The translations under genes and the position numbers were made by a program. Under the pieces are notes generated by a model, which was not told where the DNA came from, did no database searches, and worked only from the letters and a program-made list of their open reading frames with translations. A stretch of DNA of 64,000 bases, taken from contig CANLVO010000001.1 in NCBI GenBank assembly GCA_947494645.1, forward strand, positions 186,001 to 250,000. Direction: 5' to 3'. This DNA is from an uncultured Litoreibacter sp. (GTDB lineage Bacteria; Pseudomonadota; Alphaproteobacteria; Rhodobacterales; Rhodobacteraceae). This document shows positions 1 through 64,000 of the stretch, one piece after another (within the stretch, counting starts at the first letter, position 1; the number at the start of each line of letters is the position of its first letter).

Positions 1-1
1 G

Positions 2-304
2 GCCCCGATGATGGCAGACCCAACCATGGCGTGGGCGCTTTATTGGCTGGGGCAAATGAACCTGTTTCTGGCCTTGTTCAATCTATTGCCGGTCATGCCG
101 CTGGATGGCGGTAAGTTGTTTCAACTCTTGCTCATGCGGTTTATGCCGCCTTTTGCCGCAACGCGGTTGGCAGGATGGATCGGCCTCTTCATGACGGTGC
201 TCTGGATCCCGATGATGATCTGGGTCTATTTCACGCTCGGGTTCGTGCTGTTCTTTATCCCGCCCTTCGGGCTGCACGTCCAAATGACGCGGGCGACGCG
301 TTAA
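2..304 (+). CDS. Site-2 protease family protein (M50), C-terminal fragment
   Basis: The reading frame is open from the window edge, so this is the 3' end of a longer gene. The visible part is membrane protein and contains NLLPVMPLDGGKLF, which matches the second metal-binding motif (N-x-x-P-x-P-L-D-G-G) of M50 zinc metalloproteases; the HExxH motif must lie upstream of the window. Two hydrophobic stretches follow the motif, and the protein ends about 50 residues after it. M50 enzymes cut substrates within or next to the membrane; Rhodobacterales often carry short stand-alone versions without a CBS domain. It converges with the DUF2237 gene, with 4 bp shared at the stops. The family call is solid, the substrate unknown. 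Confidence 0.8.
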   Translation, partial: APMMADPTMAWALYWLGQMNLFLALFNLLPVMPLDGGKLFQLLLMRFMPPFAATRLAGWIGLFMTVLWIPMMIWVYFTLGFVLFFIPPFGLHVQMTRATR

Positions 305-678
305 TCTGTAGACAGCGCGTAGAGCCCCAGAATTTCCAGAGAGACAACATCCAGTGCCCTTTGATGGGTTGCCGCCAAGTTGACCTGTGGCGCCGCTCCT
401 TCGTCATGCGCTTGCAGAAAACGCGACGCGCACAAGCACCATTGATCGCCCGGCTTCAATCCAGCAAACCCAAACTCTGGCCGGGGCGTGGACAGGTCAT
501 TGCCGAGGTACTTTGACAGCGCCAGAAACTCTGCAGTCATGACGGCACAAACCGTATGACTGCCTTGGTCCATCGGCCCGGTGTCGCAGCAACCATTGCG
601 GAAGAACCCCGTGACTGGGTCCTTCGAGCAGGTCTCAAGCGGGGCGCCCAGCACATTCAGAGACGGATCCATGTTCAT
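301..678 (-). CDS. DUF2237 family protein
   Basis: A 125-residue protein that matches the DUF2237 family over its whole length. It has the family's cysteine-rich core: the N-terminal NVLGAPLETCSKDPVTGF, then NGCCDTGP, AVMTAEFL, NDLSTPRPEFGFAGLKPGD and WCLCASRF. Five conserved cysteines suggest metal or redox chemistry, but no function is established. The ATG overlaps the stop of the upstream serine hydrolase gene (ATGA, 675-678), so it is probably translated by coupling as the last gene of the pth operon. A second Met two codons in is an alternative start. Confidence 0.85.
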   Translation of the reverse strand: MNMDPSLNVLGAPLETCSKDPVTGFFRNGCCDTGPMDQGSHTVCAVMTAEFLALSKYLGNDLSTPRPEFGFAGLKPGDQWCLCASRFLQAHDEGAAPQVNLAATHQRALDVVSLEILGLYALSTD

Positions 679-1835
679 TGTGTCACCTCGTTTACGATCA
701 GGCGGAACATGTCGACATTTTGCTCACTGACCCCTGTCTCGCGAAAGTTGCGATCTGCAGCGGTGGTTGCGATCACCACCCCTGCTGATCGATCAATATA
801 GACGTATTGTCCGTAAATTCCACGTGCCATGAATTGCCCGGGCTTGGCACCTACGGGTATCCACCATTGATATCCGTAGCCAATCTCGCCGGGTGCTGTG
901 GGGGCTGAAGGGGCCGTACTTTCTGCGACCCAAGATGCAGGCACGATCTGGCGATCTCCCAGTCGGCCTTCTTGCAGGAACATCAATCCCATCCGGGCGA
1001 AATCTCGCGTCGTCAGGTTCAACCCGCCAAGCGCAAACGCCACACCCTCACCATCGGTCAGATAGTAGGGAGAGGATTCTAACCCCATCGGGGCAATTAG
1101 TTTTTCCTGCATTTCCGCGACAAGAGATTGCCCTGTTGCTGCGCGCAGCACCATTCCTAAGACATGGGTGTCGATCGACGTGTACTCCCATTCCTGACCG
1201 GGCGGTCGGGTTGTCTCTGTAAGGCCGGAGGCAAAACCATCCATCGTACCGCCCAGGGCCAACACCCGACCCATTCGATTTATGTCGCTGTCATAGTCCA
1301 AGTAATCTTCGTCAAACGAGATCCCGGAAGACATTTGCAACACGTTCCGGATCGTCGCGGCGTCATAGGCCGTTCCTTTCAGGCTTTCTACGTAGTCGGT
1401 CACTGGCGCGTCTAAATCGGGGATTTTGCCTTCGCTGACCGCGATGCCGAACAGACCTGAAAGAAAACTCTTGGCGATGGACCATCCGATGCGGCGATCG
1501 CTGGGCAGGGTCGCTTTATAATATTGCTCGACGACGACTTCCCCGTCTTTCAGCACCAGCAAAGAGGTTACGTCTCGTGCCTCAACCCAGTCCTGCACCG
1601 CGCGTGGCATGGAGACCTGTTTGCCTGGTGGCAATGGTGTTACAGGCCCGTCGCCACGGTCCAGCTCGGTCCACAGGAAAGCTTCATTCATGTTCGAGAA
1701 ATTCTCGACGATCCTGCCTTCGTCGAACAACGTGTTCACAGCCATCAGACGCGTGATCTCTTCGCGTTTCCAGAGCCCTGCAGCCGCTGCAACCAGCACA
1801 ATGGTGATGGCACCACAGGCAACCCATCGCTTCAC
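675..1835 (-). CDS. Serine hydrolase of the beta-lactamase/penicillin-binding (class C) family
   Basis: A 386-residue protein with an N-terminal membrane anchor or signal (about residues 5-22). A class-C beta-lactamase/esterase fold follows: SIAK at 119-122 is the S-x-x-K catalytic motif, YTS at 218-220 stands in for Y-x-N/S, and a RGIYGQ segment near the C-terminus resembles the third motif in the 6-aminohexanoate-dimer-hydrolase-like branch. It is likely a periplasmic or membrane-bound esterase/amidase rather than a true beta-lactamase. The start is GTG, overlapping the pth stop (GTGA, 1832-1835), and it is followed by DUF2237 with an ATGA overlap. Substrate unknown. Confidence 0.82.
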   Translation of the reverse strand: MKRWVACGAITIVLVAAAAGLWKREEITRLMAVNTLFDEGRIVENFSNMNEAFLWTELDRGDGPVTPLPPGKQVSMPRAVQDWVEARDVTSLLVLKDGEVVVEQYYKATLPSDRRIGWSIAKSFLSGLFGIAVSEGKIPDLDAPVTDYVESLKGTAYDAATIRNVLQMSSGISFDEDYLDYDSDINRMGRVLALGGTMDGFASGLTETTRPPGQEWEYTSIDTHVLGMVLRAATGQSLVAEMQEKLIAPMGLESSPYYLTDGEGVAFALGGLNLTTRDFARMGLMFLQEGRLGDRQIVPASWVAESTAPSAPTAPGEIGYGYQWWIPVGAKPGQFMARGIYGQYVYIDRSAGVVIATTAADRNFRETGVSEQNVDMFRLIVNEVTQ

Positions 1836-2521
1836 TTGAACTTGTCCAATAGCTTCTGCATTGGGGATCGAGTGTCCTGTGGGGCAGGCGGCTCGACCTT
1901 CGGAATTGCATTGGGGTGAGCTTTCGGCTTTGACTGGCTGGTCGACGAGCGAGGCGGCGCTAGCCTAAGCGAGACCGCGTTCAGAAATCGGCCTGTGTCC
2001 CCGTCGGCCAGATGCGCAATTCCGTCAGAGATGCCGCGCAACATGTCGTCCAGCCACTCCTGATCAGCCTTGGCAAAGTCATGTAGCACATATCCCGGCA
2101 CGCGGTCCTTGTGCCCTGGATGACCCACACCCATTCGGACGCGGTCGTAATGCGGCCCGAGATGTTCATGGATCGACCGTAATCCATTGTGGCCTGCATG
2201 CCCGCCGCCGGCCTTGCATCGCAGCTTGCCGGGGGCGAGGTCAATCTCGTCGTGAAACACCGTTACATCGGTGCTGTCGAGCTTATAGAACCGCATAGCC
2301 TCGCCTACCGATTGGCCCGACTTGTTCATGAAGGTTATAGGCTTGAGCAGAACGATTTTCTCGGAGCCTAACCGCCCTTCGCTGATCTGTCCCTGAAACT
2401 TGCTTTTCCACGGACCGAACCCGTGATCCTGCGCGATGCGATCAAGCGCCATGAAACCAATATTATGGCGGTGGCCAGCATATTTCGCGCCGGGATTGCC
2501 GAGGCCTGCAAAGAGTTTCAT
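1832..2521 (-). CDS. pth: Peptidyl-tRNA hydrolase
   Basis: A 229-residue Pth, the enzyme that frees tRNAs from stalled peptidyl-tRNA. The start at MKLFAGLGNPG is chosen because the family begins here and the frame upstream encodes no family sequence. Conserved residues are visible: Asn9 in GLGNPG, the catalytic His19 in HRHNIGF, FMNKSGQSV, the HDEID acid and GGGHAGHNGLRSI. A Ser/Pro/Lys-rich tail of about 45 residues follows the catalytic domain, longer than in E. coli. It leads a tightly overlapped operon with the serine hydrolase and DUF2237. In related bacteria pth usually follows rplY; here a gene on the opposite strand lies between them. Confidence 0.96.
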   Translation of the reverse strand: MKLFAGLGNPGAKYAGHRHNIGFMALDRIAQDHGFGPWKSKFQGQISEGRLGSEKIVLLKPITFMNKSGQSVGEAMRFYKLDSTDVTVFHDEIDLAPGKLRCKAGGGHAGHNGLRSIHEHLGPHYDRVRMGVGHPGHKDRVPGYVLHDFAKADQEWLDDMLRGISDGIAHLADGDTGRFLNAVSLRLAPPRSSTSQSKPKAHPNAIPKVEPPAPQDTRSPMQKLLDKFK

Positions 2522-2592
2522 GGGTGGATGCCATATTGTCGGGACGCCGGGGCGCGGGTAGGGTTTGCGCCATCTTAACAAGGTTTCATTGC

Positions 2593-3288
2593 GTGGCACA
2601 ATTCGAACTCAGCGGCGTTTCCCTCGACGTTCCAGACAGGTTGCTGACCCCACGCATTCGCGATCGGCTGGAAACTGGGCGCTATGAGGCCAATGAGGCG
2701 CGCGCGGCGCAGTTGATGATCGACTACGGCGACAGGGTGCTAGAGCTGGGGGCAGGGGTCGGCTATATCTCGACCATCTGCGCGATGCTGGCCGGCTCGC
2801 AAAACGTGATGTCGGTAGAGGCCAACCCGAAGCTTTTGAACACTGCACGCACAAATCTCGACCGCAATGATTGCGAAGAGGCGGTACTGCTCCATGGCGC
2901 CATCGTCGGCAAGCCGGTCAGAGGCGACCACGTCTATCTGAAAGGGGCAAATGCATTTTGGGCGTGCTCCCTCGGCACTGCCGAGGATGAAGGGGCCATC
3001 AGCGTGCCTGCACTGGTGTTCGGCGACCTTCTAGAAGCCCATAAACCCACCGTGGTCATTATGGATATCGAAGGTGCAGAAGCAGATCTGTTCAATATCC
3101 CATGGCCAGACTGTGTTCGGGTGGTGACGCTTGAACTGCACCCAAACCGCTACCGTGACACGGCGATCAAGCACATCTTTGACAATATGTCTGAGGCGGG
3201 CTTCGTCTACGCCCCAGACCTGTCGCGTGGAGCCTTGGTTGGGTTCTGCAGGCAAGGTCAGCAGCTCGACGCTTCGATCGCAGTATAA
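2593..3288 (+). CDS. FkbM-family SAM-dependent methyltransferase
   Basis: About 231 residues. VLELGAGVGYIS is the SAM-binding glycine motif, VEANPKLL the acidic motif II, and VIMDIEGAEADLF the FkbM signature (D-I-E-G-x-E). An in-frame ATG lies at 2524, but that start would leave only 2 bp to the divergent pth start, and its first residues look non-coding. I prefer GTG 2593, which has an AAGG about 10 bases upstream. FkbM enzymes O-methylate sugars, polyketides or other small molecules; there is no clue to the substrate. It sits on the plus strand between the minus-strand genes rplY and pth, as if inserted. Confidence 0.8.
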   Translation: MAQFELSGVSLDVPDRLLTPRIRDRLETGRYEANEARAAQLMIDYGDRVLELGAGVGYISTICAMLAGSQNVMSVEANPKLLNTARTNLDRNDCEEAVLLHGAIVGKPVRGDHVYLKGANAFWACSLGTAEDEGAISVPALVFGDLLEAHKPTVVIMDIEGAEADLFNIPWPDCVRVVTLELHPNRYRDTAIKHIFDNMSEAGFVYAPDLSRGALVGFCRQGQQLDASIAV

Positions 3289-3303
3289 ATCCGGGCAGCA
3301 ACG

Positions 3304-3333
3304 AAAAAAGGCGAGGCCGCACGACCTCGCCTT
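3304..3333 (-). terminator. Rho-independent terminator of rplY
   Basis: A perfect 9-bp stem (3308-3316 with 3325-3333, AAGGCGAGG/CCTCGCCTT) and an 8-base loop are followed, reading the minus strand, by six U. It lies 28 bp after the rplY stop. There is no T-run in the plus direction, so it does not clearly serve the methyltransferase gene. Confidence 0.88.
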
Positions 3334-3360
3334 CTCAATTCAGTTCGAAAGCTTGCGCGT

Positions 3361-4023
3361 TTAGTCTTCGCCACCCTCTTCGGCTTCCGCCTCAGGTGCT
3401 GCGTCCTCTGCAACGTCCTCGGCGTCGTCCTCATCGTCGCTTGCCGATTTCAGGCCCGATGGAGCTTGAATGTTGGCGATGACAAAGTCGCGGTCGATGG
3501 TAGGCTTGGCACCTTCCGGCAAGGTGACGGAGGAGATCGACACGTTGTCGCCAATACCCAGCTCAGAGACGTCGATGGTGATGTGGTCAGGAATGTCGGC
3601 CGCCGTCACAACCAGCTCAACTTCGGGACGGACCAAAGACAGCACGCCGCCTTGGGTGAGGCCGGGGCTTGCATCTTCGCCGGTTACTTCAACCGGGATA
3701 AACAGCGCAATCTTCGTGGTACGCTTCAGACGCAGCAGGTCGATATGCGTTGGCAGGTCTTTGACCACATCGCGCTGCACGTTCCGGCAGATCACGCGGA
3801 CGTCTTCTGCGCCATCCATTTTCAGGTTGAACAATGTCGCCAGGAAGCGGCCCTCTTTCAACTTCTTGAACAGGACGTTGAAGGGGATCTGAATAGCTTG
3901 CGGGTCAGCCCCGCCGCCATAGACCACGCCAGGCACCATACCATTACGGCGTGCAGTGCGGGCGGCCCCCTTGCCTGTCCCCGCGCGTGGCTCAACTACA
4001 AGATCAGGGATCTCTTTTGCCAT
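3361..4023 (-). CDS. rplY: 50S ribosomal protein L25 (Ctc type)
   Basis: A 220-residue L25/TL5/Ctc protein that binds 5S rRNA. The N-terminal domain has [20 protein letters not shown], and the C-terminal beta domain includes [15 protein letters not shown] and a LPEGAKPTI segment; an acidic Glu/Asp/Ala tail of about 25 residues ends the protein. Length and two-domain layout are those of the longer Ctc form. The gene is monocistronic here: it has its own terminator (3304-3333), and the next gene downstream is on the other strand. It shares a 113-bp divergent promoter region with the MFS gene. Confidence 0.95.
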
Positions 4024-4136
4024 GTGAATTCTCCAAATGTTATGCGGCTGCCTCCAAGGGTGTCGGGCCGCGTGAAACCGTGCGTATAGGCGCGAATCGA
4101 ATGCATGAAAAGGGCTTTGTTGTGATTGCGTATTGA

Positions 4137-5306
4137 GTGTCCAACAGCATGTGGCTAACGCTTGTCGCTATGTCCGTTTTGTCAGCCATCCGTATCTCCC
4201 ACGCGCCCGTCGCGGCCTTTGCAGTGGTCGGGTTGTTTTGGGGCTCGATGGCCGCACTTGCGCCTCAGCTTAAAGCACAAATCGGCGCAGATGACGCGAC
4301 CTTCGGGCTGCTCTTATTGGGCACATCCTTCGGACTTTTAACCACCATGGTTCTGGCGCCGATGTTTGATCGTGCGCTCGGGCGATGGGCCTTGCCTGTG
4401 GCATGCGTCGGGTTGGCGGCAGCGTTCTTGTTTCCGGGCATTGCCACTACACCGATGGCGTTTTTCGCGGCGATGGTGCTGGCTGGGCTGGCTTCCGGGC
4501 TGCTGGACGTCACCATGAATGCAAGGGTGTCGGAGCTTGAAGCTGTGCACGCACGCCCGTTGATGAATGCAAATCACGGCATGTTCTCAGTCGCCTACGC
4601 GTTTGGTGCATTTGGCACCGGTTTGGGGCGGGAAGCAGGTGCAGCACCGGTTGTCATCTTTGCAAGCGTTGGAGTCCTGGCGTTGATCCTCGCGACACGC
4701 ACACGGATGGAGGTGGCACGTCATGACGCTGAGACAAAGCAGACCTCCCGCTTCCCTTATGCGGTTGTAGGTGTTTGCGGGGCTGTCGTGATGATTGCCT
4801 TTATGGCAGAGGCCGCCGTGGAAAGCTGGTCCGCGTTGCATGTCGAACGCACGTTAGGAGGGCGCGCTGCTCAAGGCGCGCTCGGCCCAACAATGCTGGG
4901 GCTGACAATGGCTGTGGGGCGGTTCGGCGGGCAGGCTGTTGCCGAAAAGTGGAGCGACCTGACTGTGATCTTCTGGGGAGCTGTTCTGGCCGTCATCGGC
5001 GCAGTCATTGCGGCGGCTGCCGTATCACCGTTGATGGCATATATTGGCTATGGCACGCTTGGCCTTGGCGTCTCGGCTATTGGGCCCATTGGTTTTGCCA
5101 TTGTCGGCCGTCTCGTAAAGCCTGAGGTGAGAACCCTCGCGATATCGCGTGCTGCGGTCATTGGTTTTTCTGGCTTCTTTATTGCGCCCGCAGCAATGGG
5201 TCTGATCAGTCAAGGCTTCGGATTGCGAACCAGCTTCTTTGCCATTGGCGTGCTCGTTTGCGTGTTGTTTCCGCTCTTGGGCGTGCTGCGCAGGTGGGGT
5301 GTTTAG
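4137..5306 (+). CDS. MFS transporter (YbjJ-like)
   Basis: A 389-residue protein with about 12 predicted membrane helices. The segment [15 protein letters not shown] after helix 4 is typical of the YbjJ-like branch of the major facilitator superfamily, whose members export or import small solutes; the substrate cannot be read. The start at GTG 4137 is uncertain, and ATGs at codons 5 and 13 are alternatives. The gene is divergent from rplY and converges on the hydroxyacid dehydrogenase gene with 4 bp of overlap at the stop codons. Confidence 0.85.
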
Positions 5307-6466
5307 ACCCAGTCGCCCACGAAATCCTTCGGCACCAGCAAGTTATGCGCGCCAAGATTGTTGAGGTCGCGTTCGCCGCACAGAGCCATGGTCGTGTCGA
5401 GCTCCTTGTGGATCACCCGCAACGCCTCGCTTACACCCTTCTCACCCATCGCGCCCAAGCCATAGATATAGGCACGTCCAATATAAGTGCCTGTGGCCCC
5501 CATCGCGACGGCCTTCAAGACGTCTTGGCCAGTCCGAATACCGCCGTCGATATGCACCTCAATCTTGTCGCCCACCGCATCCAGAATAGGCTGCAGCATG
5601 CGAATTGAGCTCAGCGCGCCGTCGAGCTGACGCCCGCCATGGTTCGATACGATGATTGCGTCCGCACCCACATCAAGCGCCTTCTTGGCATCCTCAACGT
5701 CCAGAATGCCCTTCAAGATCAGCTTGCGGTCCCATTTCTTGCGGTATTCTTTCACCGTGTCCCAATTCAGACGCGGGTCAAATTGCTGGGCCGTCCAGCT
5801 GTGCAATTGAGAGATGTCATCGACAGACTGCGCATGCCCTACAATGTTGCGGAACGTGCGGCGCTTGGTTTGCAGCATCTTGATGCCCCAGCCCCACTTT
5901 GTGGCCAGATCGGCGATCACCATCGGTGTCAGTTTGGGCGGAGCAGACAGACCATTCTTAATGTCCTTATGCCGCTGCCCAAGAAGCTGCAGGTCCAAGG
6001 TGAGCACCATTGCGTCGCAATTGGCATCACGTGCCCGCCCGATCAGATTGTCGATAAACTGCGCGTCGCGCATCACGTAAAGCTGGAACCAAAACGGGGC
6101 GGAGGTGTTCTCCGCGATGTCCTCGATTGAGCAGATCGACATGGTCGACAGCGTGAAAGGCACCCCGAACTTTTCTGCAGCTTTGGCCGCCAGGATCTCT
6201 CCGTCCGCATGCTGCATGCCGGTCATGCCGACGGGGGCAAGGGCGACTGGCATTGCCACATCCCGCCCGATCATTTGCGTTTTGGTTGAGCGGTTGGTCA
6301 TATCGACGGCAACGCGCTGGCGCAGCCGGATTTTGTCGTAGTCAGAGACGTTTTCGCGGAAGGTTTGTTCGGTCCAGCTACCGCTTTCGCAATAGTCGTA
6401 GAACATCTTGGGCACACGCCGCTTGTAGATGCGCTTGAGGTCGGCGATTTCGGTAATCTCGGGCAT
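5303..6466 (-). CDS. lldD: FMN-dependent alpha-hydroxy acid dehydrogenase (L-lactate dehydrogenase LldD type)
   Basis: A 387-residue member of the FMN alpha-hydroxyacid oxidase/dehydrogenase family. SNHGGRQLDG contains the catalytic His276 and substrate-binding Arg279; LAPVGMTGM, FWFQLYV, LTLDLQLLGQRHKD, KGILDVEDA and IDGGIRTGQDVLKA are the FMN-barrel motifs. The family oxidises L-lactate and related 2-hydroxy acids and passes electrons to quinone or oxygen. It is divergent, across 269 bp, from the Rieske/ThDP operon, so it may be co-regulated with it and could feed a 2-keto acid to the ThDP enzyme; that link is inference. Lactate is the commonest substrate but is not proven by sequence. Confidence 0.88.
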   Translation of the reverse strand: MPEITEIADLKRIYKRRVPKMFYDYCESGSWTEQTFRENVSDYDKIRLRQRVAVDMTNRSTKTQMIGRDVAMPVALAPVGMTGMQHADGEILAAKAAEKFGVPFTLSTMSICSIEDIAENTSAPFWFQLYVMRDAQFIDNLIGRARDANCDAMVLTLDLQLLGQRHKDIKNGLSAPPKLTPMVIADLATKWGWGIKMLQTKRRTFRNIVGHAQSVDDISQLHSWTAQQFDPRLNWDTVKEYRKKWDRKLILKGILDVEDAKKALDVGADAIIVSNHGGRQLDGALSSIRMLQPILDAVGDKIEVHIDGGIRTGQDVLKAVAMGATGTYIGRAYIYGLGAMGEKGVSEALRVIHKELDTTMALCGERDLNNLGAHNLLVPKDFVGDWV

Positions 6467-6735
6467 AGAACATCTCTTTCACGCCGTATTGGTCCATTTC
6501 CCTTACCAATCTGCCGGAATTGCCGCAATCCCCGACTTGCGGTTAGCACCGCCCCTTGAGCGCCTCCTTGAGGGTTTTCGAAAAATGAAAGAACGTTACG
6601 TTCGACACCCGAGGGCGAATTTCTGAATGCTGTCGTTGGTGCAGGAACTCCGGGCTTTGCCGCTGGCAATCTGATGTGGCGCGATACGGATAAACATGTC
6701 AGTTTTGCCGCAAGTCTCTCATCTTAGGGCGCTCT

Positions 6736-7104
6736 ATGAATCAGGCCGAACTTATCTTGCTGCTTGTGAAAATCTGGGGTGGCGCAGGCGCGCTGGTAGC
6801 ACTTGCGTTTCTTACATTCGGGATAGACCGTTTGGATGAGGACGCGCGCGGAGCCTACGTTTTCCGTCTGCTCATCATCCCCGGGGTGCTGTTGATCTGG
6901 CCGTTGGTTCTTTGGCGCTGGTACATTTTGGCTGATGGCAAAGATGAATGGGCTAAGCGTTACCAGCCGAAACGCAATTCCCACAACATCTTCGCGTTGA
7001 TCATGCCCGTGCTGATCGTAGGCATCATTGCGGCGGGTTGGTCGGTGCGCCAGACTTGGCCCGCAGATGTCGCCCCAGTTCAGCTGTCGGAGCCGGGCCA
7101 ATGA
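6736..7104 (+). CDS. Small membrane protein, first gene of the Rieske/ThDP operon
   Basis: A 122-residue protein that I do not recognise as a named family. It has three hydrophobic segments (about 5-27, 42-62 and 84-105) and a polar loop with DGKDEWAKRYQPKRN between the last two. There are no cysteines and no conserved His pair, so it is unlikely to bind heme or a cluster by itself. Its stop overlaps the start of the ferric-reductase/Rieske gene (ATGA, 7101-7104), which argues for stoichiometric production and a shared membrane complex. A TAGGG seven bases upstream supports the start. Confidence 0.75.
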   Translation: MNQAELILLLVKIWGGAGALVALAFLTFGIDRLDEDARGAYVFRLLIIPGVLLIWPLVLWRWYILADGKDEWAKRYQPKRNSHNIFALIMPVLIVGIIAAGWSVRQTWPADVAPVQLSEPGQ

Positions 7105-8165
7105 GTGTCAAATACATCCCCGTCCAGTGGAACCGCAACAAATGGTTCTATGACTTCGTGATGCTCGCAGGCGTTGTCGCCTTTCTGGTGTTGTTCCTCT
7201 TTGTGAGCCCTGGTCTTCTGAGCCACGAGTTTCCAATCAACCCGCAGGTGCACAACGCCCGTGCCTTTGGGGCCTGTGCCTTTGTGATGCTGACAGTTAT
7301 CCTGTGCATTGGGCCGCTTGCACGGATCGATCCCCGGTTTCTGCCGCTGCTTTATAACCGGCGCCATTTCGGGGTGATGACAACCTTTGTCGCGATCACC
7401 CATGCCAGCTACATCTTGAACTGGTATTTCGCTTTTTCGAAGTCGGACAAGTTCTCGGCACTGCTTTTTGCCAACACCAGCTACACCCAATTGGCTGGCT
7501 TTCCGTTCGAGGCGTTTGGCATTTTTGCGCTGATCTGCCTATTGATATTGGCCGCGACCAGCCATGACTTCTGGATGAAATTCCTGACGCCCCCGGTATG
7601 GAAGCGGCTGCATGCGCTGATCTACTTCGCCTATGCCGCCGTTGTGGCCCATGTCAGCCTTGGCATCATGCAGGACCAGCAGAACCACGTCTTCACCGTG
7701 ATCTTCATCGGTGGGGCGCTCGCGGTGGCGGGCTTGCATGCGTATGCGGCTTGGCTCGACTTGCGCGGTGGAGATGAGGCGGGCACTGTCTCAGAAGGTT
7801 GGATCGAGGTCTGCAGCCCCGCCGACATCAAGAATGGGTTTGCCAAGATCAAGCTACTGCCCAATGGCGAGCGGGTCGCGGTGTTCAACCAAGAGGGCAA
7901 GCTCAGCGCAATCTCGAACGCCTGCGCGCATCAGAACGGGCCGTTGGGCGAGGGCAAGGTGGTGTTCTGCTTGGTGACCTGCCCGTGGCACGGGTTTCAA
8001 TATGATGTCACCAATGGTCGGTCTCCGGCGCCCTTCACCGAGATGGTGCCGACCTACAATCTGCGCCTTGTCGACGGAACGATCCAAGTCGATCCGGAAG
8101 CAAACCCGCCGGGCACCTATGTCGAACCCGTTCCAATCCCCGGCTGGAAGGAAGTTCCTGCATGA
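7101..8165 (+). CDS. Ferric reductase-like transmembrane protein fused to a C-terminal Rieske [2Fe-2S] domain
   Basis: A 354-residue protein starting at MSVKYIPVQW (ATGA overlap with the gene before). Residues about 15-220 form six or so membrane helices of the ferric reductase/MsrQ-like cytochrome b type; histidines in RRHFGV (89), ITHASY (101), RLHALIY (171) and VVAHVSL (184) are in the right places for heme ligands. Residues about 233-335 are a Rieske domain with CAH at 275-277 and CPWH at 294-297, the two Cys/His pairs that hold a [2Fe-2S] cluster. It therefore probably carries electrons across or along the inner membrane. The partner for electrons is unknown, but the operon also encodes a soluble Rieske enzyme. 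The next gene overlaps by 4 bp. Confidence 0.82.
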   Translation: MSVKYIPVQWNRNKWFYDFVMLAGVVAFLVLFLFVSPGLLSHEFPINPQVHNARAFGACAFVMLTVILCIGPLARIDPRFLPLLYNRRHFGVMTTFVAITHASYILNWYFAFSKSDKFSALLFANTSYTQLAGFPFEAFGIFALICLLILAATSHDFWMKFLTPPVWKRLHALIYFAYAAVVAHVSLGIMQDQQNHVFTVIFIGGALAVAGLHAYAAWLDLRGGDEAGTVSEGWIEVCSPADIKNGFAKIKLLPNGERVAVFNQEGKLSAISNACAHQNGPLGEGKVVFCLVTCPWHGFQYDVTNGRSPAPFTEMVPTYNLRLVDGTIQVDPEANPPGTYVEPVPIPGWKEVPA

Positions 8166-8926
8166 GCCAAGAAGACAAACCATTTTTCGTGGGCTACCTT
8201 GACATCCCCGGCCCCCTGCGCCGCTTTCTGTTACTTGCCTGCCTTGCTGTGGTCGGCATTTTTGTGGCCACAGGGCTGCTTATTGGCAGTACGCAAGACG
8301 AACCACCCGCCTCAGGATTCCGCTTCGATTACGGGCGCCAGACCGTCACAGGCGTGATCGAGCTGACCCCGTACCCGCTGCTGCGCGTCACGCAAGGCAA
8401 CGACCTGATCAAGCCGGGCAAAACGCTGATGCTGTCAGGTCAGGGCAAATCCGGTGTGGACGCGCAGGCGATGGGGCTGGAGGGCCAATTGGCCGAAGTC
8501 AGTGGCATCATCCTGCAGCGCGGCACGATTGACATGATGCAGCTGGCAGGCGGCAGGCGAGGGTTGAAAATGGTCGAGGGCGACGCCCCCGAGATGGAGA
8601 CCGAACCATTGGGTCGCTGGAAAGTGGCCGGAGAGATTTGCGACGGAAAATGTTTGAATGGCGCAATGCGGCCGGGCCGTGGACTGGCCCACAAGGCTTG
8701 CGCCGCGCTTTGCCTTGTCGGTGATGTGCCGCCTGTGTTCGTCTCGACCCAGCCCATCGAGGGCTCCGACTTCATGTTGATTACAGGGCCGGACGGCACC
8801 ACGCTGCCCAAAGCGGCCTATGAACATATCGGACAATTTGTCTCTGCTGAGGGGGACCTCGAACGTCGTGGTGACTTGCTAGTCTTGAAGATCGACGCTG
8901 AAACGATCGAGGTGATTGACGGATGA
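8162..8926 (+). CDS. Membrane-anchored four-cysteine protein of unknown function
   Basis: A 254-residue protein with one N-terminal membrane helix (about 20-42) and a soluble domain. The notable part is C160-x3-C164 followed by C180-x3-C184 (CDGKC ... HKACAALC), a pattern that could hold a metal or cluster, followed by GDVPPVFV. The N-terminal half of the soluble domain looks beta-rich and has no catalytic motif I know. It has ATGA overlaps on both sides, so it is made together with the ferric-reductase/Rieske protein and is probably a periplasmic or membrane subunit of the same complex. I cannot assign a named family; function is not inferred beyond possible metal or electron handling. Confidence 0.75.
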   Translation: MSQEDKPFFVGYLDIPGPLRRFLLLACLAVVGIFVATGLLIGSTQDEPPASGFRFDYGRQTVTGVIELTPYPLLRVTQGNDLIKPGKTLMLSGQGKSGVDAQAMGLEGQLAEVSGIILQRGTIDMMQLAGGRRGLKMVEGDAPEMETEPLGRWKVAGEICDGKCLNGAMRPGRGLAHKACAALCLVGDVPPVFVSTQPIEGSDFMLITGPDGTTLPKAAYEHIGQFVSAEGDLERRGDLLVLKIDAETIEVIDG

Positions 8927-9240
8927 AACGCGTCTTTCTGCTGGTGTTCGTTGGGCTGCTGGGCCTGATCATGCTCTACCTCTCCCGGTTCTGGGTCTTT
9001 GATCTTTGGTCCCGCCCCGGACTGTTTGGCTGGGCCGAGCTGAGGCCAAATGGCGGCCTGCTCGCCCGTTGGCTGCGCGGTACGCCCTTCGCCCCGTTCG
9101 AGTTATTGATCTGGGCCGCAGGCGTATTCATGATCCTCACCTATCTGCAGAAGATCGTAGATTACGTCTCACCCCCGCCTGAGACCCCGGCGGCGGATGC
9201 AGATACAACTCCAAAGAAGGACGACGCCCATGACGGATGA
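8923..9240 (+). CDS. Small two-helix membrane protein of the Rieske/ThDP operon
   Basis: A 105-residue protein with two hydrophobic helices (about 4-24 and 63-82), a Trp/Arg-rich segment between them and a Pro/Asp-rich soluble tail. No family was recognised. The ATG overlaps the upstream stop (8923-8926), and its 3' end overlaps the start of the Rieske-ThDP gene by 11 bp. Its conserved-looking place between the membrane part and the soluble enzyme of the operon suggests an anchor or small subunit. Confidence 0.72.
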   Translation: MKRVFLLVFVGLLGLIMLYLSRFWVFDLWSRPGLFGWAELRPNGGLLARWLRGTPFAPFELLIWAAGVFMILTYLQKIVDYVSPPPETPAADADTTPKKDDAHDG

Positions 9241-11209
9241 AGCATTGGACTGGATTAGCGTGGGTCATGTAGACGACCTGCCAGAGGGGCGCGTGAAGAC
9301 CGTTACGGCGCGCACGACATCGATCTGTCTGGTGCATTTCGACGGCCAATGGGCGGCCATGAACAACCATTGCCCGCATCAACGCGGGCCTTTGGGCGAA
9401 GGCTCCATTGAAAAAGGCGTTGATGACAAATGCTGGATCCGCTGCCCATGGCATGGCTGGGACTTTGACCCGCTCACTGGCAAACCTCCCGGTGGGCATG
9501 AAGATACAGGCCAAGACATGTATCCAGTCGATATTCGCGACGGCGAAATCTTTGTGGGTCTTGAAGCAGAGCCACCGCATGAGCGGACCGTGACGGATGT
9601 CATGGTCGACACACTGTCCAACTGGGGCGTGCAGTCGGTCTTTGGCATGGTGGGTCATTCTAACCTTGGCCTATCAGACGCGATCCGGCTGGCGGTTGTA
9701 GACGGCAAGATGCGCTATTTTGGCATTCGTCACGAGGGCGCCGCTGCCTTCGCAGCCTCTGCCTACGGCAAGTTAACCGGAACACCGGCGGCCTGTCTGA
9801 CCATCGCAGGGCCGGGGGCCACGAACCTGCTGACGGGGCTCTGGGACGCCAAGGTTGATCGCGCCCCTGTGCTTGCCCTGACGGGCCAAGTTCAAACGCA
9901 AGTCATGGGCCCCGGCGCGTTTCAGGACATTGATCTTCTCTCGGCCTTTGACGCGGTCACGGCCTTCTCGCAGCCGGTGCTTGGCAGTTCGAACCATGCA
10001 GAGCTGGCCTCCCTTGCCTGCAAGACCGCCATTGTAGAACAGAACGTGGCGCATCTGATCTTCCCTGATGATGTGCAGACCAATCCTTCCGACCAAGAGG
10101 CAGGCGGCCCTGAGGGTCGCATCACGCAAAGCGCGGTCTCGCCCGCGCAAAGCGATGTGGATGAGGCGGCGGCGATGATCAAAGCCGCCAAGCGACCCAT
10201 CATTGTAGTCGGTCATGGTGCCTACCCAATGCGCGGGGATGTCGCGGCTCTGGCCGAGAAACTTGGCACCCCGGTTCTAACCACATTCAAGGCCAAAGGT
10301 CTGATCCCCGACGATCACCCCAATGCAAGTGGAGTGCTGGGCCGGTCCGGCACGCCGATTGCCAGCTGGTTCATGAACGAGGCCGATCTTATCATCGCGC
10401 TGGGTACCAGCTTTTCGAACCATACCGGTATCGAGCGCGGCAAGACGATTATTCAGGTGGATCACGAACGCATGCAGCTCGGCAAGTTCCACCCGGTGAC
10501 TTTGCCCGTTTGGGGCGACGTCGCTGCCTTCTGCGCGGCTCTCACGGAAGCAGACCACAAGAATCCGAAGGCTGTGGATCAAATCTCCGAGCTGGCAGAC
10601 CGTTGGGATATCTGGCGCCGCGAAAAGCAGACACGCCTGCAAGAGAACCTTGGCAAAGGCATCCACTCTTTCGCGATTTTCGAGGCGTTGGGACGGTTGG
10701 TACCGGACAACACCATCTTTGCTGTGGACGTTGGCAACAACACTTATTCCTTTGGCCGTTACCTTGAGACGAAAGGCAGCCAGCGGGTGCTGATGTCGGG
10801 CTATCTGGGCTCCATTGGCTTCGGTCTGCCTGCAGCGATGGGTGCATGGGCAGCAACTCAAGACAAGGATGATTTGAAAGGGTGCAAGGTCGTCTCGATC
10901 TCTGGCGATGGCGGCTTTGGCCAATACCCGATGGAGTTCACCACAGCCGTGAAGTACGGCATGGATATCACCCATATCCTTTTGCATAACGGCGAGCTGG
11001 GCAAAATCTCGAAAGAGCAACGCTCGGGTGAGTGGCCCGTTTGGGAGACCAACTTACAAAACCCTGGCTTCGCCGCCTTCGCACGACTGTGCGGCGGGCA
11101 CGGCGTGAAGGTCACTGAGGCGTCAGAGATTGAGGCCGCGATCAAAGAGGCCCTGGATCACAAAGGCCCCGCTTTGGTGGAAATCATGACCGACGCGGAC
11201 TTGGTCTAA
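9230..11209 (+). CDS. Rieske [2Fe-2S] domain fused to a ThDP-dependent enzyme (acetolactate synthase/pyruvate oxidase-like)
   Basis: A 659-residue protein starting at MTDEALDWIS. Residues about 1-115 are a Rieske ferredoxin domain with CPH at 48-50 and CPWH at 72-75. From about 118 on it is a complete ThDP enzyme: the N-terminal Pyr domain has RHEGAAAFAASAYG with the cofactor-activating Glu169; a central domain (about 305-440) resembles the nucleotide-binding-like domain of this family; and the C-terminal PP domain has GDGGFG at 559-564 and Asn587 for Mg-ThDP. Such enzymes cleave or join C-C bonds next to a keto group. A Rieske cluster fused in front is not the standard architecture and suggests an oxidative, electron-releasing reaction. 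It overlaps the previous gene by 11 bp, and the isochorismatase-like gene follows 17 bp later. Confidence 0.87.
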   Translation: MTDEALDWISVGHVDDLPEGRVKTVTARTTSICLVHFDGQWAAMNNHCPHQRGPLGEGSIEKGVDDKCWIRCPWHGWDFDPLTGKPPGGHEDTGQDMYPVDIRDGEIFVGLEAEPPHERTVTDVMVDTLSNWGVQSVFGMVGHSNLGLSDAIRLAVVDGKMRYFGIRHEGAAAFAASAYGKLTGTPAACLTIAGPGATNLLTGLWDAKVDRAPVLALTGQVQTQVMGPGAFQDIDLLSAFDAVTAFSQPVLGSSNHAELASLACKTAIVEQNVAHLIFPDDVQTNPSDQEAGGPEGRITQSAVSPAQSDVDEAAAMIKAAKRPIIVVGHGAYPMRGDVAALAEKLGTPVLTTFKAKGLIPDDHPNASGVLGRSGTPIASWFMNEADLIIALGTSFSNHTGIERGKTIIQVDHERMQLGKFHPVTLPVWGDVAAFCAALTEADHKNPKAVDQISELADRWDIWRREKQTRLQENLGKGIHSFAIFEALGRLVPDNTIFAVDVGNNTYSFGRYLETKGSQRVLMSGYLGSIGFGLPAAMGAWAATQDKDDLKGCKVVSISGDGGFGQYPMEFTTAVKYGMDITHILLHNGELGKISKEQRSGEWPVWETNLQNPGFAAFARLCGGHGVKVTEASEIEAAIKEALDHKGPALVEIMTDADLV

Positions 11210-11226
11210 CTGTCATAGGGGGGAAT

Positions 11227-11844
11227 ATGGCAGAACAACCGTTCCTTGTCGGCCAGCCTGTGCTGCTGGTTATCGACATTCAGGCCAGCACCTTCATTGA
11301 CGACAGCACGGAACGCTCCATCCCCAACATGCCTGGCTATCGCAGCCGGATGGAAAAAGCCTGCGCGCTGGTCGCCCATGCGCGCGCCACCGACGTTCCT
11401 GTCATTTTCATGCAAGAGGCCCATCGCCCTGACCTGATCGACTTTGGGCGCGAGCTGGACGGTTCGGAAACGGTACACTGTCTCGAAGGTGATCCGCGCA
11501 CCGAACTGGCGGTGGAGCAACTGCAAATTACAGATGTGGATTACACCATAAAGAAGCGCCGCTACTCGTGTTTCTTCGGCACTGATTTGGAGATTCTGCT
11601 GAAAGGTCTGAAAGCCGAGACACTGGTGCTGGTCGGCGGTCTCACGGATGTCTGTGTACATTATACTTTCGCAGACGGGCACCAGATGGATTACTATTGC
11701 AGGGTTGTCGAGGACTGTGTCGGCGGCTCGACTGACGCGGCGCATGAGGCCTCTCTAGCAGCGATGGAATACCTGCAAACAGGCGCGAGACGCTCGTTTG
11801 ATGAGACTTGCGCCGCATTCTCAGCATTGGAGCACAACGCATGA
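11227..11844 (+). CDS. Isochorismatase-like cysteine hydrolase
   Basis: A 205-residue protein with the catalytic triad of the family: Asp17 in VIDIQ, a Lys (109/110) in IKKRRYSCF, and the nucleophile Cys143 in GLTDVCVHYT. The family includes nicotinamidases, N-carbamoylsarcosine amidases, biuret hydrolase and isochorismatases; most of them hydrolyse an amide or ureido bond. The substrate cannot be deduced. The start has a purine-rich AGGGGGGA six bases upstream. The stop overlaps the BKACE start (ATGA, 11841-11844). Confidence 0.86.
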   Translation: MAEQPFLVGQPVLLVIDIQASTFIDDSTERSIPNMPGYRSRMEKACALVAHARATDVPVIFMQEAHRPDLIDFGRELDGSETVHCLEGDPRTELAVEQLQITDVDYTIKKRRYSCFFGTDLEILLKGLKAETLVLVGGLTDVCVHYTFADGHQMDYYCRVVEDCVGGSTDAAHEASLAAMEYLQTGARRSFDETCAAFSALEHNA

Positions 11845-12773
11845 GCAAACCCGTCATTATTACCTGCGCGCCAACGGGCGGTATTCATACGCCCACCATG
11901 TCGCCGCATCTGCCGATCACACCTGCCGAGATTGCGACCGCGAGCATCGAGGCGGCGGAGGCAGGAGCGTCGATCATCCACCTTCATGCCCGTGATCCCG
12001 AGACCGGCAAACCCGACCCAAGACCCGAGACCTTCCAGCAATTTTTGCCGGTGATCAAACAGGCCACGGATGCGGTGGTGAATGTCTCGACAGGCGCCGG
12101 GCTGGGTATGAGCATGGACGAGCGCCTGCTTGCCGCGACGACCGCAAGCCCGGAAATGGCGTCACTCAACATGGGTTCAATGAACTTCGGAATATTCCCG
12201 CTTCTGGAAAAATACGACGACTGGAAATTCGACTGGGAACCAGAATTCTTGGGAATGACCAAGGACTTCATCTTCCCCAACACCTTTGCCACCATCGAAT
12301 ACGCCCTAAAGAATTTGGGCGAGGCGCATGGTACAAAGTTTGAATTCGAGTGCTACGATTTAGGCCATCTCTACAACGTCAAATGGTTCGTCGAGAAAGG
12401 GCTGATCAAGCCTCCGTTTTTCATTCAGTTCGTTCTTGGCATCCTGGGCGGGGCCGGGGCCGAACTGGAAAACCTGCAGCACCTCAACCGTATGGCGGAC
12501 AAACTCTTCGGGTCTGAAAACTACGAGTGGTCAGTGCTAGGCGCGGGCAAGGCTCAAATGCCAATGGCAACGCAGGCGGCTTTGCTGGGGGGCAATTTGC
12601 GTGTCGGGTTGGAGGACAGCTTGTTCATTGGTAAAGGCGAGCTGGCCACGTCAAATGCGCAACAGGTTCGCAAGGTCCGTACGATCGTCGAGAGCCTCGG
12701 TCTTGAGGTTGCAACCCCAGCGCAGGCGCGTGAAAGGCTCGCCTTGAAAGGCGGCGATCAAGTCGGGTTCTAA
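11841..12773 (+). CDS. Beta-keto acid cleavage enzyme (BKACE, formerly DUF849)
   Basis: A 310-residue protein starting at MSKPVIITCAPTGG. HLHARDP (His47, His49) provides the zinc ligands of the BKACE family, and NVSTGAG, SLNMGSMNF and FECYDLGHL are further family motifs. BKACEs transfer an acyl unit between a beta-keto acid and acetyl-CoA, giving acetoacetate and an acyl-CoA; the founding member (Kce) works in lysine fermentation, and others act in carnitine and less understood pathways. It is the last gene of the operon and converges on trmD with 4 bp of overlap at the stops. Specificity is open. Confidence 0.88.
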   Translation: MSKPVIITCAPTGGIHTPTMSPHLPITPAEIATASIEAAEAGASIIHLHARDPETGKPDPRPETFQQFLPVIKQATDAVVNVSTGAGLGMSMDERLLAATTASPEMASLNMGSMNFGIFPLLEKYDDWKFDWEPEFLGMTKDFIFPNTFATIEYALKNLGEAHGTKFEFECYDLGHLYNVKWFVEKGLIKPPFFIQFVLGILGGAGAELENLQHLNRMADKLFGSENYEWSVLGAGKAQMPMATQAALLGGNLRVGLEDSLFIGKGELATSNAQQVRKVRTIVESLGLEVATPAQARERLALKGGDQVGF

Positions 12774-13570
12774 TCGTCCTTAGAGGCTTTCCAAAGATCG
12801 GGCCGTCGCTCTTTGGTGAGCGCTTCTGACATGTCCTGCCGCCATTTCTCCACCTTGCCGTGATCGCCCGATGTCAGAACTTCCGGCACGCCCATTCCGC
12901 GCCACTCAGCGGGGCGGGTGTAATGGGGATGCTCCAGTAACCCATTGGAAAAGCTTTCTTCTTCGGTGCTTTCTGCATTGCCTAAAACGTCGGGTCGCAG
13001 GCGTACGGTCGCGTCGATCATCGCTTGCGCGGCGATCTCTCCGCCGGTCAACACGAAATCGCCAAGCGACACTTCTTCGATTTCATAATGATCCAGCACC
13101 CGCTGGTCGACGCCTTCAAAGCGGCCGCATAGCAGGGTGATCCCTTCTGCCTTCGCCCAATCCCGTGCCTTGACCTGAGTGAAAGGCGCACCGCGTGGGG
13201 ACAAGTAAACCAACGGCCATTTCTTGCGATCAGACGGCGTGCCCCGCATGGCCTGATCCAGCGCCTTTGACAGCACATCCGCGCGCAGCACCATGCCCGC
13301 GCCGCCGCCATAAGGCGTGTCATCCACATTGCGATGCTTGCCCTCCCCAAAAGGGCGCAGATCAATCGGCTCGATGCTCCACAACCCGTCTTGCAGAGCT
13401 TTTCCGGTGAGCGATGCCCCCAGAACGCCAGGAAAGGTTTCCGGGAACAGCGTGATGACACGTGCGGTCCACGCGCCGACATAGCGTTGTGGGCCGTCCA
13501 TCAGGTCGCGCGGTTTCAGCGAGGCAGAGATCGATTTGCGACCATGCGAGAGGGAGGGTTTCTGAGCCAT
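12770..13570 (-). CDS. trmD: tRNA (guanine37-N1)-methyltransferase
   Basis: A 266-residue TrmD that methylates G37 next to the anticodon and prevents frameshifting. Motifs include ARVITLFPETFPG, DTPYGGGAGMV, YLSPRGAPF, LLCGRFEGVDQRV, SLGDFVLTGGE and LLEHPHYTRP; the trefoil-knot SAM site is complete. There is a basic N-terminal extension of about 34 residues before the usual start, which I keep because its GRKSISASLKPRDLM sequence resembles what I recall from related proteins. It is the last gene of the ffh-rpsP-rimM-trmD run. rplS, which commonly follows trmD, is absent; instead a convergent accessory gene ends here. Confidence 0.95.
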   Translation of the reverse strand: MAQKPSLSHGRKSISASLKPRDLMDGPQRYVGAWTARVITLFPETFPGVLGASLTGKALQDGLWSIEPIDLRPFGEGKHRNVDDTPYGGGAGMVLRADVLSKALDQAMRGTPSDRKKWPLVYLSPRGAPFTQVKARDWAKAEGITLLCGRFEGVDQRVLDHYEIEEVSLGDFVLTGGEIAAQAMIDATVRLRPDVLGNAESTEEESFSNGLLEHPHYTRPAEWRGMGVPEVLTSGDHGKVEKWRQDMSEALTKERRPDLWKASKDD

Positions 13571-13579
13571 GACCTCGCG

Positions 13580-14062
13580 TTACTGCGTCCGGCGCGGCTT
13601 TGCAATTGGTCTGGTGTCTCGCACCCGTAGCACCTTGGCCACGATCTGGTGCATCCCGTCCGCCCCACCCGACAGAAGCAAGCTGGTCAATACGATATCA
13701 ACAATGTCAAAGCTGACAGCTTGCAAGGCAGCAGTGGGCGGGGTTTCGACCATTTGGGCCAAAAGCCGGACGCCAACGACAGAGACCGCAACGCTCAGCG
13801 CCATGCTGGCGATCATCGCCGCGCGACGTTTTTCAGCGCGGGTACCGTCCTCTTTGTCCTTCGGGTCGAACCTGTTGGACAAATAGATTTCCACCGCACG
13901 TTCGATCGCCAATGCGATAAGCAACAGGCTGGCAAGCTTTGCGCCCATGTCAGAGACTTTGGTCCCGGTGAGCGCAATAGCAGAAAACTCTGCATGCGCC
14001 GTCGCGACAAGGGCGACGGCGATCAACAAGAACAGAGTTGGAAGTCGGTCAAAAAAAGGCAT
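13580..14062 (-). CDS. Membrane protein of unknown function in the rimM-trmD interval
   Basis: A 160-residue protein with about four hydrophobic segments (residues 7-24, 40-60, 83-105 and 118-134) and a charged loop rich in Lys/Arg/Asp/Glu (FDPKDKEDGTRAEKRRAA) after the second. It has a basic Arg/Pro tail. I do not recognise the family. It lies 9 bp from trmD and 57 bp after rimM, on the same strand, so it is probably co-transcribed with them, although its function in translation is doubtful. Confidence 0.72.
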   Translation of the reverse strand: MPFFDRLPTLFLLIAVALVATAHAEFSAIALTGTKVSDMGAKLASLLLIALAIERAVEIYLSNRFDPKDKEDGTRAEKRRAAMIASMALSVAVSVVGVRLLAQMVETPPTAALQAVSFDIVDIVLTSLLLSGGADGMHQIVAKVLRVRDTRPIAKPRRTQ

Positions 14063-14119
14063 GAGGTATCCGTTGCAAGCGCAGCACAGATACCACCAAC
14101 AGGCAGCGTGTTCCCGAAT

Positions 14120-14626
14120 TTACGAGGCAGCGTCCTCAGGCGGGTTCACGATCACCCGGCCTGCCGACAGGTCGATAGTTGGTACGACCTCCCGGGTGAA
14201 GGGCAGCAGCAGGGCGGATTTCAACGCGTGGCCCCGAATATCCAGAATATCGCCGGCACCGTGATCCTGGATGTCCGCTATCTTGCCCAAAGCGGTTCCG
14301 CCCGTGTCCAGCACCTCAAGGCCGATCAGGTCAGCATAGTAATATTCGTCATCAGGCAGGGCAGGCAAAAGGGCACGGTCGGCGTAGAGTTTCACCCCCC
14401 GCAATGCATCCGCCTCATCCTTGAAACGAATGCCTGAAAGCCGCGCCGCAAAGCCATTCTTGATGCTGCGGTTGATCTTGACGGAATATTCGACGCCAGC
14501 TTCCGTGTATAGAGGGGAGTAGTTGGCGATGTCTTCCGGCATCGCGCAAAAGCTCTTGAGGCGCACCTCACCTTTGACCCCAAAGGACCCGGCGATCACG
14601 CCCACGACGATCTTTTCTTTGCTCAT
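14120..14626 (-). CDS. rimM: Ribosome maturation factor RimM
   Basis: A 168-residue RimM, the assembly factor for the 30S head that binds S19. The N-terminal domain starts VGVIAGSFGVKGEVRLKSF; the PRC-barrel domain follows with DEYYYADLIGLEV, GKIADIQDHGAGDILDI and LLPFTREVVPTIDLSAGRV. Length and order are standard. It lies 60 bp after rpsP with a strong hairpin (14648-14678) between them. Confidence 0.95.
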   Translation of the reverse strand: MSKEKIVVGVIAGSFGVKGEVRLKSFCAMPEDIANYSPLYTEAGVEYSVKINRSIKNGFAARLSGIRFKDEADALRGVKLYADRALLPALPDDEYYYADLIGLEVLDTGGTALGKIADIQDHGAGDILDIRGHALKSALLLPFTREVVPTIDLSAGRVIVNPPEDAAS

Positions 14627-14647
14627 CTTGTGACCCTCAAAAGGGTG

Positions 14648-14678
14648 AGATGCGGCGCAGTTGTTCCGCGCCGCATCT
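14648..14678 (-). other. Intercistronic hairpin between rpsP and rimM
   Basis: A perfect 11-bp inverted repeat (AGATGCGGCGC at 14648-14658, GCGCCGCATCT at 14668-14678) with a 9-base loop. No T-run follows directly on either strand; on the minus strand CACCCTTTTG follows. It could be a weak terminator or attenuator, or an RNA 3'-end stabiliser that sets rpsP above rimM-trmD. Confidence 0.7.
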
Positions 14679-14686
14679 GTTGCTGA

Positions 14687-15157
14687 TTACTCAGCTTTTT
14701 CTTCTGCAGCAGCCTCTTCGGCAGGTGCGTCTTCAGCCGGGGCTTCTTCTGCTGGAGCGTCCTCAACCGGAGCCTCTTCAGCAGGTGCAGCTGCAGCTTC
14801 TTCAGCGGCTTCCTTGGCAGCCTGTGCCTTCGCCGCTTTCTCCTCAACGCGGTCTTGGGCTTTTTTGCCGGGCTCGCCTTTTTTGAGGTTGGCGCGCTCT
14901 TTTTTCTCAAGGACGCCAGCGGCTTCGAGGAAGCGGGAAACGCGGTCAGTGGGTTGGGCGCCTTCACCGAGCCAGTATTGCACGCGCTCCATGTTGAGCT
15001 TCACGCGATCTTCGCTGTCTTTTGGCAGCAGCGGGTTATAGGTGCCCAGTTTTTCGACGTAACGGCCGTCACGTGGCATACGCGAGTCGGATGCGACAAC
15101 GCGGTAGAAGGGGCGCTTTTTGGACCCACCACGGGCCAGACGGATTTTCATTGCCAT
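14687..15157 (-). CDS. rpsP: 30S ribosomal protein S16 with long Ala/Glu/Pro tail
   Basis: The first 80 or so residues are a normal S16: [38 protein letters not shown], and a segment with [14 protein letters not shown]. After a Lys-rich linker the protein carries a tail of about 55 residues made of Ala, Glu, Pro and Asp, in part as imperfect [15 protein letters not shown] repeats, giving 156 residues against 80-120 in most bacteria. Alphaproteobacterial S16 often has such tails; the function is unknown. It is transcribed after the chorismate mutase gene (44-bp gap) and before rimM. Confidence 0.95.
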
Positions 15158-15201
15158 TGTGTAGTTCTCCTTAGGATGGCTTGACCGGTAACGACCGGAA
15201 A

Positions 15202-15495
15202 TTATTGAAACTTCTTATGGTTCTGGATGACTTCGCGAATGATGAAATTCAGGAAGGATTTGGCGAATTCGGGGTCGAGATCAGCGCGTTTTGCGAGGTC
15301 CTCGAGACGTTCGATTTGACTGGTCTCACGGGTTGGGTCGCTGGCCGGAAGGTCATGCTCAGCCTTCAGTTTCCCGACGGCCTGGGTGTGCTTGAAGCGT
15401 TCGCCCAAAGTGTAGACGAGGATCGCGTCGAGGCGGTCGATGGAGGCGCGATGGTCTTTCAGAACCTCCGCCGCGCGGGTGACGGGATCGGTCAT
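15202..15495 (-). CDS. Chorismate mutase (AroQ class)
   Basis: A 97-residue AroQ-type chorismate mutase, which turns chorismate to prephenate for Phe/Tyr synthesis. The start at [10 protein letters not shown] is chosen because sequence upstream in the same frame lies over the GNAT gene and is not family-like. Active-site residues expected of AroQ are present: Arg in ASIDRLD, Arg in LGERF, Lys in VGKLKAEH, Asp/Arg/Glu in SDPTRE and Gln in REVIQNHKK. It sits between the GNAT gene and rpsP, as in many Rhodobacterales. Confidence 0.9.
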
Positions 15496-15513
15496 TTTAT
15501 CCTCCAAAACGGC

Positions 15514-15546
15514 GTACACACTCCGTACACACCCCGTACACAGGCC
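15514..15546. repeat. Three tandem copies of an 11-bp unit
   Basis: Three head-to-tail 11-mers, GTACACACTCC, GTACACACCCC and GTACACAGGCC, lie in the 64-bp gap between the GNAT and chorismate mutase genes, immediately upstream of the latter. They may be an operator or just a local slippage array. Confidence 0.75.
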
Positions 15547-15559
15547 GTCGTGACACAGA

Positions 15560-16090
15560 TCATGTTGCGGCCTCTGGCTTGGGGTGGCGATAGACGAGGT
15601 CATCTTCATGCGGACCGGAGGCTTGCCGGTCAAGGACAGCGCCCAGACGTTCCGCCAAACGGATCGAGCGGGTGTTGTCGCCATCGATATAGCTGACGGC
15701 GGTGTCCCAGCCGAGCGTGCGGAACGCAAAATCGCGTGCGGCAGAGGCGGCCTCAAACATGATGCCTGTGCCTTCGATATCTTCGTCCCAGCAGGTCCAA
15801 CCGAGTTCCTTTTCGGGCCAGCTGGCGGGATACCACGGGCCGGTCAAACCCAGAGCCGCGTCGGAGCCCTTGCGGGTGATGATGAAAGACCCGAAGCCAC
15901 GCAGCACCCACATGCCGGTCGCATCTGCGAGGATGCGCCATGCGGAACGCTCATCCTCGACCGGGCCGCCGACAAATGCGGCGCGTTCTGATGCGAAGAA
16001 GGCGCGCAGCGCGGGAAAGTCCTCCGCCTTGGGGGTGCGCAGGATCAGGCGCTCTGTCTCAAGCGTTGGGGCGGTGAAACTGACGGTCAT
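15560..16090 (-). CDS. GNAT-family N-acetyltransferase (RimJ/RimL type)
   Basis: A 176-residue acetyltransferase of the Acetyltransf_3 group: LETERLILRTPKAEDFPAL at the N-terminus, ELGWTCWDEDIEGTGIMFEA in the core, and SYIDGDNTRSIRLAERLGA as the C-terminal acetyl-CoA-binding motif. The usual R/Q-x-x-G-x-A loop is altered to IEGTGIMFEA. The acceptor is unknown; relatives modify ribosomal proteins, antibiotics or amino acids. It lies between ffh (124-bp gap) and chorismate mutase on the same strand. Confidence 0.86.
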   Translation of the reverse strand: MTVSFTAPTLETERLILRTPKAEDFPALRAFFASERAAFVGGPVEDERSAWRILADATGMWVLRGFGSFIITRKGSDAALGLTGPWYPASWPEKELGWTCWDEDIEGTGIMFEAASAARDFAFRTLGWDTAVSYIDGDNTRSIRLAERLGAVLDRQASGPHEDDLVYRHPKPEAAT

Positions 16091-16214
16091 GACGTGACCT
16101 GATTGCCGTGCTGCCGCACGATTTTAGATCTGCCAGTGGCCTGTGATCGCGCTGCTGCTGGCCGCATGCCGTTTGCGCGGTTGGGATATGCATATTTGAG
16201 GAAGAAAGACGCCA

Positions 16215-17720
16215 TTACTTTTTCTTCCCGAACCCGCTGAGACCCGGAGGCAATTGACCGCCACCCAGACCGGGTAGGCCGCCACCCATGCCCCCGGGCA
16301 GGGTCATGCCCATCTTCTTGGCGGCTTCCTCCATCGCGGCGGGGTCGTTCATATCGGGCATACCGCCCTTGCCGAACATGCCTTTCATTGCCTGTTTGAG
16401 CATGCCGCCTTTGCCCATTTTGCCCATCTTCTTCATCATGTCGCCCATCTGGCGCTGCATCTTGAGAAGCTTGTTCAACTCGGAGACTTCCATGCCCGCA
16501 CCTGCAGCGATGCGCTTTTTGCGGGAAGCCTGCAAAAGCTGCGGATTGGCGCGCTCTTTCTTGGTCATCGACTGGATCAGCGCGATCTGGTGTTTCAGAA
16601 CCTTGTCGTCGAGACCCGCCGCATCGGCCTGGGCTGCCATTTTCTTCATACCGGGCATCATCGACATCATGCCCTCCATGCCGCCCATCTTGATCATCTG
16701 CTCGAGCTGCATCTTCAGGTCGTTCATGTTGAACTGACCCTTGGTGAAGCGCTTCATCATCTTTTCGGCCTGTTCGGCCTCGATGGTTTCCTGCGCTTTT
16801 TCGACGAGAGAGACGATGTCGCCCATGCCAAGGATGCGGCCTGCGATGCGGTCGGGCTCGAATGTTTCGAGCGCGTCCATCTTTTCGCCCAGACCCACGA
16901 ACTTGATCGGCTTGCCAGTGACAGCTCGCATGGAGAGCGCCGCACCGCCGCGACCGTCACCGTCCATCCGGGTCAGGATCACGCCGGAGATGCCGATCTT
17001 GTCGTCAAATTCTTCAGCCACCTCGACGGCGACCTGCCCGGTTAGACCGTCCACAACGAGCAGCGTTTCGCGCGGGTTGACGACATCGCGGACGTCTTCG
17101 ACCTCTTGCATGAGCACTTCGTCGATCTGCAAACGGCCCGCGGTGTCGAGCATATAGACGTCATAGCCGCCCAAGGTCGCCTGCTGCTTGGCGCGTCGCG
17201 CGATATCGACGGGCTTCTCGCCCGGAACGATCGGCAGCGTGTCCACACCGATCTGCATGCCCAGAATGGCCAGCTGATCCATCGCCGCCGGGCGGTAGAC
17301 GTCAAGCGAGGCCATCAGGACCTTTTTCTTGTTCTTGTCCTGCAGGCGCTTGGCCAGTTTGCCGGTTGTGGTGGTCTTACCGCCGCCCTGCAGACCAACC
17401 ATCAGGATTGGCGCGGGCGGGTTGTCGATCTTCAGCTCGCCGGGCTCTTCATTGTCGCCTGCAAGCACATGTTGCAGCTCGTCATGAACGATCTTGATGA
17501 CCTGTTGGCCCGGTGTGACCGACTTGGTGACATTCTGCCCGGTGGCTTTTTCGGCAACTGCTTTGACGAAGTCGCGGGCCACCGAAAGGGAGACGTCAGC
17601 CTCCAGCAAGGCCACACGAACCTCGCGCAGCGCGGTTTTGACGTCATCCTCGGACAACGCGCCTTGTTTGGTGAGTTTATCAAAGACGCCGGAGAGGCGT
17701 TCGGACAGGTTCTCAAACAT
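16215..17720 (-). CDS. ffh: Signal recognition particle protein Ffh
   Basis: A 501-residue SRP54 homologue that, with SRP RNA, targets nascent membrane proteins to FtsY. Order: N domain (MFENLSERLSGVFDKL), GTPase G domain with GLQGGGKTTTTGKLA (P-loop), DVYRPAAMDQL, LDTAGRLQIDE, TRMDGDGRGGAALS and GLGEKMDALE, then a methionine-rich M domain ending in a Gly/Met/Lys-rich tail (MGKMGKGGMLKQAMKGMF). It is complete and normal. It is first in the block leading to rpsP and trmD, and divergent from a LysR gene. Confidence 0.97.
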   Translation of the reverse strand: MFENLSERLSGVFDKLTKQGALSEDDVKTALREVRVALLEADVSLSVARDFVKAVAEKATGQNVTKSVTPGQQVIKIVHDELQHVLAGDNEEPGELKIDNPPAPILMVGLQGGGKTTTTGKLAKRLQDKNKKKVLMASLDVYRPAAMDQLAILGMQIGVDTLPIVPGEKPVDIARRAKQQATLGGYDVYMLDTAGRLQIDEVLMQEVEDVRDVVNPRETLLVVDGLTGQVAVEVAEEFDDKIGISGVILTRMDGDGRGGAALSMRAVTGKPIKFVGLGEKMDALETFEPDRIAGRILGMGDIVSLVEKAQETIEAEQAEKMMKRFTKGQFNMNDLKMQLEQMIKMGGMEGMMSMMPGMKKMAAQADAAGLDDKVLKHQIALIQSMTKKERANPQLLQASRKKRIAAGAGMEVSELNKLLKMQRQMGDMMKKMGKMGKGGMLKQAMKGMFGKGGMPDMNDPAAMEEAAKKMGMTLPGGMGGGLPGLGGGQLPPGLSGFGKKK

Positions 17721-18021
17721 AGCGCTCTCGGCTCCTTTTTACTCAAGCCCCTCTCATATAGGGACCGCTCAAACAATTATCGCCCCCACGGGCGAAACTC
17801 GCTGGTGGGGGGCGATCCCTGCGCAAGGCGGGGACCGGAAGGTCAATGCTTCCGGATATGGGTCGCATATGGCGGAGCGGTGCGTCAGAGTCAATGGCGC
17901 AAGGCCAATCACCGGCGGATTGCCCCTAGGGTATGTGATCTGCCACTTGGCAGGTGCGATGTTATTTGCAAATGTGAACGCTCAGGAAGATTGCTGCTAT
18001 GCAGCGTTAACAGGTGCACAT
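17721..18021. promoter_or_regulatory. Divergent ffh / LysR intergenic region
   Basis: Three hundred bases without a convincing gene. The ffh-proximal part holds GCCCCCCACCA-type G/C runs and a short GC-rich dyad around 17783-17813. The LysR-proximal part is less GC-rich and has a spaced inverted repeat, AACGCT (17977-17982) and AGCGTT (18003-18008), 14 bp before the LysR start, which is a possible autoregulatory site. No tRNA or SRP RNA fold was seen. Confidence 0.45.
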
Positions 18022-18909
18022 ATGGAAATAGACAATTGGGATGAATACCGAACGGCCTATCAGGTCGCGCGGTTGCGCACGGTATCGGCTGCGGCAGAGG
18101 TGCTGGGCGTGCACCATGCGACCGTCATCCGCCACATCGACTCGCTCGAAGGCAAGTTGGGCGCGAAGCTGTTTCAACGCCATGCGCGGGGCTACACCCC
18201 CACCGAGGCAGGGGAGGATCTGCTGACGGTTGCTGGCGCCACCGAGGACCAGCTTACCCAACTGGCAGGTCGCATTCACGGCCGTGGGGCTTCGGTTTCC
18301 GGTGAGCTCATCGTTACCTGCGTGCCGCAAATGTCGCCCTTGATGGCGCGGGTGCTGACCAAGTACCAGATCTCCAACCCTGAAGTGCGCGCACAGCTGA
18401 TCGTAGACACGCGCCCCCTGCGTTTGGAATACGGCGAGGCGCATGTGGCGCTGCGGGCTGGTGCGCCGGGCAATGATCTGGACAACATCGTGGCCGAGCT
18501 GGGCACCTTGCCCTTGGCGCTTTACGCCCACAAGGATTACGTGTTCCGCCACGGCCCGCTTCAGGGCATCGAGGATATCCACAACCACCGCTTCTGCCGT
18601 GTGGCCAGCCTAGACCCGCGTGCGCCCTTCATGAAGTGGATCGGGGAGAACGTGCCCGAGGAAAACGTGGTCTATAAATGCTCCGATACCAACACCGTGC
18701 AGGATGCTGTGATGGCGGGGGCGGGCATTGGCTTTTTGCCCTGTTATCTGGGTAACGAAAATCCGGATATGAAGCAGATGCTGGCGCCCATGCCGAGTTG
18801 GCAATCGACCTTCTGGTGTGTGACCCATGTGGACCTGCACCGCACGGCCAAAGTGCACTCCTTTGTGACGTTCCTCAAGGAGGAGGCAAAAGGCTGGGAG
18901 GCTCTTTGA
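18022..18909 (+). CDS. LysR-family transcriptional regulator
   Basis: A 295-residue LysR protein. The start at MEIDNWDEYRTA is chosen because the helix-turn-helix begins within 10 residues (VARLRTVSAAAEVLGVHHAT, with SLEGKLGAKLFQRHARGYTPTEAG). The rest is a periplasmic-binding-like effector domain with SGELIVTCVPQMSP and MAGAGIGFLPCYLG. It is translationally coupled to a VOC protein gene (TTGA overlap) and followed by an EamA transporter, so it may control them or the divergent region upstream. The effector is unknown. Confidence 0.9.
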   Translation: MEIDNWDEYRTAYQVARLRTVSAAAEVLGVHHATVIRHIDSLEGKLGAKLFQRHARGYTPTEAGEDLLTVAGATEDQLTQLAGRIHGRGASVSGELIVTCVPQMSPLMARVLTKYQISNPEVRAQLIVDTRPLRLEYGEAHVALRAGAPGNDLDNIVAELGTLPLALYAHKDYVFRHGPLQGIEDIHNHRFCRVASLDPRAPFMKWIGENVPEENVVYKCSDTNTVQDAVMAGAGIGFLPCYLGNENPDMKQMLAPMPSWQSTFWCVTHVDLHRTAKVHSFVTFLKEEAKGWEAL

Positions 18910-19307
18910 CCCAGTCTCTGGGGCTGATCTCGCTGGTGGTGCAGGACTACGATGCGGCGATTGGGTTCTATGTCGACGTGCTGGGGTTTGAGCTGGTGGA
19001 GGACATTTACCAGCCCGAGCAGGACAAACGCTGGGTGGTGGTCCGGCCCATTGGCGGCACTGGGGCCGGGGTCTTGCTGGCGCAAGCCAGCAACGAGGCT
19101 CAGCGTGCCCGGGTGGGCGACCAAACAGGGGGGCGCGTGTTCTTGTTCCTTTACACGGATGATTTTCAGCGCGACTACGACCGCTACCGCGCCGCAGGTG
19201 TCACTTTCGTGCGCCCGCCGGTCGACGCGCCATACGGAAAGGTTGCTGTGTTCGAGGACCTCTACGGCAACCGATGGGACCTGATTGAGCCTACAGCGCA
19301 TGGCTGA
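18906..19307 (+). CDS. VOC (glyoxalase/bleomycin resistance/dioxygenase) family protein
   Basis: A 133-residue single VOC domain: SLVVQDYDAAIGFYVDVLGF at the start, GGRVFLFLYTDDF in the middle and VFEDLYGNRWDLIEP at the end. The start is TTG 18906, overlapping the LysR stop (TTGA), because GGGAGG lies five bases upstream and the fold begins there; longer in-frame starts lie deep in the LysR gene. The metal ligands expected (His/Glu) are only partly present, so catalysis is uncertain. Its stop overlaps the EamA gene. Confidence 0.85.
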   Translation: MTQSLGLISLVVQDYDAAIGFYVDVLGFELVEDIYQPEQDKRWVVVRPIGGTGAGVLLAQASNEAQRARVGDQTGGRVFLFLYTDDFQRDYDRYRAAGVTFVRPPVDAPYGKVAVFEDLYGNRWDLIEPTAHG

Positions 19308-20214
19308 TCGGGTCGCAGGCGGGAAGGTGGCAGGCCTTACGGAGCCTGCAAAGGGCCATGCGGCCATGCTGCTTTTCTCGCTGCTAGTCGCGGGCTCCTT
19401 CGCGTTGGGGGCTATGGTCGCACGAGACATTGCGCCCACCGCGCTGAACGCAGTGCGGTTTGCCATTGCTGCGGGCGTGATCGGTGCTCTGGTGATGGCG
19501 ACAGGGGGCATGTCGCGAAAGGATTGGGCTGCGCCTTGGCGCTATCTCATTCTAGGCGGGCTCTTCGCCATCTACTTCGTGTTGATGTTTGAAGGGTTGA
19601 AGACCGCGCGGCCGGTCTCTGCCGCTGCGGTGTTCACGCTGACGCCGATCATATCAGGGATCGCAGGCTGGGTGTTGCTGCGACAGATCACCACCGGTTG
19701 GATGGCAGCGGCACTGACCATTGGCGGCACAGGTGCGCTTTGGGTGATTTTCCGCGCGGATGTCACGGCGCTGTTGTCCTTTGAGATCGGTAGGGGGGAA
19801 GTCATATATTTCATTGGGTGCATCGCACACGCGATCTACACGCCAATGATCGCCAAACTGCACCGCGGAGAGCGGCCTTTGGCATTCTCTTTTGGGACCC
19901 TTCTTGCGTGTGTGCTGGTGTTGGGCATCTGGGGTTGGTCTGACTTATGGGCCACGGACTGGTCCGAGCTTTCACCGCTGGTCTGGTTCACAATCTTCTA
20001 CGTCGCGGTTTTTGCATCTTCAGTGACCACGGTGCTGGTGCAATTTGCGTCGCTCAGGCTGCCCTCGGCGAAGGTGATGGCGTATACTTACCTGACGCCA
20101 AGCTGGGTGATCCTGTGGCAAATCGGCTTGGGCAACAGCGCCCCGCCATGGGCGGTGTTGGGAGGCGTTGCGCTGACAGTGGTGGCCCTTCTTATGCTTC
20201 TTAAAGTCCGGTGA
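19300..20214 (+). CDS. EamA/DMT-family transporter
   Basis: A 304-residue membrane protein with ten hydrophobic helices in two EamA repeats: the first with LLFSLLVAGSFALGAMVAR and TALNAVRFAIAAGVIGAL, the second from about residue 155 with CIAHAIYTPMIAKL and VMAYTYLTPSWVILWQ. The family exports amino acids, nucleosides or drugs. The start at MADRVAGG overlaps the VOC stop by 8 bp; an upstream ATG at 19285 is possible. It is the last gene of the LysR-VOC-EamA run. Confidence 0.88.
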   Translation: MADRVAGGKVAGLTEPAKGHAAMLLFSLLVAGSFALGAMVARDIAPTALNAVRFAIAAGVIGALVMATGGMSRKDWAAPWRYLILGGLFAIYFVLMFEGLKTARPVSAAAVFTLTPIISGIAGWVLLRQITTGWMAAALTIGGTGALWVIFRADVTALLSFEIGRGEVIYFIGCIAHAIYTPMIAKLHRGERPLAFSFGTLLACVLVLGIWGWSDLWATDWSELSPLVWFTIFYVAVFASSVTTVLVQFASLRLPSAKVMAYTYLTPSWVILWQIGLGNSAPPWAVLGGVALTVVALLMLLKVR

Positions 20215-20292
20215 TGGAACCAAACGCCGCCGGGCGTGTTGGTCTAGTGCGGGGTGAGTGCCTCGCACGAATTTTATGAAAGGCGAACCGAC

Positions 20293-20367
20293 ATGCGGAA
20301 CATTATTTATATCATTGGCCTGATTGTGGTCGTCGTGGCCGTGCTGCGCTTGGCCGGCATCGCCTAA
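20293..20367 (+). CDS. 24-residue single-helix membrane protein
   Basis: A very short open frame encoding MRNIIYIIGLIVVVVAVLRL followed by AGIA, almost entirely one membrane helix with an N-terminal Arg and a second Arg near the end. GAAAGG lies upstream of the ATG, and a clear terminator (20391-20422) starts 23 bp after the stop, so this is probably a real transcription unit rather than chance. I recall similar tiny proteins in related bacteria but cannot name a family. Function unknown; micro-proteins of this kind often bind larger membrane complexes. Confidence 0.68.
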   Translation: MRNIIYIIGLIVVVVAVLRLAGIA

Positions 20368-20390
20368 GCGACTGCAATTCCCCCGAAATT

Positions 20391-20422
20391 AGCCCGCCGA
20401 GCTCACGCTTTGGCGGGCTTTT
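20391..20422 (+). terminator. Rho-independent terminator after the 24-residue gene
   Basis: An 8-bp perfect stem (AGCCCGCC 20391-20398, GGCGGGCT 20412-20419) with a 13-base loop, followed by TTT. Placed right after the micro-protein gene and just before the convergent gene that ends at 20426. Confidence 0.8.
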
Positions 20423-20425
20423 GCG

Positions 20426-20680
20426 TTACGAGCCGGGCTTTTCCGGTCTTTCCATCACAAAAAACAACGACATGATCGCGCCAGCCATCATCAGGCCCGC
20501 ACCTGTTTTCATGGGGCCAAAATAGCCAACTGCCGTTTGGATGGTCTCTTGGGCCCGTTGCAGGCGATTTGGATCAGCCGGGTCTTCAGGCAGCAAATGA
20601 TAGGGGTATTGGTTGGTCCAGACCATGTAGGCCAGGCAGCTAAAAAAGCCTAGAAATAGGAAGGCGGGGATGAATTTCAT
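20426..20680 (-). CDS. Small two-helix membrane protein
   Basis: An 84-residue protein with a hydrophobic N-terminus (IPAFLFLGFFSCLAYMVW), a polar middle containing HLLPEDPADPNRLQRAQETI, and a second helix (AGLMMAGAIMSLFFVM). No family recognised. The N-terminal segment could be a signal or a first helix. It lies 68 bp downstream of the ArsR gene on the same strand. Confidence 0.6.
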   Translation of the reverse strand: MKFIPAFLFLGFFSCLAYMVWTNQYPYHLLPEDPADPNRLQRAQETIQTAVGYFGPMKTGAGLMMAGAIMSLFFVMERPEKPGS

Positions 20681-20748
20681 CGGGTCTCTCCAAAAGCAAT
20701 GAGCTTCGTTGACCCGCTCCTACCAGACGAATTTGGCAAAAATTTGCT

Positions 20749-21084
20749 TCAATTGGTTTCAGATTGCCCCAGTTCGCGGTCCAGATAGGCCTCGAACGCA
20801 TCGAAATTCAGGGCCTCCAACTGGCCGAAGCTCTCGATCCAGACAATCGCGTCGCGCATCGCCTCGGGTTCCAGCTTGCACCACTTCACCCGGCCGCGCT
20901 TTTCCTGGCTGATAAGCCCGGCCTTGGTCAAAATTGTCAGATGTTTGGAGATCGCAGCCAGTGACATCTCGAATGGCTCAGCCACGTCAGTAACGGCCAT
21001 GTCGTCTTCCAATAACATCGTCAGTATCTGGCGGCGGGTTCCGTCAGACAAAGCCGCAAACACTTGGTCAATTCGCTCAGTCAT
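20749..21084 (-). CDS. ArsR-family winged-helix regulator
   Basis: About 111 residues with the ArsR winged helix: VFAALSDGTRRQILTMLLED, the recognition helix region in FEMSLAAISKHLTILTKAG, and the wing in QEKRGRVKWCKLEP. The start at MTERIDQ is preferred since GGGG lies just upstream; an ATG four codons earlier (21096) is possible. It lacks the CxC arsenic motif, with only one Cys in VKWCKL, so it is the SRPBCC-associated kind rather than a metal sensor. Its target genes are unknown. Confidence 0.85.
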   Translation of the reverse strand: MTERIDQVFAALSDGTRRQILTMLLEDDMAVTDVAEPFEMSLAAISKHLTILTKAGLISQEKRGRVKWCKLEPEAMRDAIVWIESFGQLEALNFDAFEAYLDRELGQSETN

Positions 21085-21126
21085 GACCCCGTACATAACG
21101 AGGATACGGGGCCAGTAACAGCGTGC

Positions 21127-21348
21127 TTATATCAGCGGCCGGTTCGGACCGTCCGAGGGGTACTCGAACCGCAACCGCTCGAGATCAGCCGCACTGAGCC
21201 CGATATCGCGGGCGAGATGGTTGCTGATCCCCTTGGGAAACGGTGGGGCAGGGGCCGTATGTATTTGCAACTTTTTGAGCCATTTGACAAAGAGGTGCCG
21301 GTCGCGCCAAGGCGCGCTCATTTCTACGAAAGCCATTGAAAACCTCAT
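21127..21348 (-). CDS. Small protein with a DUF1127-like C-terminus
   Basis: Up to 73 residues. A Trp/Arg-rich N-terminal half (APWRDRHLFVKWLKKLQ) is followed by NHLARDIGLSAADLERLRFE, which resembles the L-x-D-I-G-L motif of DUF1127 (YjiS-like) small proteins. Some of these bind RNA or control phosphate and stress genes in Rhodobacterales and rhizobia; no function is claimed here. The first Met (21348) may not be the start, as M5 is equally placed. It is divergent from the LysR gene at 21443 and lies 42 bp before the ArsR gene. Confidence 0.55.
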   Translation of the reverse strand: MRFSMAFVEMSAPWRDRHLFVKWLKKLQIHTAPAPPFPKGISNHLARDIGLSAADLERLRFEYPSDGPNRPLI

Positions 21349-21407
21349 CTATTCTGGGGTGTGGGCCCAATATGCGCGATCTTGGGTGTCTGTTCAAAAC
21401 CCTTCTC

Positions 21408-21436
21408 TTGACATGTCATGTGAGAAAATCTCACAT
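21408..21436 (+). promoter_or_regulatory. TTGACA -35 element with overlapping LysR-type operator
   Basis: TTGACA at 21408-21413 is followed five bases later by a perfect inverted repeat, ATGTGAGA (21418-21425), AAA, TCTCACAT (21429-21436). Its core TGAGA-N3-TCTCA is a T-N11-A site as bound by LysR proteins. The site ends six bases before the LysR start at 21443, so binding should block its transcription; the divergent small gene at 21348 could be controlled from the same place. Confidence 0.65.
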
Positions 21437-21442
21437 ATCGAC

Positions 21443-22351
21443 ATGCCCCGCCAACTTCCCCCGCTCAACGCGCTGCGTGCCTTCGAGGCCGCGGGTCGTC
21501 ATGAAAGTTTCACCGGCGCTGCCGCTGAGCTGGGTGTCAGCCATTCAGCGATCTCCAAACATGTGCGCGGCCTCGAAGACCGTCTGGGGGTGCAACTCTT
21601 CCGCGAAGCCTCGCGCGGTGTGGCACTGACCCAGAACGGGGCGGCCTATCTGGCGCAGCTCACCCCGGCCTTCGACACGATCGCGGAAGCCACTGAGACG
21701 GTGAATGACCGCCCCCAAGGCGAGCTGGCGGTGAATGCAGAGACAGTTTTTGCAATGAAGTGGCTGGTGCCTAATCTCAAACGTTTCACCAACGCCCATC
21801 CCGATATCACCCTCAAGCTCGACGCGAGCGAAATGCTGATCGATATCGCAAGGTATGAGGCCGATATCGCAATTCGCTTTTTCCTGGCGGGTGCGCCTGA
21901 TGGCACCGCCGCATTGATCAGCGATGCGGCCATTTATCCTTATGCGGCCCCGTCCATCGCTGCGGAAGTCGCGGGCGACCCGGCGCGGCTGCTGAACTAT
22001 CCATTGTTGCGCGACAGAGGCGGTGAGCCGTGGGTTCGGTGGTTTACAGAGATTGACCGCCCCGATCTGGCCGCCCAAGTGCCGGAACGCCCCAGAATGC
22101 GGGCGCTTCTGGCCATCGAGTCGGTCATCGCTGAGCAAGGCGTGCTTCTATCCTCTGCCGACAATGTAAAACTCGATAAGGATGCTGGGCGGCTCGTGCG
22201 GTGCTTTGACCACGGTTTCCAGCAGGGCAGCTACTATATGCTATTCGGTGAGGGCGTCCTGCGGCGCAAGCCCGTACGACTGTTCCGCGACTGGCTGCTG
22301 GCCGAGACACATGAGTTCAGACAAGATGATGCGCAACATACTGACGAATAG
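21443..22351 (+). CDS. LysR-family regulator (GcvA-like)
   Basis: A 302-residue regulator of the GcvA branch: MPRQLPPLNALRAFEAAGRH, ELGVSHSAISKHVRGLEDRL and LFREASRGVALTQNG form the DNA-binding domain, and WLVPNLKRF with the following beta strands form the effector domain. The start is placed at this MPRQLPPLNAL because GcvA-like proteins begin so; longer frames upstream are not homologous. An overlapping dyad (21418-21436) suggests self-control. The MDR dehydrogenase gene follows 9 bp later and is likely in the same operon. Confidence 0.92.
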   Translation: MPRQLPPLNALRAFEAAGRHESFTGAAAELGVSHSAISKHVRGLEDRLGVQLFREASRGVALTQNGAAYLAQLTPAFDTIAEATETVNDRPQGELAVNAETVFAMKWLVPNLKRFTNAHPDITLKLDASEMLIDIARYEADIAIRFFLAGAPDGTAALISDAAIYPYAAPSIAAEVAGDPARLLNYPLLRDRGGEPWVRWFTEIDRPDLAAQVPERPRMRALLAIESVIAEQGVLLSSADNVKLDKDAGRLVRCFDHGFQQGSYYMLFGEGVLRRKPVRLFRDWLLAETHEFRQDDAQHTDE

Positions 22352-22360
22352 GCGGCCTGC

Positions 22361-23443
22361 ATGACCCTACCCAAGACGATGAACGCAATGGTGACGATGG
22401 GGCATGGTGGCCCTGATCAAATGGTGTGGCATGAAGACTGGCCGGTGCCTGTGGCTGGTCCCGGCGAGGTGTTGGTGCAGGTCAAGGCATGCGGGCTGAA
22501 CAACACTGACGTCAACACCCGCTCGGGCTGGTATTCCAAAGCGGTGACCGAGGCCACCTCCGATAGCGGCCATGCGAGCGTCAACGACGAAGACCCGACA
22601 TGGGGCGCGGCCCCTATCTCCTTTCCGCGCATTCAAGGCGCAGATGTGTGCGGCGTGATCGCGGCCGTGGGGGAGGGCGTGGATGCGGGGCGCATTGGTG
22701 AGCGGATCATCTCTGACAATTGGCTGCGCGATCCGGATGATCCGGAAGATATCAGCAAGACGGGCTATTACGGTTCAGAACGCGACGGCGGCTTTGCTGA
22801 ATACGCCACCATGCCGGCGGTCAACGCGCTGGCGGTCAACTCGACACTGTCTGATGCAGAGCTGGCGACCTTCAGCTGCTCTTACTCCACCGCCGAAGGC
22901 ATGCTGGCCCGCGCCCATGTGACAGAGCGAGACACCGTGCTGGTGCCTGGGGCCTCGGGCGGCGTTGGCGGCGCGGTGGTGCAACTGGCAAAGCGGCGCG
23001 GTGCGCGAGTGATCGCGCTGGCCTCTGAGCCAAAGCATAAGGACGTCACCGCATTGGGCGCGGACCGTGTCCTGCCTCGGATGCCGGACGATCTGCGCGA
23101 TGCTCTTTCGGGAGAGAAAGTCACGGTGCTGGCCGATGTGGTCGGCGGAGACAACTGGCCCGCGTTGCTGGACGTGCTGGAGCGTGGTGGGCGCTACACC
23201 TGTTCGGGCGCCATAGCCGGGCCAATGGTCACGCTGGATTTACGCACGCTTTATCTGCGCGACCTCAGCTTCTTGGGCTCCACAGTGATCGACCCGGCCG
23301 TCATGCAGGCGCTGATCGGCTATATCGAAGCAGGCGCGATCCGTCCCGCGCTGGCGGCCACCTATCCCTTAAGGGAGCTGCACGCAGCGCAATCTGCCTT
23401 CACTCGGAAAGCCCATACCGGCAATATCGTGGTGACCCCGTAG
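22361..23443 (+). CDS. Zinc-type alcohol dehydrogenase/quinone oxidoreductase family protein (MDR)
   Basis: A 360-residue medium-chain dehydrogenase/reductase. The GroES-like part has GEVLVQVKACGLNNTDVNTR and PRIQGADVCGVIAAVGEGV; the cofactor part has VLVPGASGGVGGAVVQLAKR, the NADPH-binding glycine motif; the end has HTGNIVV. The catalytic zinc cysteine pattern is not evident, so it may be zinc-free and NADPH-linked like quinone oxidoreductases. An insert around residues 55-80 (KAVTEATSDSGHASVNDED) is longer than in QOR. It follows the GcvA-like gene by 9 bp. Substrate unknown. Confidence 0.86.
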   Translation: MTLPKTMNAMVTMGHGGPDQMVWHEDWPVPVAGPGEVLVQVKACGLNNTDVNTRSGWYSKAVTEATSDSGHASVNDEDPTWGAAPISFPRIQGADVCGVIAAVGEGVDAGRIGERIISDNWLRDPDDPEDISKTGYYGSERDGGFAEYATMPAVNALAVNSTLSDAELATFSCSYSTAEGMLARAHVTERDTVLVPGASGGVGGAVVQLAKRRGARVIALASEPKHKDVTALGADRVLPRMPDDLRDALSGEKVTVLADVVGGDNWPALLDVLERGGRYTCSGAIAGPMVTLDLRTLYLRDLSFLGSTVIDPAVMQALIGYIEAGAIRPALAATYPLRELHAAQSAFTRKAHTGNIVVTP

Positions 23444-23658
23444 CAAAGCCGCGAATGTTGCAAGACCGAACCATCAACCAATTGGTTGAATATCGTGAAG
23501 CCACTGGTTTTGACCGGGTGCGACGGTTTTGCCCACCGCCGAATTGAAAATATCCATTGAGAACATAGGCTTGCGTTGTGAGACGGGCAATTGACTCCTG
23601 TGTGGCCAAAACCTATCACACCCTCAAACGACCGCGTGCGCTTTCAGGGGGTATTTTC

Positions 23659-23988
23659 GTGGCGACAGAACCGGACAAAGAGGGCCTGCAAGCGCTCAAC
23701 GACCGGCTCGAGGCGCTCAAGAAAACCCAATTGCCCGAGGCACGCGCGGACGAGCATTATTCGCAGGCCCATCTTGGCTGGCGCATGGTGATAGAGCTTG
23801 TAGCCGGTCTGCTGATCGGCTTTGGCATCGGATACGGGCTCGATTGGGCCTTTGGCACTTTGCCGCTGTTTCTGGTGCTTTTTATATTGTTGGGTCTCGC
23901 CGCGGGCATCAGGACGATGATGCGCACCGCGAAAGAAATCCAGGACGACCAAGAGGCCCATGCGGCCCGACAAAAGAAGGACGAGTGA
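23659..23988 (+). CDS. atpI: ATP synthase accessory protein I
   Basis: About 109 residues with two membrane helices ([19 protein letters not shown] and [19 protein letters not shown]), the AtpI/AtpI-like pattern; it helps assemble the c-ring and may handle Mg2+. The start at GTG 23659 is preferred because AGGGGG lies eight bases upstream; an in-frame ATG-free extension to 23578 looks non-coding. It is the first gene of the F0 operon and ends 1 bp before the atpB start. Confidence 0.88.
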
Positions 23989-23989
23989 C

Positions 23990-24748
23990 TTGGCAGACGA
24001 AGCTAAAGGCGAAGAAGGCGGTCTTGTTTTTCACCCGATGGATCAGTTTCTGGTCAAGCCATTGTTTGGCGACGGCCCCGTCGGCATGTTCACCATCACC
24101 AACGTGACACTCTGGATGGCGCTGACCGTTCTTTGCATCATCGCGTTGCTGGTGCTCGGAACGCGCAGCCGCGCGATCATCCCGTCCCGCACCCAATCGG
24201 TCGCTGAATTGGCCTACGGGTTCATTTTCAAGATGGTCGAAGACGTCGCCGGCAAGGAAGCCATCAAATTCTTCCCGCTGGTCATGACGCTGTTCCTGTT
24301 CATCGTCTTTGCCAACTTCCTCGGCCTGCTGCCGATGTCGTTTACCACGACATCCCACATCGCGGTCACCGCTGTTATGGCGATGGGGGTGTTCCTGCTG
24401 GTGACTCTGGTAGGCTTCTGGAAGCATGGCCTCGGGTTTCTGGGCATCTTCTGGATCAGCTCGGCCCCTTTAATCTTGCGCCCCATCCTGGCGCTGATCG
24501 AGGTTATCTCTTATTTCGTGCGTCCGCTCAGCCACTCCATTCGTTTGGCAGGCAACATGATGGCGGGCCACGCGGTGATCAAAGTGTTCGCGGCCTTTGC
24601 TGCGGTGCTGGCGATCTCCCCTTTCGCGATTGTGGCGATCACCGCCATCTACGCACTCGAAGTTCTCGTATCCTTCATTCAGGCATACGTGTTCGCAATT
24701 CTGACCTGCGTCTATCTGAAAGACGCGGTGAGCGATCCTCACCACTAG
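23990..24748 (+). CDS. atpB: ATP synthase F0 subunit a
   Basis: A 252-residue subunit a, which with the c-ring forms the proton path. Conserved [15 protein letters not shown] carries the essential arginine, and [17 protein letters not shown] is the last helix. I choose TTG 23990 as the start because GAAGGA lies about ten bases upstream and homologues begin with MA.EA...FHPMDQF; ATG 23960, which overlaps atpI by 29 bp, is the alternative. Five to six membrane helices, complete. Confidence 0.94.
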
Positions 24749-24793
24749 GGTTTGAAAACTAATCACTGAATTCCATCGTAAGGAGAAAACACC

Positions 24794-25030
24794 ATGGAAG
24801 GCGATATCGTACAAATGGGCGCATATGTTGGCGCAGGTCTGGCATGTACTGGCATGGGCGGCGCTGCTGTCGGTGTGGGTCACGTGGTAGGTAACTTCCT
24901 GTCCGGCGCGTTGCGCAACCCATCTGCTGCTGCTGGTCAAACAGCGACCATGTTCATTGGTATTGCGTTCGCAGAAGCGCTGGGGATCTTCTCGTTCCTC
25001 GTCGCCCTGCTGCTGATGTTCGCAGTCTAA
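24794..25030 (+). CDS. atpE: ATP synthase F0 subunit c
   Basis: A 78-residue proteolipid with two helices and a polar loop (ALRNPSAA). The proton-carrying acid is the Glu in [12 protein letters not shown]. The Gly-rich first helix ([21 protein letters not shown]) has the tight-packing pattern of c-rings. AAGGAG precedes the ATG. Since the ring needs many copies, the hairpin that follows (25055-25080) may stabilise its mRNA. Confidence 0.97.
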
Positions 25031-25054
25031 GACTTCAAAACCATCCTTACGCTT

Positions 25055-25080
25055 GGGCGGAGCCGTCACCGGTTCCGCCC
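25055..25080 (+). other. Intercistronic hairpin between atpE and the b' gene
   Basis: An 11-bp stem with one G.U pair (25055-25065 with 25070-25080) and a 4-base loop, without a T-run, located 25 bp after atpE. It is a plausible 3'-stabilising or processing structure that would raise atpE mRNA over its neighbours, or a partial attenuator. Confidence 0.68.
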
Positions 25081-25122
25081 TGAGTAAACCGGTTTCGACG
25101 TTACTTTAGTCTGGGGGCCATC

Positions 25123-25653
25123 ATGGCAACAGAAAACACAGGAGAAGTGGTCGCGGACGCCCCGGGCATGCCGCAGCTCGACTTCTCGACATTCCCGAAC
25201 CAGATTTTCTGGCTCGTCGTCACGCTGATCGTGATCTACTTTGTGCTGTCGCGCATTGCGCTGCCCCGTATCGGGTCGGTTCTGGCCGAACGCTCAGGCA
25301 CGATCACCAATGACATCGCGGCTGCCGAAGACCTCAAGCAAAAAGCGGTCGAGGCGGAAGAAGCCTATAACAAGGCGCTGGCTGATGCCCGCTCTGAGGC
25401 GGCCAAGATCGTGGCCAGCACCAAGGCAGAGATCCAAACCGAGGTCGACGCGGCCATTCAAGAGGCAGATGCCGAGATTGCGGCCCGCGCCGCCGAAGGT
25501 GAAAAGGCCATTGCCGCGATCCGCGACAGCGCCAAAGCCGATGCGGCAACCGTCGCTAAAGACATCGCCAAAGATATCGTGGCCGCTGTGGCACCCGGCA
25601 AGATCGACGCCAAGTCCATCACCGCCGCCGTCACTGCGAAAATGAAAGGATAG
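25123..25653 (+). CDS. atpG: ATP synthase F0 subunit b'
   Basis: A 176-residue b' subunit (also called AtpX or subunit II), one of the two different stalk proteins found in alphaproteobacteria and phototrophs. A Pro-rich start is followed by one helix ([20 protein letters not shown]) and a long alanine/glutamate-rich helical stalk (from about residue 60). The [16 protein letters not shown] start region marks it as b' rather than b. The b gene follows 4 bp later. Confidence 0.94.
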
Positions 25654-25657
25654 AGAG

Positions 25658-26215
25658 ATGAAAAAGCTGTTTATCCTTGCTACGCTTGTGCCAGTGCCTG
25701 CGCTCGCGGCTGGCGACAAGCCGTTCTTCTCGTTGGCCAATACCGACTTCGTCGTGCTGATCGCCTTCCTGCTGTTCATCGGCGTGTTGGTCTACTTCAA
25801 GGTGCCCGGCCTGATCATGGGGCTGCTCGACAAACGTGCAGAAACCATCCAGTCCGAGCTGAATGAAGCCAAGGCGTTGCGCGAAGAGGCGCAGACCATT
25901 CTGGCCAGCTATGAGCGCAAGCAAAAAGAAGTGGCAGAGCAATCTGATCGCATCATTGCAAACGCCAAGAAAGAAGCACAAGCGGCTGCCGAGCAAGCCA
26001 AGCTGGACCTGAAAGCCTCCATCGAGCGCAGAATGGCAGCGGCAGAAGAGCAGATCGCGTCTGCCGAGGCAGCCGCCGTCAAGCAGGTTCGTGACCGTGC
26101 GATTACGGCTGCGATTGCTGCCGCATCCGACGTGGTGGCTGCCAAGACAACCGCCACTGATCAGAACAGTCTGATTGATGATGCGATTGCCGAGGTCAAA
26201 GCCAAGCTGCACTAA
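25658..26215 (+). CDS. atpF: ATP synthase F0 subunit b
   Basis: A 185-residue b subunit. It has a signal-like N-terminus (MKKLFILATLVPVPALAAG), then the membrane helix (FVVLIAFLLFIGVLVYF) with KVPGLIMGLLDKRAETIQ, then a coiled stalk (about 50-160) that binds delta of F1. GAGAG sits before the ATG. It is the last gene of the operon; a strong terminator follows. F1 genes are elsewhere, as usual in this order. Confidence 0.95.
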   Translation: MKKLFILATLVPVPALAAGDKPFFSLANTDFVVLIAFLLFIGVLVYFKVPGLIMGLLDKRAETIQSELNEAKALREEAQTILASYERKQKEVAEQSDRIIANAKKEAQAAAEQAKLDLKASIERRMAAAEEQIASAEAAAVKQVRDRAITAAIAAASDVVAAKTTATDQNSLIDDAIAEVKAKLH

Positions 26216-26234
26216 GGTCAATTGATCCAAATGA

Positions 26235-26270
26235 AAAAGCCCCGGATGCCTGACGGCCTCCGGGGCTTTT
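26235..26270 (+). terminator. Strong, probably bidirectional terminator between atpF and the vWA gene
   Basis: A 12-bp perfect stem (AAAAGCCCCGGA 26235-26246, TCCGGGGCTTTT 26259-26270) with a 12-base loop. The A- and T-rich ends give a U-run on either strand, so it can end both the atp operon and the convergent vWA gene transcript. Confidence 0.9.
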
Positions 26271-26327
26271 GCTCTTTTATAGGTCTTGTTTGAGGCGTGA
26301 GCCCATCAAATGATACCGCGCGAGCGT

Positions 26328-28364
26328 TCAGCGGCTCTGGGAGAGGCTTTCGGCCAACCGCATCAAGGTGACGGCTTCGCCACGGTAGCCAAAGGCATCT
26401 GCGCCCTTCCCTGAATTGGCCAAGGCAATTGCGTCAGCGTAACTCCAGTCGCCCAGATAGTCCGAGCCGCGCAGAAGCTGACCAAAACCGGCAATTGCGG
26501 CCGCAAAGCTGGCCTCCTGTGAGGCAGGTGCGCTGGCCTTTGTGATCGGTTGCTCGACAAGATTGCTTCGATCCTCGCCGGGTTCCTTGTAGCGCAGGCG
26601 CAGGAAGCCCATCTCGTCACTGACGGTGCCGTCATCGGCAGCCGCGCCGTAGCGCAAAGCGTCATTCAGTACGGCGGCGGAGCCGACGGGGGTGACCTCA
26701 TATAGCGCCGTCACTTGCAACCCTGCGCCAATGTCGCCTGCGTCCACCTTGTCGTTATTGAAGTCTTCGCGCTTCAAGGCGCGGGTCTCGTAGCCGATCA
26801 GACGATATTCAGCGACCTGCGCAGGGTTCCACTCGACCTGCACTTTGACGTCGCCCGCAATTGGGAACAGCGCACCGGTCAACTGATCCACAAGCACTTT
26901 GCGCGCCTCGCTGAGCGTATCGATATAGGCGGCCTGCCCATTGCCGTTCTGCGCCAGCGTTTGCATGAGCGCGTCATTGATGTTGCCACGTCCAAAGCCC
27001 AGCACGGACAGGTAAGTTCCGCTGTCGCGCTTGGCCTCAATCAGGGTCTTCATCTGCGCATCCGAGCTTTGGCCAACATTGAAATCCCCGTCTGTCGCCA
27101 AGATGACGCGGCCAATCTCCCCGTCCTCGGCCATTTGCTCGGCCACTTGGTAGGCCTGTTGCAGTCCGGCTGCCCCAGCGGTGGACCCGCCCGCCGACAG
27201 ATTGGCCAAAGCCGCGTTGATCTTGGCGCTATCGCTGGCTTTTGTGGGCTCCAACACCAGCCCTGCGGAGCCCGCGTATGTCACAATCGCCACCTCATCT
27301 TGTGGCCGCAGCTCGGACAGCATCAGGCGGAAGGATTGCACCAAGAGCGGCAGTTTGTCAGGCGCGTTCATCGAGCCCGAGGTGTCGATCAGGAAGACAA
27401 GATTCAACGGCGGGCGGTCCTCCACGGCCGGCATTTCGCCTTGGATACCGATATGGACGAGCTGCGTGTCACTGTTCCAGGGCGTCTCGCTGACAGTGAC
27501 CGAGGTGGCGAAAGGAACGTCACCTTCCGGGACCGCGTAGTCATAGGTGAAGTAATTCACCATTTCTTCGACGCGCACCGAGGCAGGATCGGGCATTTGC
27601 CCGTTTTGCAGGCTGCGGCGGACCCAAGCGTAGCTAGCGGTGTCGACATCTGTAGAAAAGGTCGAGACAGGCTCTTCAGCGGTAATCCTCAGTGGGTTCG
27701 GAGCCTCGTTGGCGAAGCGGTCGGTGTTGGGGCCGGGCTCGACAATTATGTCATCCGGGAAGGGGGCTGGCAGGATCGTCAGTTCGGGTGAGCCAGCAGT
27801 TAGACCTGTGACCGCGCCACCTTGTGCTTGTTGCAGGGCACGGCGCGACGTGGCGGGTCGGGAAGATACGGCCTCATCCGCGAGGACAAAGCTCTCGGCC
27901 ATAACGGAATCCGTCTCGGCCTCGACAACAGGTTGAGGCGTTTCTGCCACCAGAGGTTCGATCTGCGCGCTGTCTTCGCGTACCTGATTTTCGGAGAGCG
28001 TCGATGCATCTTCAGAATCGACTGACTTTGTTCTTTGTTCGATCGCAGGGGCGACCTCCGGCCCGAAAGCAGGTTGTTGAACAAGCACAACACCCAGCCC
28101 GATAACGACGAGCGACGAGGTGGTGAGCAACAGGGGTTTCATTGAATTGGGAGCAAACATGTCGAAAAGTCCTTTCAGAAAGCCGGCCGGTTTGGCCTGT
28201 ATTTCTGTGGGACGTGCGAACCCGCCATTTTCTTGGAGTCTGTCGAAATTTTCTTCTGCAACCCGCAAAGCAGCCTGTTTCGCGGCCTCACTTTGGGCAG
28301 GGACGTCCTTCAGGGCGGCTTGCAATTTCGCCAGATCGTCAAAGTCATCTTTTTGGTTCGACAT
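26328..28364 (-). CDS. Membrane-anchored von Willebrand factor A protein (YfbK-like)
   Basis: A 678-residue protein. Residues 1-70 are a soluble, Ala/Gln-rich segment; 75-97 is a membrane helix; then comes a low-complexity linker (about 100-225), a YfbK N-terminal region (EEPVSTFSTDVDTASYAWVR) and a vWA domain with a complete MIDAS site: DTSGS at 327-331, Thr395 and Asp425 in ATDGDFN. A YfbK-type C-terminal region follows. The start MSNQKDDF shares one base with the sigma factor stop (TGATG), so the two are coupled. The layout, cytoplasmic segment plus helix plus exported sensor domain, would suit an anti-sigma factor; no zinc motif is seen and this is inference. Confidence 0.88.
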   Translation of the reverse strand: MSNQKDDFDDLAKLQAALKDVPAQSEAAKQAALRVAEENFDRLQENGGFARPTEIQAKPAGFLKGLFDMFAPNSMKPLLLTTSSLVVIGLGVVLVQQPAFGPEVAPAIEQRTKSVDSEDASTLSENQVREDSAQIEPLVAETPQPVVEAETDSVMAESFVLADEAVSSRPATSRRALQQAQGGAVTGLTAGSPELTILPAPFPDDIIVEPGPNTDRFANEAPNPLRITAEEPVSTFSTDVDTASYAWVRRSLQNGQMPDPASVRVEEMVNYFTYDYAVPEGDVPFATSVTVSETPWNSDTQLVHIGIQGEMPAVEDRPPLNLVFLIDTSGSMNAPDKLPLLVQSFRLMLSELRPQDEVAIVTYAGSAGLVLEPTKASDSAKINAALANLSAGGSTAGAAGLQQAYQVAEQMAEDGEIGRVILATDGDFNVGQSSDAQMKTLIEAKRDSGTYLSVLGFGRGNINDALMQTLAQNGNGQAAYIDTLSEARKVLVDQLTGALFPIAGDVKVQVEWNPAQVAEYRLIGYETRALKREDFNNDKVDAGDIGAGLQVTALYEVTPVGSAAVLNDALRYGAAADDGTVSDEMGFLRLRYKEPGEDRSNLVEQPITKASAPASQEASFAAAIAGFGQLLRGSDYLGDWSYADAIALANSGKGADAFGYRGEAVTLMRLAESLSQSR

Positions 28365-28936
28365 CAGATGGCCTCCTTTTCGGCCAGGGTGCGGAGGTGC
28401 TTTTTGACCTCTGACATGCGCCACGCGACAGTGCCCTCGGACACTCCCATCACGGCGGCGGCGTCTTTCTGGGTCAGATCCTCGCCCAGGGTAAGGGCGA
28501 CGGTCTGGCGCAATTCTTCGGGCAGCGTGCGCATTGCCACGCTGAGCCACTCGTAGCTTTCACGCGCCTCAGCGGCCTCGGCAGCGCGGCTTTTGTAATC
28601 CTCACCCCAGCCGTCGCGAGCCCGGGCGCGCCGTTGCGCTTTGCGCGCCCGGTCGGTGGCCGCGTTCATCACGACGCGGTAAAGCCATGTGGTAAACTTG
28701 GCCTCGCCGCGAAAGCTGCGGAGCTTGGCGGGCAGGGCGGCCATGATATCATGGGCCAGATCCTCAGCATCTGCCTGAGTGCCGCAAAGCCGCCAGCCCA
28801 TCCGGTAAATCCGGTCGTAATGACGCTCGATCAGGACGCTGAACGCATCCCTGTCGCCGTTTCCGGCCGCCACCGCCAAGGCCTCGTCGCTGGTTTTCAT
28901 ACGCATAGTGATGGTAGGACGCAGCAGGTCGGTCAA
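28364..28936 (-). CDS. ECF-type RNA polymerase sigma factor
   Basis: About 180-190 residues. Region 2 has FSVLIERHYDRIYRMGWRLC, ADAEDLAHDIM and FTTWLYRVVMNAATDRAR; region 4 has LPEELRQTVALTLGEDLTQ and AAAVMGVSEGTVAWRMSEVK. The furthest start (TTG 28936) has poor spacing from AAGGA; ATG 28906 or 28900 (MRMKTSDEAL) are likely alternatives, which would also leave more room for the divergent hydrolase promoter. Coupled to the vWA membrane protein (TGATG). Confidence 0.9.
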   Translation of the reverse strand: MTDLLRPTITMRMKTSDEALAVAAGNGDRDAFSVLIERHYDRIYRMGWRLCGTQADAEDLAHDIMAALPAKLRSFRGEAKFTTWLYRVVMNAATDRARKAQRRARARDGWGEDYKSRAAEAAEARESYEWLSVAMRTLPEELRQTVALTLGEDLTQKDAAAVMGVSEGTVAWRMSEVKKHLRTLAEKEAI

Positions 28937-28959
28937 TCCTTGGAAAGAAAGTTAAAAAA

Positions 28960-29754
28960 ATGTCTGCAAGCCAGAAAGAGCGCGACGACGCCTATGAAAA
29001 CGGCGGTTTCATTCCGGGGGCAGAGAATTACCCGCCCAAATGGGAGGCCGCGGCGCAGGCCTTTCGCGACGCTATCCCTTCGGAGTTGGACGTGTCCTAC
29101 GGCGCGGCGGAGCGGCAGGCCTATGATCTGTTTTTCCCCGAGGACGAGCCCAAAGGTTTGTTTGCGTTTGTGCATGGCGGCTATTGGAAAGCCCGGTCCA
29201 AATCGGATTGGTCGCATTTTGCCACTGGGGCCTTGGCGCATGGTTTTGCGGCAGCCCTCGTGGGTTACCCGCTGGCCCCTCAGGCGCGCATTTCAGAGAT
29301 CACCGCTTCGGTCAGCGCGGGTATTGCCGCTGCAGCAACGAAAGTAGACGGCCCCCTCCGGCTGGCGGGCCATTCTGCGGGCGGGCACTTGGTGGCCCGG
29401 ATGGCAATGCCTGGCGTGCTATCCGATGACGTCGCCGCGCGAGTGGACCGCGTCATGCCGATCTCCCCGCTGTCGGATCTGCGCCCGTTTCTCGACCTGT
29501 CGATGAACGATGTCTTGCAATTGGACGCAGCCGAGGCGGAGGCGGAGAGCCCCGTGCTGGGAGACAAACGCGGCGAGATCGACATGCTCACCGTGGTAGG
29601 ATCGCAGGAGCGGCCAGCGTTTTTGGATCAAAACCGCTGGTTGGCAGAGGCTTGGGACATTGAAGAGCTGATCCTGCCGGGGCGGCACCATTTCGACATT
29701 ATCGATGGGCTCGCGTCGAAAGACACGCCGGTGATGCGCTGGTTGATGGCGTGA
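28960..29754 (+). CDS. Alpha/beta hydrolase, arylformamidase-like
   Basis: A 264-residue protein with HGGYW (72-76) forming the oxyanion hole, GHSAGGH with nucleophile Ser139, and catalytic His244 in GRHHFDII. The HGGYW plus short lid pattern is that of the BNA7/arylformamidase-like esterases, which open N-formylkynurenine; other members act on carbamates or esters. No other kynurenine gene is nearby, so the substrate is left open. It is divergent from the sigma factor gene and converges on the P1 peptidase gene. Confidence 0.85.
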   Translation: MSASQKERDDAYENGGFIPGAENYPPKWEAAAQAFRDAIPSELDVSYGAAERQAYDLFFPEDEPKGLFAFVHGGYWKARSKSDWSHFATGALAHGFAAALVGYPLAPQARISEITASVSAGIAAAATKVDGPLRLAGHSAGGHLVARMAMPGVLSDDVAARVDRVMPISPLSDLRPFLDLSMNDVLQLDAAEAEAESPVLGDKRGEIDMLTVVGSQERPAFLDQNRWLAEAWDIEELILPGRHHFDIIDGLASKDTPVMRWLMA

Positions 29755-29760
29755 GTTTTT

Positions 29761-29784
29761 GAGTATTTTTGAAGCAGTGATGGG
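29761..29784. repeat. Dispersed intergenic element, copy 1
   Basis: GAGTATTTTTGAAGCAGTGA plus TGGG, directly after the alpha/beta hydrolase stop. It matches the element at 33168-33194 in all but a few positions. I recall related GGGAGTATTT-type elements in 3' regions of many Rhodobacterales genes; their role is not known to me. Confidence 0.55.
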
Positions 29785-30777
29785 CTAGGCGTTGAACTTA
29801 TCCTGCCACGTCGGAAGCGTGTCGGCGGGGGATTGGGTCGCATGATAGACGCCACGCGCAATAGCGCGGGTCAGGCACAGCGCGGCGGCATGGCCGATGT
29901 TGAGCGTGTCGTGCATCTCATCTTTGAGCGGCTTTTCGTCAGTTGCGATCCCGAAGATCAGATCACCGTCCATCGGGGTGTGGCTTGGCCAAAGGGCACG
30001 GGCCATCCCGTCCTGGGCAGCTGTGGCCATCCGGGTACATTGCGCTTTGGACAGGCTGGCGTCGGTCGCCACGATTGCAATGGTGGTCGCCGTGGAGGGA
30101 TGCAGCTTGGTGAACGGCGTCTTCGCGGCATTGGTGTTGATCTTGGGGCCAAGCCCGCCAAACTCGGCGTCCAGCTCGCAAGGGGCTGCGTGAAAATGCG
30201 CGCTCTCATCGACCGTGGCTGACCCCAAGGCGTTGACCACCACCAGCGCGCCGACCATGTGGCCTGAAGGCAATTTCAACGAGGCCGAACCCAACCCGCC
30301 CTTGAGGTTCACGGTCGTGGCGCCAGTGCCTGCGCCAACGGAGCCGAGCTCAAACGTCGCGGCGCTTCCTGCCAGTGCTTGCGCCCCAAGCGCAGGGTAC
30401 GGATTGTCCGTCCAGCCTTGGTCACCATTGCCAAGATCAAAGATGATTGCGGCAGGCACAATCGGCACGACATGCGGGCCAACGGCAAAGCCCTGTCCTG
30501 CGGCGCGCAATGCGCTTGAGACCCCGTCTGCCGCTGCCAAACCAAAGGCCGAGCCGCCCGCAAGCACCAACGCGTTGATGTGTTCGACGGTTTTGTCGGG
30601 GGCAAGTAGCTCGGTATCTCGCGTGCCGGGGGCGCCGCCCATGACATTTATCCCGGCGGTAAAGGACACCTCTGCGGTCAGGACAGTCACGCCGGAATTC
30701 AGTGAGGTATCCGCCGCGTTGCCGACGGTAAGGCCCGCGACATCGGTGATCAGGTTCAACGGGCCTTGGGTCATCAT
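29785..30777 (-). CDS. P1-family peptidase (DmpA/NylC-type Ntn hydrolase)
   Basis: A 330-residue member of peptidase family S58. It has LNLITDVAGLTVGNAAD at the start, VLAGGSAFGLAAADGV, GALVVVNALGS and TTIAIVATDASLSKAQ. In this family the chain cuts itself and the new N-terminal Ser or Thr becomes the nucleophile; here the Thr pair in STATTIAIVATD is the likely site, as in the nylon-oligomer hydrolase NylC. Relatives are aminopeptidases or amide hydrolases. Monocistronic, with a non-conserved promoter region shared with the divergent coiled-coil gene. Confidence 0.87.
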   Translation of the reverse strand: MMTQGPLNLITDVAGLTVGNAADTSLNSGVTVLTAEVSFTAGINVMGGAPGTRDTELLAPDKTVEHINALVLAGGSAFGLAAADGVSSALRAAGQGFAVGPHVVPIVPAAIIFDLGNGDQGWTDNPYPALGAQALAGSAATFELGSVGAGTGATTVNLKGGLGSASLKLPSGHMVGALVVVNALGSATVDESAHFHAAPCELDAEFGGLGPKINTNAAKTPFTKLHPSTATTIAIVATDASLSKAQCTRMATAAQDGMARALWPSHTPMDGDLIFGIATDEKPLKDEMHDTLNIGHAAALCLTRAIARGVYHATQSPADTLPTWQDKFNA

Positions 30778-30935
30778 GAGCTGCGCGCTTTCCCTTGAGT
30801 TGCGGCATCAGCGGGCGAGGGCCGCTTCGCTTGTTTTTGTTATGGCATGAAGGGGTTTGGCATGGCAAACTGTGGTAAATCACGCGATCGTGCTTATGTG
30901 AAGAGCAATCACATTGAACAAAGAGGGATGATTAT

Positions 30936-32012
30936 ATGGCCGATTTTGACGCTCAGGTACGGGAATCTCAGGCACAGGTGGCAGAGGCACAATCCAAAAT
31001 CACCGAATTGACCAGCCGCATCGAGACCGCGCGCCTCAAGCTGAAATCGGGCGATGACATCTCCATCGATATCGAAAACGCGTCTCTTGAGGACGTGCAC
31101 GCGCATACTGAGCTGATGAACGCCAATATCGCCGAGCTGATCATGGGGCTCGATGATGTGACCTCCGGCTTCTCCGAAGATTTCAGCGCGATGCGGGACA
31201 AGACCGGCTGGGAAAGCTTCGTCGGCATCTTCTCTAAGGGTAAATCTGAGAGCATGCGTCAGGAGCGGATGCGCACAGCCTCCATCGACGACAAGCTGCA
31301 GGACCTGATCTCAAAATCCGATCAGATCGTCGCCTTGCTGCAGGGCCAACTGACCGTGTTGGAAGAGCAAAAGGTGAAGGTCGAAGGCAACCTGTCCGGC
31401 ACATTGGACGAGCGCGAAATGGTCGTGGGCGAACTGGAAGCGCTGCGCGCCGATATCCTTGGCATGGATCCGCAAATCATCGAGTTGGAGAACAAGATCA
31501 GCGTCGAACAAGACGCCGCCGCTCGCACCAAGCTGGAAACCGAGCTGGCGGAGATGAACAACCGCTATAACGAGATGGTGCAGCAAGAGCAGGTCAAGCT
31601 GGCGAAAAGCCAGACGCTGGAGCGCTATATCGAGAAGGGCAAGACCTGGATCGACTCGCTGCAAAACCAGGCGGCCACCCAGATGGTGCTTATCAACAAG
31701 CTGGAAACAGACACCAAGCAACGCGTGGTTCTCTATGACGCGCTGACCAAATCTTTGAAAACCGCGCAGCAGCAGGATGTGGCCCACCAGATCAACGAGA
31801 TCGGCGTGAAAACCGACCAGGAGGCGCAAGCCGCCATGGCCGGGATCGGGTCAGCCACCAACACCCGCATGGCTGAGATGATGGAAGCCCATGAGGATCA
31901 GATGGTCTTTGCGCGCAAGGTCTTGGAACAGAAGGCCAAAGCCGATGAGCGGTTTGCGCGGCGATTTGAGAAGATTGTCGAGAAGCACGACAAGAACTTG
32001 TACGGGGCGTAA
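30936..32012 (+). CDS. Coiled-coil protein, first gene of the AAA/DUF cluster
   Basis: A 358-residue acidic protein that is almost all helix: coiled coils at about 5-45, 115-215 and 290-350, with a less helical stretch around 75-110 (DDVTSGFSEDFSAMRDKTGW). It resembles TelA/PspA-type helical proteins in general look, but I see no specific motif and do not assign a family. AAAGAGGG lies nine bases before the ATG. The next gene starts 8 bp after the stop, and an AAA ATPase follows, so it is likely a structural partner or substrate of that ATPase. Confidence 0.8.
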   Translation: MADFDAQVRESQAQVAEAQSKITELTSRIETARLKLKSGDDISIDIENASLEDVHAHTELMNANIAELIMGLDDVTSGFSEDFSAMRDKTGWESFVGIFSKGKSESMRQERMRTASIDDKLQDLISKSDQIVALLQGQLTVLEEQKVKVEGNLSGTLDEREMVVGELEALRADILGMDPQIIELENKISVEQDAAARTKLETELAEMNNRYNEMVQQEQVKLAKSQTLERYIEKGKTWIDSLQNQAATQMVLINKLETDTKQRVVLYDALTKSLKTAQQQDVAHQINEIGVKTDQEAQAAMAGIGSATNTRMAEMMEAHEDQMVFARKVLEQKAKADERFARRFEKIVEKHDKNLYGA

Positions 32013-32020
32013 GCGCAGAC

Positions 32021-33151
32021 GTGTCTGCAGACTCTGACCTTACAATTGACCATCAAGGGCTAACTGACGACCTTGCGGCTCGACGGTATTTCGCGAAATT
32101 CGAGCGGATCACCGGGCACTTGGCGCGTGTGGCGGCTGAGCTTGAGGTGGATCGGACGTTTTCGTCTGGGGATGTCGAGATCATCTCGGATTACGTCGCT
32201 CGCATTGCTCGGACGTTTCGGGCGCTCAGCCACAAATATCTGCTCACAGGGCGGGAAACGGGTCAGTTTTTCGGCTCATTGACCATCGATAAGCATGAAA
32301 GCGGATTTCCGGTTTTCTCCGAGATCCTGACCATGGCCAATGATGCGCAGCAGGCGCAGACGCATTTGGCGGGGATGCGCTCGAAGGCCGAGCTAAAAGA
32401 CGAGATGATCCGCCAGATTGTCGGCGATCTGACGATCCCGACACGCCTACAATTCGCGATGTCCCAGCGGCTGTATTACGAGGCGCTTGCGCAGCGGGGG
32501 CTGTTCTGGGCGACCAATGATCCGAAGGCAATTTGGTTGGATAGCGAGGGCGAGAGGCGCAGGTATCTGATCCATTGGGCCGTTTACGATAGCCGCCAAA
32601 ACGTGCCGACCATTTATCTGATGGATGTGGACGACACGGGGCCGTCCGCCTTGCCCAAAGACCCGCGCCGCTGGCCTGCGGTTCAGGCGCATTTGACGGC
32701 ACAAGGGTCCTCAGGGTTGAAGCTGCTGACCATTGCGCAAGGCTTCGACCGCGACTTTGACGACATTCACCCCAAACGCCTACGGCGTATCCATGTGGGG
32801 CCAATGTATTCGCACGCCTTCACCCAGCAAACCGGACCAATCCGCGATGTGCTGGCCGAAGCCCAAGGCGGCCCGGGTGAAGATTGGACACTGGCCTGGA
32901 CCATCGAAACGCTGGTTTCCGAGCGGGTCGAGATGGAAAAGAAGGGCTGGTTCAGCGAAGTGGAACGCGAGATCTTCAAGCTTGATCCATTTGCAGGCCG
33001 CGGGGCTGAGACAGGGGCGACGTCGACCCAAAGGGCAGTGATCATGCCGCAGAAACCCTATCAGGTGCTGGCCGAGAAACGCCCGGCAGGGTTTGCGGAT
33101 GTGCAGAAATTTGTGGTGAGCCCTGCGGGTCGGGTCGTTTCCGCCAGATAG
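32021..33151 (+). CDS. Protein of unknown function, second gene of the AAA/DUF cluster
   Basis: A 376-residue protein with no membrane helix or known motif. The N-terminal half is helical (RRYFAKFERITGHLARVAAE); the centre is mixed (LIHWAVYDSRQNVPTIYLMD, then a DDTGPSALPKDPRRW loop); the C-terminus ends with a short basic segment. The start is GTG 32021, 8 bp after the coiled-coil gene. It is placed between the coiled-coil protein and the AAA ATPase, so it may be an adaptor. I cannot name a family. Confidence 0.78.
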   Translation: MSADSDLTIDHQGLTDDLAARRYFAKFERITGHLARVAAELEVDRTFSSGDVEIISDYVARIARTFRALSHKYLLTGRETGQFFGSLTIDKHESGFPVFSEILTMANDAQQAQTHLAGMRSKAELKDEMIRQIVGDLTIPTRLQFAMSQRLYYEALAQRGLFWATNDPKAIWLDSEGERRRYLIHWAVYDSRQNVPTIYLMDVDDTGPSALPKDPRRWPAVQAHLTAQGSSGLKLLTIAQGFDRDFDDIHPKRLRRIHVGPMYSHAFTQQTGPIRDVLAEAQGGPGEDWTLAWTIETLVSERVEMEKKGWFSEVEREIFKLDPFAGRGAETGATSTQRAVIMPQKPYQVLAEKRPAGFADVQKFVVSPAGRVVSAR

Positions 33152-33167
33152 GGCGGATGCCTCCGGC

Positions 33168-33194
33168 GGGAGTATTTTCAAAGCAGTGATGAGG
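33168..33194. repeat. Dispersed intergenic element, copy 2
   Basis: GGGAGTATTTTCAAAGCAGT followed by GATGAGG, between the second cluster gene and the AAA gene; preceded by CCTCCGGCGGG (33159-33169). It closely matches 29761-29784. The last bases supply the GAGGA ribosome-binding sequence of the AAA gene. Confidence 0.6.
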
Positions 33195-33199
33195 ACAAA

Positions 33200-35140
33200 A
33201 TGAGCCAATCAGCCGACTTCATGGAGTTGAAGGAAGACGACATCCGCAAGCATTTCACCCCGGCGGCAGAGATGTTGATGCAGCTCGATCATACCCCGCG
33301 CTTGGCGCAGGCGCGGCTGTCGCTGTCCTCCCCTGAAAAATCACCCGATGTGGCAGCCACACGGCGCAGGTTCCGCTCCACCACGCCGGGGCTTCTGACG
33401 CGCTCCACAGCGCCGGGTTCGGGCGTGCGGTTGCTCGACCGGATTGCTGAAACAGATGACGATGACCCGCTGACCTCGCCCGCACAGGCCGCCGTGGCGC
33501 ACGCGCTGCGCCGGGCGCTTTCCATTGCGCTGGCGATGGGGGAAACCTTTGCCGACCAGACCCCGTTGACGGAGCTCAAACGCATCAATCTAGAAGGTCG
33601 CCTGCCCGCGGAGCGAAAGGCAGAGTTCACGGAGCTTTTGGCCGCTGAGGCGCTGATCACACTCTATACGTTCGGCAACGCGTCTTCTTTCCTGCTTGCC
33701 AGCCATGCCACCGAGGCCAGCGTCGAGGTGGGATCTGTCGACGAAATCCTCACCGACAACGCGCCGCTGGCCCTGCACGGCGCGATTTGGGAGCTAGACC
33801 AGAAGCTGGGCCAGTTTGCCACCGACGAGGGCACGTTCATCGCAACGGTTCTTGGCTATTGCGAGCAGCTGATGGACAAGGTGGCGATGCGCGCCAGCAC
33901 CACCGGAGGCCTCGCGCCATTCACCAACAGCTCTTTCCGCGTCGAAGCCGATGACTTGACCATCAACGGTTTCACCCCGGCGCGCACGGCCAAGGGCTCC
34001 AAGCTCACGATGACCTTCAAGAAACCCAACGAGGTTGTCGGCAACCACATTGCGAAATACCAGTCCATGAAGCTCGCCAAGATGCTGATGGCCTATGATT
34101 TTGAGCGTAAGCTGAATCCCTTTGCTGACCTTGGTGGTTTCATCTTCACTTTCATGGGCGACGGGGCGCCGGGCACGGGCAAAACCACGCTGATCCAGAT
34201 GATGGCCGGGCTGATCTCGGGCTATTGCGAGACCGCCGGATACGCCTTCCGCTACCAGAACCTGTCGACCGACAATATCGACAGCTACCAAGGTAAATCT
34301 GGCCAAAACGCCAAGGCCTTCATCAACAATATCATTGACCCCAATGTGATCGGCTTCGGCACCATCGACGATATTGATCAGCTCGCAGGCAAACGCGGCG
34401 ACCGCCAGTCCAGCGCGGGCCAACTCGAAATCACCGCCGTGCTGATGGAAAGCTTCGCGGGCGCCAACACTGTCGTGCGCGGCAATTGCACCTTTGGCAT
34501 GTTCTCCAACTACCCCGAAAATGTCGACGATGCGCTGCGTCAACGCGCGGGTGCTCGGTTCTTGGTCGATGGCCCTCAGACGCGCGACGATTACGTCGAT
34601 ATTCTGAACCTTCTCATGGGCAAGAACCACGATATTCCGTTGGGCGATTTCGAACCCTTTGCCGCCCAGGAGATCAAAAAAGCCGTCGCCGCAAGCTTTG
34701 AGTCTCATGCAAAACCGCATGAGGAGGGCTTGCTGAAAGTCTTCGACAAGGTCTCCTCCGAGATCGGCGAACTGGACACGATCAACAAGCTGGGGACGTA
34801 TTTGAAAGGCATCCAGGAGGCCGACCACCGCTTCACCGGCCGCGCCATCAAAAACATCACCGACGCGGTGAAAGTGCGGGCGATGGATTTCGAGCTGCCC
34901 GACGAATGGATGGAAGAACCCGACCTGTTCCTTTTCAAGGATTACGACACCAAGCTCGGTATGATCAAAGAGCTGCGCCAGCCCATCACGGTCGAGATGG
35001 TCATCCAGGAAATCAACCGCTACGCGGATAGCGAATTCCGCTACGCCGACAAATCCGACGAGGTCGCTATTGCCAACTTGGTGCGGGATTACGGGCTGAC
35101 CGAGGAGGCCAAACGGCGGTATCTGGAGAGTAAGGGGTGA
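33200..35140 (+). CDS. AAA-type ATPase
   Basis: A 646-residue protein. Residues about 1-300 are an uncharacterised, mostly helical N-terminal part. The ATPase core has Walker A GDGAPGTGKTT (320-330), a Walker B-like stretch VIGFGTIDDIDQ (383-394), and a region with DDALRQRAGARFLVDG (443-458) that probably holds the arginine finger/sensor. The C-terminal lid has FTGRAIKNITDAVKVRAMDF. This looks like a Cdc48/ClpA-type single-ring AAA+ engine acting on a protein complex. GAGGA seven bases before the ATG supports the start. It is the third gene of the cluster. Confidence 0.87.
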   Translation: MSQSADFMELKEDDIRKHFTPAAEMLMQLDHTPRLAQARLSLSSPEKSPDVAATRRRFRSTTPGLLTRSTAPGSGVRLLDRIAETDDDDPLTSPAQAAVAHALRRALSIALAMGETFADQTPLTELKRINLEGRLPAERKAEFTELLAAEALITLYTFGNASSFLLASHATEASVEVGSVDEILTDNAPLALHGAIWELDQKLGQFATDEGTFIATVLGYCEQLMDKVAMRASTTGGLAPFTNSSFRVEADDLTINGFTPARTAKGSKLTMTFKKPNEVVGNHIAKYQSMKLAKMLMAYDFERKLNPFADLGGFIFTFMGDGAPGTGKTTLIQMMAGLISGYCETAGYAFRYQNLSTDNIDSYQGKSGQNAKAFINNIIDPNVIGFGTIDDIDQLAGKRGDRQSSAGQLEITAVLMESFAGANTVVRGNCTFGMFSNYPENVDDALRQRAGARFLVDGPQTRDDYVDILNLLMGKNHDIPLGDFEPFAAQEIKKAVAASFESHAKPHEEGLLKVFDKVSSEIGELDTINKLGTYLKGIQEADHRFTGRAIKNITDAVKVRAMDFELPDEWMEEPDLFLFKDYDTKLGMIKELRQPITVEMVIQEINRYADSEFRYADKSDEVAIANLVRDYGLTEEAKRRYLESKG

Positions 35141-35405
35141 GCCGTTTCGGTTTTTGCTGATGGCCTCGCCAGCAGTGTAGGACGGCGCCTCTCGGTGATT
35201 GCATTTCAATCACCCGCCGGTATACGCGTTCGATGCCCGGGGCCTACGGCCGGTTAACCGGGCAAAGTCCTAACGGATTTCAGGAGTGCGGACAAAGCAA
35301 CCCTCGGCCCGGCGGAAACAAAAGTCTGCTCCGATCTGAGGCGTCAACGGACGGTCGCAACACATCGGCAAACGTCACGGCCGGTGTTTCGCGGCGCAAG
35401 GTATT

Positions 35406-35894
35406 TCACGGGCGCACGTTAAGAGGCTTTCTCATCAAGACGAATGGTCCTTCCGGGTATGATTGCAATTCCACAAATTCATAGCCAAGAGCCGCGTAAA
35501 ACTCCCGCGCTGTTAGTGAGGAATGAAGCATCATTTCCGGGATTGCTCTCTGTCGCGCTTCTTCTTCAATTCTTGCAGTCAGCACTTTGCCCAACCCTTG
35601 CCCCTGAATCGCAGGGGCCACGAACAAAGATCGCAGATAGTTACCTTTCAGGCCCACAGTTCCAACAAGATTGGCACCCGCGAAACACAAGAAAATAGCC
35701 TCATTTTCGATTCTTTCGGTGAGCGGCTCCGGTTCAAAAATCGCGCACAGCATATCAATTGATTTTTGATCATAGTCCTTGGCATTTGAAACGCGGATTG
35801 TGCGCTGGATCAGCCCGCTAAGCGGAACCACATCGGCAACGGTAGCCTTTCGGAATTTGAGCGACTTCATCACACCAACCCTATTCCGGGACAT
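35406..35894 (-). CDS. GNAT-family N-acetyltransferase on the opposite strand inside the AAA/DUF cluster
   Basis: About 154-162 residues of a GNAT protein: FRKATVADVVPLSGLIQRTI at the N-terminus, LRSLFVAPAIQGQGLGKVLT as the acetyl-CoA pyrophosphate loop (Q-x-x-G-x-G), and SLTAREFYAALGYEFVEL at the end. ATG 35870 is an alternative start. It reads against the genes around it and looks less GC-rich than they are, in a gap of about 1 kb that separates the AAA gene from the membrane genes. These points suggest acquisition by transfer. Acceptor unknown. Confidence 0.85.
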   Translation of the reverse strand: MSRNRVGVMKSLKFRKATVADVVPLSGLIQRTIRVSNAKDYDQKSIDMLCAIFEPEPLTERIENEAIFLCFAGANLVGTVGLKGNYLRSLFVAPAIQGQGLGKVLTARIEEEARQRAIPEMMLHSSLTAREFYAALGYEFVELQSYPEGPFVLMRKPLNVRP

Positions 35895-36189
35895 GCGACA
35901 TCGACAAGCTGACAGTGATGGCGAAAAGGCAGACGTCTTTGGACAGCTCTTTGTCTTTCACAAAGGGGGCGGATTCATAAACTTCATGGCGTGTCCTGCC
36001 GGCTATCGGATCAGATGACGCCATCGCGATTGCAGACGTTCGTGCGCAGCGCAGCATTTGTTACATTGGGCTCAAAGCTGCCGTTCGCGCTGGGCAGAAA
36101 CGCCTGCCCGGCCTAAGCAACCGGACACCACGCCACAAAATCTTACCTCGCCGCTGGCTCTGGACATGACGCTCGCGATATAAGGCCGA
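35895..36189. other. Intergenic stretch with a possible dispersed repeat
   Basis: A 295-bp stretch without a gene. Positions 36030-36110 (GACGTTCGTGCGCAGCGCAG, then CATTTGTTACATTGGGCTC) look like an intergenic repeat I recall from Roseobacter-group genomes; the memory is not firm. No promoter can be named with confidence for the gene at 36190. Confidence 0.3.
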
Positions 36190-36819
36190 ATGAGAGAGAC
36201 TCGGATACATTCACGCACAGCCGTCTTAGCAGCATCAGTGCTCCTGGCTTGCGCATTCTATGCTGCATATCTGATGCAATCCTCCAACCTACTCTCCCTT
36301 GTGCCGCCGCCGACCGACGCCAACCCGAATCCGGCCGCTGACGTCTCACCAGACCGCGTCCTGTCGCTCTACCAATCGGCCTTCACCGCGTGGGCGGCGC
36401 TCATTTTGCTAGTCCCGGTCTATATCTTTGTCTGGTTCCGCACGCATTACACCTCTTGGTTGGCCTTTTGGACGGTGAGCTACGTGGCTTATGTGATTCA
36501 TCTCTATGTCTCCGCCTTTTGGTTCTTCGAGGGCGACTTTTCCGCCATGACCAGCTCCCCTCGGGTGTCGGCCTTTTGGCCTGGAATGCTGATCCTCCTA
36601 TGGTGGGGCATAGATATTGCCATTGGATTGAAGGGCGCGCACGGAAAATTGGTCACCGTTCAGCGCGTCATCGTGCATGTTCTGGTCTTCGTGCTTTTCG
36701 TCGGCGGATCAGCCGTCAAAGGGGAGACAGCGCTGATTCAATTGATGGGCTGGGCCCTCCTTGGGGCAGGGGTTGGCGCGCTGGTTGTGTCGCTCGTCAA
36801 TCGCAGGAAACTGGCATAA
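36190..36819 (+). CDS. Polytopic membrane protein of the AAA/DUF cluster
   Basis: A 209-residue protein with about six hydrophobic helices (10-30, 66-86, 92-112, 128-147, 158-176 and 183-202) and a Pro/Asn-rich periplasmic loop (PPPTDANPNPAADVSPD) after the first. Rich in Trp and Phe, no catalytic motif. The next gene starts directly after its stop. No family recognised. Confidence 0.75.
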   Translation: MRETRIHSRTAVLAASVLLACAFYAAYLMQSSNLLSLVPPPTDANPNPAADVSPDRVLSLYQSAFTAWAALILLVPVYIFVWFRTHYTSWLAFWTVSYVAYVIHLYVSAFWFFEGDFSAMTSSPRVSAFWPGMLILLWWGIDIAIGLKGAHGKLVTVQRVIVHVLVFVLFVGGSAVKGETALIQLMGWALLGAGVGALVVSLVNRRKLA

Positions 36820-37146
36820 ATGGCCGCTCTGTTCATCATCGTCTGGCTGATCCCCGCCGCATGGGGCGCCTATTCCGGGTACTGGCGGGCAGCGCGGCCT
36901 GCGTTGAACTTAGGCGAGTTCGCCACGGACATCGGCGTCGCGCTTATGACCGCCGCCGCTCCGATCTTCATGTTTCACATGGTCTGGGTCGGCGCGTTCA
37001 TGGAGATGACAGGCGGGCTGTCGGCCCTTGGATCATGGGCGTGGTACTGGTCTTGGCTGACCGCATTGGTGTGGTTTCCGTTAATGGTGATTGCCTATAT
37101 CATACGCGCAATGAAGCTGAGAAAAGAGGCGCGGGACGCGGGATAA
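36820..37146 (+). CDS. Small membrane protein of the AAA/DUF cluster
   Basis: A 108-residue protein with three hydrophobic segments (2-22, 40-60 and 73-93) and a basic C-terminus (RAMKLRKEARD). The ATG follows the previous stop with no gap, so the two membrane proteins are coupled. Unknown function; probably part of the same membrane complex. Confidence 0.73.
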   Translation: MAALFIIVWLIPAAWGAYSGYWRAARPALNLGEFATDIGVALMTAAAPIFMFHMVWVGAFMEMTGGLSALGSWAWYWSWLTALVWFPLMVIAYIIRAMKLRKEARDAG

Positions 37147-37220
37147 ATCCAATGTTTCTGGGGTTAACATCTGGTAAATGAGATAATGAAACCTTATATA
37201 TATCATATGGTTACAATTTC

Positions 37221-37234
37221 CGGCGCATGCGCCG
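37221..37234. promoter_or_regulatory. 14-bp perfect palindrome upstream of the DUF6638-like gene
   Basis: CGGCGCATGCGCCG is self-complementary over all 14 bases and follows an AT-rich stretch (37192-37208, TTATATATATCATATGG). It includes the first possible ATG of the next gene. It may be an operator; this is one reason to place that gene's start further in. Confidence 0.45.
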
Positions 37235-37244
37235 CTTTTCTCTT

Positions 37245-38588
37245 ATGATGCGTCTGATCCAAAAAGGGCTGATGTTTGGGAACCTCTTTCATGTGGGCTC
37301 CCCGGCGCTGGTGGAGCGCTACAACCGCGCGCTGAAGGCGCTGACGGGCAAGACCACGGCGCTGACGGATTTTCATGTCGATATCTCCGGCTTCGCCCCC
37401 GAAGTCGGTCAAGAGCTGGGCGACGACCTCTACCTCAACCCCAACGGATGCAATCGGCAATTCATCTTGCTGTCGACCGAGCAAAAGACCGCCCCCCTGC
37501 TGGACGCAAAATTCTCAACATCGCGCGGCATCCTGCGGCAGTTTATCGAAGAAAACGAAGCCCAACTCTTCGCGCTAACCGCCCGCGACGCCGTGGCGGG
37601 CGAGCTGGTGAACTCGATCTACACGGTCGACAAGGCAGCCCATCTCTTTGACATCCGAAAAATTCGCGTCGAGGCGGACACAACCGGCGGTCACGTCGGA
37701 GAGGCAGCGCGTCTTGGCGATATGATCGACGAGTTCCGCGCCCGCGACGACGCGTGGTGGGACGATGTTCTGATCGCGGACATGATCACGCTGGCCAAAA
37801 AGACCGGCGACGTGACCCGCACCCCGATCCGCTTGAAAAACACGGAGTTTGATCAGAAGAACTTTTGGACGTCGCATTTCGGCGGCATGTATGTGTTCCG
37901 CGACGTGGACGAGCCCGCGACAATTTCGGTTGGTCCGAAAAAAGCGCTTGGCCCGCTGCCAACTGACCTGGTCATTGGGTTTGATGAGACCAGCAAGATC
38001 GCGGCGTTTCTCGAAGAAAACCAATTGGTCGAGCCAATTGTTAAGGCGAAAGGCACCAATGCAGTGTCGATCTTGCGCCAAAAGCTCGACTTCATCATCG
38101 TCGATGTCGCGGCTACAATGGATGCAGATCTGACCGGCATCCGCCGCTCTGATTTGCGCGGGCTGGCAAGACGCTACGCTAAACTTTTGCCGCGCGAGTT
38201 TCATCAGCTCAACGATTTGCTCAGATGGGCAGAGGGCGGCGGTGGCTGGCCCCGGATAACTTCGGATGACCCGGCCTATTTCTACACGCTGCGCGCCACA
38301 CCGCATCAAGACCGCGATCTGGTCAACCAGCTTCTGGCGGAGCTTGCGCCCTTGGACGTGCGCCAGTTGTTCATTTGCCACAAGCAGCTTTTCTATGACC
38401 GCTACGCCACATGGCCCGACGAGAAGAAAGAGTTTGTGGCAAACTTTCTGGAGCGAGAGTATCAGGTGGACAAGGCGGGCGCGCGCGAGGCGTTGTTCGG
38501 CCCTGAAGAAGCGATGGACGAGCCTGCGCCAACCGACGACTTGATTGGTGCGGTCGGGCCTTGGGGCGCAGTCAGGAGGCGCGGATGA
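37245..38588 (+). CDS. Conserved protein of unknown function (DUF6638-like)
   Basis: About 447 soluble residues. I recall nearly identical openings (RLIQKGLMFGNLFHVGSPAL, then VERYNRALKALTGKTTAL) in Rhodobacterales proteins catalogued, I believe, as DUF6638; that name is from memory. Other well-kept parts are LYLNPNGCNRQFILLSTEQK, TSRGILRQFIEENEAQLFAL and VEADTTGGHV. No catalytic motif is seen. Starts at 37227, 37245 and 37248 are all possible; 37245 avoids the palindrome at 37221-37234. It is coupled to the small membrane gene (ATGA, 38585-38588). Confidence 0.78.
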   Translation: MMRLIQKGLMFGNLFHVGSPALVERYNRALKALTGKTTALTDFHVDISGFAPEVGQELGDDLYLNPNGCNRQFILLSTEQKTAPLLDAKFSTSRGILRQFIEENEAQLFALTARDAVAGELVNSIYTVDKAAHLFDIRKIRVEADTTGGHVGEAARLGDMIDEFRARDDAWWDDVLIADMITLAKKTGDVTRTPIRLKNTEFDQKNFWTSHFGGMYVFRDVDEPATISVGPKKALGPLPTDLVIGFDETSKIAAFLEENQLVEPIVKAKGTNAVSILRQKLDFIIVDVAATMDADLTGIRRSDLRGLARRYAKLLPREFHQLNDLLRWAEGGGGWPRITSDDPAYFYTLRATPHQDRDLVNQLLAELAPLDVRQLFICHKQLFYDRYATWPDEKKEFVANFLEREYQVDKAGAREALFGPEEAMDEPAPTDDLIGAVGPWGAVRRRG

Positions 38589-38854
38589 TTTTCGGAATTC
38601 TAAGACTGATGGTGATCGCATTTGCCATCATGTTGGTGGTCTACTTCATTCTGTCAGCGTGGTCGCGGTCGGTTCGGCGCGGCAAGCTGGCTCAGGAATG
38701 GGACGAGGAGATTGCGACCGGCGACCGGGAAGCTTTCATCGAGGAAGGCCTTGAGGAATATGACGGCTCTCTCAGACGCAAGCTGATCTTTGGCGTCTTT
38801 GTCGTCCCGTATCTGGTGATTGGACTTCTGGTCTACATCGTTAACTTTCAATAG
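38585..38854 (+). CDS. Small two-helix membrane protein of the AAA/DUF cluster
   Basis: An 89-residue protein with helices at about 2-24 (FGILRLMVIAFAIMLVVYF) and 66-86, and a charged acidic middle (EWDEEIATGDREAFIEEGLE). The start overlaps the upstream stop (ATGA), and the DUF1523 gene follows after 10 bp with AGGAG before it. No family recognised. Confidence 0.75.
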   Translation: MIFGILRLMVIAFAIMLVVYFILSAWSRSVRRGKLAQEWDEEIATGDREAFIEEGLEEYDGSLRRKLIFGVFVVPYLVIGLLVYIVNFQ

Positions 38855-38864
38855 GAGACCCCTG

Positions 38865-39551
38865 ATGCATATCGTGAAACGCGTTTTCTGGACGGCATTC
38901 TGGGTGCTCTTGTTTGCCTTCCTGCATTACACATTGCCGCAACGTGACATCGTTCGCATTGTGGAGACCGAAGTCCGCCGAGTTGATTTTGGCGAGAACT
39001 CGATCTTCTGGGCGGGTGCCGATACGGGTCAGGATGCCACTGGCGTGAACCGCGATGTGCGCTTCATCAACACACAGAAACGTGACACCTACCTGCTCGG
39101 TTTAATCCGTAGCGAGACCACCCGCCCAATGGTCTACCGCAATGAAGATACTGGCTGGGGATGGCCGCCGTATTTCAAATTGGATTCTTCCAATTTGCAG
39201 ACTGATGTTGCGGATCTGAAAAGCACCGCGGCCGAGCCGCAATGGGCTGTTCTGACCCATTACGGCTGGCGAAATGAGCTCATGTCGATCTTCCCGAACG
39301 CCGTGGGAGTGCGTCCGATCGACAATCCAGACAAGGTTCTAATCCCTTGGTTCAATGCGATTATCCTGTTGATCCTGGCTGGTTTGATGCTTGGCTTTTA
39401 CCGCATGACCCAGTGGTTCCGCCGTGAGAAGATTGACCCGATCGTGGACAGCGCACAGGACACGTGGGATGGCGTAGACGCCTATGCCGACGAGCAACGC
39501 GCAGGTCTTCGGGGCTGGCTGGACAGCTGGAAAAGCAAACCCAAACGCTGA
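38865..39551 (+). CDS. DUF1523 family membrane protein
   Basis: A 228-residue protein starting at MHIVKRVFWTAFWVLLFAFL. The HYTLPQRDIVRIVETEVRR segment after the first helix is the DUF1523 signature, and a second helix lies near 177-197 (AIILLILAGLMLGFYRMTQW). A soluble region between the two has NTQKRDTYLLGLIRSETTRP. DUF1523 proteins have no known function. It is the last gene of the cluster; the terminator at 39760 follows after 208 bp. Confidence 0.85.
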   Translation: MHIVKRVFWTAFWVLLFAFLHYTLPQRDIVRIVETEVRRVDFGENSIFWAGADTGQDATGVNRDVRFINTQKRDTYLLGLIRSETTRPMVYRNEDTGWGWPPYFKLDSSNLQTDVADLKSTAAEPQWAVLTHYGWRNELMSIFPNAVGVRPIDNPDKVLIPWFNAIILLILAGLMLGFYRMTQWFRREKIDPIVDSAQDTWDGVDAYADEQRAGLRGWLDSWKSKPKR

Positions 39552-39759
39552 CACCTGGGCGGCAGGAATTTTGTCGCCAGATCAAGGGGGAATGGCCGAA
39601 ATTCTTTCCCATAACGGCCGCTGTCACCGGCAGGCATACAGAGACCAAGAGAGGAACTTGATCTGCTGTTGTTAAGGATCGACGAAGGGTGCTCTGCCGA
39701 TAATTATCTTTCCCCGAAGGTGTGCCGTGGCCCCTGAGCGTAAGTTTTTCACTCTATAG

Positions 39760-39790
39760 AACCCGGGCCTAGTGCCCGGGTTTGTCTTTT
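39760..39790 (+). terminator. Rho-independent terminator of the AAA/DUF cluster
   Basis: A 9-bp perfect stem (AACCCGGGC 39760-39768, GCCCGGGTT 39774-39782) with a 5-base loop, followed by TGTCTTTT. On the plus strand; it stands between the DUF1523 gene and the convergent aldehyde dehydrogenase gene. Confidence 0.85.
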
Positions 39791-39802
39791 ATACGGGCTC
39801 AG

Positions 39803-42106
39803 TTACTCGCCGTAGGGCACCCAGACGTTTTTGACCTCTGTTGCGGCCGCTAGCATTTCCTTAGTGGAGGGCGGCCCGGGCGCAGTGAGCGTGCGTTTCA
39901 CGTTGCTGGCCGATTGCGCTTCAACCACTTCTGTTAATGGTGAGGAGGAGAAGTTCCACACTGCGTCAATATCCATGTGGCTGGCCATATGCGGCGCTAA
40001 CTCTGCGTGACTGCCCGTCAGTATGTTAACCACACCGGCTGGCACGTCGGAGGTTTCAAGCACTTGAATGAAGTCCGTCGCGGCCAGAGGAAACGGCTCG
40101 GAGGCAGCGAGGATCACTCGGTTGCCCATCGCGATGGCTGGGGCCAGTGTCGAAACGAGGCCAGACAGCGGCGCGTCATCAGGGCAAAGTGCTCCGATCA
40201 CGCCAACTGGTTCCTTCATTGCAAGCGCTACGCCGCGGATCGGCACCCCGTGCACCTGACCGTCGTATTTGTCGGCCCATGCTGCGTAGGTAAAGAGCGA
40301 TGAGATCGCAGATTGAACTTCTGCGGCGGCACTCTTGCCGGTCATTGCCTTGATGCGGACCTCAAACTCGGACGCGCGGACGGAAAGGTTCTCTGCCAGA
40401 TAATAAAGGATTTGCGCCCGCAAATGCCCGGTTGTTCCAGGCCACCCTTTGGCAGCATGTGCTGCCTCGACCGCGTTTCGCAGGTCCTTGCGGTTCGCGA
40501 GGCTGACTTCGCCCAAAGGTTTGCCCTTTGGCCCGTAGACGACACGCGAATAGCCCCCGTCCGGCCGAGCTTGCTTGCCACCGATGTAAAGCTTGGCAGT
40601 GCGGTCAATCGGGTCAGACAGCTGGCCGCTGCCGGTAAAGCTTTCGATCTTGTCGATGGGCTTTGCGACCCGCTTCGGCTTGGTATAACCCGCCAGACCT
40701 TCCCAGCCGCCTTCGCGCCCAAAGCCGCTTTCGCGGACACCACCAAAGCCTGCGGCCGCGTCCATCATATTTGTGCCGTTGATCCAAACGATACCCGCGA
40801 CCAGCTTGGGGGCCACGCCAAGCGCTAGATTTATGTTTTCAGTCCAAAGCGTTGCCGCCAAACCGTAGCGGGTGTCATTCGCCATTTGCACGGCCTCCGC
40901 CGGGGTCCGGAAGGTGGTGGAGACAAGCACTGGGCCGAATATCTCCTCCTGCATCAAGGTCGAGGCGGTGTGCAGCCCTGTGATCAGCGTAGGCGGATAA
41001 AAGCAGCCCTCGGGAGCGGAGGTTTGAAACGTCTCGCCTTCCGTGTTCCCGGCAACCATATCAGTGATGGATTTCAGTTGCTTAGGGTCAACGATGGCGC
41101 CGACATCGATACTTTTATCCAGAGGATCACCGACACGTAGTTTTTCCATGCGGGCCTTGAGCTTTGAATAGAACCGCTCCGCAATGCCTTCTTGCACCAG
41201 CAGCCGTGATCCTGCGCAGCAAACTTGGCCCTGATTGAACCAGATCGCGTCGACGAGCCCTTCGACCGCGCTATCCAGATCAGCGTCGTCAAAGACGATG
41301 TAAGGTGATTTGCCCCCCAGCTCGAGAGACAAGGCCTTGCCGTTTCCTGCCGTCGCTTTGCGGATTTCGCGCCCTACTGCGGTGGAGCCTGTGAATGCGA
41401 TCTTATCGACTTCGCTGGCCACGATCATCTCGCCCACGCGTCCGTCACCGGTGACGATATTGACCACGCCTTTCGGCACACCCGCTTGATCACAGATTTC
41501 GGCAAAGATCATGGCGGTGAGCGGTGTGTATTCGGCTGGTTTCAACACCACGGCGTTGCCCATCGCCAAGGCCGGCGCGATCTTCCAAGCGAGCATCAGC
41601 AGAGGGAAGTTCCACGGGATGATCTGGCCGCAAACACCCAATGCCTCGCGGTCGGGTAGCTCATCAGCCATAAGCTGCGCAAAACCTGCATGATGGTAGA
41701 AATGCCGGATCGCCAACGGCACGTCTATGTCGCGGCTCTCGCGGATGGGTTTGCCGTTGTCCAGCGTTTCCATCACGGCAAGAAGGCGACTATTCTTCTG
41801 TAGGCCGCGCGCGATGGCATAAAGCACCCGCGCACGTCTCTCACCATCCTTGGCCCATGCCGGTTGCGCCTTGGCCGCAGCTTTCACGGCAGCAGCAACC
41901 TCAGCCTCGGTGGATTGCGTCACGCCTGCCAGTTTTTCGCCGGTGGCCGGGTTGTTGCTGTTGAAATCATCACGCAACGGGCCCCATTTGCCGTTGATGA
42001 AAGGTCCAGCGATGCCGCCGCGTTCAGATAGCCAGGTTAGAGCCTCAGCAGCACTTTCAGGCGCGGGGCCGTATTCCATGGTCTCGAAAATCTCTTTTAC
42101 AGTCAT
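39803..42106 (-). CDS. Double-domain aldehyde dehydrogenase (ALDH16-like)
   Basis: A 767-residue protein made of two ALDH domains. The first (about 30-480) is a full enzyme with IIPWNFPLLM, FTGSTAVGREI, SLELGGKSPYIV (Glu) and the nucleophile Cys in NQGQVCCAGSRLL. The second (about 500-760) keeps the fold (LYIGGKQARPDGGYSR, GVIGALCPDDAPLSGLVST) but shows no catalytic Cys; SNVKRTLTAPGPP stands where the active-site part should be. This matches bacterial ALDH16. It lies 4 bp after deoC, so it probably oxidises acetaldehyde made by the aldolase. Confidence 0.9.
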   Translation of the reverse strand: MTVKEIFETMEYGPAPESAAEALTWLSERGGIAGPFINGKWGPLRDDFNSNNPATGEKLAGVTQSTEAEVAAAVKAAAKAQPAWAKDGERRARVLYAIARGLQKNSRLLAVMETLDNGKPIRESRDIDVPLAIRHFYHHAGFAQLMADELPDREALGVCGQIIPWNFPLLMLAWKIAPALAMGNAVVLKPAEYTPLTAMIFAEICDQAGVPKGVVNIVTGDGRVGEMIVASEVDKIAFTGSTAVGREIRKATAGNGKALSLELGGKSPYIVFDDADLDSAVEGLVDAIWFNQGQVCCAGSRLLVQEGIAERFYSKLKARMEKLRVGDPLDKSIDVGAIVDPKQLKSITDMVAGNTEGETFQTSAPEGCFYPPTLITGLHTASTLMQEEIFGPVLVSTTFRTPAEAVQMANDTRYGLAATLWTENINLALGVAPKLVAGIVWINGTNMMDAAAGFGGVRESGFGREGGWEGLAGYTKPKRVAKPIDKIESFTGSGQLSDPIDRTAKLYIGGKQARPDGGYSRVVYGPKGKPLGEVSLANRKDLRNAVEAAHAAKGWPGTTGHLRAQILYYLAENLSVRASEFEVRIKAMTGKSAAAEVQSAISSLFTYAAWADKYDGQVHGVPIRGVALAMKEPVGVIGALCPDDAPLSGLVSTLAPAIAMGNRVILAASEPFPLAATDFIQVLETSDVPAGVVNILTGSHAELAPHMASHMDIDAVWNFSSSPLTEVVEAQSASNVKRTLTAPGPPSTKEMLAAATEVKNVWVPYGE

Positions 42107-42110
42107 GGCG

Positions 42111-43094
42111 TTATCCCATCGGATGTCTGTAGGAAGCGGAGTAGGCGCCAGTGACGTGATGCTCCAACTGACGCTCAATGTCGTTCAGCAAGGACGACGC
42201 GCCAAAGCGGAACAGGTCGGGTTGCAGCCAGCGAGGACCGAGCTCCTCCTTGATCAAAGCGAGGTAGGTGATGGCGTCCTTGGCCTTGGAAATACCGCCT
42301 GCCGGTTTGTAGCCGACATGCACGCCGGTTGCGTCGAAATAGTCCCGGATTGCGCGGATCATCACGAGGCTGACCGGTAGCGTTGCGTTCACGCTTTCCT
42401 TGCCGGTCGATGTCTTGATGAAGTCTGCGCCGGCCATCATGCAGATCAGTGAGGCGCGGGCGACATTGCGCAGCGAGCCCAGTTCGCCGGTCGCGAGAAT
42501 GGCTTTCACGTGCGCGTCCCCGCAGGCATCTCGGAATGCGCGCATTTCGTCGTAAAGCGCTTGCCAGTTCTGTGTAAGGACATGACGACGCGAGATCACG
42601 ATGTCGATTTCCCGGGCACCGGCTTTCACGCTTTCCTCGATCTCTGCCACCCGCAAGTGAAACGGCGACAGACCTGCTGGAAATCCGGTTGAGACGGCAG
42701 CGACAGGGATGCCCGAGCCGTCCAGTGCCTCAACGGCGGTCTCAATCATGTCATGATAAACGCAAATGGCTCCGGTGGTGATCGGGTCCATCCCAAGCTG
42801 GTCCAGTATATCAGCACGTATTGGTCGTCGGGCTTTGGCGCAAAGACGGCGAACCCGACCGATGGTGTCATCACCAGATAGCGTGGTCAGGTCGATGCAG
42901 GTCACAGCCTTCAAGAGCCAAGCCGCCTGATGGGTTTTCTTGACAGACCGGCGCGCCGGAAGCGTGGCGGCGCGACGCTCAATTGCAGACGTGTTCGCCT
43001 GCACGCGGGCAACCCAGTCAAGATCGAGAGGAAGCCCAGGATTTCGGGGGAGGTGTACTTGCGGCAATTGAGCAGGGGCGAGGGTTTGTTCCAT
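42111..43094 (-). CDS. deoC: Deoxyribose-phosphate aldolase
   Basis: A 327-residue DeoC, the class I aldolase that splits 2-deoxyribose 5-phosphate to glyceraldehyde 3-phosphate and acetaldehyde. The Schiff-base lysine lies in ADFIKTSTGKESV, and KAILATGELGS, REIDIVISR and GYKPAGGISKAKDA complete the site. The start at MEQTLAPAQ is preferred; a 12-codon longer frame begins at 43130. The ~60-residue N-terminal extension fits the long DeoC form. It is divergent from rpe and followed at 4 bp by the ALDH gene. Confidence 0.94.
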   Translation of the reverse strand: MEQTLAPAQLPQVHLPRNPGLPLDLDWVARVQANTSAIERRAATLPARRSVKKTHQAAWLLKAVTCIDLTTLSGDDTIGRVRRLCAKARRPIRADILDQLGMDPITTGAICVYHDMIETAVEALDGSGIPVAAVSTGFPAGLSPFHLRVAEIEESVKAGAREIDIVISRRHVLTQNWQALYDEMRAFRDACGDAHVKAILATGELGSLRNVARASLICMMAGADFIKTSTGKESVNATLPVSLVMIRAIRDYFDATGVHVGYKPAGGISKAKDAITYLALIKEELGPRWLQPDLFRFGASSLLNDIERQLEHHVTGAYSASYRHPMG

Positions 43095-43196
43095 GCGCCG
43101 CAGTTTGATCCTCTTGGCGGAGGAGGGCAAGGCGGCTCAGACTTTGACGCGGGGGCATATCGGGTCTAGGGAGAGGCACAGTTCAGGAGGCCCAAC

Positions 43197-43880
43197 ATGA
43201 CCACATCAGATATCAAGATCGCTCCGTCCATTCTTGCCGCCGACTTCGCCAATTTTGGCGCAGAGATCGAGGCTGTTGAAGCGCAGGGCGCGGACTGGAT
43301 TCATGTAGACGTTATGGATGGGCATTTCGTTCCAAACATCACCTTCGGACCTGAAACCTGCAAAGCGATCCGGCCGCATATAAAAACTGTGATGGACGTG
43401 CATCTGATGATCTCTCCGGTCGACGCCTATATCGAGGCTTTCGCTGATGCAGGCGCAGATGTCATAACCGCGCATGTCGAAGCCGGACCCCATATCCACA
43501 GGACCTTGCAGGCCATCCGGGGTGCAGGTGCTAAAGCTGGCTTGGCGCTGAATCCCGGCACGGATCTCGATAGCGTCGACTACCTTTTGGACATGGTTGA
43601 TCTGGTGTGCATCATGACCGTGAACCCCGGCTTCGGAGGGCAAAAATTCATCCATAGCCAAGTCGAGAAAGTGCGCAAACTGCGCGCGATGATTGGCGAC
43701 AGGCCTATCCATATCGAAATTGACGGCGGGGTGACGCCTGAAACAGCGCCACTGGTTGTAGAGGCCGGTGCGGATGTCTTGGTTGCAGGCTCAGCCGTGT
43801 TCAAAGGCGGCAGCGTAGGCAACCCGGCCCCTTATGGCGACAATATTCGCGCTATCCGGCAAGCTGCTGATCTGCGTTAG
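43197..43880 (+). CDS. rpe: Ribulose-phosphate 3-epimerase
   Basis: A 227-residue TIM-barrel epimerase of the pentose phosphate and Calvin pathways. IAPSILAADFANFG, VDVMDGHFVPNITFGP, DVHLMI, MTVNPGFGGQKFI and IEIDGGV carry the metal-binding His/Asp residues and catalytic aspartates. Length is normal. CAGGAGG precedes the ATG. It is divergent from deoC and overlaps the convergent small gene by 29 bp. Confidence 0.96.
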   Translation: MTTSDIKIAPSILAADFANFGAEIEAVEAQGADWIHVDVMDGHFVPNITFGPETCKAIRPHIKTVMDVHLMISPVDAYIEAFADAGADVITAHVEAGPHIHRTLQAIRGAGAKAGLALNPGTDLDSVDYLLDMVDLVCIMTVNPGFGGQKFIHSQVEKVRKLRAMIGDRPIHIEIDGGVTPETAPLVVEAGADVLVAGSAVFKGGSVGNPAPYGDNIRAIRQAADLR

Positions 43881-44202
43881 CGAATGGCGGCTCTGTGAAG
43901 AACGGGTCGGCATCATTCCAATAGATCAACAGGTCGGAGCCAGTCGGGCTGAAGTTGCCGCGCTTCTGCATTGCGAACAGATCGACAGAGAGAAGAGAAG
44001 CCATGCGCAGGGCTTCTGCAGTTTCCGGGTTCGGTGCATTATCGTCGCCTAAGAAGACCCGCTCAATCGCATGCGCGGCGCTAACCATGACGAAGACAAT
44101 TTGCAGGCCTGTGACATGCGGCCAACGGGTCGCCAACTCGCAAACAGCCTGACGCGAGCCGTCCGGACCCTCCGACACCCGCGCGATTGCGAAGTCGATC
44201 AT
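43852..44202 (-). CDS. Conserved hypothetical protein
   Basis: About 116 residues starting at MIDFAIARVSEGPDGSR. The middle has QIVFVMVSAAHAIERVFLGD and the end SDLLIYWND. A longer frame reaches 44319, but its first 40 residues (basic and Trp-rich) lie over an AT-rich promoter-like stretch near 44225-44260, so I take the inner Met. No family known to me. It overlaps the rpe 3' end by 29 bp on the other strand and is divergent from the ABC transporter gene. Confidence 0.6.
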   Translation of the reverse strand: MIDFAIARVSEGPDGSRQAVCELATRWPHVTGLQIVFVMVSAAHAIERVFLGDDNAPNPETAEALRMASLLSVDLFAMQKRGNFSPTGSDLLIYWNDADPFFTEPPFANADQQLAG

Positions 44203-44407
44203 TTCATCGAGTTGTTTCAGCCCCACAACCGTTACTCTCAAATACAAACTTACAACGCCCCACCAGCATGGCGCATAATGCGAAAGCATATCGTCGTAGG
44301 GTCTTGTTTTCCAGCGCACAGGACGTGTTTGATCTCAGCGTCTGCATTGCGCCTTTCCCTGCGATGCCGCAGGCCATAAGTTGGCGTCTCGATGAAGGAG
44401 AGCATAG

Positions 44408-45334
44408 ATGGCTTCGATCCTATCAGTCAGCGATGTAAACAAGGTGTTCGAGGGTGGTCACGAGGCCCTGAAATCTGTCTCTCTCGAGATTGAGGAAGGT
44501 GAGATTCTGGCCCTTCTCGGTCCCAATGGCGCAGGCAAAACCACGCTCATTTCGATCATTTGCGGAATGGTCAATCCAACAGGCGGCAGTGTGCGCGTTG
44601 GTGGGCATGACATCATCGATGATTTCCGCGAGGCGAGGCGTCTGATTGGGCTGGTACCGCAAGAGATCAACCTCGAGCCGTTCGAGCGGGTTTTGAACAC
44701 TGTGCGGTTCTCCCGCGGGCTATTTGGAAAGCGCCGGGACGACGCCAAGCTTGAGACAATTTTGCGCCAGCTCTCGTTGTGGGACAAGAAAGACGCCCGC
44801 ATCAAAGAGCTTTCAGGCGGCATGAAGCGACGTGTGTTGATCGCAAAGGCGCTGAGCCACGAACCTCGGATACTGTTTCTGGACGAACCCACCGCAGGCG
44901 TCGACGTCGAGCTGCGCAAGGACATGTGGCAGATTGTGCGGCAACTCAAAGAAGACGGCGTCACGATCATCTTGACGACGCATTACATTGAAGAAGCTGA
45001 AGCCATAGCGGACCGGGTAGGCGTGATCTCCAAAGGAGAGATTTTGTTGATCAAGGAGAAGGACGCCTTGATGTCGCAGATGGGCCGCAAGGAGCTTGAG
45101 ATTGAGCTTGGCGCTCCGCTAGACGCGGTACCCGACGCATTGGCGCATCATGCGCTGACATTGAGCGAAGGCGGGCGGTCGCTGATCTACAGCTATGACA
45201 CCGCCGCAGAGCGCACTGGCATAACCACGCTGCTGACTGACGTGGCCAAAGCGGGTCTGGTGACGCGAGACGTCTCTACCCGGCAATCCTCGCTGGAGGA
45301 TATATTCGTGGGCTTGGTGGAGGACGCAGGATGA
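44408..45334 (+). CDS. ABC transporter ATP-binding protein (ABC-2 type)
   Basis: A 308-residue nucleotide-binding subunit: Walker [13 protein letters not shown]-loop [13 protein letters not shown], signature [15 protein letters not shown], Walker [13 protein letters not shown] and switch His in [11 protein letters not shown]-terminal extension of about 80 residues is typical of exporters that work with ABC-2 permeases. GAAGGAG precedes the ATG. The permease gene overlaps by 4 bp. Cargo is unknown; drug/lipid export is the usual role. Confidence 0.92.
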
Positions 45335-46092
45335 ATTTTGAGGCCATCAAGGCAATCTATGTTTTCGAAATGTCGCGTTTCTTCCGCACATTGATGCAAA
45401 GCTTCATCTCTCCGGTGATCTCGACCTCACTCTATTTTGTTGTGTTTGGCACGGCCATCGGGTCACGGATCGAGAGTGTCGAGGGCATCAGCTACGGCGC
45501 ATTCATTGTGCCAGGTCTGATCATGCTTAGCGTGATGACACAGGCGACGGCCAACGCATCTTTCGGCATCTACTTCCCCAAATTTATGGGGACGATCTAC
45601 GAGCTGCTCTCCGCGCCAGTCAGTTTCTTCGAGATCGTGGTCGGATATGTGGGCGCGGCGGCGACAAAAGCGCTGTTTATCGGGACAGTGATCTTTGTGA
45701 CCGCGCATTTCTTTGTCGACCTGCCGGTTGCGCATCCAATGGCTATGGTCGCGTTCCTGCTGCTGACCTGCCTCAGCTTCGCATTGCTGGGCTTCATTAT
45801 CGGGATTTGGGCGCAGAATTTCGAGCAGTTGCAACTGATCCCGCTTCTGGTCATCACGCCGCTGGTTTTTCTGGGTGGCTCGTTCTACTCCGTCTCCATG
45901 CTGCCACCGATCTGGCAAACGGTGACCATGTTCAACCCGGTGGTCTATCTCATATCAGGCTTCCGGTGGGCCTTTTTTGGCACCGCTGACGTTCCCATCG
46001 CAGTGAGCCTCTTCGCCATAGCGTTGTTCACGGGTGCATGCCTGATGGTGATCTGGTGGATCTTCAAAACCGGCTACCGCATCAAGAGTTGA
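45331..46092 (+). CDS. ABC-2 type transporter permease
   Basis: A 253-residue membrane subunit with six helices. The last part of helix 5-6 has [20 protein letters not shown] and [12 protein letters not shown], the ABC-2 signature region. ATGA overlap (45331-45334) with the ATPase gene makes it certain that the two form one transporter. A short gene for a four-helix membrane protein follows 60 bp later. Confidence 0.92.
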
Positions 46093-46152
46093 TCCCGTGT
46101 GAGCTTCAGATGAGCTAAAACGGTAGGCGAGTAACAAAAAGCGAGACCCAAA

Positions 46153-46626
46153 ATGAGAAAAGCCCTCTCCCCGCGTGGATTTCTGATGCTGATGCTTGGC
46201 GGTGCGTTGGCCACGATTGCCTTCGAGCTATACGGGGAGGTGGTCAGTCCTACGCTTGGTGGCTCCCGTCTGGCACCTGTACCTTTGGCGGGCTCTGTTT
46301 TCCGCGCTATTGCGGGCTACGGCTCAAAAGAAATGGCGGTCCTGCTACACTACATTGCGGGTGTTATCGGCTACCCGCTGGGCTTTGCACTGGTCGCACG
46401 CCCCTTGTGGCAGATGATCGCGCCGCGCGTGCCGTGGTGGGCGGTAGCTGTGGCTTTTGGCTGCGTGCAATGGGTCTTCGCGCTCTACATCATGGCGCAT
46501 CTGATCGCGGGTCAGCCGCCCTTCCTGGGCTTCACGGGGATCACTTGGGCGGCACTTTGGGGCCATATCGTCTACGCCTTGGTGGCCATCGGGGTTGGCC
46601 ATCACTTCGCGCTGTCGCGACGTTAG
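46153..46626 (+). CDS. Four-helix membrane protein
   Basis: A 157-residue protein with four hydrophobic segments (about 8-28, 56-80, 93-113 and 127-147). No motif recognised. It could be a partner of the ABC-2 exporter, being on the same strand, but the 60-bp gap makes that only possible. Converges on the esterase gene with 4 bp overlap. Confidence 0.7.
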   Translation: MRKALSPRGFLMLMLGGALATIAFELYGEVVSPTLGGSRLAPVPLAGSVFRAIAGYGSKEMAVLLHYIAGVIGYPLGFALVARPLWQMIAPRVPWWAVAVAFGCVQWVFALYIMAHLIAGQPPFLGFTGITWAALWGHIVYALVAIGVGHHFALSRR

Positions 46627-47420
46627 GAGCTTGCCCCCAGCAACTCGTCAAGCTGCTTGGCAAACCATCCACGCGGGATGAAATGCCCGCGTGGATGCTG
46701 GTCAAAAACGACTTTTCCAGACGCGCAATCGGCCCATATTGTCCGCGAGAAGTGATCCTTCTCCGTAGTGGAGTAGCTGTCCGTACCAGTTGGTGCCTCA
46801 CAACCCAAGGTGCGGCGCCATAAGGCGACCGGGTATAGTTCGTCGCCATCGGGGCCATAGGGGTAGTCAAGAACCGTGTCGCGCAGACCATGAGTGTGGC
46901 GCACCTCCGCAGGCATCGTCTCGCAGCTCTCGTCTTGATCGAGCGTGCCTGAAACCGCCAAGAGGGCCCGTACCTCATCGCCGTTTTCACAAGAGTAGCG
47001 CCAGGCCATGGCAGAACCCCAAGAATAGCCAGAGACAAATATCTGGCTGCGATCAATCGGGTAGCGCTTGGCAGCGTCCTCCAAGACGGCGGCGGCGAAA
47101 TCCGTGTCCGGGCTGCCGGGGTTCCAGAAATCCCACGATTTTCCTAATCCATTCGGGGCGAGCAGCAGGACACCACGCTTGCGGGTCGCGCCGGATATGC
47201 GGCCATGTTTCACAATCAGAGTTCCTTGCCGCGCCCAGCCGTGAAAATGCAGCATGACAGGCATAGGGCTCACCCCGTCCCAATCATCGGGCACTTTGAC
47301 ATGGTAAGATCGGTCGCCCAATTGGCAGGGCGTCTGATCGACGCAATCCTGCTGCGCCGCTGCCAGATCGGGCAGGGCCGCGAAGAATGTCAAAGCGATG
47401 AGGGTTGCAATGCCGCGCAT
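46623..47420 (-). CDS. Secreted PHB-depolymerase/feruloyl-esterase-like hydrolase (LpqC family)
   Basis: A 265-residue protein with a signal peptide (MRGIATLIALTFFAALPDLA, then AAQQ, cut near residue 23). VMLHFHGWARQ gives the oxyanion region, VSGYSWGSAMAW the nucleophile Ser, and the end has a catalytic-His candidate in PRGHFIPRGW. Two or more disulfides are likely (Cys pairs QDCVDQTPC and SCE..). It belongs to the COG3509 group of polyester or aryl esterases; the substrate is unknown. It is 88 bp after the CheB-CheR gene. Confidence 0.84.
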   Translation of the reverse strand: MRGIATLIALTFFAALPDLAAAQQDCVDQTPCQLGDRSYHVKVPDDWDGVSPMPVMLHFHGWARQGTLIVKHGRISGATRKRGVLLLAPNGLGKSWDFWNPGSPDTDFAAAVLEDAAKRYPIDRSQIFVSGYSWGSAMAWRYSCENGDEVRALLAVSGTLDQDESCETMPAEVRHTHGLRDTVLDYPYGPDGDELYPVALWRRTLGCEAPTGTDSYSTTEKDHFSRTIWADCASGKVVFDQHPRGHFIPRGWFAKQLDELLGASS

Positions 47421-47508
47421 CAGCGGGAACTCCTTTTGGCTAATCTCAAATCAGCCATAACCCAGCCCGCAGCAAAGTTAATCTCACATATCCGTCAGTT
47501 TAAGCGCC

Positions 47509-50500
47509 TCAGCTCTCTCTCGGTTTGAGAATGATCGAGCCGAAATAGTTGGACACCACACCGTCACTGTTGTGGGTGGACGACATACCTACAGTTAGCA
47601 CTTTCTTACGCCCGTCTGCCGTCGTGATTTTGAAGTCATCCTGATAGGGAGCACCGGTGGTCAGCGTATTCTCGCGGTGCTTCAAGAAGCGATCCTGATC
47701 GGAACTGTCCACCATGGAGTGGATAAGTTTGAAGCTGGCTTTTTTTCGTGGATCAACCCTCAGAAGCCGGTAGGTGCTGGGGCTCCAATAGGCGCGGTCG
47801 GCCAAGACGTCATAGGAATAGAATCCGATATCCTGATGATCGATAAGTATCTCAAGTTCGGACAATCTGTTTTCGTGTGCGATTTCATCTGTGATGTCGC
47901 GAAAGGACCCGACCAGCGCTGGCGGCTGGCCTTCGGGACCTTGTACAAGCTCGGCCAGCGCCTGCACCCAGGTGGCAACGCCATCGGGTCGCAAAAGACG
48001 CGCCCGGAAAGAGTAACCGCGATTCTCCGAAAGGGCTTCCTCAACGAGTTCCTGGACCATTTGGCGATCGTCAGGATGGTAAGCGTTGATACCGTCTTCT
48101 AGAGCGGGCGTGCCATCCTCCGGGCGTAGTCCATGAATTTCAAAGACTTTGTCCGACCAGTGCATTTCCTTGGTGATTGGATCCACACGCCAGTAACCCG
48201 TATTTGCCAAATTTTCTACTAGTTTCAGTGAGTTATTTGAAATGTCGAGAACCTGAGCGGATTTTACAATCTCGGTAACGTCATTGGCCAGCACGACAAC
48301 GTTCAAGCGCCCGCTTGTTGGATCGGTATAGGCATGGCGCATGCCGCCCAGCCAGACCACGTGCCCATCGGGATGTGTCAGCTGGAACGCCTCGTCGTGT
48401 TTTTCACCCCGAAGCAACTTATTGAGCCCGTTCTGTGGGTCGACTTTGGCTTGCGTCAGCGTAAGTTCGACGGTCTGTCCGATCAGCTTCTTCTGGGGGC
48501 GCCCCAAGAGGTCTGCCATTCGGGCGCTGACGCGGGTAATCTCGCCTTCCTCATTGTGCTGCAGCAGATACACGGGTGCCTTGCTGAGCAATTGTTGCAA
48601 CTCGGCAGCCAGCGACTGGGTCGCTGGGGAGCGTAAGAAGACCAGCGTTGTCCCGATCATCTGGCCGGCCTCGCCTGCAAATGGTGCGCATTGCAGAGAG
48701 TAGGGGCCGTCTTCAGTCTCGAAATCATGGGTAATCGGCGTGCCCAGTTGCAGGGCCTCGTTGCAGATCTCCACCATACGGGGGAAGCCGTCTGGTAGGC
48801 TGATCTGGCTCAAATGCGGGTTGCGCAGCGGATTCGAGATACCAAAGAGCTGCATGGCAGCCTTAGAGGCACGCGCGACCTGCAAGGCATTGTCCAGCAC
48901 AAGAAGCGGGATCGGAACGTTGCCCAAGAGCGAGCCCAATTCGGCGTTCAGACCCATCAGCTCGGCGGAGTTAACCTGCAGCTCCTCATTGACTGTGATC
49001 AGCTCTTCATTGGTCGACTGAAGTTCCTCATTCGAGGTCTCCAACTCTTCGTTGGTAGCCTGCAATTCCTCATTGGTTGACTGCAGCTCTTCGTTAAGGG
49101 CTTGTAATTCCTCGTTTGAGGTTTCTAGCTCTTCGATGGTCTGTTGAAGCGCTTCGCGGGTGGTGGCCAGCTCGTGGTCCAGCTCACGCAAATGCGCGTC
49201 TGTCATCTCTACTGCGGGCGAGTCCGTGTCTGCGGCCAGCTTTGCAAAATCCGCCTCAGACCACGAGTTGATGACAATCAGTGCCAGTCGTTCATCGATC
49301 GAAGGCACTTGTATTGGGATGACCTCAAGACGGATCATTCTTGTCTCTGTTCCGATCTCGAGTGTGTGCTTTGCGCCAACGCGACGTTGGTCATGCTTCA
49401 GCGACAGGGTTACGAGACTTCGGGCCTCTTCGCGGAACGGAGATTTCAGCAGGCTCAACTGGAGGTTCAGCGTCGAGTCCTCAGACAGATTCACGTAGGG
49501 TGTGATATCACCGTAGACACGCAGGAAACTGTGATCGCCGGACACAAGAACCGAGTTTTCACCAAGCGAACGTGCCAGCGCGTCAAACATGAGCCGTTCC
49601 GCCTGGACGGCGGGGGCATCTGCAGTTGCACCGATTTTGCGCGGCGTTCGGGTGGCGGAGGGCTTCCACGTCCCGGGAAAGGCCTTTGCGCCTACTTGAT
49701 CGGTTTTTCGTAACACCCTTTTGCGGAAGATGTGCGGTTTGCCGTCGGCTTCGAGAAACAACTGATCCGACCCGGCAACGGTCTCGGCTGTGCCAACAAA
49801 AAGGTAGGCCCGCTCTTTCATGGCGTAGTGAAGCCGGGAGAAGACTTTGCTCTGCAATTTTGCGTTAAAATAGATCAGCAGGTTGCGGCAGCAGATCATG
49901 TCCATGTGCAGGAAGGGCGGATCCTGACAAAGGTTGTGGTCGGAAAACAGCACCACAGCACGCAGCGCTTCAATGACACGGACACCTTCGGACTGCTGAA
50001 TGAAGTACTTGTCTGCGAGCTCTTTCGGCACGTCTAACAATGCCCCTTGCGAGTATTGCCCGCGACGGGCGTATTCAAGCGCCACGCGATCAATATCTGT
50101 TGCAAAAATCTGGGTCTTGGACTGAACCAGCTGCGCGGCCCCGCCCATCGCCTCCGCCAGCAGCATGGCTATGGAATACACCTCTTCGCCTGTTGCGCAG
50201 CCTGCAACCCAGATGCGCAAAGGTCGACCATCACGGCCATCAACCAGCTCCTGAATGTAGGGTTTGAGCCCCGTAAACTCGCTGCCATCGCGGAAAAATC
50301 GCGTCACCGAGATCAGCAAGTCCTTAAAAAGTGCATCCACCTCGGCGGGTTCATTCCGGCAGTGGATCACGTAATCCTCAACTGTAGGAATGCCCAAAGC
50401 TGTCATCCGGCGGTCAATACGGCGCAGCACTGTGGACTGCTTGTATTCTCGGAAATCAACACGGGTCCGGGCCAGGACGATTTGCAAAATACTTGAGACC

Positions 50501-51153
50501 GGTGAGACGTCGCCGTGATCCGTGCGGAACTGGTCCAGACTGCGCGGTGCGGCGAGAATTTTCTTTAGATGGGTGCCAATGTCGCTGGGGCGCAGCACCA
50601 GGTCAACGCAACCTGTCTCAATTGCTGCGTTCGGCATCCCGTCATATTTGGCGGTCGCATCATCCTGCGCAATTGTGATCCCGCCAGCTTCCCTGACCGC
50701 TTGCACCCCATAAGCGCCGTCCGAACCCGTACCTGACAAGATGATACCAAGCGAGCGATCGCCGCGCTCTTCGGCAAGGCTCATCAGGAAACGATCAACC
50801 GATGGTTTGGGCTTGCCCAAGTCGTCACTGGGCGGCAGCAACCGCAACATACCGTCTTTCATCACAACGTCTGCCTTGGGCGGGGTGACGTAGATCACAT
50901 TGGGCTCTGGCACCATTTCGTCTGTGATATCTACGACGCGAAGATCTGTTTCGCTCGCGATCAAGCTAGTCATCATGCTTTTGTGCTGCGGGGACATGTG
51001 CTGAACGATGACGTAGGCGCAGCCGTTGTCGACGGGCAAATGTGTCGCCAATTCACGGATTGCTTCAAGCCCACCTGCTGATGAACCAACACCCACAATG
51101 ACCGGAAGGTCATGTGCATCACTTTTTTCGTCATTCAAAGCCTTGTTGAGCAT
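47509..51153 (-). CDS. Giant CheB-CheR-PAS protein without a kinase domain
   Basis: A 1214-residue fusion. Residues about 15-205 form a CheB methylesterase with the full triad: Ser25 in GVGSSAGG, His52 in VQHMSP and Asp145 in GTGSDGAYG. About 215-490 is a CheR methyltransferase with IWVAGCATGEEVYSIA. A long coiled coil of heptads (about 670-730) follows, then three to four PAS domains to the end (one with PDGHVVWLGGMRHAYTDP). There is no HWE/HisKA kinase domain at the C-terminus, which relatives often have. It probably sets the methylation of a receptor or acts as a light/redox sensor in a stress pathway; no MCP lies nearby. Divergent from the gene at 51339. Confidence 0.92.
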   Translation of the reverse strand: MLNKALNDEKSDAHDLPVIVGVGSSAGGLEAIRELATHLPVDNGCAYVIVQHMSPQHKSMMTSLIASETDLRVVDITDEMVPEPNVIYVTPPKADVVMKDGMLRLLPPSDDLGKPKPSVDRFLMSLAEERGDRSLGIILSGTGSDGAYGVQAVREAGGITIAQDDATAKYDGMPNAAIETGCVDLVLRPSDIGTHLKKILAAPRSLDQFRTDHGDVSPVSSILQIVLARTRVDFREYKQSTVLRRIDRRMTALGIPTVEDYVIHCRNEPAEVDALFKDLLISVTRFFRDGSEFTGLKPYIQELVDGRDGRPLRIWVAGCATGEEVYSIAMLLAEAMGGAAQLVQSKTQIFATDIDRVALEYARRGQYSQGALLDVPKELADKYFIQQSEGVRVIEALRAVVLFSDHNLCQDPPFLHMDMICCRNLLIYFNAKLQSKVFSRLHYAMKERAYLFVGTAETVAGSDQLFLEADGKPHIFRKRVLRKTDQVGAKAFPGTWKPSATRTPRKIGATADAPAVQAERLMFDALARSLGENSVLVSGDHSFLRVYGDITPYVNLSEDSTLNLQLSLLKSPFREEARSLVTLSLKHDQRRVGAKHTLEIGTETRMIRLEVIPIQVPSIDERLALIVINSWSEADFAKLAADTDSPAVEMTDAHLRELDHELATTREALQQTIEELETSNEELQALNEELQSTNEELQATNEELETSNEELQSTNEELITVNEELQVNSAELMGLNAELGSLLGNVPIPLLVLDNALQVARASKAAMQLFGISNPLRNPHLSQISLPDGFPRMVEICNEALQLGTPITHDFETEDGPYSLQCAPFAGEAGQMIGTTLVFLRSPATQSLAAELQQLLSKAPVYLLQHNEEGEITRVSARMADLLGRPQKKLIGQTVELTLTQAKVDPQNGLNKLLRGEKHDEAFQLTHPDGHVVWLGGMRHAYTDPTSGRLNVVVLANDVTEIVKSAQVLDISNNSLKLVENLANTGYWRVDPITKEMHWSDKVFEIHGLRPEDGTPALEDGINAYHPDDRQMVQELVEEALSENRGYSFRARLLRPDGVATWVQALAELVQGPEGQPPALVGSFRDITDEIAHENRLSELEILIDHQDIGFYSYDVLADRAYWSPSTYRLLRVDPRKKASFKLIHSMVDSSDQDRFLKHRENTLTTGAPYQDDFKITTADGRKKVLTVGMSSTHNSDGVVSNYFGSIILKPRES
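48979..49137 (-). repeat. 21-bp repeats encoding seven-residue coiled-coil units
   Basis: About seven and a half imperfect 21-bp units within the CheB-CheR gene, each coding seven residues of the type EELQSTN, EELQATN or EELETSN. They form the signalling coiled coil between the CheR and PAS parts. Confidence 0.85.
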
Positions 51154-51338
51154 GAACGCTCAAATAAGTTTCTCAAAAATCGTCTTCCTTGCCGTGCAGG
51201 GTATCGGGTCAGCGGCGTAAAAACAAACGCGAAGTTGGGACCCGTGGAATTCGTCTAAATCTGTAAACGATTTGTTAATAAAGTTTGCTTAACCGTAAAC
51301 GCAGGGGAAAGTGAGCGATACGAGAACTGGGGATTAGA

Positions 51339-52013
51339 ATGTCTGCCGATCAAAGCCTCGACACCGCCGAGAGCGATCATTTTGTTGTCCACGTTGTGCG
51401 TGGAAAGAACCTAGAGGCCCGCGTAAGCTCGGTCGAACTTATGCAGCCCGACATCCGCAATCGTTACTCTTTCCGCCGCCCTCGGGCTCTTAGCGAATTG
51501 TTTGTGAATGATCTTGCCACGGCCCTTGAGGAAGCGCTGGCAAGATTTGAGCGCGGCGCCCGCATCCTGTCGATGCCGGATTTTTCGATTCAACTGCCGG
51601 GTCTGGTGCTTGGCGGGCTTCGTTTGCTGTCCACCAGTCTCGAAGACGGCACAGAAGCCATCATGGTTCGGGTGCGCGACTATGTGGGCTCGATCAAATC
51701 TGCCTTCCGGTTCGATCCCGCCATGGCTATGGAGACTACGACCGTCCGCGAACGCATAGCTGTTGAGGTCTTGCGTGATATCGTTAACCCGCTTCTCGAC
51801 ATCCTTTCTATTGCCAAGGACGCTCCGCCAGAAGTTCTGCGCGACAATTCCGACGCCCTGAACCGCCAATTACGGAGGATGAGTGCACGTCAAGAAGAGC
51901 TGAGTTTCTACACAGGCATGCTGCAACGCTACATCGCAGGATGTCGCGAAGATGCTGAAAGCACCGCCTTGCCGGGAGACACTCGCGCCAAACAGCTTTT
52001 CAACGGACACTAG
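51339..52013 (+). CDS. Protein of unknown function divergent from the CheB-CheR gene
   Basis: A 224-residue soluble protein. The N-terminal part (about 15-120) looks mixed alpha/beta with HVVRGKNLEARVSSVELMQP; the C-terminal half is helical (RERIAVEVLRDIVNPLLDIL, then SIAKDAP) and reminds of a two-helix dimerisation domain, but no phosphoacceptor His is seen. An AT-rich stretch at 51257-51300 is the likely promoter region. Divergence from the CheB-CheR gene suggests a shared role. No family recognised. It converges on the SnoaL-like gene with 6 bp between. Confidence 0.75.
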   Translation: MSADQSLDTAESDHFVVHVVRGKNLEARVSSVELMQPDIRNRYSFRRPRALSELFVNDLATALEEALARFERGARILSMPDFSIQLPGLVLGGLRLLSTSLEDGTEAIMVRVRDYVGSIKSAFRFDPAMAMETTTVRERIAVEVLRDIVNPLLDILSIAKDAPPEVLRDNSDALNRQLRRMSARQEELSFYTGMLQRYIAGCREDAESTALPGDTRAKQLFNGH

Positions 52014-52019
52014 CCGCGT

Positions 52020-53009
52020 TCAGACCATGCCGGTTTGCAATAGGATCTGTTTCCAGATGGCGGTGTCATCAATCAAGGTCCATTCCCGACGCAGCCCATA
52101 GGGGCCAAATTCAGCATGGGTGATACCCATCACGTGGATATGCGCTCCGGTGGGTCCACCAAATCGCCCCCAGCCATCATGCAAGCCATCCAAGGACCAC
52201 CGCACAGCAGCGCGAAGCGGCATGTCCGGATCATCGCGGCCAATCTGATGGTGAACGGTAAATCGGGCCGACGGAAGAGACGCCCGGAACGGCAGCCAGA
52301 ACCGGTCGGCACCATCGTGGCCGTAGGCGGTGACATAACCCGGATAAGCAAGCGTCGCCGCGCGGTCATACCCGTCAGAAATTGCAGAGAACTCCGCCTG
52401 CATCATCCGGGACAGCAAGCTAGCAAGCCGCTCGCCTGCTTCGTGATTATTGCCGTCACCATTGTAAGGGCCGCTAATATCAATGGCCGGTGAAAACGGT
52501 TTGACGCAGGCTTCAGCTCCCCCTTCGCGCGCGATTTGGCTACGTGTCCAGCTTTCGATATTGTGACCCATCTGCAAGACAATCGCAGCCTGATCGCGGA
52601 CCAGCCATTCGTCATACACAGCGTTTTGGGTGCAGTAACAATCGGCTAAAATCCGGTAACGCAACGTCCGCCCTGTTGGCGGTCCGTATGCGCCTGCACC
52701 AGTATGTGTGGCCGTACAAATCAGCCGATGAGACGACAGAAACCCTCCCGGTGCTGGGGACCAGATGACGTCTTCGCCCGGAAGCTCACGATCTGGAAAT
52801 TCCGCCAAAGTGGCCATGGTGGCGGCAATAATCCCTTGATTGCCCTGAACAATGCTGGCCGGTGACCGAACAATCAGATCATCTGCGTAGTATTTTTTCA
52901 GCGTGCCGATTTGGCGCTCTTCCCAAATCTCAGAGGTAATGCCGTTGATATAATGGGGGACGTCGCGCCATCGCGGATCGAAACCGTCCAATTCAGGGCC
53001 GCGCATCAT
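52020..53009 (-). CDS. Two-domain SnoaL/NTF2-like protein
   Basis: About 329 residues that fold as two SnoaL-like (polyketide cyclase/NTF2-like) domains: the first with [20 protein letters not shown] and [18 protein letters not shown], the second with [20 protein letters not shown] and [20 protein letters not shown]. Domain duplications of this type carry out small hydrolase or isomerase steps, but the active site cannot be read. Starts at 53036, 53009 and 53006 are possible; 53009 (MMRGPELDG) overlaps truA by 17 bp. Unknown substrate. Confidence 0.75.
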
Positions 53010-53781
53010 ACACACCTGTAAACGGGTCATGGTCATACTGCACTTGGCTCAAATACAGCCCCTGCGGCGGGCAGACGGGCCCGCAAGCAGAACGATCGCG
53101 TGCGTCAAGCGCCCGTTGCATCTGAGCTGGTTCCCAAGAGCCGGTGCCAACTTGCACAAGGGAGCCAACAAAGCTCCGGATTTGGTTGTGCAGGAACGAT
53201 CTGGCGCGGAAATGAAACACGTATTCCGCACCGTAGGGACGGTCTTGTACCTCTATCCGGGCTTCATCGAGTGTTTTGACCGGGCTGGCGGCCTGACAAA
53301 TCGTAGAGCGGAACGTGGTGAAGTCGTGCTTACCGACCAACATAGCTGCGGCCTTCTGCATGGCCTCGATGTCGAGCGAATTGCTGATCTGCCAGACCAG
53401 ACCGCGCTCATGGGCGAGCGGGGCCCGGCGGGACACCAGACGAAACACGTACCTGCGCTCTTTGGCCGAAAAGCGGGCGTGCCAATCCTCGGGCACCTCG
53501 GCGGCCTCCAAAATGGCGATTGGATGTGGCTTCAGATGGTAGTTCAACGCCTCGCTCAGGCGAAACGGCTCCCAAGCGCGGCTCAAATCGGCGTGGGCGA
53601 CCTGACCCGATGCATGCACGCCCGCATCGGTCCGCCCGGCGGCGGCAATCATTTCAAGCCCAGACTCGATCTTGCGCAAAGCGTCCTCGATTGTGCCTTG
53701 AACGGTGGATTGGCCCGGCTGGCGCTGCCAGCCATGAAACGGCGCGCCATTATATTCGATTTTGAGGGCATATCTGGCCAT
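52993..53781 (-). CDS. truA: tRNA pseudouridine(38-40) synthase
   Basis: A 262-residue Tru[21 protein letters not shown] starts the protein, the catalytic Asp52 lies in [16 protein letters not shown], and [20 protein letters not shown] and [10 protein letters not shown] are further family motifs. Modifies U38-40 in the anticodon arm. Its 3' end overlaps the SnoaL-like gene. It is divergent from the YcjX-like gene across 95 bp. Confidence 0.96.
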
Positions 53782-53876
53782 AGTGACCGAGTAGCGCGAA
53801 GTTTCCCCGAAACCAAGCCCCTACACAGGCGTGCCACCCGGCCCTATGTAGGGCAGCAGGCAAGGAAAGAGACGCA

Positions 53877-55292
53877 GTGATCATTAACGATATTGTCGAT
53901 GGGGTGAGCCGCCGGATTGAAGGTGCAGCCGAGACGGTGACAGGTGTGTTCGAGCCGACCATCCGGTTGGGCGTCACCGGGTTAAGCCGCGCTGGTAAAA
54001 CGGTGTTTATCACCTCACTCATCGCCAATCTGATGGACCGGGGCCGTATGGGCCAGCTGCAAGGCGCCGCCCATGGCAACATCAAATCGGCCTATCTGCG
54101 CCCCCAGCCTGACGATACGATTGCCCGGTTTGAATACGAAACGCATCTCGCGGCGATGACTGGCCCCGACCCGCATTGGCCCGAGTCGACCCGCACCATT
54201 TCAGAGTTGCGCTTGTCACTGAAAGTGCAGCCCGGCGGGCTTATTGGCACCTTCTCAGGACCGCGGACGGTGCATCTAGACATTGTGGATTATCCCGGCG
54301 AGTGGCTCTTGGATTTGGCGCTGATCGACAAATCCTACGCCGAATGGTCGGCCGACAGCCTTGCGCGTGCCAAAGCACGAACAGCTTCCAAGGAGTATCT
54401 CACCCGGCTTGATACGGTTGATACAGAAACCAAGCTGGAAGAGCCATTGGCGGCAGAGTTGGCCGATTTCTACACCCGGTATTTGCATGACATCCGCGAG
54501 GCCGGGTTTTCGGACGCCACCCCGGGGCGGTTCCTGCTGCCTGGTGAGCTGGAGGGCTCGCCTGTTTTGACCTTCGCACCGTTGCCCGAGCCCGCTTCCC
54601 AGCCTCGCAACTCGCTCTACCGCGAATTCGAGCGTCGCTATGAGGCCTATAAGTCAAAGGTGGTAAAGCCGTTTTTCCGCGATCATTTCAGCCGCATAGA
54701 CCGGCAGGTAGTGCTTGTTGACGCTTTGGGGGCCATTCACGCCGGGCCGCAGGCGCTTGATGCGTTGCGCCAATCCATGGCCGACATTCTGGGCGCGTTC
54801 CGACCGGGACATAGCAGCTGGTTGGGATCGATCCTCTTCGGCAAAAAGGTCGAGAAAATCCTCTTTGCCGCCACCAAGGCCGACCACCTGCACCATGCGC
54901 AGCACGGCGCTTTGACGAATATTATGGAAGCGCTCCTGCGCGAAGCCCGAGATCGCGCCGATTTCGCAGGGGCTGCGACCTCCGCCATGTCCATTGCTGC
55001 CTTGCGCGCCACGATCGAGACGCAAATGACCCATGAGGGGGAGCCGCTTGACGTTGTCCAAGGCAAGTTGCTGTCGACCGGAAAACAGGCTGCGTTCTAC
55101 CCCGGAGCCCTGCCGTCCGATCCGTCCAAGCTACTCAACCCGGCGCGGGATGGTGAAGAGAAATGGCTCGACGCGGACTACTCCGTGATGGCCTTTGCAC
55201 CTGCCGAAATCGAGCTGCAACCGGGCGAAGGGCCGCCACATATCCGGCTGGACCGGGCAGCAGAATTTTTGATTGGGGACAGACTGACATGA
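53877..55292 (+). CDS. YcjX-like P-loop protein (DUF463)
   Basis: A 471-residue protein with the P-loop GLSRAGKTVF (35-44), a switch-like LDIVDYPGEWLLDLALID, and AATKADHLH as the guanine-specificity T/N-K-x-D motif. This is the YcjX family, stress-linked GTPases whose exact role is unknown. The start is GTG 53877. The TIGR01620/YcjF gene overlaps by 4 bp (ATGA, 55289-55292), the usual pairing. Confidence 0.92.
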   Translation: MIINDIVDGVSRRIEGAAETVTGVFEPTIRLGVTGLSRAGKTVFITSLIANLMDRGRMGQLQGAAHGNIKSAYLRPQPDDTIARFEYETHLAAMTGPDPHWPESTRTISELRLSLKVQPGGLIGTFSGPRTVHLDIVDYPGEWLLDLALIDKSYAEWSADSLARAKARTASKEYLTRLDTVDTETKLEEPLAAELADFYTRYLHDIREAGFSDATPGRFLLPGELEGSPVLTFAPLPEPASQPRNSLYREFERRYEAYKSKVVKPFFRDHFSRIDRQVVLVDALGAIHAGPQALDALRQSMADILGAFRPGHSSWLGSILFGKKVEKILFAATKADHLHHAQHGALTNIMEALLREARDRADFAGAATSAMSIAALRATIETQMTHEGEPLDVVQGKLLSTGKQAAFYPGALPSDPSKLLNPARDGEEKWLDADYSVMAFAPAEIELQPGEGPPHIRLDRAAEFLIGDRLT

Positions 55293-56350
55293 GCAAGCCG
55301 CCAAAGAAAAACGGACCGGTCCTCATCGATCTTGAGACAAAGCCTAAGGCGAAGCCCCGCGCCAAGGCCAAGGTAAAAGAGGTGGATGCTGCACCACTCA
55401 CACCCGCAACTGCCCCTGCAGTTCCTGACAGCGATATCCCGGCACCAACCGGACGGGCCATGCAAACCCTTACTCAATTGGGGGCACGGCCCGCCTCCAG
55501 ACTGACGCGGCTGTTCTGGTCCAGTATGGTCGCTTTGCTGGGCTTCTTCGCGTTCGTCGCCGCGTGGAACTTCGTAATGGGGCTCATCACCTCAAACCCG
55601 GTTCTCGGCTGGATCGCTGCAGGACTTGCCGGGCTGTTCTGCTTGGCCCTTCTTCTGGTGGCCGGACGTGAATGGCTGGCCTTGGTACGGCTTAAACGGA
55701 TCGACGGCGTGCGTGCGGAGGCAGACGCAGCCTTGGCCTCGGGTGATCTGAAGGCGGCCCGTGCCACGCGTGACCGGGTCGTGGGGCTTTACAAGGCGCG
55801 ACCAGAACTGGCCGTTGGCCGCGATGCCGTTGCACGGCGCGAGGGTGACAGTTTCGATGCAGAGGCCGTCTTAGGCGTTGTTGAAAAAAACCTGCTGGCC
55901 CCGCTGGATGATGCTGCTCAACAAGAGGTGGAAGCTGCCGCTCGCCAAGTGGCTTTGGTCACCGCCATCGTCCCACTGGCACTGGCTGATCTGATCGCCG
56001 CTCTGACAGCCAACCTGCGCATGATCCGCCGAATTGCGGAGCTTTATGGCGGCCGGTCCGGCACGCTTGGAAACTGGCGGCTGACCCGTGCGGTGATGAC
56101 CCATTTGGTGGCGACAGGCGCGGTTGCGGTGGGCGATGACCTGATCGGCTCCATTGCCGGCGGTGGTGTGCTCGGGCGGGTCTCACGCCGCTTCGGTGAA
56201 GGGGTCATCAATGGAGCACTGACTGCCCGCGTCGGCGTCGCCGCCATCGAGGTTTGCCGCCCATTGCCGTTCGTGTCAGAGGGCAAGCCCTCCGTCAGCA
56301 AGATCATCAAAGGCGCCCTGACCGGCTTGTTTCCCGGCACGGGCACGTAG
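55289..56350 (+). CDS. TIGR01620/YcjF family membrane protein (DUF697)
   Basis: A 353-residue protein starting at MSKPPKKNGPVLIDLE. A Lys/Pro/Ala-rich cytoplasmic start (about 1-60) is followed by two membrane helices (about 72-92 and 100-125) and a C-terminal DUF697 region with the final QVALVTAIVPLALADLIAAL. YcjF is always paired with YcjX. ATGA overlap with that gene. Function unknown; phage-shock-like membrane stress is suggested in enterics. Confidence 0.9.
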   Translation: MSKPPKKNGPVLIDLETKPKAKPRAKAKVKEVDAAPLTPATAPAVPDSDIPAPTGRAMQTLTQLGARPASRLTRLFWSSMVALLGFFAFVAAWNFVMGLITSNPVLGWIAAGLAGLFCLALLLVAGREWLALVRLKRIDGVRAEADAALASGDLKAARATRDRVVGLYKARPELAVGRDAVARREGDSFDAEAVLGVVEKNLLAPLDDAAQQEVEAAARQVALVTAIVPLALADLIAALTANLRMIRRIAELYGGRSGTLGNWRLTRAVMTHLVATGAVAVGDDLIGSIAGGGVLGRVSRRFGEGVINGALTARVGVAAIEVCRPLPFVSEGKPSVSKIIKGALTGLFPGTGT

Positions 56351-56351
56351 C

Positions 56352-57536
56352 TTACGGCGGTGTTAAAGAGCCCAACGGTGGCAGCAGCGTACCACAAACG
56401 AGACGCGTCAAAATGCTTGGCACAGGTTTGATTTGGCTCAGCGGAAAAAACACCCGGTCGCGCAGCTTTGGCAAAAGCAACGAGTCGGATTGATACTGTG
56501 GCGTAAAGGCCCATGACATGGCTTGGTAAATGCGAACATGCCATCGCCGTGCTGCTGCGTAATGGCGAAGGGCAACCGGAATATTCCGCTCACACTCTAG
56601 CGCCTGTGCCAACGCCTGGGCATCCAGAAGCGCCATATTTGCGCCCTGCCCAAGCTGAGGCGAGGCGCGATGTGCACTATCGCCGATAATGGCTAGATGA
56701 TCGCCATAAGGCGCTCTCAAAGTTCCGTGGCTGTAGCGCGCTATTGTCATCTGGTCATGCGATTGGATGGTTCCAAGAAACGGAGCAAACTCTGGCCATA
56801 AGTCTGAGGCTTCCGCCTTCCAGTGATCGAGCGGCGCTTCGCGCCAAGCGCCATAGGCCTCGCGCGGCATTGACCAGAAAATCGCAGTTTGCTGCTGCGA
56901 ACCGCCCGGGAGCGTGCCACACGGAAGAACACCCATCATCCGGTCGGCGCGGCGGTAGCTTTGTGTGAGTTGGTTACGCGGAAGATCTGTCGTCTTGGGC
57001 CACGGCACCGTGCCCCAGATTGCGCCGTAAGGCAGGGGTTTTGCATTCATGTGGCCCACTACACCGGCCGCGCCTGAGGCATCGACGATCAGGTCGAACC
57101 ATGGCGACCGCGCGCCGTTTGCGAAACTCAGATGATGAGGCGTGAGCGCGGTGACCCTGTGGTTTGGAACCAACGTGATGCCAGCGGCCTCGGCCGCATC
57201 AAGTACGGCCTGAAACAGACTAGCGCGATGAATTGCAAGACCATATGTCTCACCCGTCCCGCTGTTGTCGTACCAGACGTCCAACACCCGTGCGCCGCTG
57301 TCGCTCTCATGACCCAGCATCCGAGTGATCTTGTTGCCTGCGGAGCGGGCTGCTGCTCCGGCCCCGATGGCGTCAAGCACGGCAAGCCCCACAGGCTGAA
57401 TTACCAACCCCGACCCAACAGGGCGCGGGGCGTCGAACTGGTCATAGACCGTGATCGCATGACCCTGACGGGCGAGGAAGGCCGCGGCGGCCAGGCCGCC
57501 GATACCTGCCCCTGCAATGGCGATGTTAAGGCTCAT
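56352..57536 (-). CDS. FAD-dependent monooxygenase (NAD(P)-binding, PHBH fold)
   Basis: A 394-residue flavoprotein: IAIAGAGIGGLAAAAFLARQ binds the FAD ADP part, DLIVDASGAAGV follows, and LAIIGDSAHRASPQLGQGAN is the GD motif with the flavin-holding residues. Relatives hydroxylate aromatic acids such as salicylate or 6-hydroxynicotinate; the substrate is not clear. It stops 2 bp from the convergent TIGR01620 gene and is divergent from ileS. Confidence 0.88.
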   Translation of the reverse strand: MSLNIAIAGAGIGGLAAAAFLARQGHAITVYDQFDAPRPVGSGLVIQPVGLAVLDAIGAGAAARSAGNKITRMLGHESDSGARVLDVWYDNSGTGETYGLAIHRASLFQAVLDAAEAAGITLVPNHRVTALTPHHLSFANGARSPWFDLIVDASGAAGVVGHMNAKPLPYGAIWGTVPWPKTTDLPRNQLTQSYRRADRMMGVLPCGTLPGGSQQQTAIFWSMPREAYGAWREAPLDHWKAEASDLWPEFAPFLGTIQSHDQMTIARYSHGTLRAPYGDHLAIIGDSAHRASPQLGQGANMALLDAQALAQALECERNIPVALRHYAAARRWHVRIYQAMSWAFTPQYQSDSLLLPKLRDRVFFPLSQIKPVPSILTRLVCGTLLPPLGSLTPP

Positions 57537-57752
57537 GATGGCAGTGATACGCGGTTTGCTGCAGGGCGCAATGCGACACTGGACCCTCTACACCGACCCT
57601 TGTATAGGAAGGCTATGCTGACACTTTGCCGCATCATACGAATTACAACCCCGGCGCTCTGATTCAGATGAGACGCCGGGCCAAGGTGTTTGAGACGCTC
57701 GCACCGCCCTCTTTTCGACATTCCCGAACACGACTACAAAAGGACGCCTGAA

Positions 57753-60656
57753 ATGTGCGCCGACACGCCTGAAGTGAACTACAAAGACACCCTGAACCTG
57801 CCAAAGACCGATTTCCCGATGCGCGCGGGCCTGCCCAACCGGGAGCCGGGCTGGCTGGAGCGCTGGGCTCAGATCGGGGTCTACGACCGGTTGCGCGAAG
57901 GCGCTGAAGGCCGCAAGCCGTTCACGTTGCATGACGGCCCGCCCTATGCAAACGGGCATCTGCATATCGGGCACGCGCTGAACAAAATTCTGAAAGATAT
58001 GGTGGTTCGCAGCCAGCAGATGATGGGCCGCGACGCGCGTTATATCCCCGGCTGGGACTGCCACGGTCTGCCTATCGAGTGGAAGATCGAGGAGAAATAC
58101 CGCTCGAAAGGCCGCGACAAGGACGCGGTCGATGTCGTCGAGTTTCGGCAAGAATGCCGCGCCTTTGCAGAAGGCTGGGTCGACATCCAGCGCGAGGAGT
58201 TCAAGCGGCTGGGCGTCACGGGCAACTGGGATGATCCATATCTGACGATGAACTTCCATGCAGAGCGGGTCATCGCGGAAGAATTTCAGAAATTCCTGAT
58301 GAACGGGACGCTCTATCAGGGCTCGAAACCCGTGATGTGGTCGCCCGTGGAGAAAACCGCGCTGGCGGAGGCGGAGGTCGAGTATCACGACCGCCAGACC
58401 GAAGCGATCTGGGTGAAGTTTCCAGTGATCAAGGGCGATGACGCGCTGGGCAAGGCGACGGTCGTGATCTTTACCACGACCCCTTGGACCATCCCGCAAA
58501 ACCGCGCGGTGTGCTTTGGACCGGGGATCTCTTACGGGCTTTACGAGGTTACAGGTAGGCCCGAGGAGTGCTGGGCGGCCATCGGTGATCGCTACATCCT
58601 GGCCGACGCAATGGCTGAGGAAGTGCTAGGCCTCGCCCGGCTTGAGGACGGCATGTACCGTCGGCTCAGCGATGTTTCGGCGGATCAACTGGCAGCGCTG
58701 TCCTGCGCCCACCCGCTGCGCGGGGCAGAGGGCGCGGATGGCGAATGGGACTACGATATCCCCTTGCTGCCGGGGGATCATGTCACCGATGACGCGGGCA
58801 CCGGGCTGGTGCACACGGCGCCCAGCCACGGGGATGACGACTATGCGGTTGGCGTCAAGCACGGGTTGGAGATGACCTACAATGTGCGTGACGACAGCTC
58901 CTATCGCGACGACCTGCCGTTTTTTGCAGGCGAGGTGATCATCAGGCCAAATGGCAAGCCAGGCAACGCCAACAAGGTGGTAAATGCCAAGCTGATCGAG
59001 CGGGGCGCTATGCTGGCCTCAAAGCGCATCACCCTTTCGGATGCCCATAGTTGGCGCTCGAAAGCGCCTGTCATCCGTCTGAACCGCCCACAATGGTTCG
59101 CTGCCATCGACAAACCGGTGGGCGATGGGCAAGACACGTACGGCAAGACAATCCGTGAGCGCGCTTTGCGCAGCATTGATGAGCTGGTCACCTGGACCCC
59201 GCAAACCGGGCGCAACCGGCTGCATTCCATGATCGAGGCACGGCCTGATTGGGTGCTGTCGCGCCAACGCGCCTGGGGCGTGCCCTTGACTGTGTTCACC
59301 AAGACAGGCGCGGATATCGCAGATGACGACTACCTGCTGCGCAATGAAGAAGTGAACGCGCGCATCCTAGAGGCTTTCGAGGCCGAGGGCGCGGATGCGT
59401 GGTACAAGGACGGCGCGAAAGAGCGGTTCCTCAGCGGCATCGTGAACCCTGAAGACTACACCCAAGTGATGGACATTCTTGACGTCTGGTTCGACAGCGG
59501 CTCTACCCATGCCTTCACCCTGCGCGACCGTGAAGACGGGTCAGAGGACGGGTTGGCGGACTTGTATCTGGAAGGCACCGACCAGCATCGCGGGTGGTTC
59601 CACTCCTCGCTCCTGCAGGCCTGTGGCACGATGGGTCACGCCCCTTATCGCGGGGTGCTAACCCACGGGTTCACGCTGGACGAGAAGGGCATGAAGATGT
59701 CCAAATCCATCGGCAACACCATCGTGCCCGAAAAGATCGTCAAGCAATATGGGGCCGACATCCTGCGCCTCTGGGTCTCGCAAACCGACTTTACACTGGA
59801 CCAGCGCATCGGTGACGAAATTCTGAAAGGCGTCGCCGACAGCTATCGTCGCCTGCGAAACACGATGCGCTTCATGCTGGGCTCGCTCAACGACTTCTCG
59901 GAAAGCGACCGGGTGGAACCCGCCGACATGCCTGAGCTAGAGCGCTGGGTCCTGCACCGCTTATCCGAGCTCGATCAGGTGGTGCGTGAAGGCTATGACA
60001 AATACGATTTCCAAGGCGTGTTTCAGGCGGTGTTTACCTTTGCCACGGTGGACCTGTCGGCCTTCTATTTCGACATCCGCAAGGACGCGCTTTACTGTGA
60101 CGGCGACACGGAACGCCGCCGCGCGGCGCGCACGGTTCTGGACATTCTGTACCATCGCCTGACGACATGGCTGGCCCCGGTTCTGGTCTTTACCTGCGAA
60201 GAGCTGTGGTTGGAGCGTTTCCCAGGCGAAGACAGCTCGGTGCATTTGACGGATATCCCTGAGACGCCACAGGCCTGGCGTGACGACGCCTTGGCTGCCA
60301 AATGGGCGACCGTGCGCCGCGTGCGCCGGGTGGTCACCGGCGCGTTAGAGGTCGAGCGCACCGCCAAAGTGATCGGCTCCTCGCTGGAGGCGGGACCTGT
60401 CGTCCACGTGGACGTCGCTGCTCAAGAGGTGCTTCGCTCAGTCAGCTTCGACGACATGTGCATCACCTCGGCGATTTCGGTAACTACGGAAGCCGCGCCT
60501 GAAGGGGCGTTCACGCTGGATGATGTGGCGGATGTGGCCGTGGTCTTTGCAAAGGCAGAGGGCGAGAAGTGCCAACGCTGCTGGAAGATCCTGCCCGACG
60601 TCGGAACGCATGACCATGCGGGCACTTGTGCAAGGTGCAATGAGGCCATCGGCTGA
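57753..60656 (+). CDS. ileS: Isoleucyl-tRNA synthetase
   Basis: A 967-residue class Ia synthetase. PPYANGHLHIGHALNKILKD carries the HIGH motif, GWDCHGLPIEWKIEEKYR is family-typical, the editing (CP1) domain lies in the middle with FTTTPWTIPQNRAV, and KGMKMSKSIGN is the KMSKS motif. The C-terminal zinc-finger CQRCWKI ... CARC is complete. The start MCADTPEVNYKDTLN is preferred over 57690 because AAAAGGA lies ten bases before it and homologues begin there. The stop overlaps the ogt ATG (TGATG). Confidence 0.97.
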   Translation: MCADTPEVNYKDTLNLPKTDFPMRAGLPNREPGWLERWAQIGVYDRLREGAEGRKPFTLHDGPPYANGHLHIGHALNKILKDMVVRSQQMMGRDARYIPGWDCHGLPIEWKIEEKYRSKGRDKDAVDVVEFRQECRAFAEGWVDIQREEFKRLGVTGNWDDPYLTMNFHAERVIAEEFQKFLMNGTLYQGSKPVMWSPVEKTALAEAEVEYHDRQTEAIWVKFPVIKGDDALGKATVVIFTTTPWTIPQNRAVCFGPGISYGLYEVTGRPEECWAAIGDRYILADAMAEEVLGLARLEDGMYRRLSDVSADQLAALSCAHPLRGAEGADGEWDYDIPLLPGDHVTDDAGTGLVHTAPSHGDDDYAVGVKHGLEMTYNVRDDSSYRDDLPFFAGEVIIRPNGKPGNANKVVNAKLIERGAMLASKRITLSDAHSWRSKAPVIRLNRPQWFAAIDKPVGDGQDTYGKTIRERALRSIDELVTWTPQTGRNRLHSMIEARPDWVLSRQRAWGVPLTVFTKTGADIADDDYLLRNEEVNARILEAFEAEGADAWYKDGAKERFLSGIVNPEDYTQVMDILDVWFDSGSTHAFTLRDREDGSEDGLADLYLEGTDQHRGWFHSSLLQACGTMGHAPYRGVLTHGFTLDEKGMKMSKSIGNTIVPEKIVKQYGADILRLWVSQTDFTLDQRIGDEILKGVADSYRRLRNTMRFMLGSLNDFSESDRVEPADMPELERWVLHRLSELDQVVREGYDKYDFQGVFQAVFTFATVDLSAFYFDIRKDALYCDGDTERRRAARTVLDILYHRLTTWLAPVLVFTCEELWLERFPGEDSSVHLTDIPETPQAWRDDALAAKWATVRRVRRVVTGALEVERTAKVIGSSLEAGPVVHVDVAAQEVLRSVSFDDMCITSAISVTTEAAPEGAFTLDDVADVAVVFAKAEGEKCQRCWKILPDVGTHDHAGTCARCNEAIG

Positions 60657-61108
60657 TGAAGGCCGGGCTGTCCTCTCCGGTTGGGCCGCTCACGCTGATC
60701 GAGCGGGACGGCGGCATTGCCGAGCTGGAGTGGGACGCCTCGGGCGGACAGGCGGAGACACCTTTACTACGCGAAGCAGTGGCCGAGCTTGAGGCGTATT
60801 TTGCGGGCAAACTCAAAGAGTTCTCCGTCCCGTTAAAGCCCCGAGGCTCGGCGTTTCAGCAGCAGTTTTATGCGGCTCTGAGGGCGATCCCCTTCGGTGA
60901 AACACGGACCTACGGTGATCTGGCGGGGGAGCTCGGCGTCTCAGCTCAGGCGATAGGGCAGGCCTGCGGCGCGAACCCGTTGGCGATCATGATCCCCTGT
61001 CACCGCGTTCTGGGCGCAACCTCTCTTGGGGGATTTTCCGGGCGCGGCGGTGTTGAGGCGAAGGTGGCTTTGCTCAAGCTAGAAGGGGCTGCCGGCTTGC
61101 TGATCTAG
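60656..61108 (+). CDS. ogt: Methylated-DNA--[protein]-cysteine S-methyltransferase
   Basis: A 150-residue suicide DNA-repair protein that takes the alkyl group from O6-methylguanine. The accepting Cys115 lies in IPCHRVLG; RTYGDLAGELGVSAQAIGQA is the helix-turn-helix and GFSGRGGVEAKVALLKLEG ends the domain. The N-terminal Ada-type regulatory part is absent, so it is the Ogt/MGMT form. Coupled to ileS (TGATG). Confidence 0.92.
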   Translation: MKAGLSSPVGPLTLIERDGGIAELEWDASGGQAETPLLREAVAELEAYFAGKLKEFSVPLKPRGSAFQQQFYAALRAIPFGETRTYGDLAGELGVSAQAIGQACGANPLAIMIPCHRVLGATSLGGFSGRGGVEAKVALLKLEGAAGLLI

Positions 61109-61800
61109 GCGCTGCGCTGCGGGATGACCTGCTGCGCGACGCCGGCAAAGAGCAGATAGATTGAGGTCAAGATCAGCCCCCAATGCGCCCAGCTTTGAGG
61201 ATCGAAATTCACCCACGCTGCCCAGCCTGCGAAGAAGGTCCAGCCCAGCGCCATCGGCAGGGTGACCACGCGCCACCGTTCTGTGCGGACCGGGTGGACG
61301 AATTTCAACGGCAGGAACATCGCGACGGCCAGCACGGTGACAAGCACCAAGATGATCCAGAAATTCGGCTCGAGAGCGAAAACAACGACGGCCACCATGT
61401 TCCAGCATCCCGGGAAGCCCGAGAATGAATTATCCTTTGTTTTCATACGTGTGTCGCAGAAATACATGGCAGAGGCGAAGGTGATGACGATGATCACGAA
61501 CCAGCCGGTCCACCCTTCGAACAACCCTGATTTAAACAGGGCAAAGGCCGGGATGAACACGTAAGTCAGGTAATCGATGATCAGGTCGAGCAGCACGCCG
61601 TCAAACTGCGGTGCGTATTTCTTGACGTTGTACTTGCGCGCCAACGGCCCATCGATGCCGTCGACCCCAAACGCGACAACCAGCCAGACGAACATAATCG
61701 CCCATTTGCCGTCTACGGCTGCGAGCATGGCAAGCATCGCAAAGACCGCGCCGGTTGCGGTCAAAAGATGGACGGAAAGGGCTTTGATTTGCGGTGTCAT
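61105..61800 (-). CDS. pcs: Phosphatidylcholine synthase
   Basis: A 231-residue CDP-alcohol phosphatidyltransferase that joins choline to CDP-diacylglycerol. The motif D50-G-x2-A-R, then G68-x3-D72-x3-D76, is complete (GIDGPLAR ... FDGVLLDLIID). About eight membrane helices. The start at MTPQIKALS is preferred over 61830. This enzyme marks bacteria with PC in their membranes, as in rhizobia and Rhodobacterales. It converges on ogt (4 bp overlap). Its start lies only 38 bp after the terminator of the gene before. Confidence 0.92.
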   Translation of the reverse strand: MTPQIKALSVHLLTATGAVFAMLAMLAAVDGKWAIMFVWLVVAFGVDGIDGPLARKYNVKKYAPQFDGVLLDLIIDYLTYVFIPAFALFKSGLFEGWTGWFVIIVITFASAMYFCDTRMKTKDNSFSGFPGCWNMVAVVVFALEPNFWIILVLVTVLAVAMFLPLKFVHPVRTERWRVVTLPMALGWTFFAGWAAWVNFDPQSWAHWGLILTSIYLLFAGVAQQVIPQRSA

Positions 61801-61838
61801 CGGGCGTTCATGCCGGAATTGGCAGGCCAATGCAACGA

Positions 61839-61874
61839 AAAGCCCCCGCCAGAGGATGCTCTGACGGGGGCTTT
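61839..61874 (-). terminator. Rho-independent terminator of the cytochrome P460-like gene
   Basis: A 16-bp stem with one mismatch (61839-61854 with 61859-61874) and a 4-base loop, GC-rich at its base and followed on the minus strand by TTTT. It ends the P460 gene 22 bp after its stop. Confidence 0.9.
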
Positions 61875-61895
61875 GAATTCTTAAGAAGACGGCTC

Positions 61896-62480
61896 TTAGT
61901 TAGAGACGCGCACTTCCTCAAGCGGATAGCCAAGTGCGTCTTGGCCTTCGAACGCTTCGTGGCAGTTGTGACAGAAGCTTTGCTTGATTTTCATCGGCTT
62001 ACCGCCCGGCTGCACAGCGGAGTAAATCCAGTCATCCGCGTCAGGTGCTGCACCGGCTTCGCCTTTGGTCATGATGAACAGCGGGCCAACAACGGCTTTG
62101 TTCTTCTTGACGTTAATCTTGATGCTTTCTTTCGCAAGCACGGAGCCTGCGGGCATCACGACGCCTTCTTCCTCGAACTTGAGGTATTGCTCAGCGGCAA
62201 TGTCGTTGGCGAATGTGTTCAGCAGGCGGTTGCCATGCGGGCCAGCGACGGCTGGGCGGGTCGCTGTTGGGGCCCAAGTGCGGTAAACTGCGGCCACTTC
62301 GTTGTCGCCTTTGGTGTACCCTTCCAACATTTTGTCGCCGATGCAGGCATAAATTTCTTCAATTTGAGCGGCTTCCAGGTCGAAAGCGTCTTCGACATCG
62401 GTTTTGCAGTCAGCAGCAAAAGCGCCGGAGGTCAGCGCGAGGCCAGCCGCGACGGTTGCAAGGGTCGTACGAAAGGTCAT
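61896..62480 (-). CDS. Cytochrome P460-like periplasmic c-type heme protein
   Basis: A 194-residue protein with a signal peptide (MTFRTTLATVAAGLALTSGA, then FA, cut near 22). A single heme-binding C170-HN-C173-H174 lies close to the C-terminus, and SVLAKESIKINVKKNKAVVG with IMTKGEAGAAPDADDWIY is the P460/c'-beta fold. In true P460 a Lys is cross-linked to the heme and the protein oxidises hydroxylamine; whether a Lys here can do so is unclear, so a gas-binding cytochrome is also possible. Confidence 0.85.
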   Translation of the reverse strand: MTFRTTLATVAAGLALTSGAFAADCKTDVEDAFDLEAAQIEEIYACIGDKMLEGYTKGDNEVAAVYRTWAPTATRPAVAGPHGNRLLNTFANDIAAEQYLKFEEEGVVMPAGSVLAKESIKINVKKNKAVVGPLFIMTKGEAGAAPDADDWIYSAVQPGGKPMKIKQSFCHNCHEAFEGQDALGYPLEEVRVSN

Positions 62481-62576
62481 GTATAGTCTCCAGTTATCGG
62501 TTGGCCATTTTGTCGCAGGCTGGAGGGCAAAAAGCTAATCAAGCAAAGCTCTCGCACAGACACGTTTCTGTGATCC

Positions 62577-63506
62577 CTAACCCTGTCCGCGGGGGTGCGC
62601 TTTCGCATAGATTTCCATCAATCGGGCCGTGTCGACGGCCGTATAAGCCTGTGTGGTACTGAGCGAGGCGTGGCCCAGAAGCTCTTGAATTGCGCGGAGA
62701 TCTCCGCCTGCTTCCAACAAATGCGTGGCGAAGGAATGGCGCATCGCATGCGGTGTGGCGGTGGCGGGGAGGCCGAGTTGCATGCGGGCGTTTTCCATGG
62801 ATTTGGCGATGATGCGGGCGGACAAAGCGCCGCCTCGGGCGCCGCGAAAGAGGGATTCCTCCGGGTCGACCTCGTAGGGCAGGGCTTTGAGGTAGCGATC
62901 TACGGCGTTTCTGGCGGCGTCCAGAACAGGCACGATCCGGTCCTTGCCGCCCTTACCCTTGATCCGCAGCACGTCCGGCAAGGGCGCATCTTTTCCTTTC
63001 AAACCAAGGGCTTCAGAGATGCGCAACCCGCAACCATAGAGCAGTGTCAGCACCGCGACGTCGCGGGCGGCGATCCAGGATTTGGGTTGTTGGGTCTCTA
63101 CCGTTTCGATCATCGCCTTGGCGGCATCTTTGGCCAAGGGGCGGGGCAGTTTCTTCTGGAATTTTGGGGATCGCGTGGCCAAAACGGCGGTCGGTTCGAA
63201 CCCGTCGCGCTCCGCAAACCAGCGAAAAAAGCTTTTAACTGCAGAGAGTTGGCGGGCCAGAGACCTTGCGGCGACGCCCCGGTCGCGCTCATGCGCCATC
63301 CAGGAGCGCATGTCGGACGTGCTCACGGATTTCAGTGGGTCAAGCCCGACGGCGCCGCCGTGGTGATTGCCGATAAAGGCAAAAAATCCAGCAAGATCAT
63401 GGCGGTAGGCTTCAATCGTGTTCTCGGACACGCCGCCCAAAGCAGACAAATGTTTGAGCCAGTTTTCGAGAAGATCGCGTGCGGCGGGGGAGATCAGCCC
63501 AGCCAT
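62577..63506 (-). CDS. xerC: Tyrosine recombinase XerC
   Basis: A 309-residue recombinase for resolving chromosome dimers at dif. Catalytic set is complete: R162 in GCGLRISEA, K185 in IKGKGGKDR, H253 and R256 in PHAMRHSFATHLLEAGGD, H279 in ELLGHASLSTTQ and Y288 in QAYT. The N-terminal core-binding domain starts LLENWLKHLSALGGVSENT. The link with DUF484 just upstream (13 bp overlap) marks it as the chromosomal XerC rather than a phage integrase. Confidence 0.94.
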   Translation of the reverse strand: MAGLISPAARDLLENWLKHLSALGGVSENTIEAYRHDLAGFFAFIGNHHGGAVGLDPLKSVSTSDMRSWMAHERDRGVAARSLARQLSAVKSFFRWFAERDGFEPTAVLATRSPKFQKKLPRPLAKDAAKAMIETVETQQPKSWIAARDVAVLTLLYGCGLRISEALGLKGKDAPLPDVLRIKGKGGKDRIVPVLDAARNAVDRYLKALPYEVDPEESLFRGARGGALSARIIAKSMENARMQLGLPATATPHAMRHSFATHLLEAGGDLRAIQELLGHASLSTTQAYTAVDTARLMEIYAKAHPRGQG

Positions 63507-64000
63507 CTGCGGATCGCACGCTCGAAGACATTGCAGAAAAAGATAAGAGTATCAGTGCCTTGGTTGGGACGGAACTGATGCGGGTCTTCTGCGCCCATGA
63601 CCAAAAGGCCGGGCAAACGACCCTTGCCGAGGTCAAGTTTCAGCAGCGCCTCAGACTTGATGTAATCGGCGTTATCCCCGTAAACGTCTGAACTTGCAGG
63701 AGAAACCTGCCGCAAAGTCACGGGACGAACGGTGATGTTGCGACCGGCGGTGATGTAATGGTCGATATCGCCCGGGCCAACGATGGACAAAACGTCGTCG
63801 AAGCCGACGGATGGGCTCTCGTATTCTTTGCTCTCAAGGATCAAACGCAGTCTGGACACGCGCAGGGCTTCCAGAAGATCGCCAGAGAGGGAGTTCAAAA
63901 ACGCATTGAAATCAACGGGTTCCAATGTTCTCAAGACGGCGTTGTGGATCAGGTTGGTGCCGGCGAGGTTCTCGTAGGCGGCGGCGATGACGGAGCGGTG
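63494..64000 (-). CDS. DUF484 family protein, C-terminal part
   Basis: The frame stays open to the window edge, so the N-terminus is missing. The visible 168 residues contain RSVIAAAYENLAGTNLIHNA and, near the end, LKLDLGKGRLPGLLVMGAED with RFRPNQ-like DPHQFRPNQGTDTLIFF, the GAF-like DUF484 pattern; the usual short N-terminal coiled coil lies outside. DUF484 genes commonly lie next to xerC. Overlaps xerC by 13 bp. Role unknown. Confidence 0.88.
   Translation of the reverse strand, partial: HRSVIAAAYENLAGTNLIHNAVLRTLEPVDFNAFLNSLSGDLLEALRVSRLRLILESKEYESPSVGFDDVLSIVGPGDIDHYITAGRNITVRPVTLRQVSPASSDVYGDNADYIKSEALLKLDLGKGRLPGLLVMGAEDPHQFRPNQGTDTLIFFCNVFERAIRRWLG

Follow-up and report, generated by a model that had tools for sequence, protein, structure and literature searches.

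A recurrent gene set around a Rieske-ThDP fusion protein resembles an undescribed electron-transfer module of marine bacteria

ThDP enzymes of the pyruvate oxidase type are known to reduce oxygen or quinone with electrons from their flavin, and the C-terminal peptide of PoxB is membrane-binding. Pyruvate:ferredoxin oxidoreductase is also a ThDP enzyme, from which the electrons leave by Fe-S clusters; it resembles the fusion protein g5 described here in the way it works, but it belongs to another ThDP subfamily and has another cluster type. Proteins combining CDGSH and Glu_synthase domains are catalogued in PMC5859297. The physiological role of BKACE15 of Paracoccus denitrificans is called unknown in PMC11961710, where gene context suggests aromatic degradation. 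Literature searches yielded no publication describing a redox module around g5.

The window, i.e. the whole analysed stretch of 64,000 nucleotides from an uncultured Litoreibacter sp., contains seven ORFs of one direction at positions 6736-12773 (g1-g7). The ORFs were called mechanically by script; for g2, g5 and g7 an inner ATG was used in place of the mechanical first start.

6736..7104, + strand: g1, small membrane protein of 122 aa with three hydrophobic segments (ORF call; segment prediction)
7101..8165, + strand: g2, Ferric_reduct-type membrane protein of 354 aa carrying a Rieske domain at the C-terminus (Pfam)
7923..7991, + strand: Rieske cluster-binding stretch of g2, residues 275-297 (Pfam; aligned rows)
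8162..8926, + strand: g3, one membrane segment and a predicted outside domain, 254 aa (segment prediction)
8639..8713, + strand: conserved C-x3-C ... H-x2-C-x3-C of g3 (C160, C164, H177, C180, C184; aligned rows)
8923..9240, + strand: g4, small membrane protein, 105 aa (ORF call)
9230..11209, + strand: g5, Rieske-ThDP fusion of the pyruvate oxidase type, 659 aa (family profiles; Foldseek)
9251..9487, + strand: Rieske domain of g5, residues 8-86 (Pfam; aligned rows)
9587..11200, + strand: ThDP-enzyme part of g5, residues 120-657 (Pfam; PDB alignment; aligned rows)
11227..11844, + strand: g6, isochorismatase-family cysteine hydrolase, 205 aa, a local addition outside the conserved core (Pfam; 80-locus context)
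11841..12773, + strand: g7, BKACE of the 3,5-dioxohexanoate group, 310 aa, a local addition outside the conserved core (NF053538)

Five of the six junctions overlap, by 4 bases at g1/g2, g2/g3, g3/g4 and g6/g7 and by 11 bases at g4/g5; only g5/g6 shows a gap (17 bases). This agrees with the sequence-only reading of this DNA, which had described seven genes with five overlapping junctions. Its domain calls were also recovered with Pfam (Ferric_reduct and Rieske in g2, Rieske and ThDP in g5, hydrolase in g6, BKACE in g7), and the Pfam scan gave no family above the cut-off for g1, g3 and g4.

The neighbourhood of g5 was compared in a locus set comprising the best 80 of 287 g5 relatives, 9 of which have less than 2 kb downstream of g5. 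In these 80 loci, g5 was accompanied by the g1-g3 cassette in 43, with a g1 homolog directly ahead of g2 likewise in 43, and by a g4 homolog in 27. The most frequent companion (58/80) was GltSR, a second fusion consisting of a Rieske and an FMN glutamate-synthase domain, and a cation/proton antiporter precedes GltSR in 32/80. The set is constant and its order shuffled (GLT-g1234-G5, GLT-G5-g123, g123-GLT-G5, G5-GLT-g1234), and the locus L244 of the class sample shows a divergent arrangement. In 38 adjacent pairs the GltSR stop lies -4 to +49 bases from the g5 start, with a 4-base overlap in 8 of them.

The analysis used samples of 198 (the window's family), 289 (class) and 299 genomes, which are draws from larger groups. 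All 198 family genomes match g5 at E ≤ 0.001 via ordinary ThDP enzymes; g5 was assigned to the 13 genomes with matches of at least 1044 bits, the next best listed match having 263 bits. GltSR was counted if the match reaches the Rieske part, as in 23 of 90 matched family genomes (partial or split in G098, G157, G180 and G184) and 8 of 12 matched class genomes. Among the 13 g5 genomes of the family, 12 contain GltSR (p 3e-12) and 12 contain g2 (1.3 expected, p 3e-13), and in the class sample 7 of the 8 GltSR genomes contain g5 (p 4e-10), these p-values being optimistic because the genomes are related. In the class sample GltSR was present in 7 of 13 g5 genomes and absent from 6, which were rechecked at E ≤ 1e-40. 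Within the family sample, g5 is missing from 8 of the 20 g2 genomes and from 11 of the 23 GltSR genomes. An antiporter homolog was detected at E ≤ 1e-30 in only 5 of 13 g5 genomes. The antiporter of Halorarius and the alphaproteobacterial one belong to the same Pfam family, with no direct match between them.

The genes g1-g5, usually together with GltSR, look like an undescribed electron-transfer module of marine bacteria. Our leading reading, to which we give a probability of about 0.43, takes g1-g5 as the locally encoded half of a Rieske-wired redox module, with GltSR as a further part that lies elsewhere in the genome. The expectation that the genes are kept together across genomes holds for this smaller core and fails for the set of seven; which genes belong together is now visible. 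In the window genome, GltSR is encoded on a contig other than that of g5, and a reading of the window itself could not include this main partner.

The membrane part of g2 matches PF01794, the family of MsrQ and ferric-reductase-type heme membrane proteins, and is below the NCBIfam cut-off for MsrQ (38.2 vs 130 bits). Unlike MsrQ, g2 possesses a C-terminal Rieske fusion and the partners g1, g3 and g4. Its Rieske ligands (C275, H277, C294, H297) and five further histidines (H89, H101, H155, H171, H184) reach at least 97% conservation across 61 aligned rows. The pairs H89/H101 and H171/H184 are spaced 12 and 13, and family and conserved histidines point to putative heme binding. The ligand pattern C-x-H ... 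C-x2-H is present in the aligned rows of g2, g5 and GltSR. The protein g3, with one predicted membrane segment, fits the four-cysteine membrane protein proposed before; its four cysteines and H177 are conserved to at least 97% across 65 aligned rows and invariant in 35. Its AlphaFold model (mean pLDDT 83.2) gave OB-like matches in the PDB, none at E ≤ 0.001, and these are so weak that no function was taken from the fold.

One scanned GltSR showed the Rieske domain, a Glu_synthase domain (PF01645, 302 bits) and weaker overlapping FMN/IMPDH matches; amidotransferase and GXGXG domains were absent from it, and the score for the glutamate synthase large subunit was 128.8 against a cut-off of 1047. 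Both its Rieske ligands and the cysteines of the 3Fe-4S site (C451, C457, C462) are at least 97% conserved in 83 aligned rows. The CDGSH + Glu_synthase proteins share with GltSR the Glu_synthase domain with a fused 2Fe-2S input domain, and their relatives in the window's family share 67-70% identity with GltSR in the FMN part. However, a CDGSH pair replaces the Rieske domain, and the neighbours differ, with GST-type clusters in 9 and hemerythrin-type clusters in 8 of 20 fetched stretches (one of each scanned). Long forms of g5 carry two CDGSH domains (4/4 scanned) and Fer4_19 (3/4) ahead of the Rieske domain, i.e. up to four cluster-binding domains are stacked ahead of the ThDP part. Such forms with two CDGSH domains occur in 5 of the 13 g5 genomes of the class sample. 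In addition, three haloarchaeal plasmids carry both fusions, g5 and GltSR.

The stress-like context of these genes would also fit Rieske domains that act as redox sensors, where oxidation or loss of the cluster under oxidative or electrophile stress toggles a plain ThDP ligase or decarboxylase and a glutamate-synthase-like enzyme beside pH- or K+-adjusting antiporters. Besides the antiporters ahead of GltSR, the g5 of Mycobacteroides, which adjoins an FMN reductase and a CPA2-like antiporter (below the cut-off of that family), and the GST- and hemerythrin-type surroundings of the CDGSH-GltS sister speak for such sensors. Nevertheless, we regard them as rather unlikely, since they leave the membrane Rieske/heme-type protein in 12 of 13 g5 genomes and the stack of up to four cluster-binding domains unexplained. 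For a redox module, the antiporters often located nearby point to a role under salt, pH or redox stress.

According to Pfam, g5 consists of a Rieske and three ThDP-enzyme domains, of which the middle one is strongly conserved in the alignment, and the predicted model shows a fold of the pyruvate oxidase type. This model was built on 44 rows, all at least 72% identical. The first 15 Foldseek matches were PoxB and PQO chains (PDB 3eya, 9ev5; TM to target 0.78-0.88), and AHAS chains followed closely (8.5e-39 vs 2.2e-40). The scores of g5 were below the cut-offs for pyruvate oxidase (PRK08611, 392.6 vs 742 bits), the ubiquinone-dependent enzyme (PRK09124, 292.5 vs 792 bits) and acetolactate synthase (TIGR00118, 284.5 vs 538.35 bits). 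A sulfoacetaldehyde/taurine route was rejected, with an Xsc score of 214.6 against a cut-off of 676.4 bits.

Within the ThDP part, E169, D560 and E596 occur in 105/105 aligned rows and N587 in 101/105. Glu596 aligns to a Glu of PoxB, where AHAS I has Gln, and K592 (105/105 rows) stands at the position of a phenylalanine in PoxB, so that a flavin step may differ. PoxB further differs from g5 in that its aligned chain starts at the ThDP part (PoxB residue 3 corresponds to g5 residue 118) with no Rieske domain ahead. The alignment ends at residue 527 of 572 of PoxB and g5 ends five residues on; therefore, the C-terminal membrane peptide of PoxB is absent from g5.

Regarding overall sequence score, AHAS I is the best PDB match of g5 (214 bits; PoxB 212 bits), and the active-site stretch SGxLGxxGFG is closer to AHAS than to PoxB. 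Relative to AHAS, the Rieske domain of g5 is an extra. The match to AHAS I would be expected if g5 were an ordinary ligase (acetolactate synthase or sulfoacetaldehyde type) whose Rieske fold serves structure and not redox chemistry, yet the four Rieske ligands of g5 (C48, H50, C72, H75) are kept in 105/105 aligned rows from alphaproteobacteria to archaea, which makes an ordinary ligase unlikely.

With the gene set, its recurrence and co-occurrence, the conserved cluster ligands and the predicted fold of g5 directly supported, g5 as part of a redox module most likely oxidises a 2-oxo acid and releases the electrons via its own Rieske domain to g2 as acceptor, where we infer both substrate and direction. 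In this scheme g5 would form the ThDP adduct of a 2-oxo acid, perhaps pyruvate-like, and oxidise it, possibly via a bound flavin by analogy with PoxB. It would not dock on the membrane for quinone reduction; its own Rieske cluster would take up the electrons and relay them to the Rieske domain of g2, which is presumably placed inside the cell. Two putative hemes may then conduct them across the membrane to quinone or to the outside domain of g3, and GltSR might likewise consume these electrons, or supply them, at its FMN and 3Fe-4S centre. A link from a ThDP enzyme via its Rieske cluster to a membrane Rieske/heme protein had already been suggested from the sequence; as an inference it gained support from the 12 of 13 g5 genomes with g2 (1.3 expected), from the neighbourhood of the genes in several orders and from the pyruvate:quinone oxidoreductases as best structural neighbours of g5.

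More tentatively, and with considerable doubt, g5 may represent a new class of 2-oxo-acid oxidoreductases, in which a pyruvate-oxidase-type ThDP enzyme with a fused Rieske exit (in some lineages a CDGSH2-4Fe4S-Rieske chain), a Rieske/heme membrane conduit and electron exchange with GltSR would link the oxidation of 2-oxo acids to the formation of amino acids and to electron flow at the membrane, in bacteria as well as haloarchaea. If this is true, the Rieske-bearing g5 family, which ranges from marine alphaproteobacteria to haloarchaea, and GltSR would constitute a new wiring of 2-oxo-acid chemistry to the membrane, and GltSR-like and CDGSH-GltS proteins would obtain a first testable role.

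Electrons could also flow in reverse, from the membrane via g2 and the Rieske domains, and drive a reductive g5 reaction (reductive carboxylation or a radical ThDP step) as well as glutamate formation on GltSR. Ferric_reduct-type proteins can carry electrons both ways and FMN domains of the glutamate synthase type are reductive, but the closest structures in Foldseek are oxidative pyruvate oxidases and the potentials of Rieske-type ferredoxins are high for reductive carboxylation; this direction is thus very unlikely.

The BKACE g7 exceeds the cut-off of NCBIfam NF053538 (502.9 vs 430 bits), which places it in the 3,5-dioxohexanoate group. In the PDB it scores highest against 3e02, an uncharacterised protein (410.3 bits), and it matches BKACE15 (PDB 8rio) with 380.7 bits, from which it differs by its position beside g5, a local addition only. 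The gene g6 was found in 3 of the 13 g5 genomes of the family sample (expected 1.3, p 0.13), a non-significant association, and g7 was weakly enriched at an identity of at least 73% (4/13, expected 1.05, p 0.013) and not at a looser cut (6/13, expected 4.7, p 0.32). These values, and the pair following g5 in 1 of the 80 best loci, that of the nearest relative, argue against the proposal that hydrolase and BKACE process the products of g5. That all seven genes form one catabolic operon, with ThDP oxidation followed by hydrolase and BKACE, would fit the gene overlaps of the window, an identical gene order in L009, the proximity of g6 and g7 in L202 and the weak enrichment of g7, but is highly improbable in view of this single locus in 80 and of the pair in G054 (L202), which lies on a contig other than that of g5 beside a choline-sulfatase and a ring-hydroxylating oxygenase; a seven-gene catabolic pathway as conserved unit was rejected. 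The genes g6 and g7 are best explained as an unrelated pair of catabolic genes that arrived downstream of g5 in the lineage of the window. Riboflavin/lumichrome degradation (PMC12746152), in which a Rieske oxygenase and a ThDP enzyme likewise take part, was also rejected: organism and gene set differ, and the text consulted describes a system without BKACE or Rieske-ThDP fusion. Finally, two genomes that are distant but of the same family carry an IlvD-type gene next to g5.

The window (G000:C1:186001-250000) lies in a genome of 3.44 Mb on 8 contigs. ORF calling and a check of the junctions gave the seven ORFs, with the same strand and overlaps, that the sequence-only reading had described (6736-12773, plus strand). 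These genes encode two small membrane proteins (g1, g4), a ferric reductase-type protein with a Rieske domain (g2), a four-cysteine membrane protein (g3), a Rieske-ThDP fusion (g5), an isochorismatase-family cysteine hydrolase (g6) and a BKACE (g7). That reading had joined all seven in one pathway, which proved half right: g1 to g5 recur, together with GltSR, a fusion of a Rieske and an FMN glutamate synthase domain, but the seven-gene order does not, as g6 and g7 lie behind g5 at a single one of the 71 loci that extend at least 2 kb past it. This locus, L009 from an uncultured Litoreibacter, has a g5 96% identical to that of the window and is the closest named locus among the best 80 of 287 g5 relatives. 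The object of interest is the recurring module of g1 to g5 and GltSR.

The gene neighbourhood of g5 was mapped by tblastn in the best 80 of the 287 relatives. GltSR was present at 58 of the 80 loci, g1, g2 and g3 at 43 each, a cation/proton antiporter at 32, g4 at 27, a DUF5996-like protein at 13, a small membrane protein ("TRK") at 9, and g6 and g7 at one each (L009). The name TRK refers to what we take to be a K+-channel-like motif; the one member scanned had no Pfam match. Of the loci that extend 6 kb or more upstream and 2 kb or more downstream of g5 (58 in all), 47 had GltSR, 39 had g2 and 54 had either or both. The g1-g2-g3 set can separate GltSR from g5, follow g5, precede GltSR, follow GltSR where g5 comes first, or be divergent (L244); due to this varied placement, the linkage is not merely the common descent of a single order. 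Directly behind g5 or behind GltSR, depending on the genome, a further protein is encoded (L249, 10364-11104; L255, 10840-11688), a relative of one with a sub-threshold DUF5996 match. One g5 locus (L088) is labelled as a Nitrosomonas MAG and groups with alphaproteobacterial rows in the tree; it is probably a mis-binned contig.

Genome-wide, g5 occurred in 13 of 198 genomes of the family sample, g2 and g6 in 20 each, GltSR in 23 (four of these partial or split) and g7 in 16 at at least 73% identity or in 72 at E ≤ 1e-110. GltSR and g2 were each present in 12 of the 13 g5 genomes (expected 1.5 and 1.3, respectively). The corresponding numbers were 3 for g6 (expected 1.3; p 0.13), and 4 (expected 1.05; p 0.013) or 6 (expected 4.7) for g7 at the strict or loose threshold. 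An antiporter homolog (E ≤ 1e-30) was found in 5 of the 13 and is thus a frequent, not an obligate, neighbour. In the class sample (289 genomes), g5 occurred in 13 and GltSR in 8, seven of which also had g5, so that GltSR without g5 is rare there. Five of the six g5 genomes without GltSR possess a long form of g5; a looser GltSR search in these six returned glutamate synthase domain matches of 36-38% in two and nothing in four. All five g5 genomes of the phylum sample (299 genomes) belong to the class of the window.

In GltSR, the Rieske domain is followed by the FMN-binding conserved glutamate synthase domain (PF01645, 302 bits, one member scanned). The Rieske ligands C43, H45, C62 and H65 and the 3Fe-4S cysteines C451, C457 and C462 are conserved to at least 97% (83 rows). 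The window genome encodes GltSR at G000:C2:542912-544516 (81% identity to the query), about 2.3 kb upstream of two ORFs (487 and 1522 aa); the longer one matches the glutamate synthase domain. A sister protein (matches in G001 and G151; one member scanned) is 67-70% identical to GltSR across the FMN part and carries a CDGSH pair in place of the Rieske domain. Of 20 stretches fetched around the sister genes (L280-L299), 9 had a GST-type cluster and 8 had a hemerythrin-type cluster; one example of each kind was scanned. CDGSH domains combined with Glu_synthase, Fer4_19 or Rieske_2 are already catalogued, and the available text of that paper gives no function for the Glu_synthase kind (PMC5859297).

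CDGSH domains also occur in the long g5 forms, which were found as frames of 817-936 aa in 5 of the 13 g5 genomes of the class sample, with two CDGSH matches in each. In the four scanned by Pfam, two CDGSH domains (4/4) and Fer4_19 (3/4) lie upstream of the Rieske and ThDP parts.

Long forms of g5 (797-925 aa)
L250, 9019-11409: two CDGSH ahead of Rieske/ThDP (Pfam scan)
L251, 9491-12148: two CDGSH ahead of Rieske/ThDP (Pfam scan)
L252 (= G428), 7557-10190: two CDGSH matches (CDGSH search; outside the four scanned by Pfam)
L253, 9593-12205: two CDGSH ahead of Rieske/ThDP (Pfam scan)
L254, 7941-10715: two CDGSH ahead of Rieske/ThDP (Pfam scan)

Together with the CDGSH pair of the GltSR sister, this stacking indicates that both enzymes swap and stack Fe-S input domains, which fits with electron transfer. 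Directly upstream of long g5, two small genomes from a single family carry a dihydroxy-acid dehydratase-type gene (L251, 12189-14060; L252, 5676-7514).

Plasmid records yielded five full-length g5 homologs (52-59% identity), four from haloarchaea and one from Mycobacteroides abscessus. Three of the four haloarchaeal plasmids have a GltSR match spanning the Rieske and FMN parts (60-61%). In Halorarius and Salinirubellus it is no more than about 4 kb from the ThDP gene, in Halorubrum about 17 kb. All five ThDP proteins, and both GltS proteins examined, show the Rieske ligand patterns. In Halorarius, a Na+/H+ antiporter directly behind the ThDP gene belongs to the same Pfam family as the alphaproteobacterial antiporter; a direct match to the alphaproteobacterial query was not found. 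In Haloferax, Halorubrum and Salinirubellus, no antiporter is annotated within 8 kb of the gene. Near the Mycobacteroides g5 (L304, 3271-5861) are an FMN reductase and an antiporter (best NCBIfam match CPA2, below cut-off), and the alphaproteobacterial L253 encodes an FMN reductase of this kind (44% identical) between g5 and an antiporter (7505-9513). On Rhizobium plasmids (L305 and L306, the two records examined out of five), g2-g3 homologs are preceded by an SDR gene, and a ThDP-binding gene that lacks a Rieske domain lies close by; L305 also carries an ECF sigma factor, NrsF and a chlorite dismutase-family gene.

The first 15 Foldseek matches of the g5 model (mean pLDDT 82.7; alignment of 44 rows, at least 72% identical) were chains of E. 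coli PoxB and Corynebacterium PQO, with Lactobacillus pyruvate oxidase and AHAS close behind. The Rieske ligands, the ThDP residue Glu169, Asp560 of the GDG motif and Glu596 were conserved in 105 of 105 rows. Glu596 aligns with Glu in PoxB, whereas AHAS I has Gln at this position; the corresponding Glu of Lactobacillus pyruvate oxidase, E483, is important in catalysis. Unlike PoxB, g5 lacks the membrane peptide. The segment script found five hydrophobic segments in g2, with three basic residues among the first 18. A sixth, around H89-H101, was not found by the script and is assumed from the family; with six segments, the Rieske domain of g2 would face inside. The histidine pairs H89/H101 and H171/H184 follow the spacing that is the rule in two-heme ferric reductases. 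In g3, which has one membrane segment, the conserved C-x3-C/H-x2-C-x3-C site is predicted to lie outside. A putative wire, by which electrons would pass from the ThDP of g5 via its own Rieske cluster to the Rieske cluster of g2, the hemes and g3, is anatomically possible. For the module as a whole, a reading in which g5 oxidises a 2-oxo acid and delivers electrons in this way is given a probability of roughly 0.43, slightly lowered because GltSR is absent from 6 of the 13 class-sample g5 genomes and because of the closeness of AHAS. Among the literature matches listed, mostly from non-subscription sources, so that absence is unproven, neither Rieske-ThDP fusions nor Rieske-GltS proteins were the subject of a paper, and the combined topic of Rieske, pyruvate oxidase, glutamate synthase and antiporter gave no match.

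The protein g7 scores above the cut-off of the NCBIfam equivalog for 3,5-dioxohexanoate BKACE. It also resembles BKACE15, for which the available text of PMC11961710 describes the physiological role as unknown. The nearest structures to g6, at a weak match (60.5 bits), are N-carbamoylsarcosine amidase and biuret hydrolase. In one genome (G054), g6 and g7 lie on a different contig from g5, separated by about 5 kb that includes a choline-sulfatase gene (over cut-off); directly upstream of g6 is a gene for a GbcA-like oxygenase (below cut-off).
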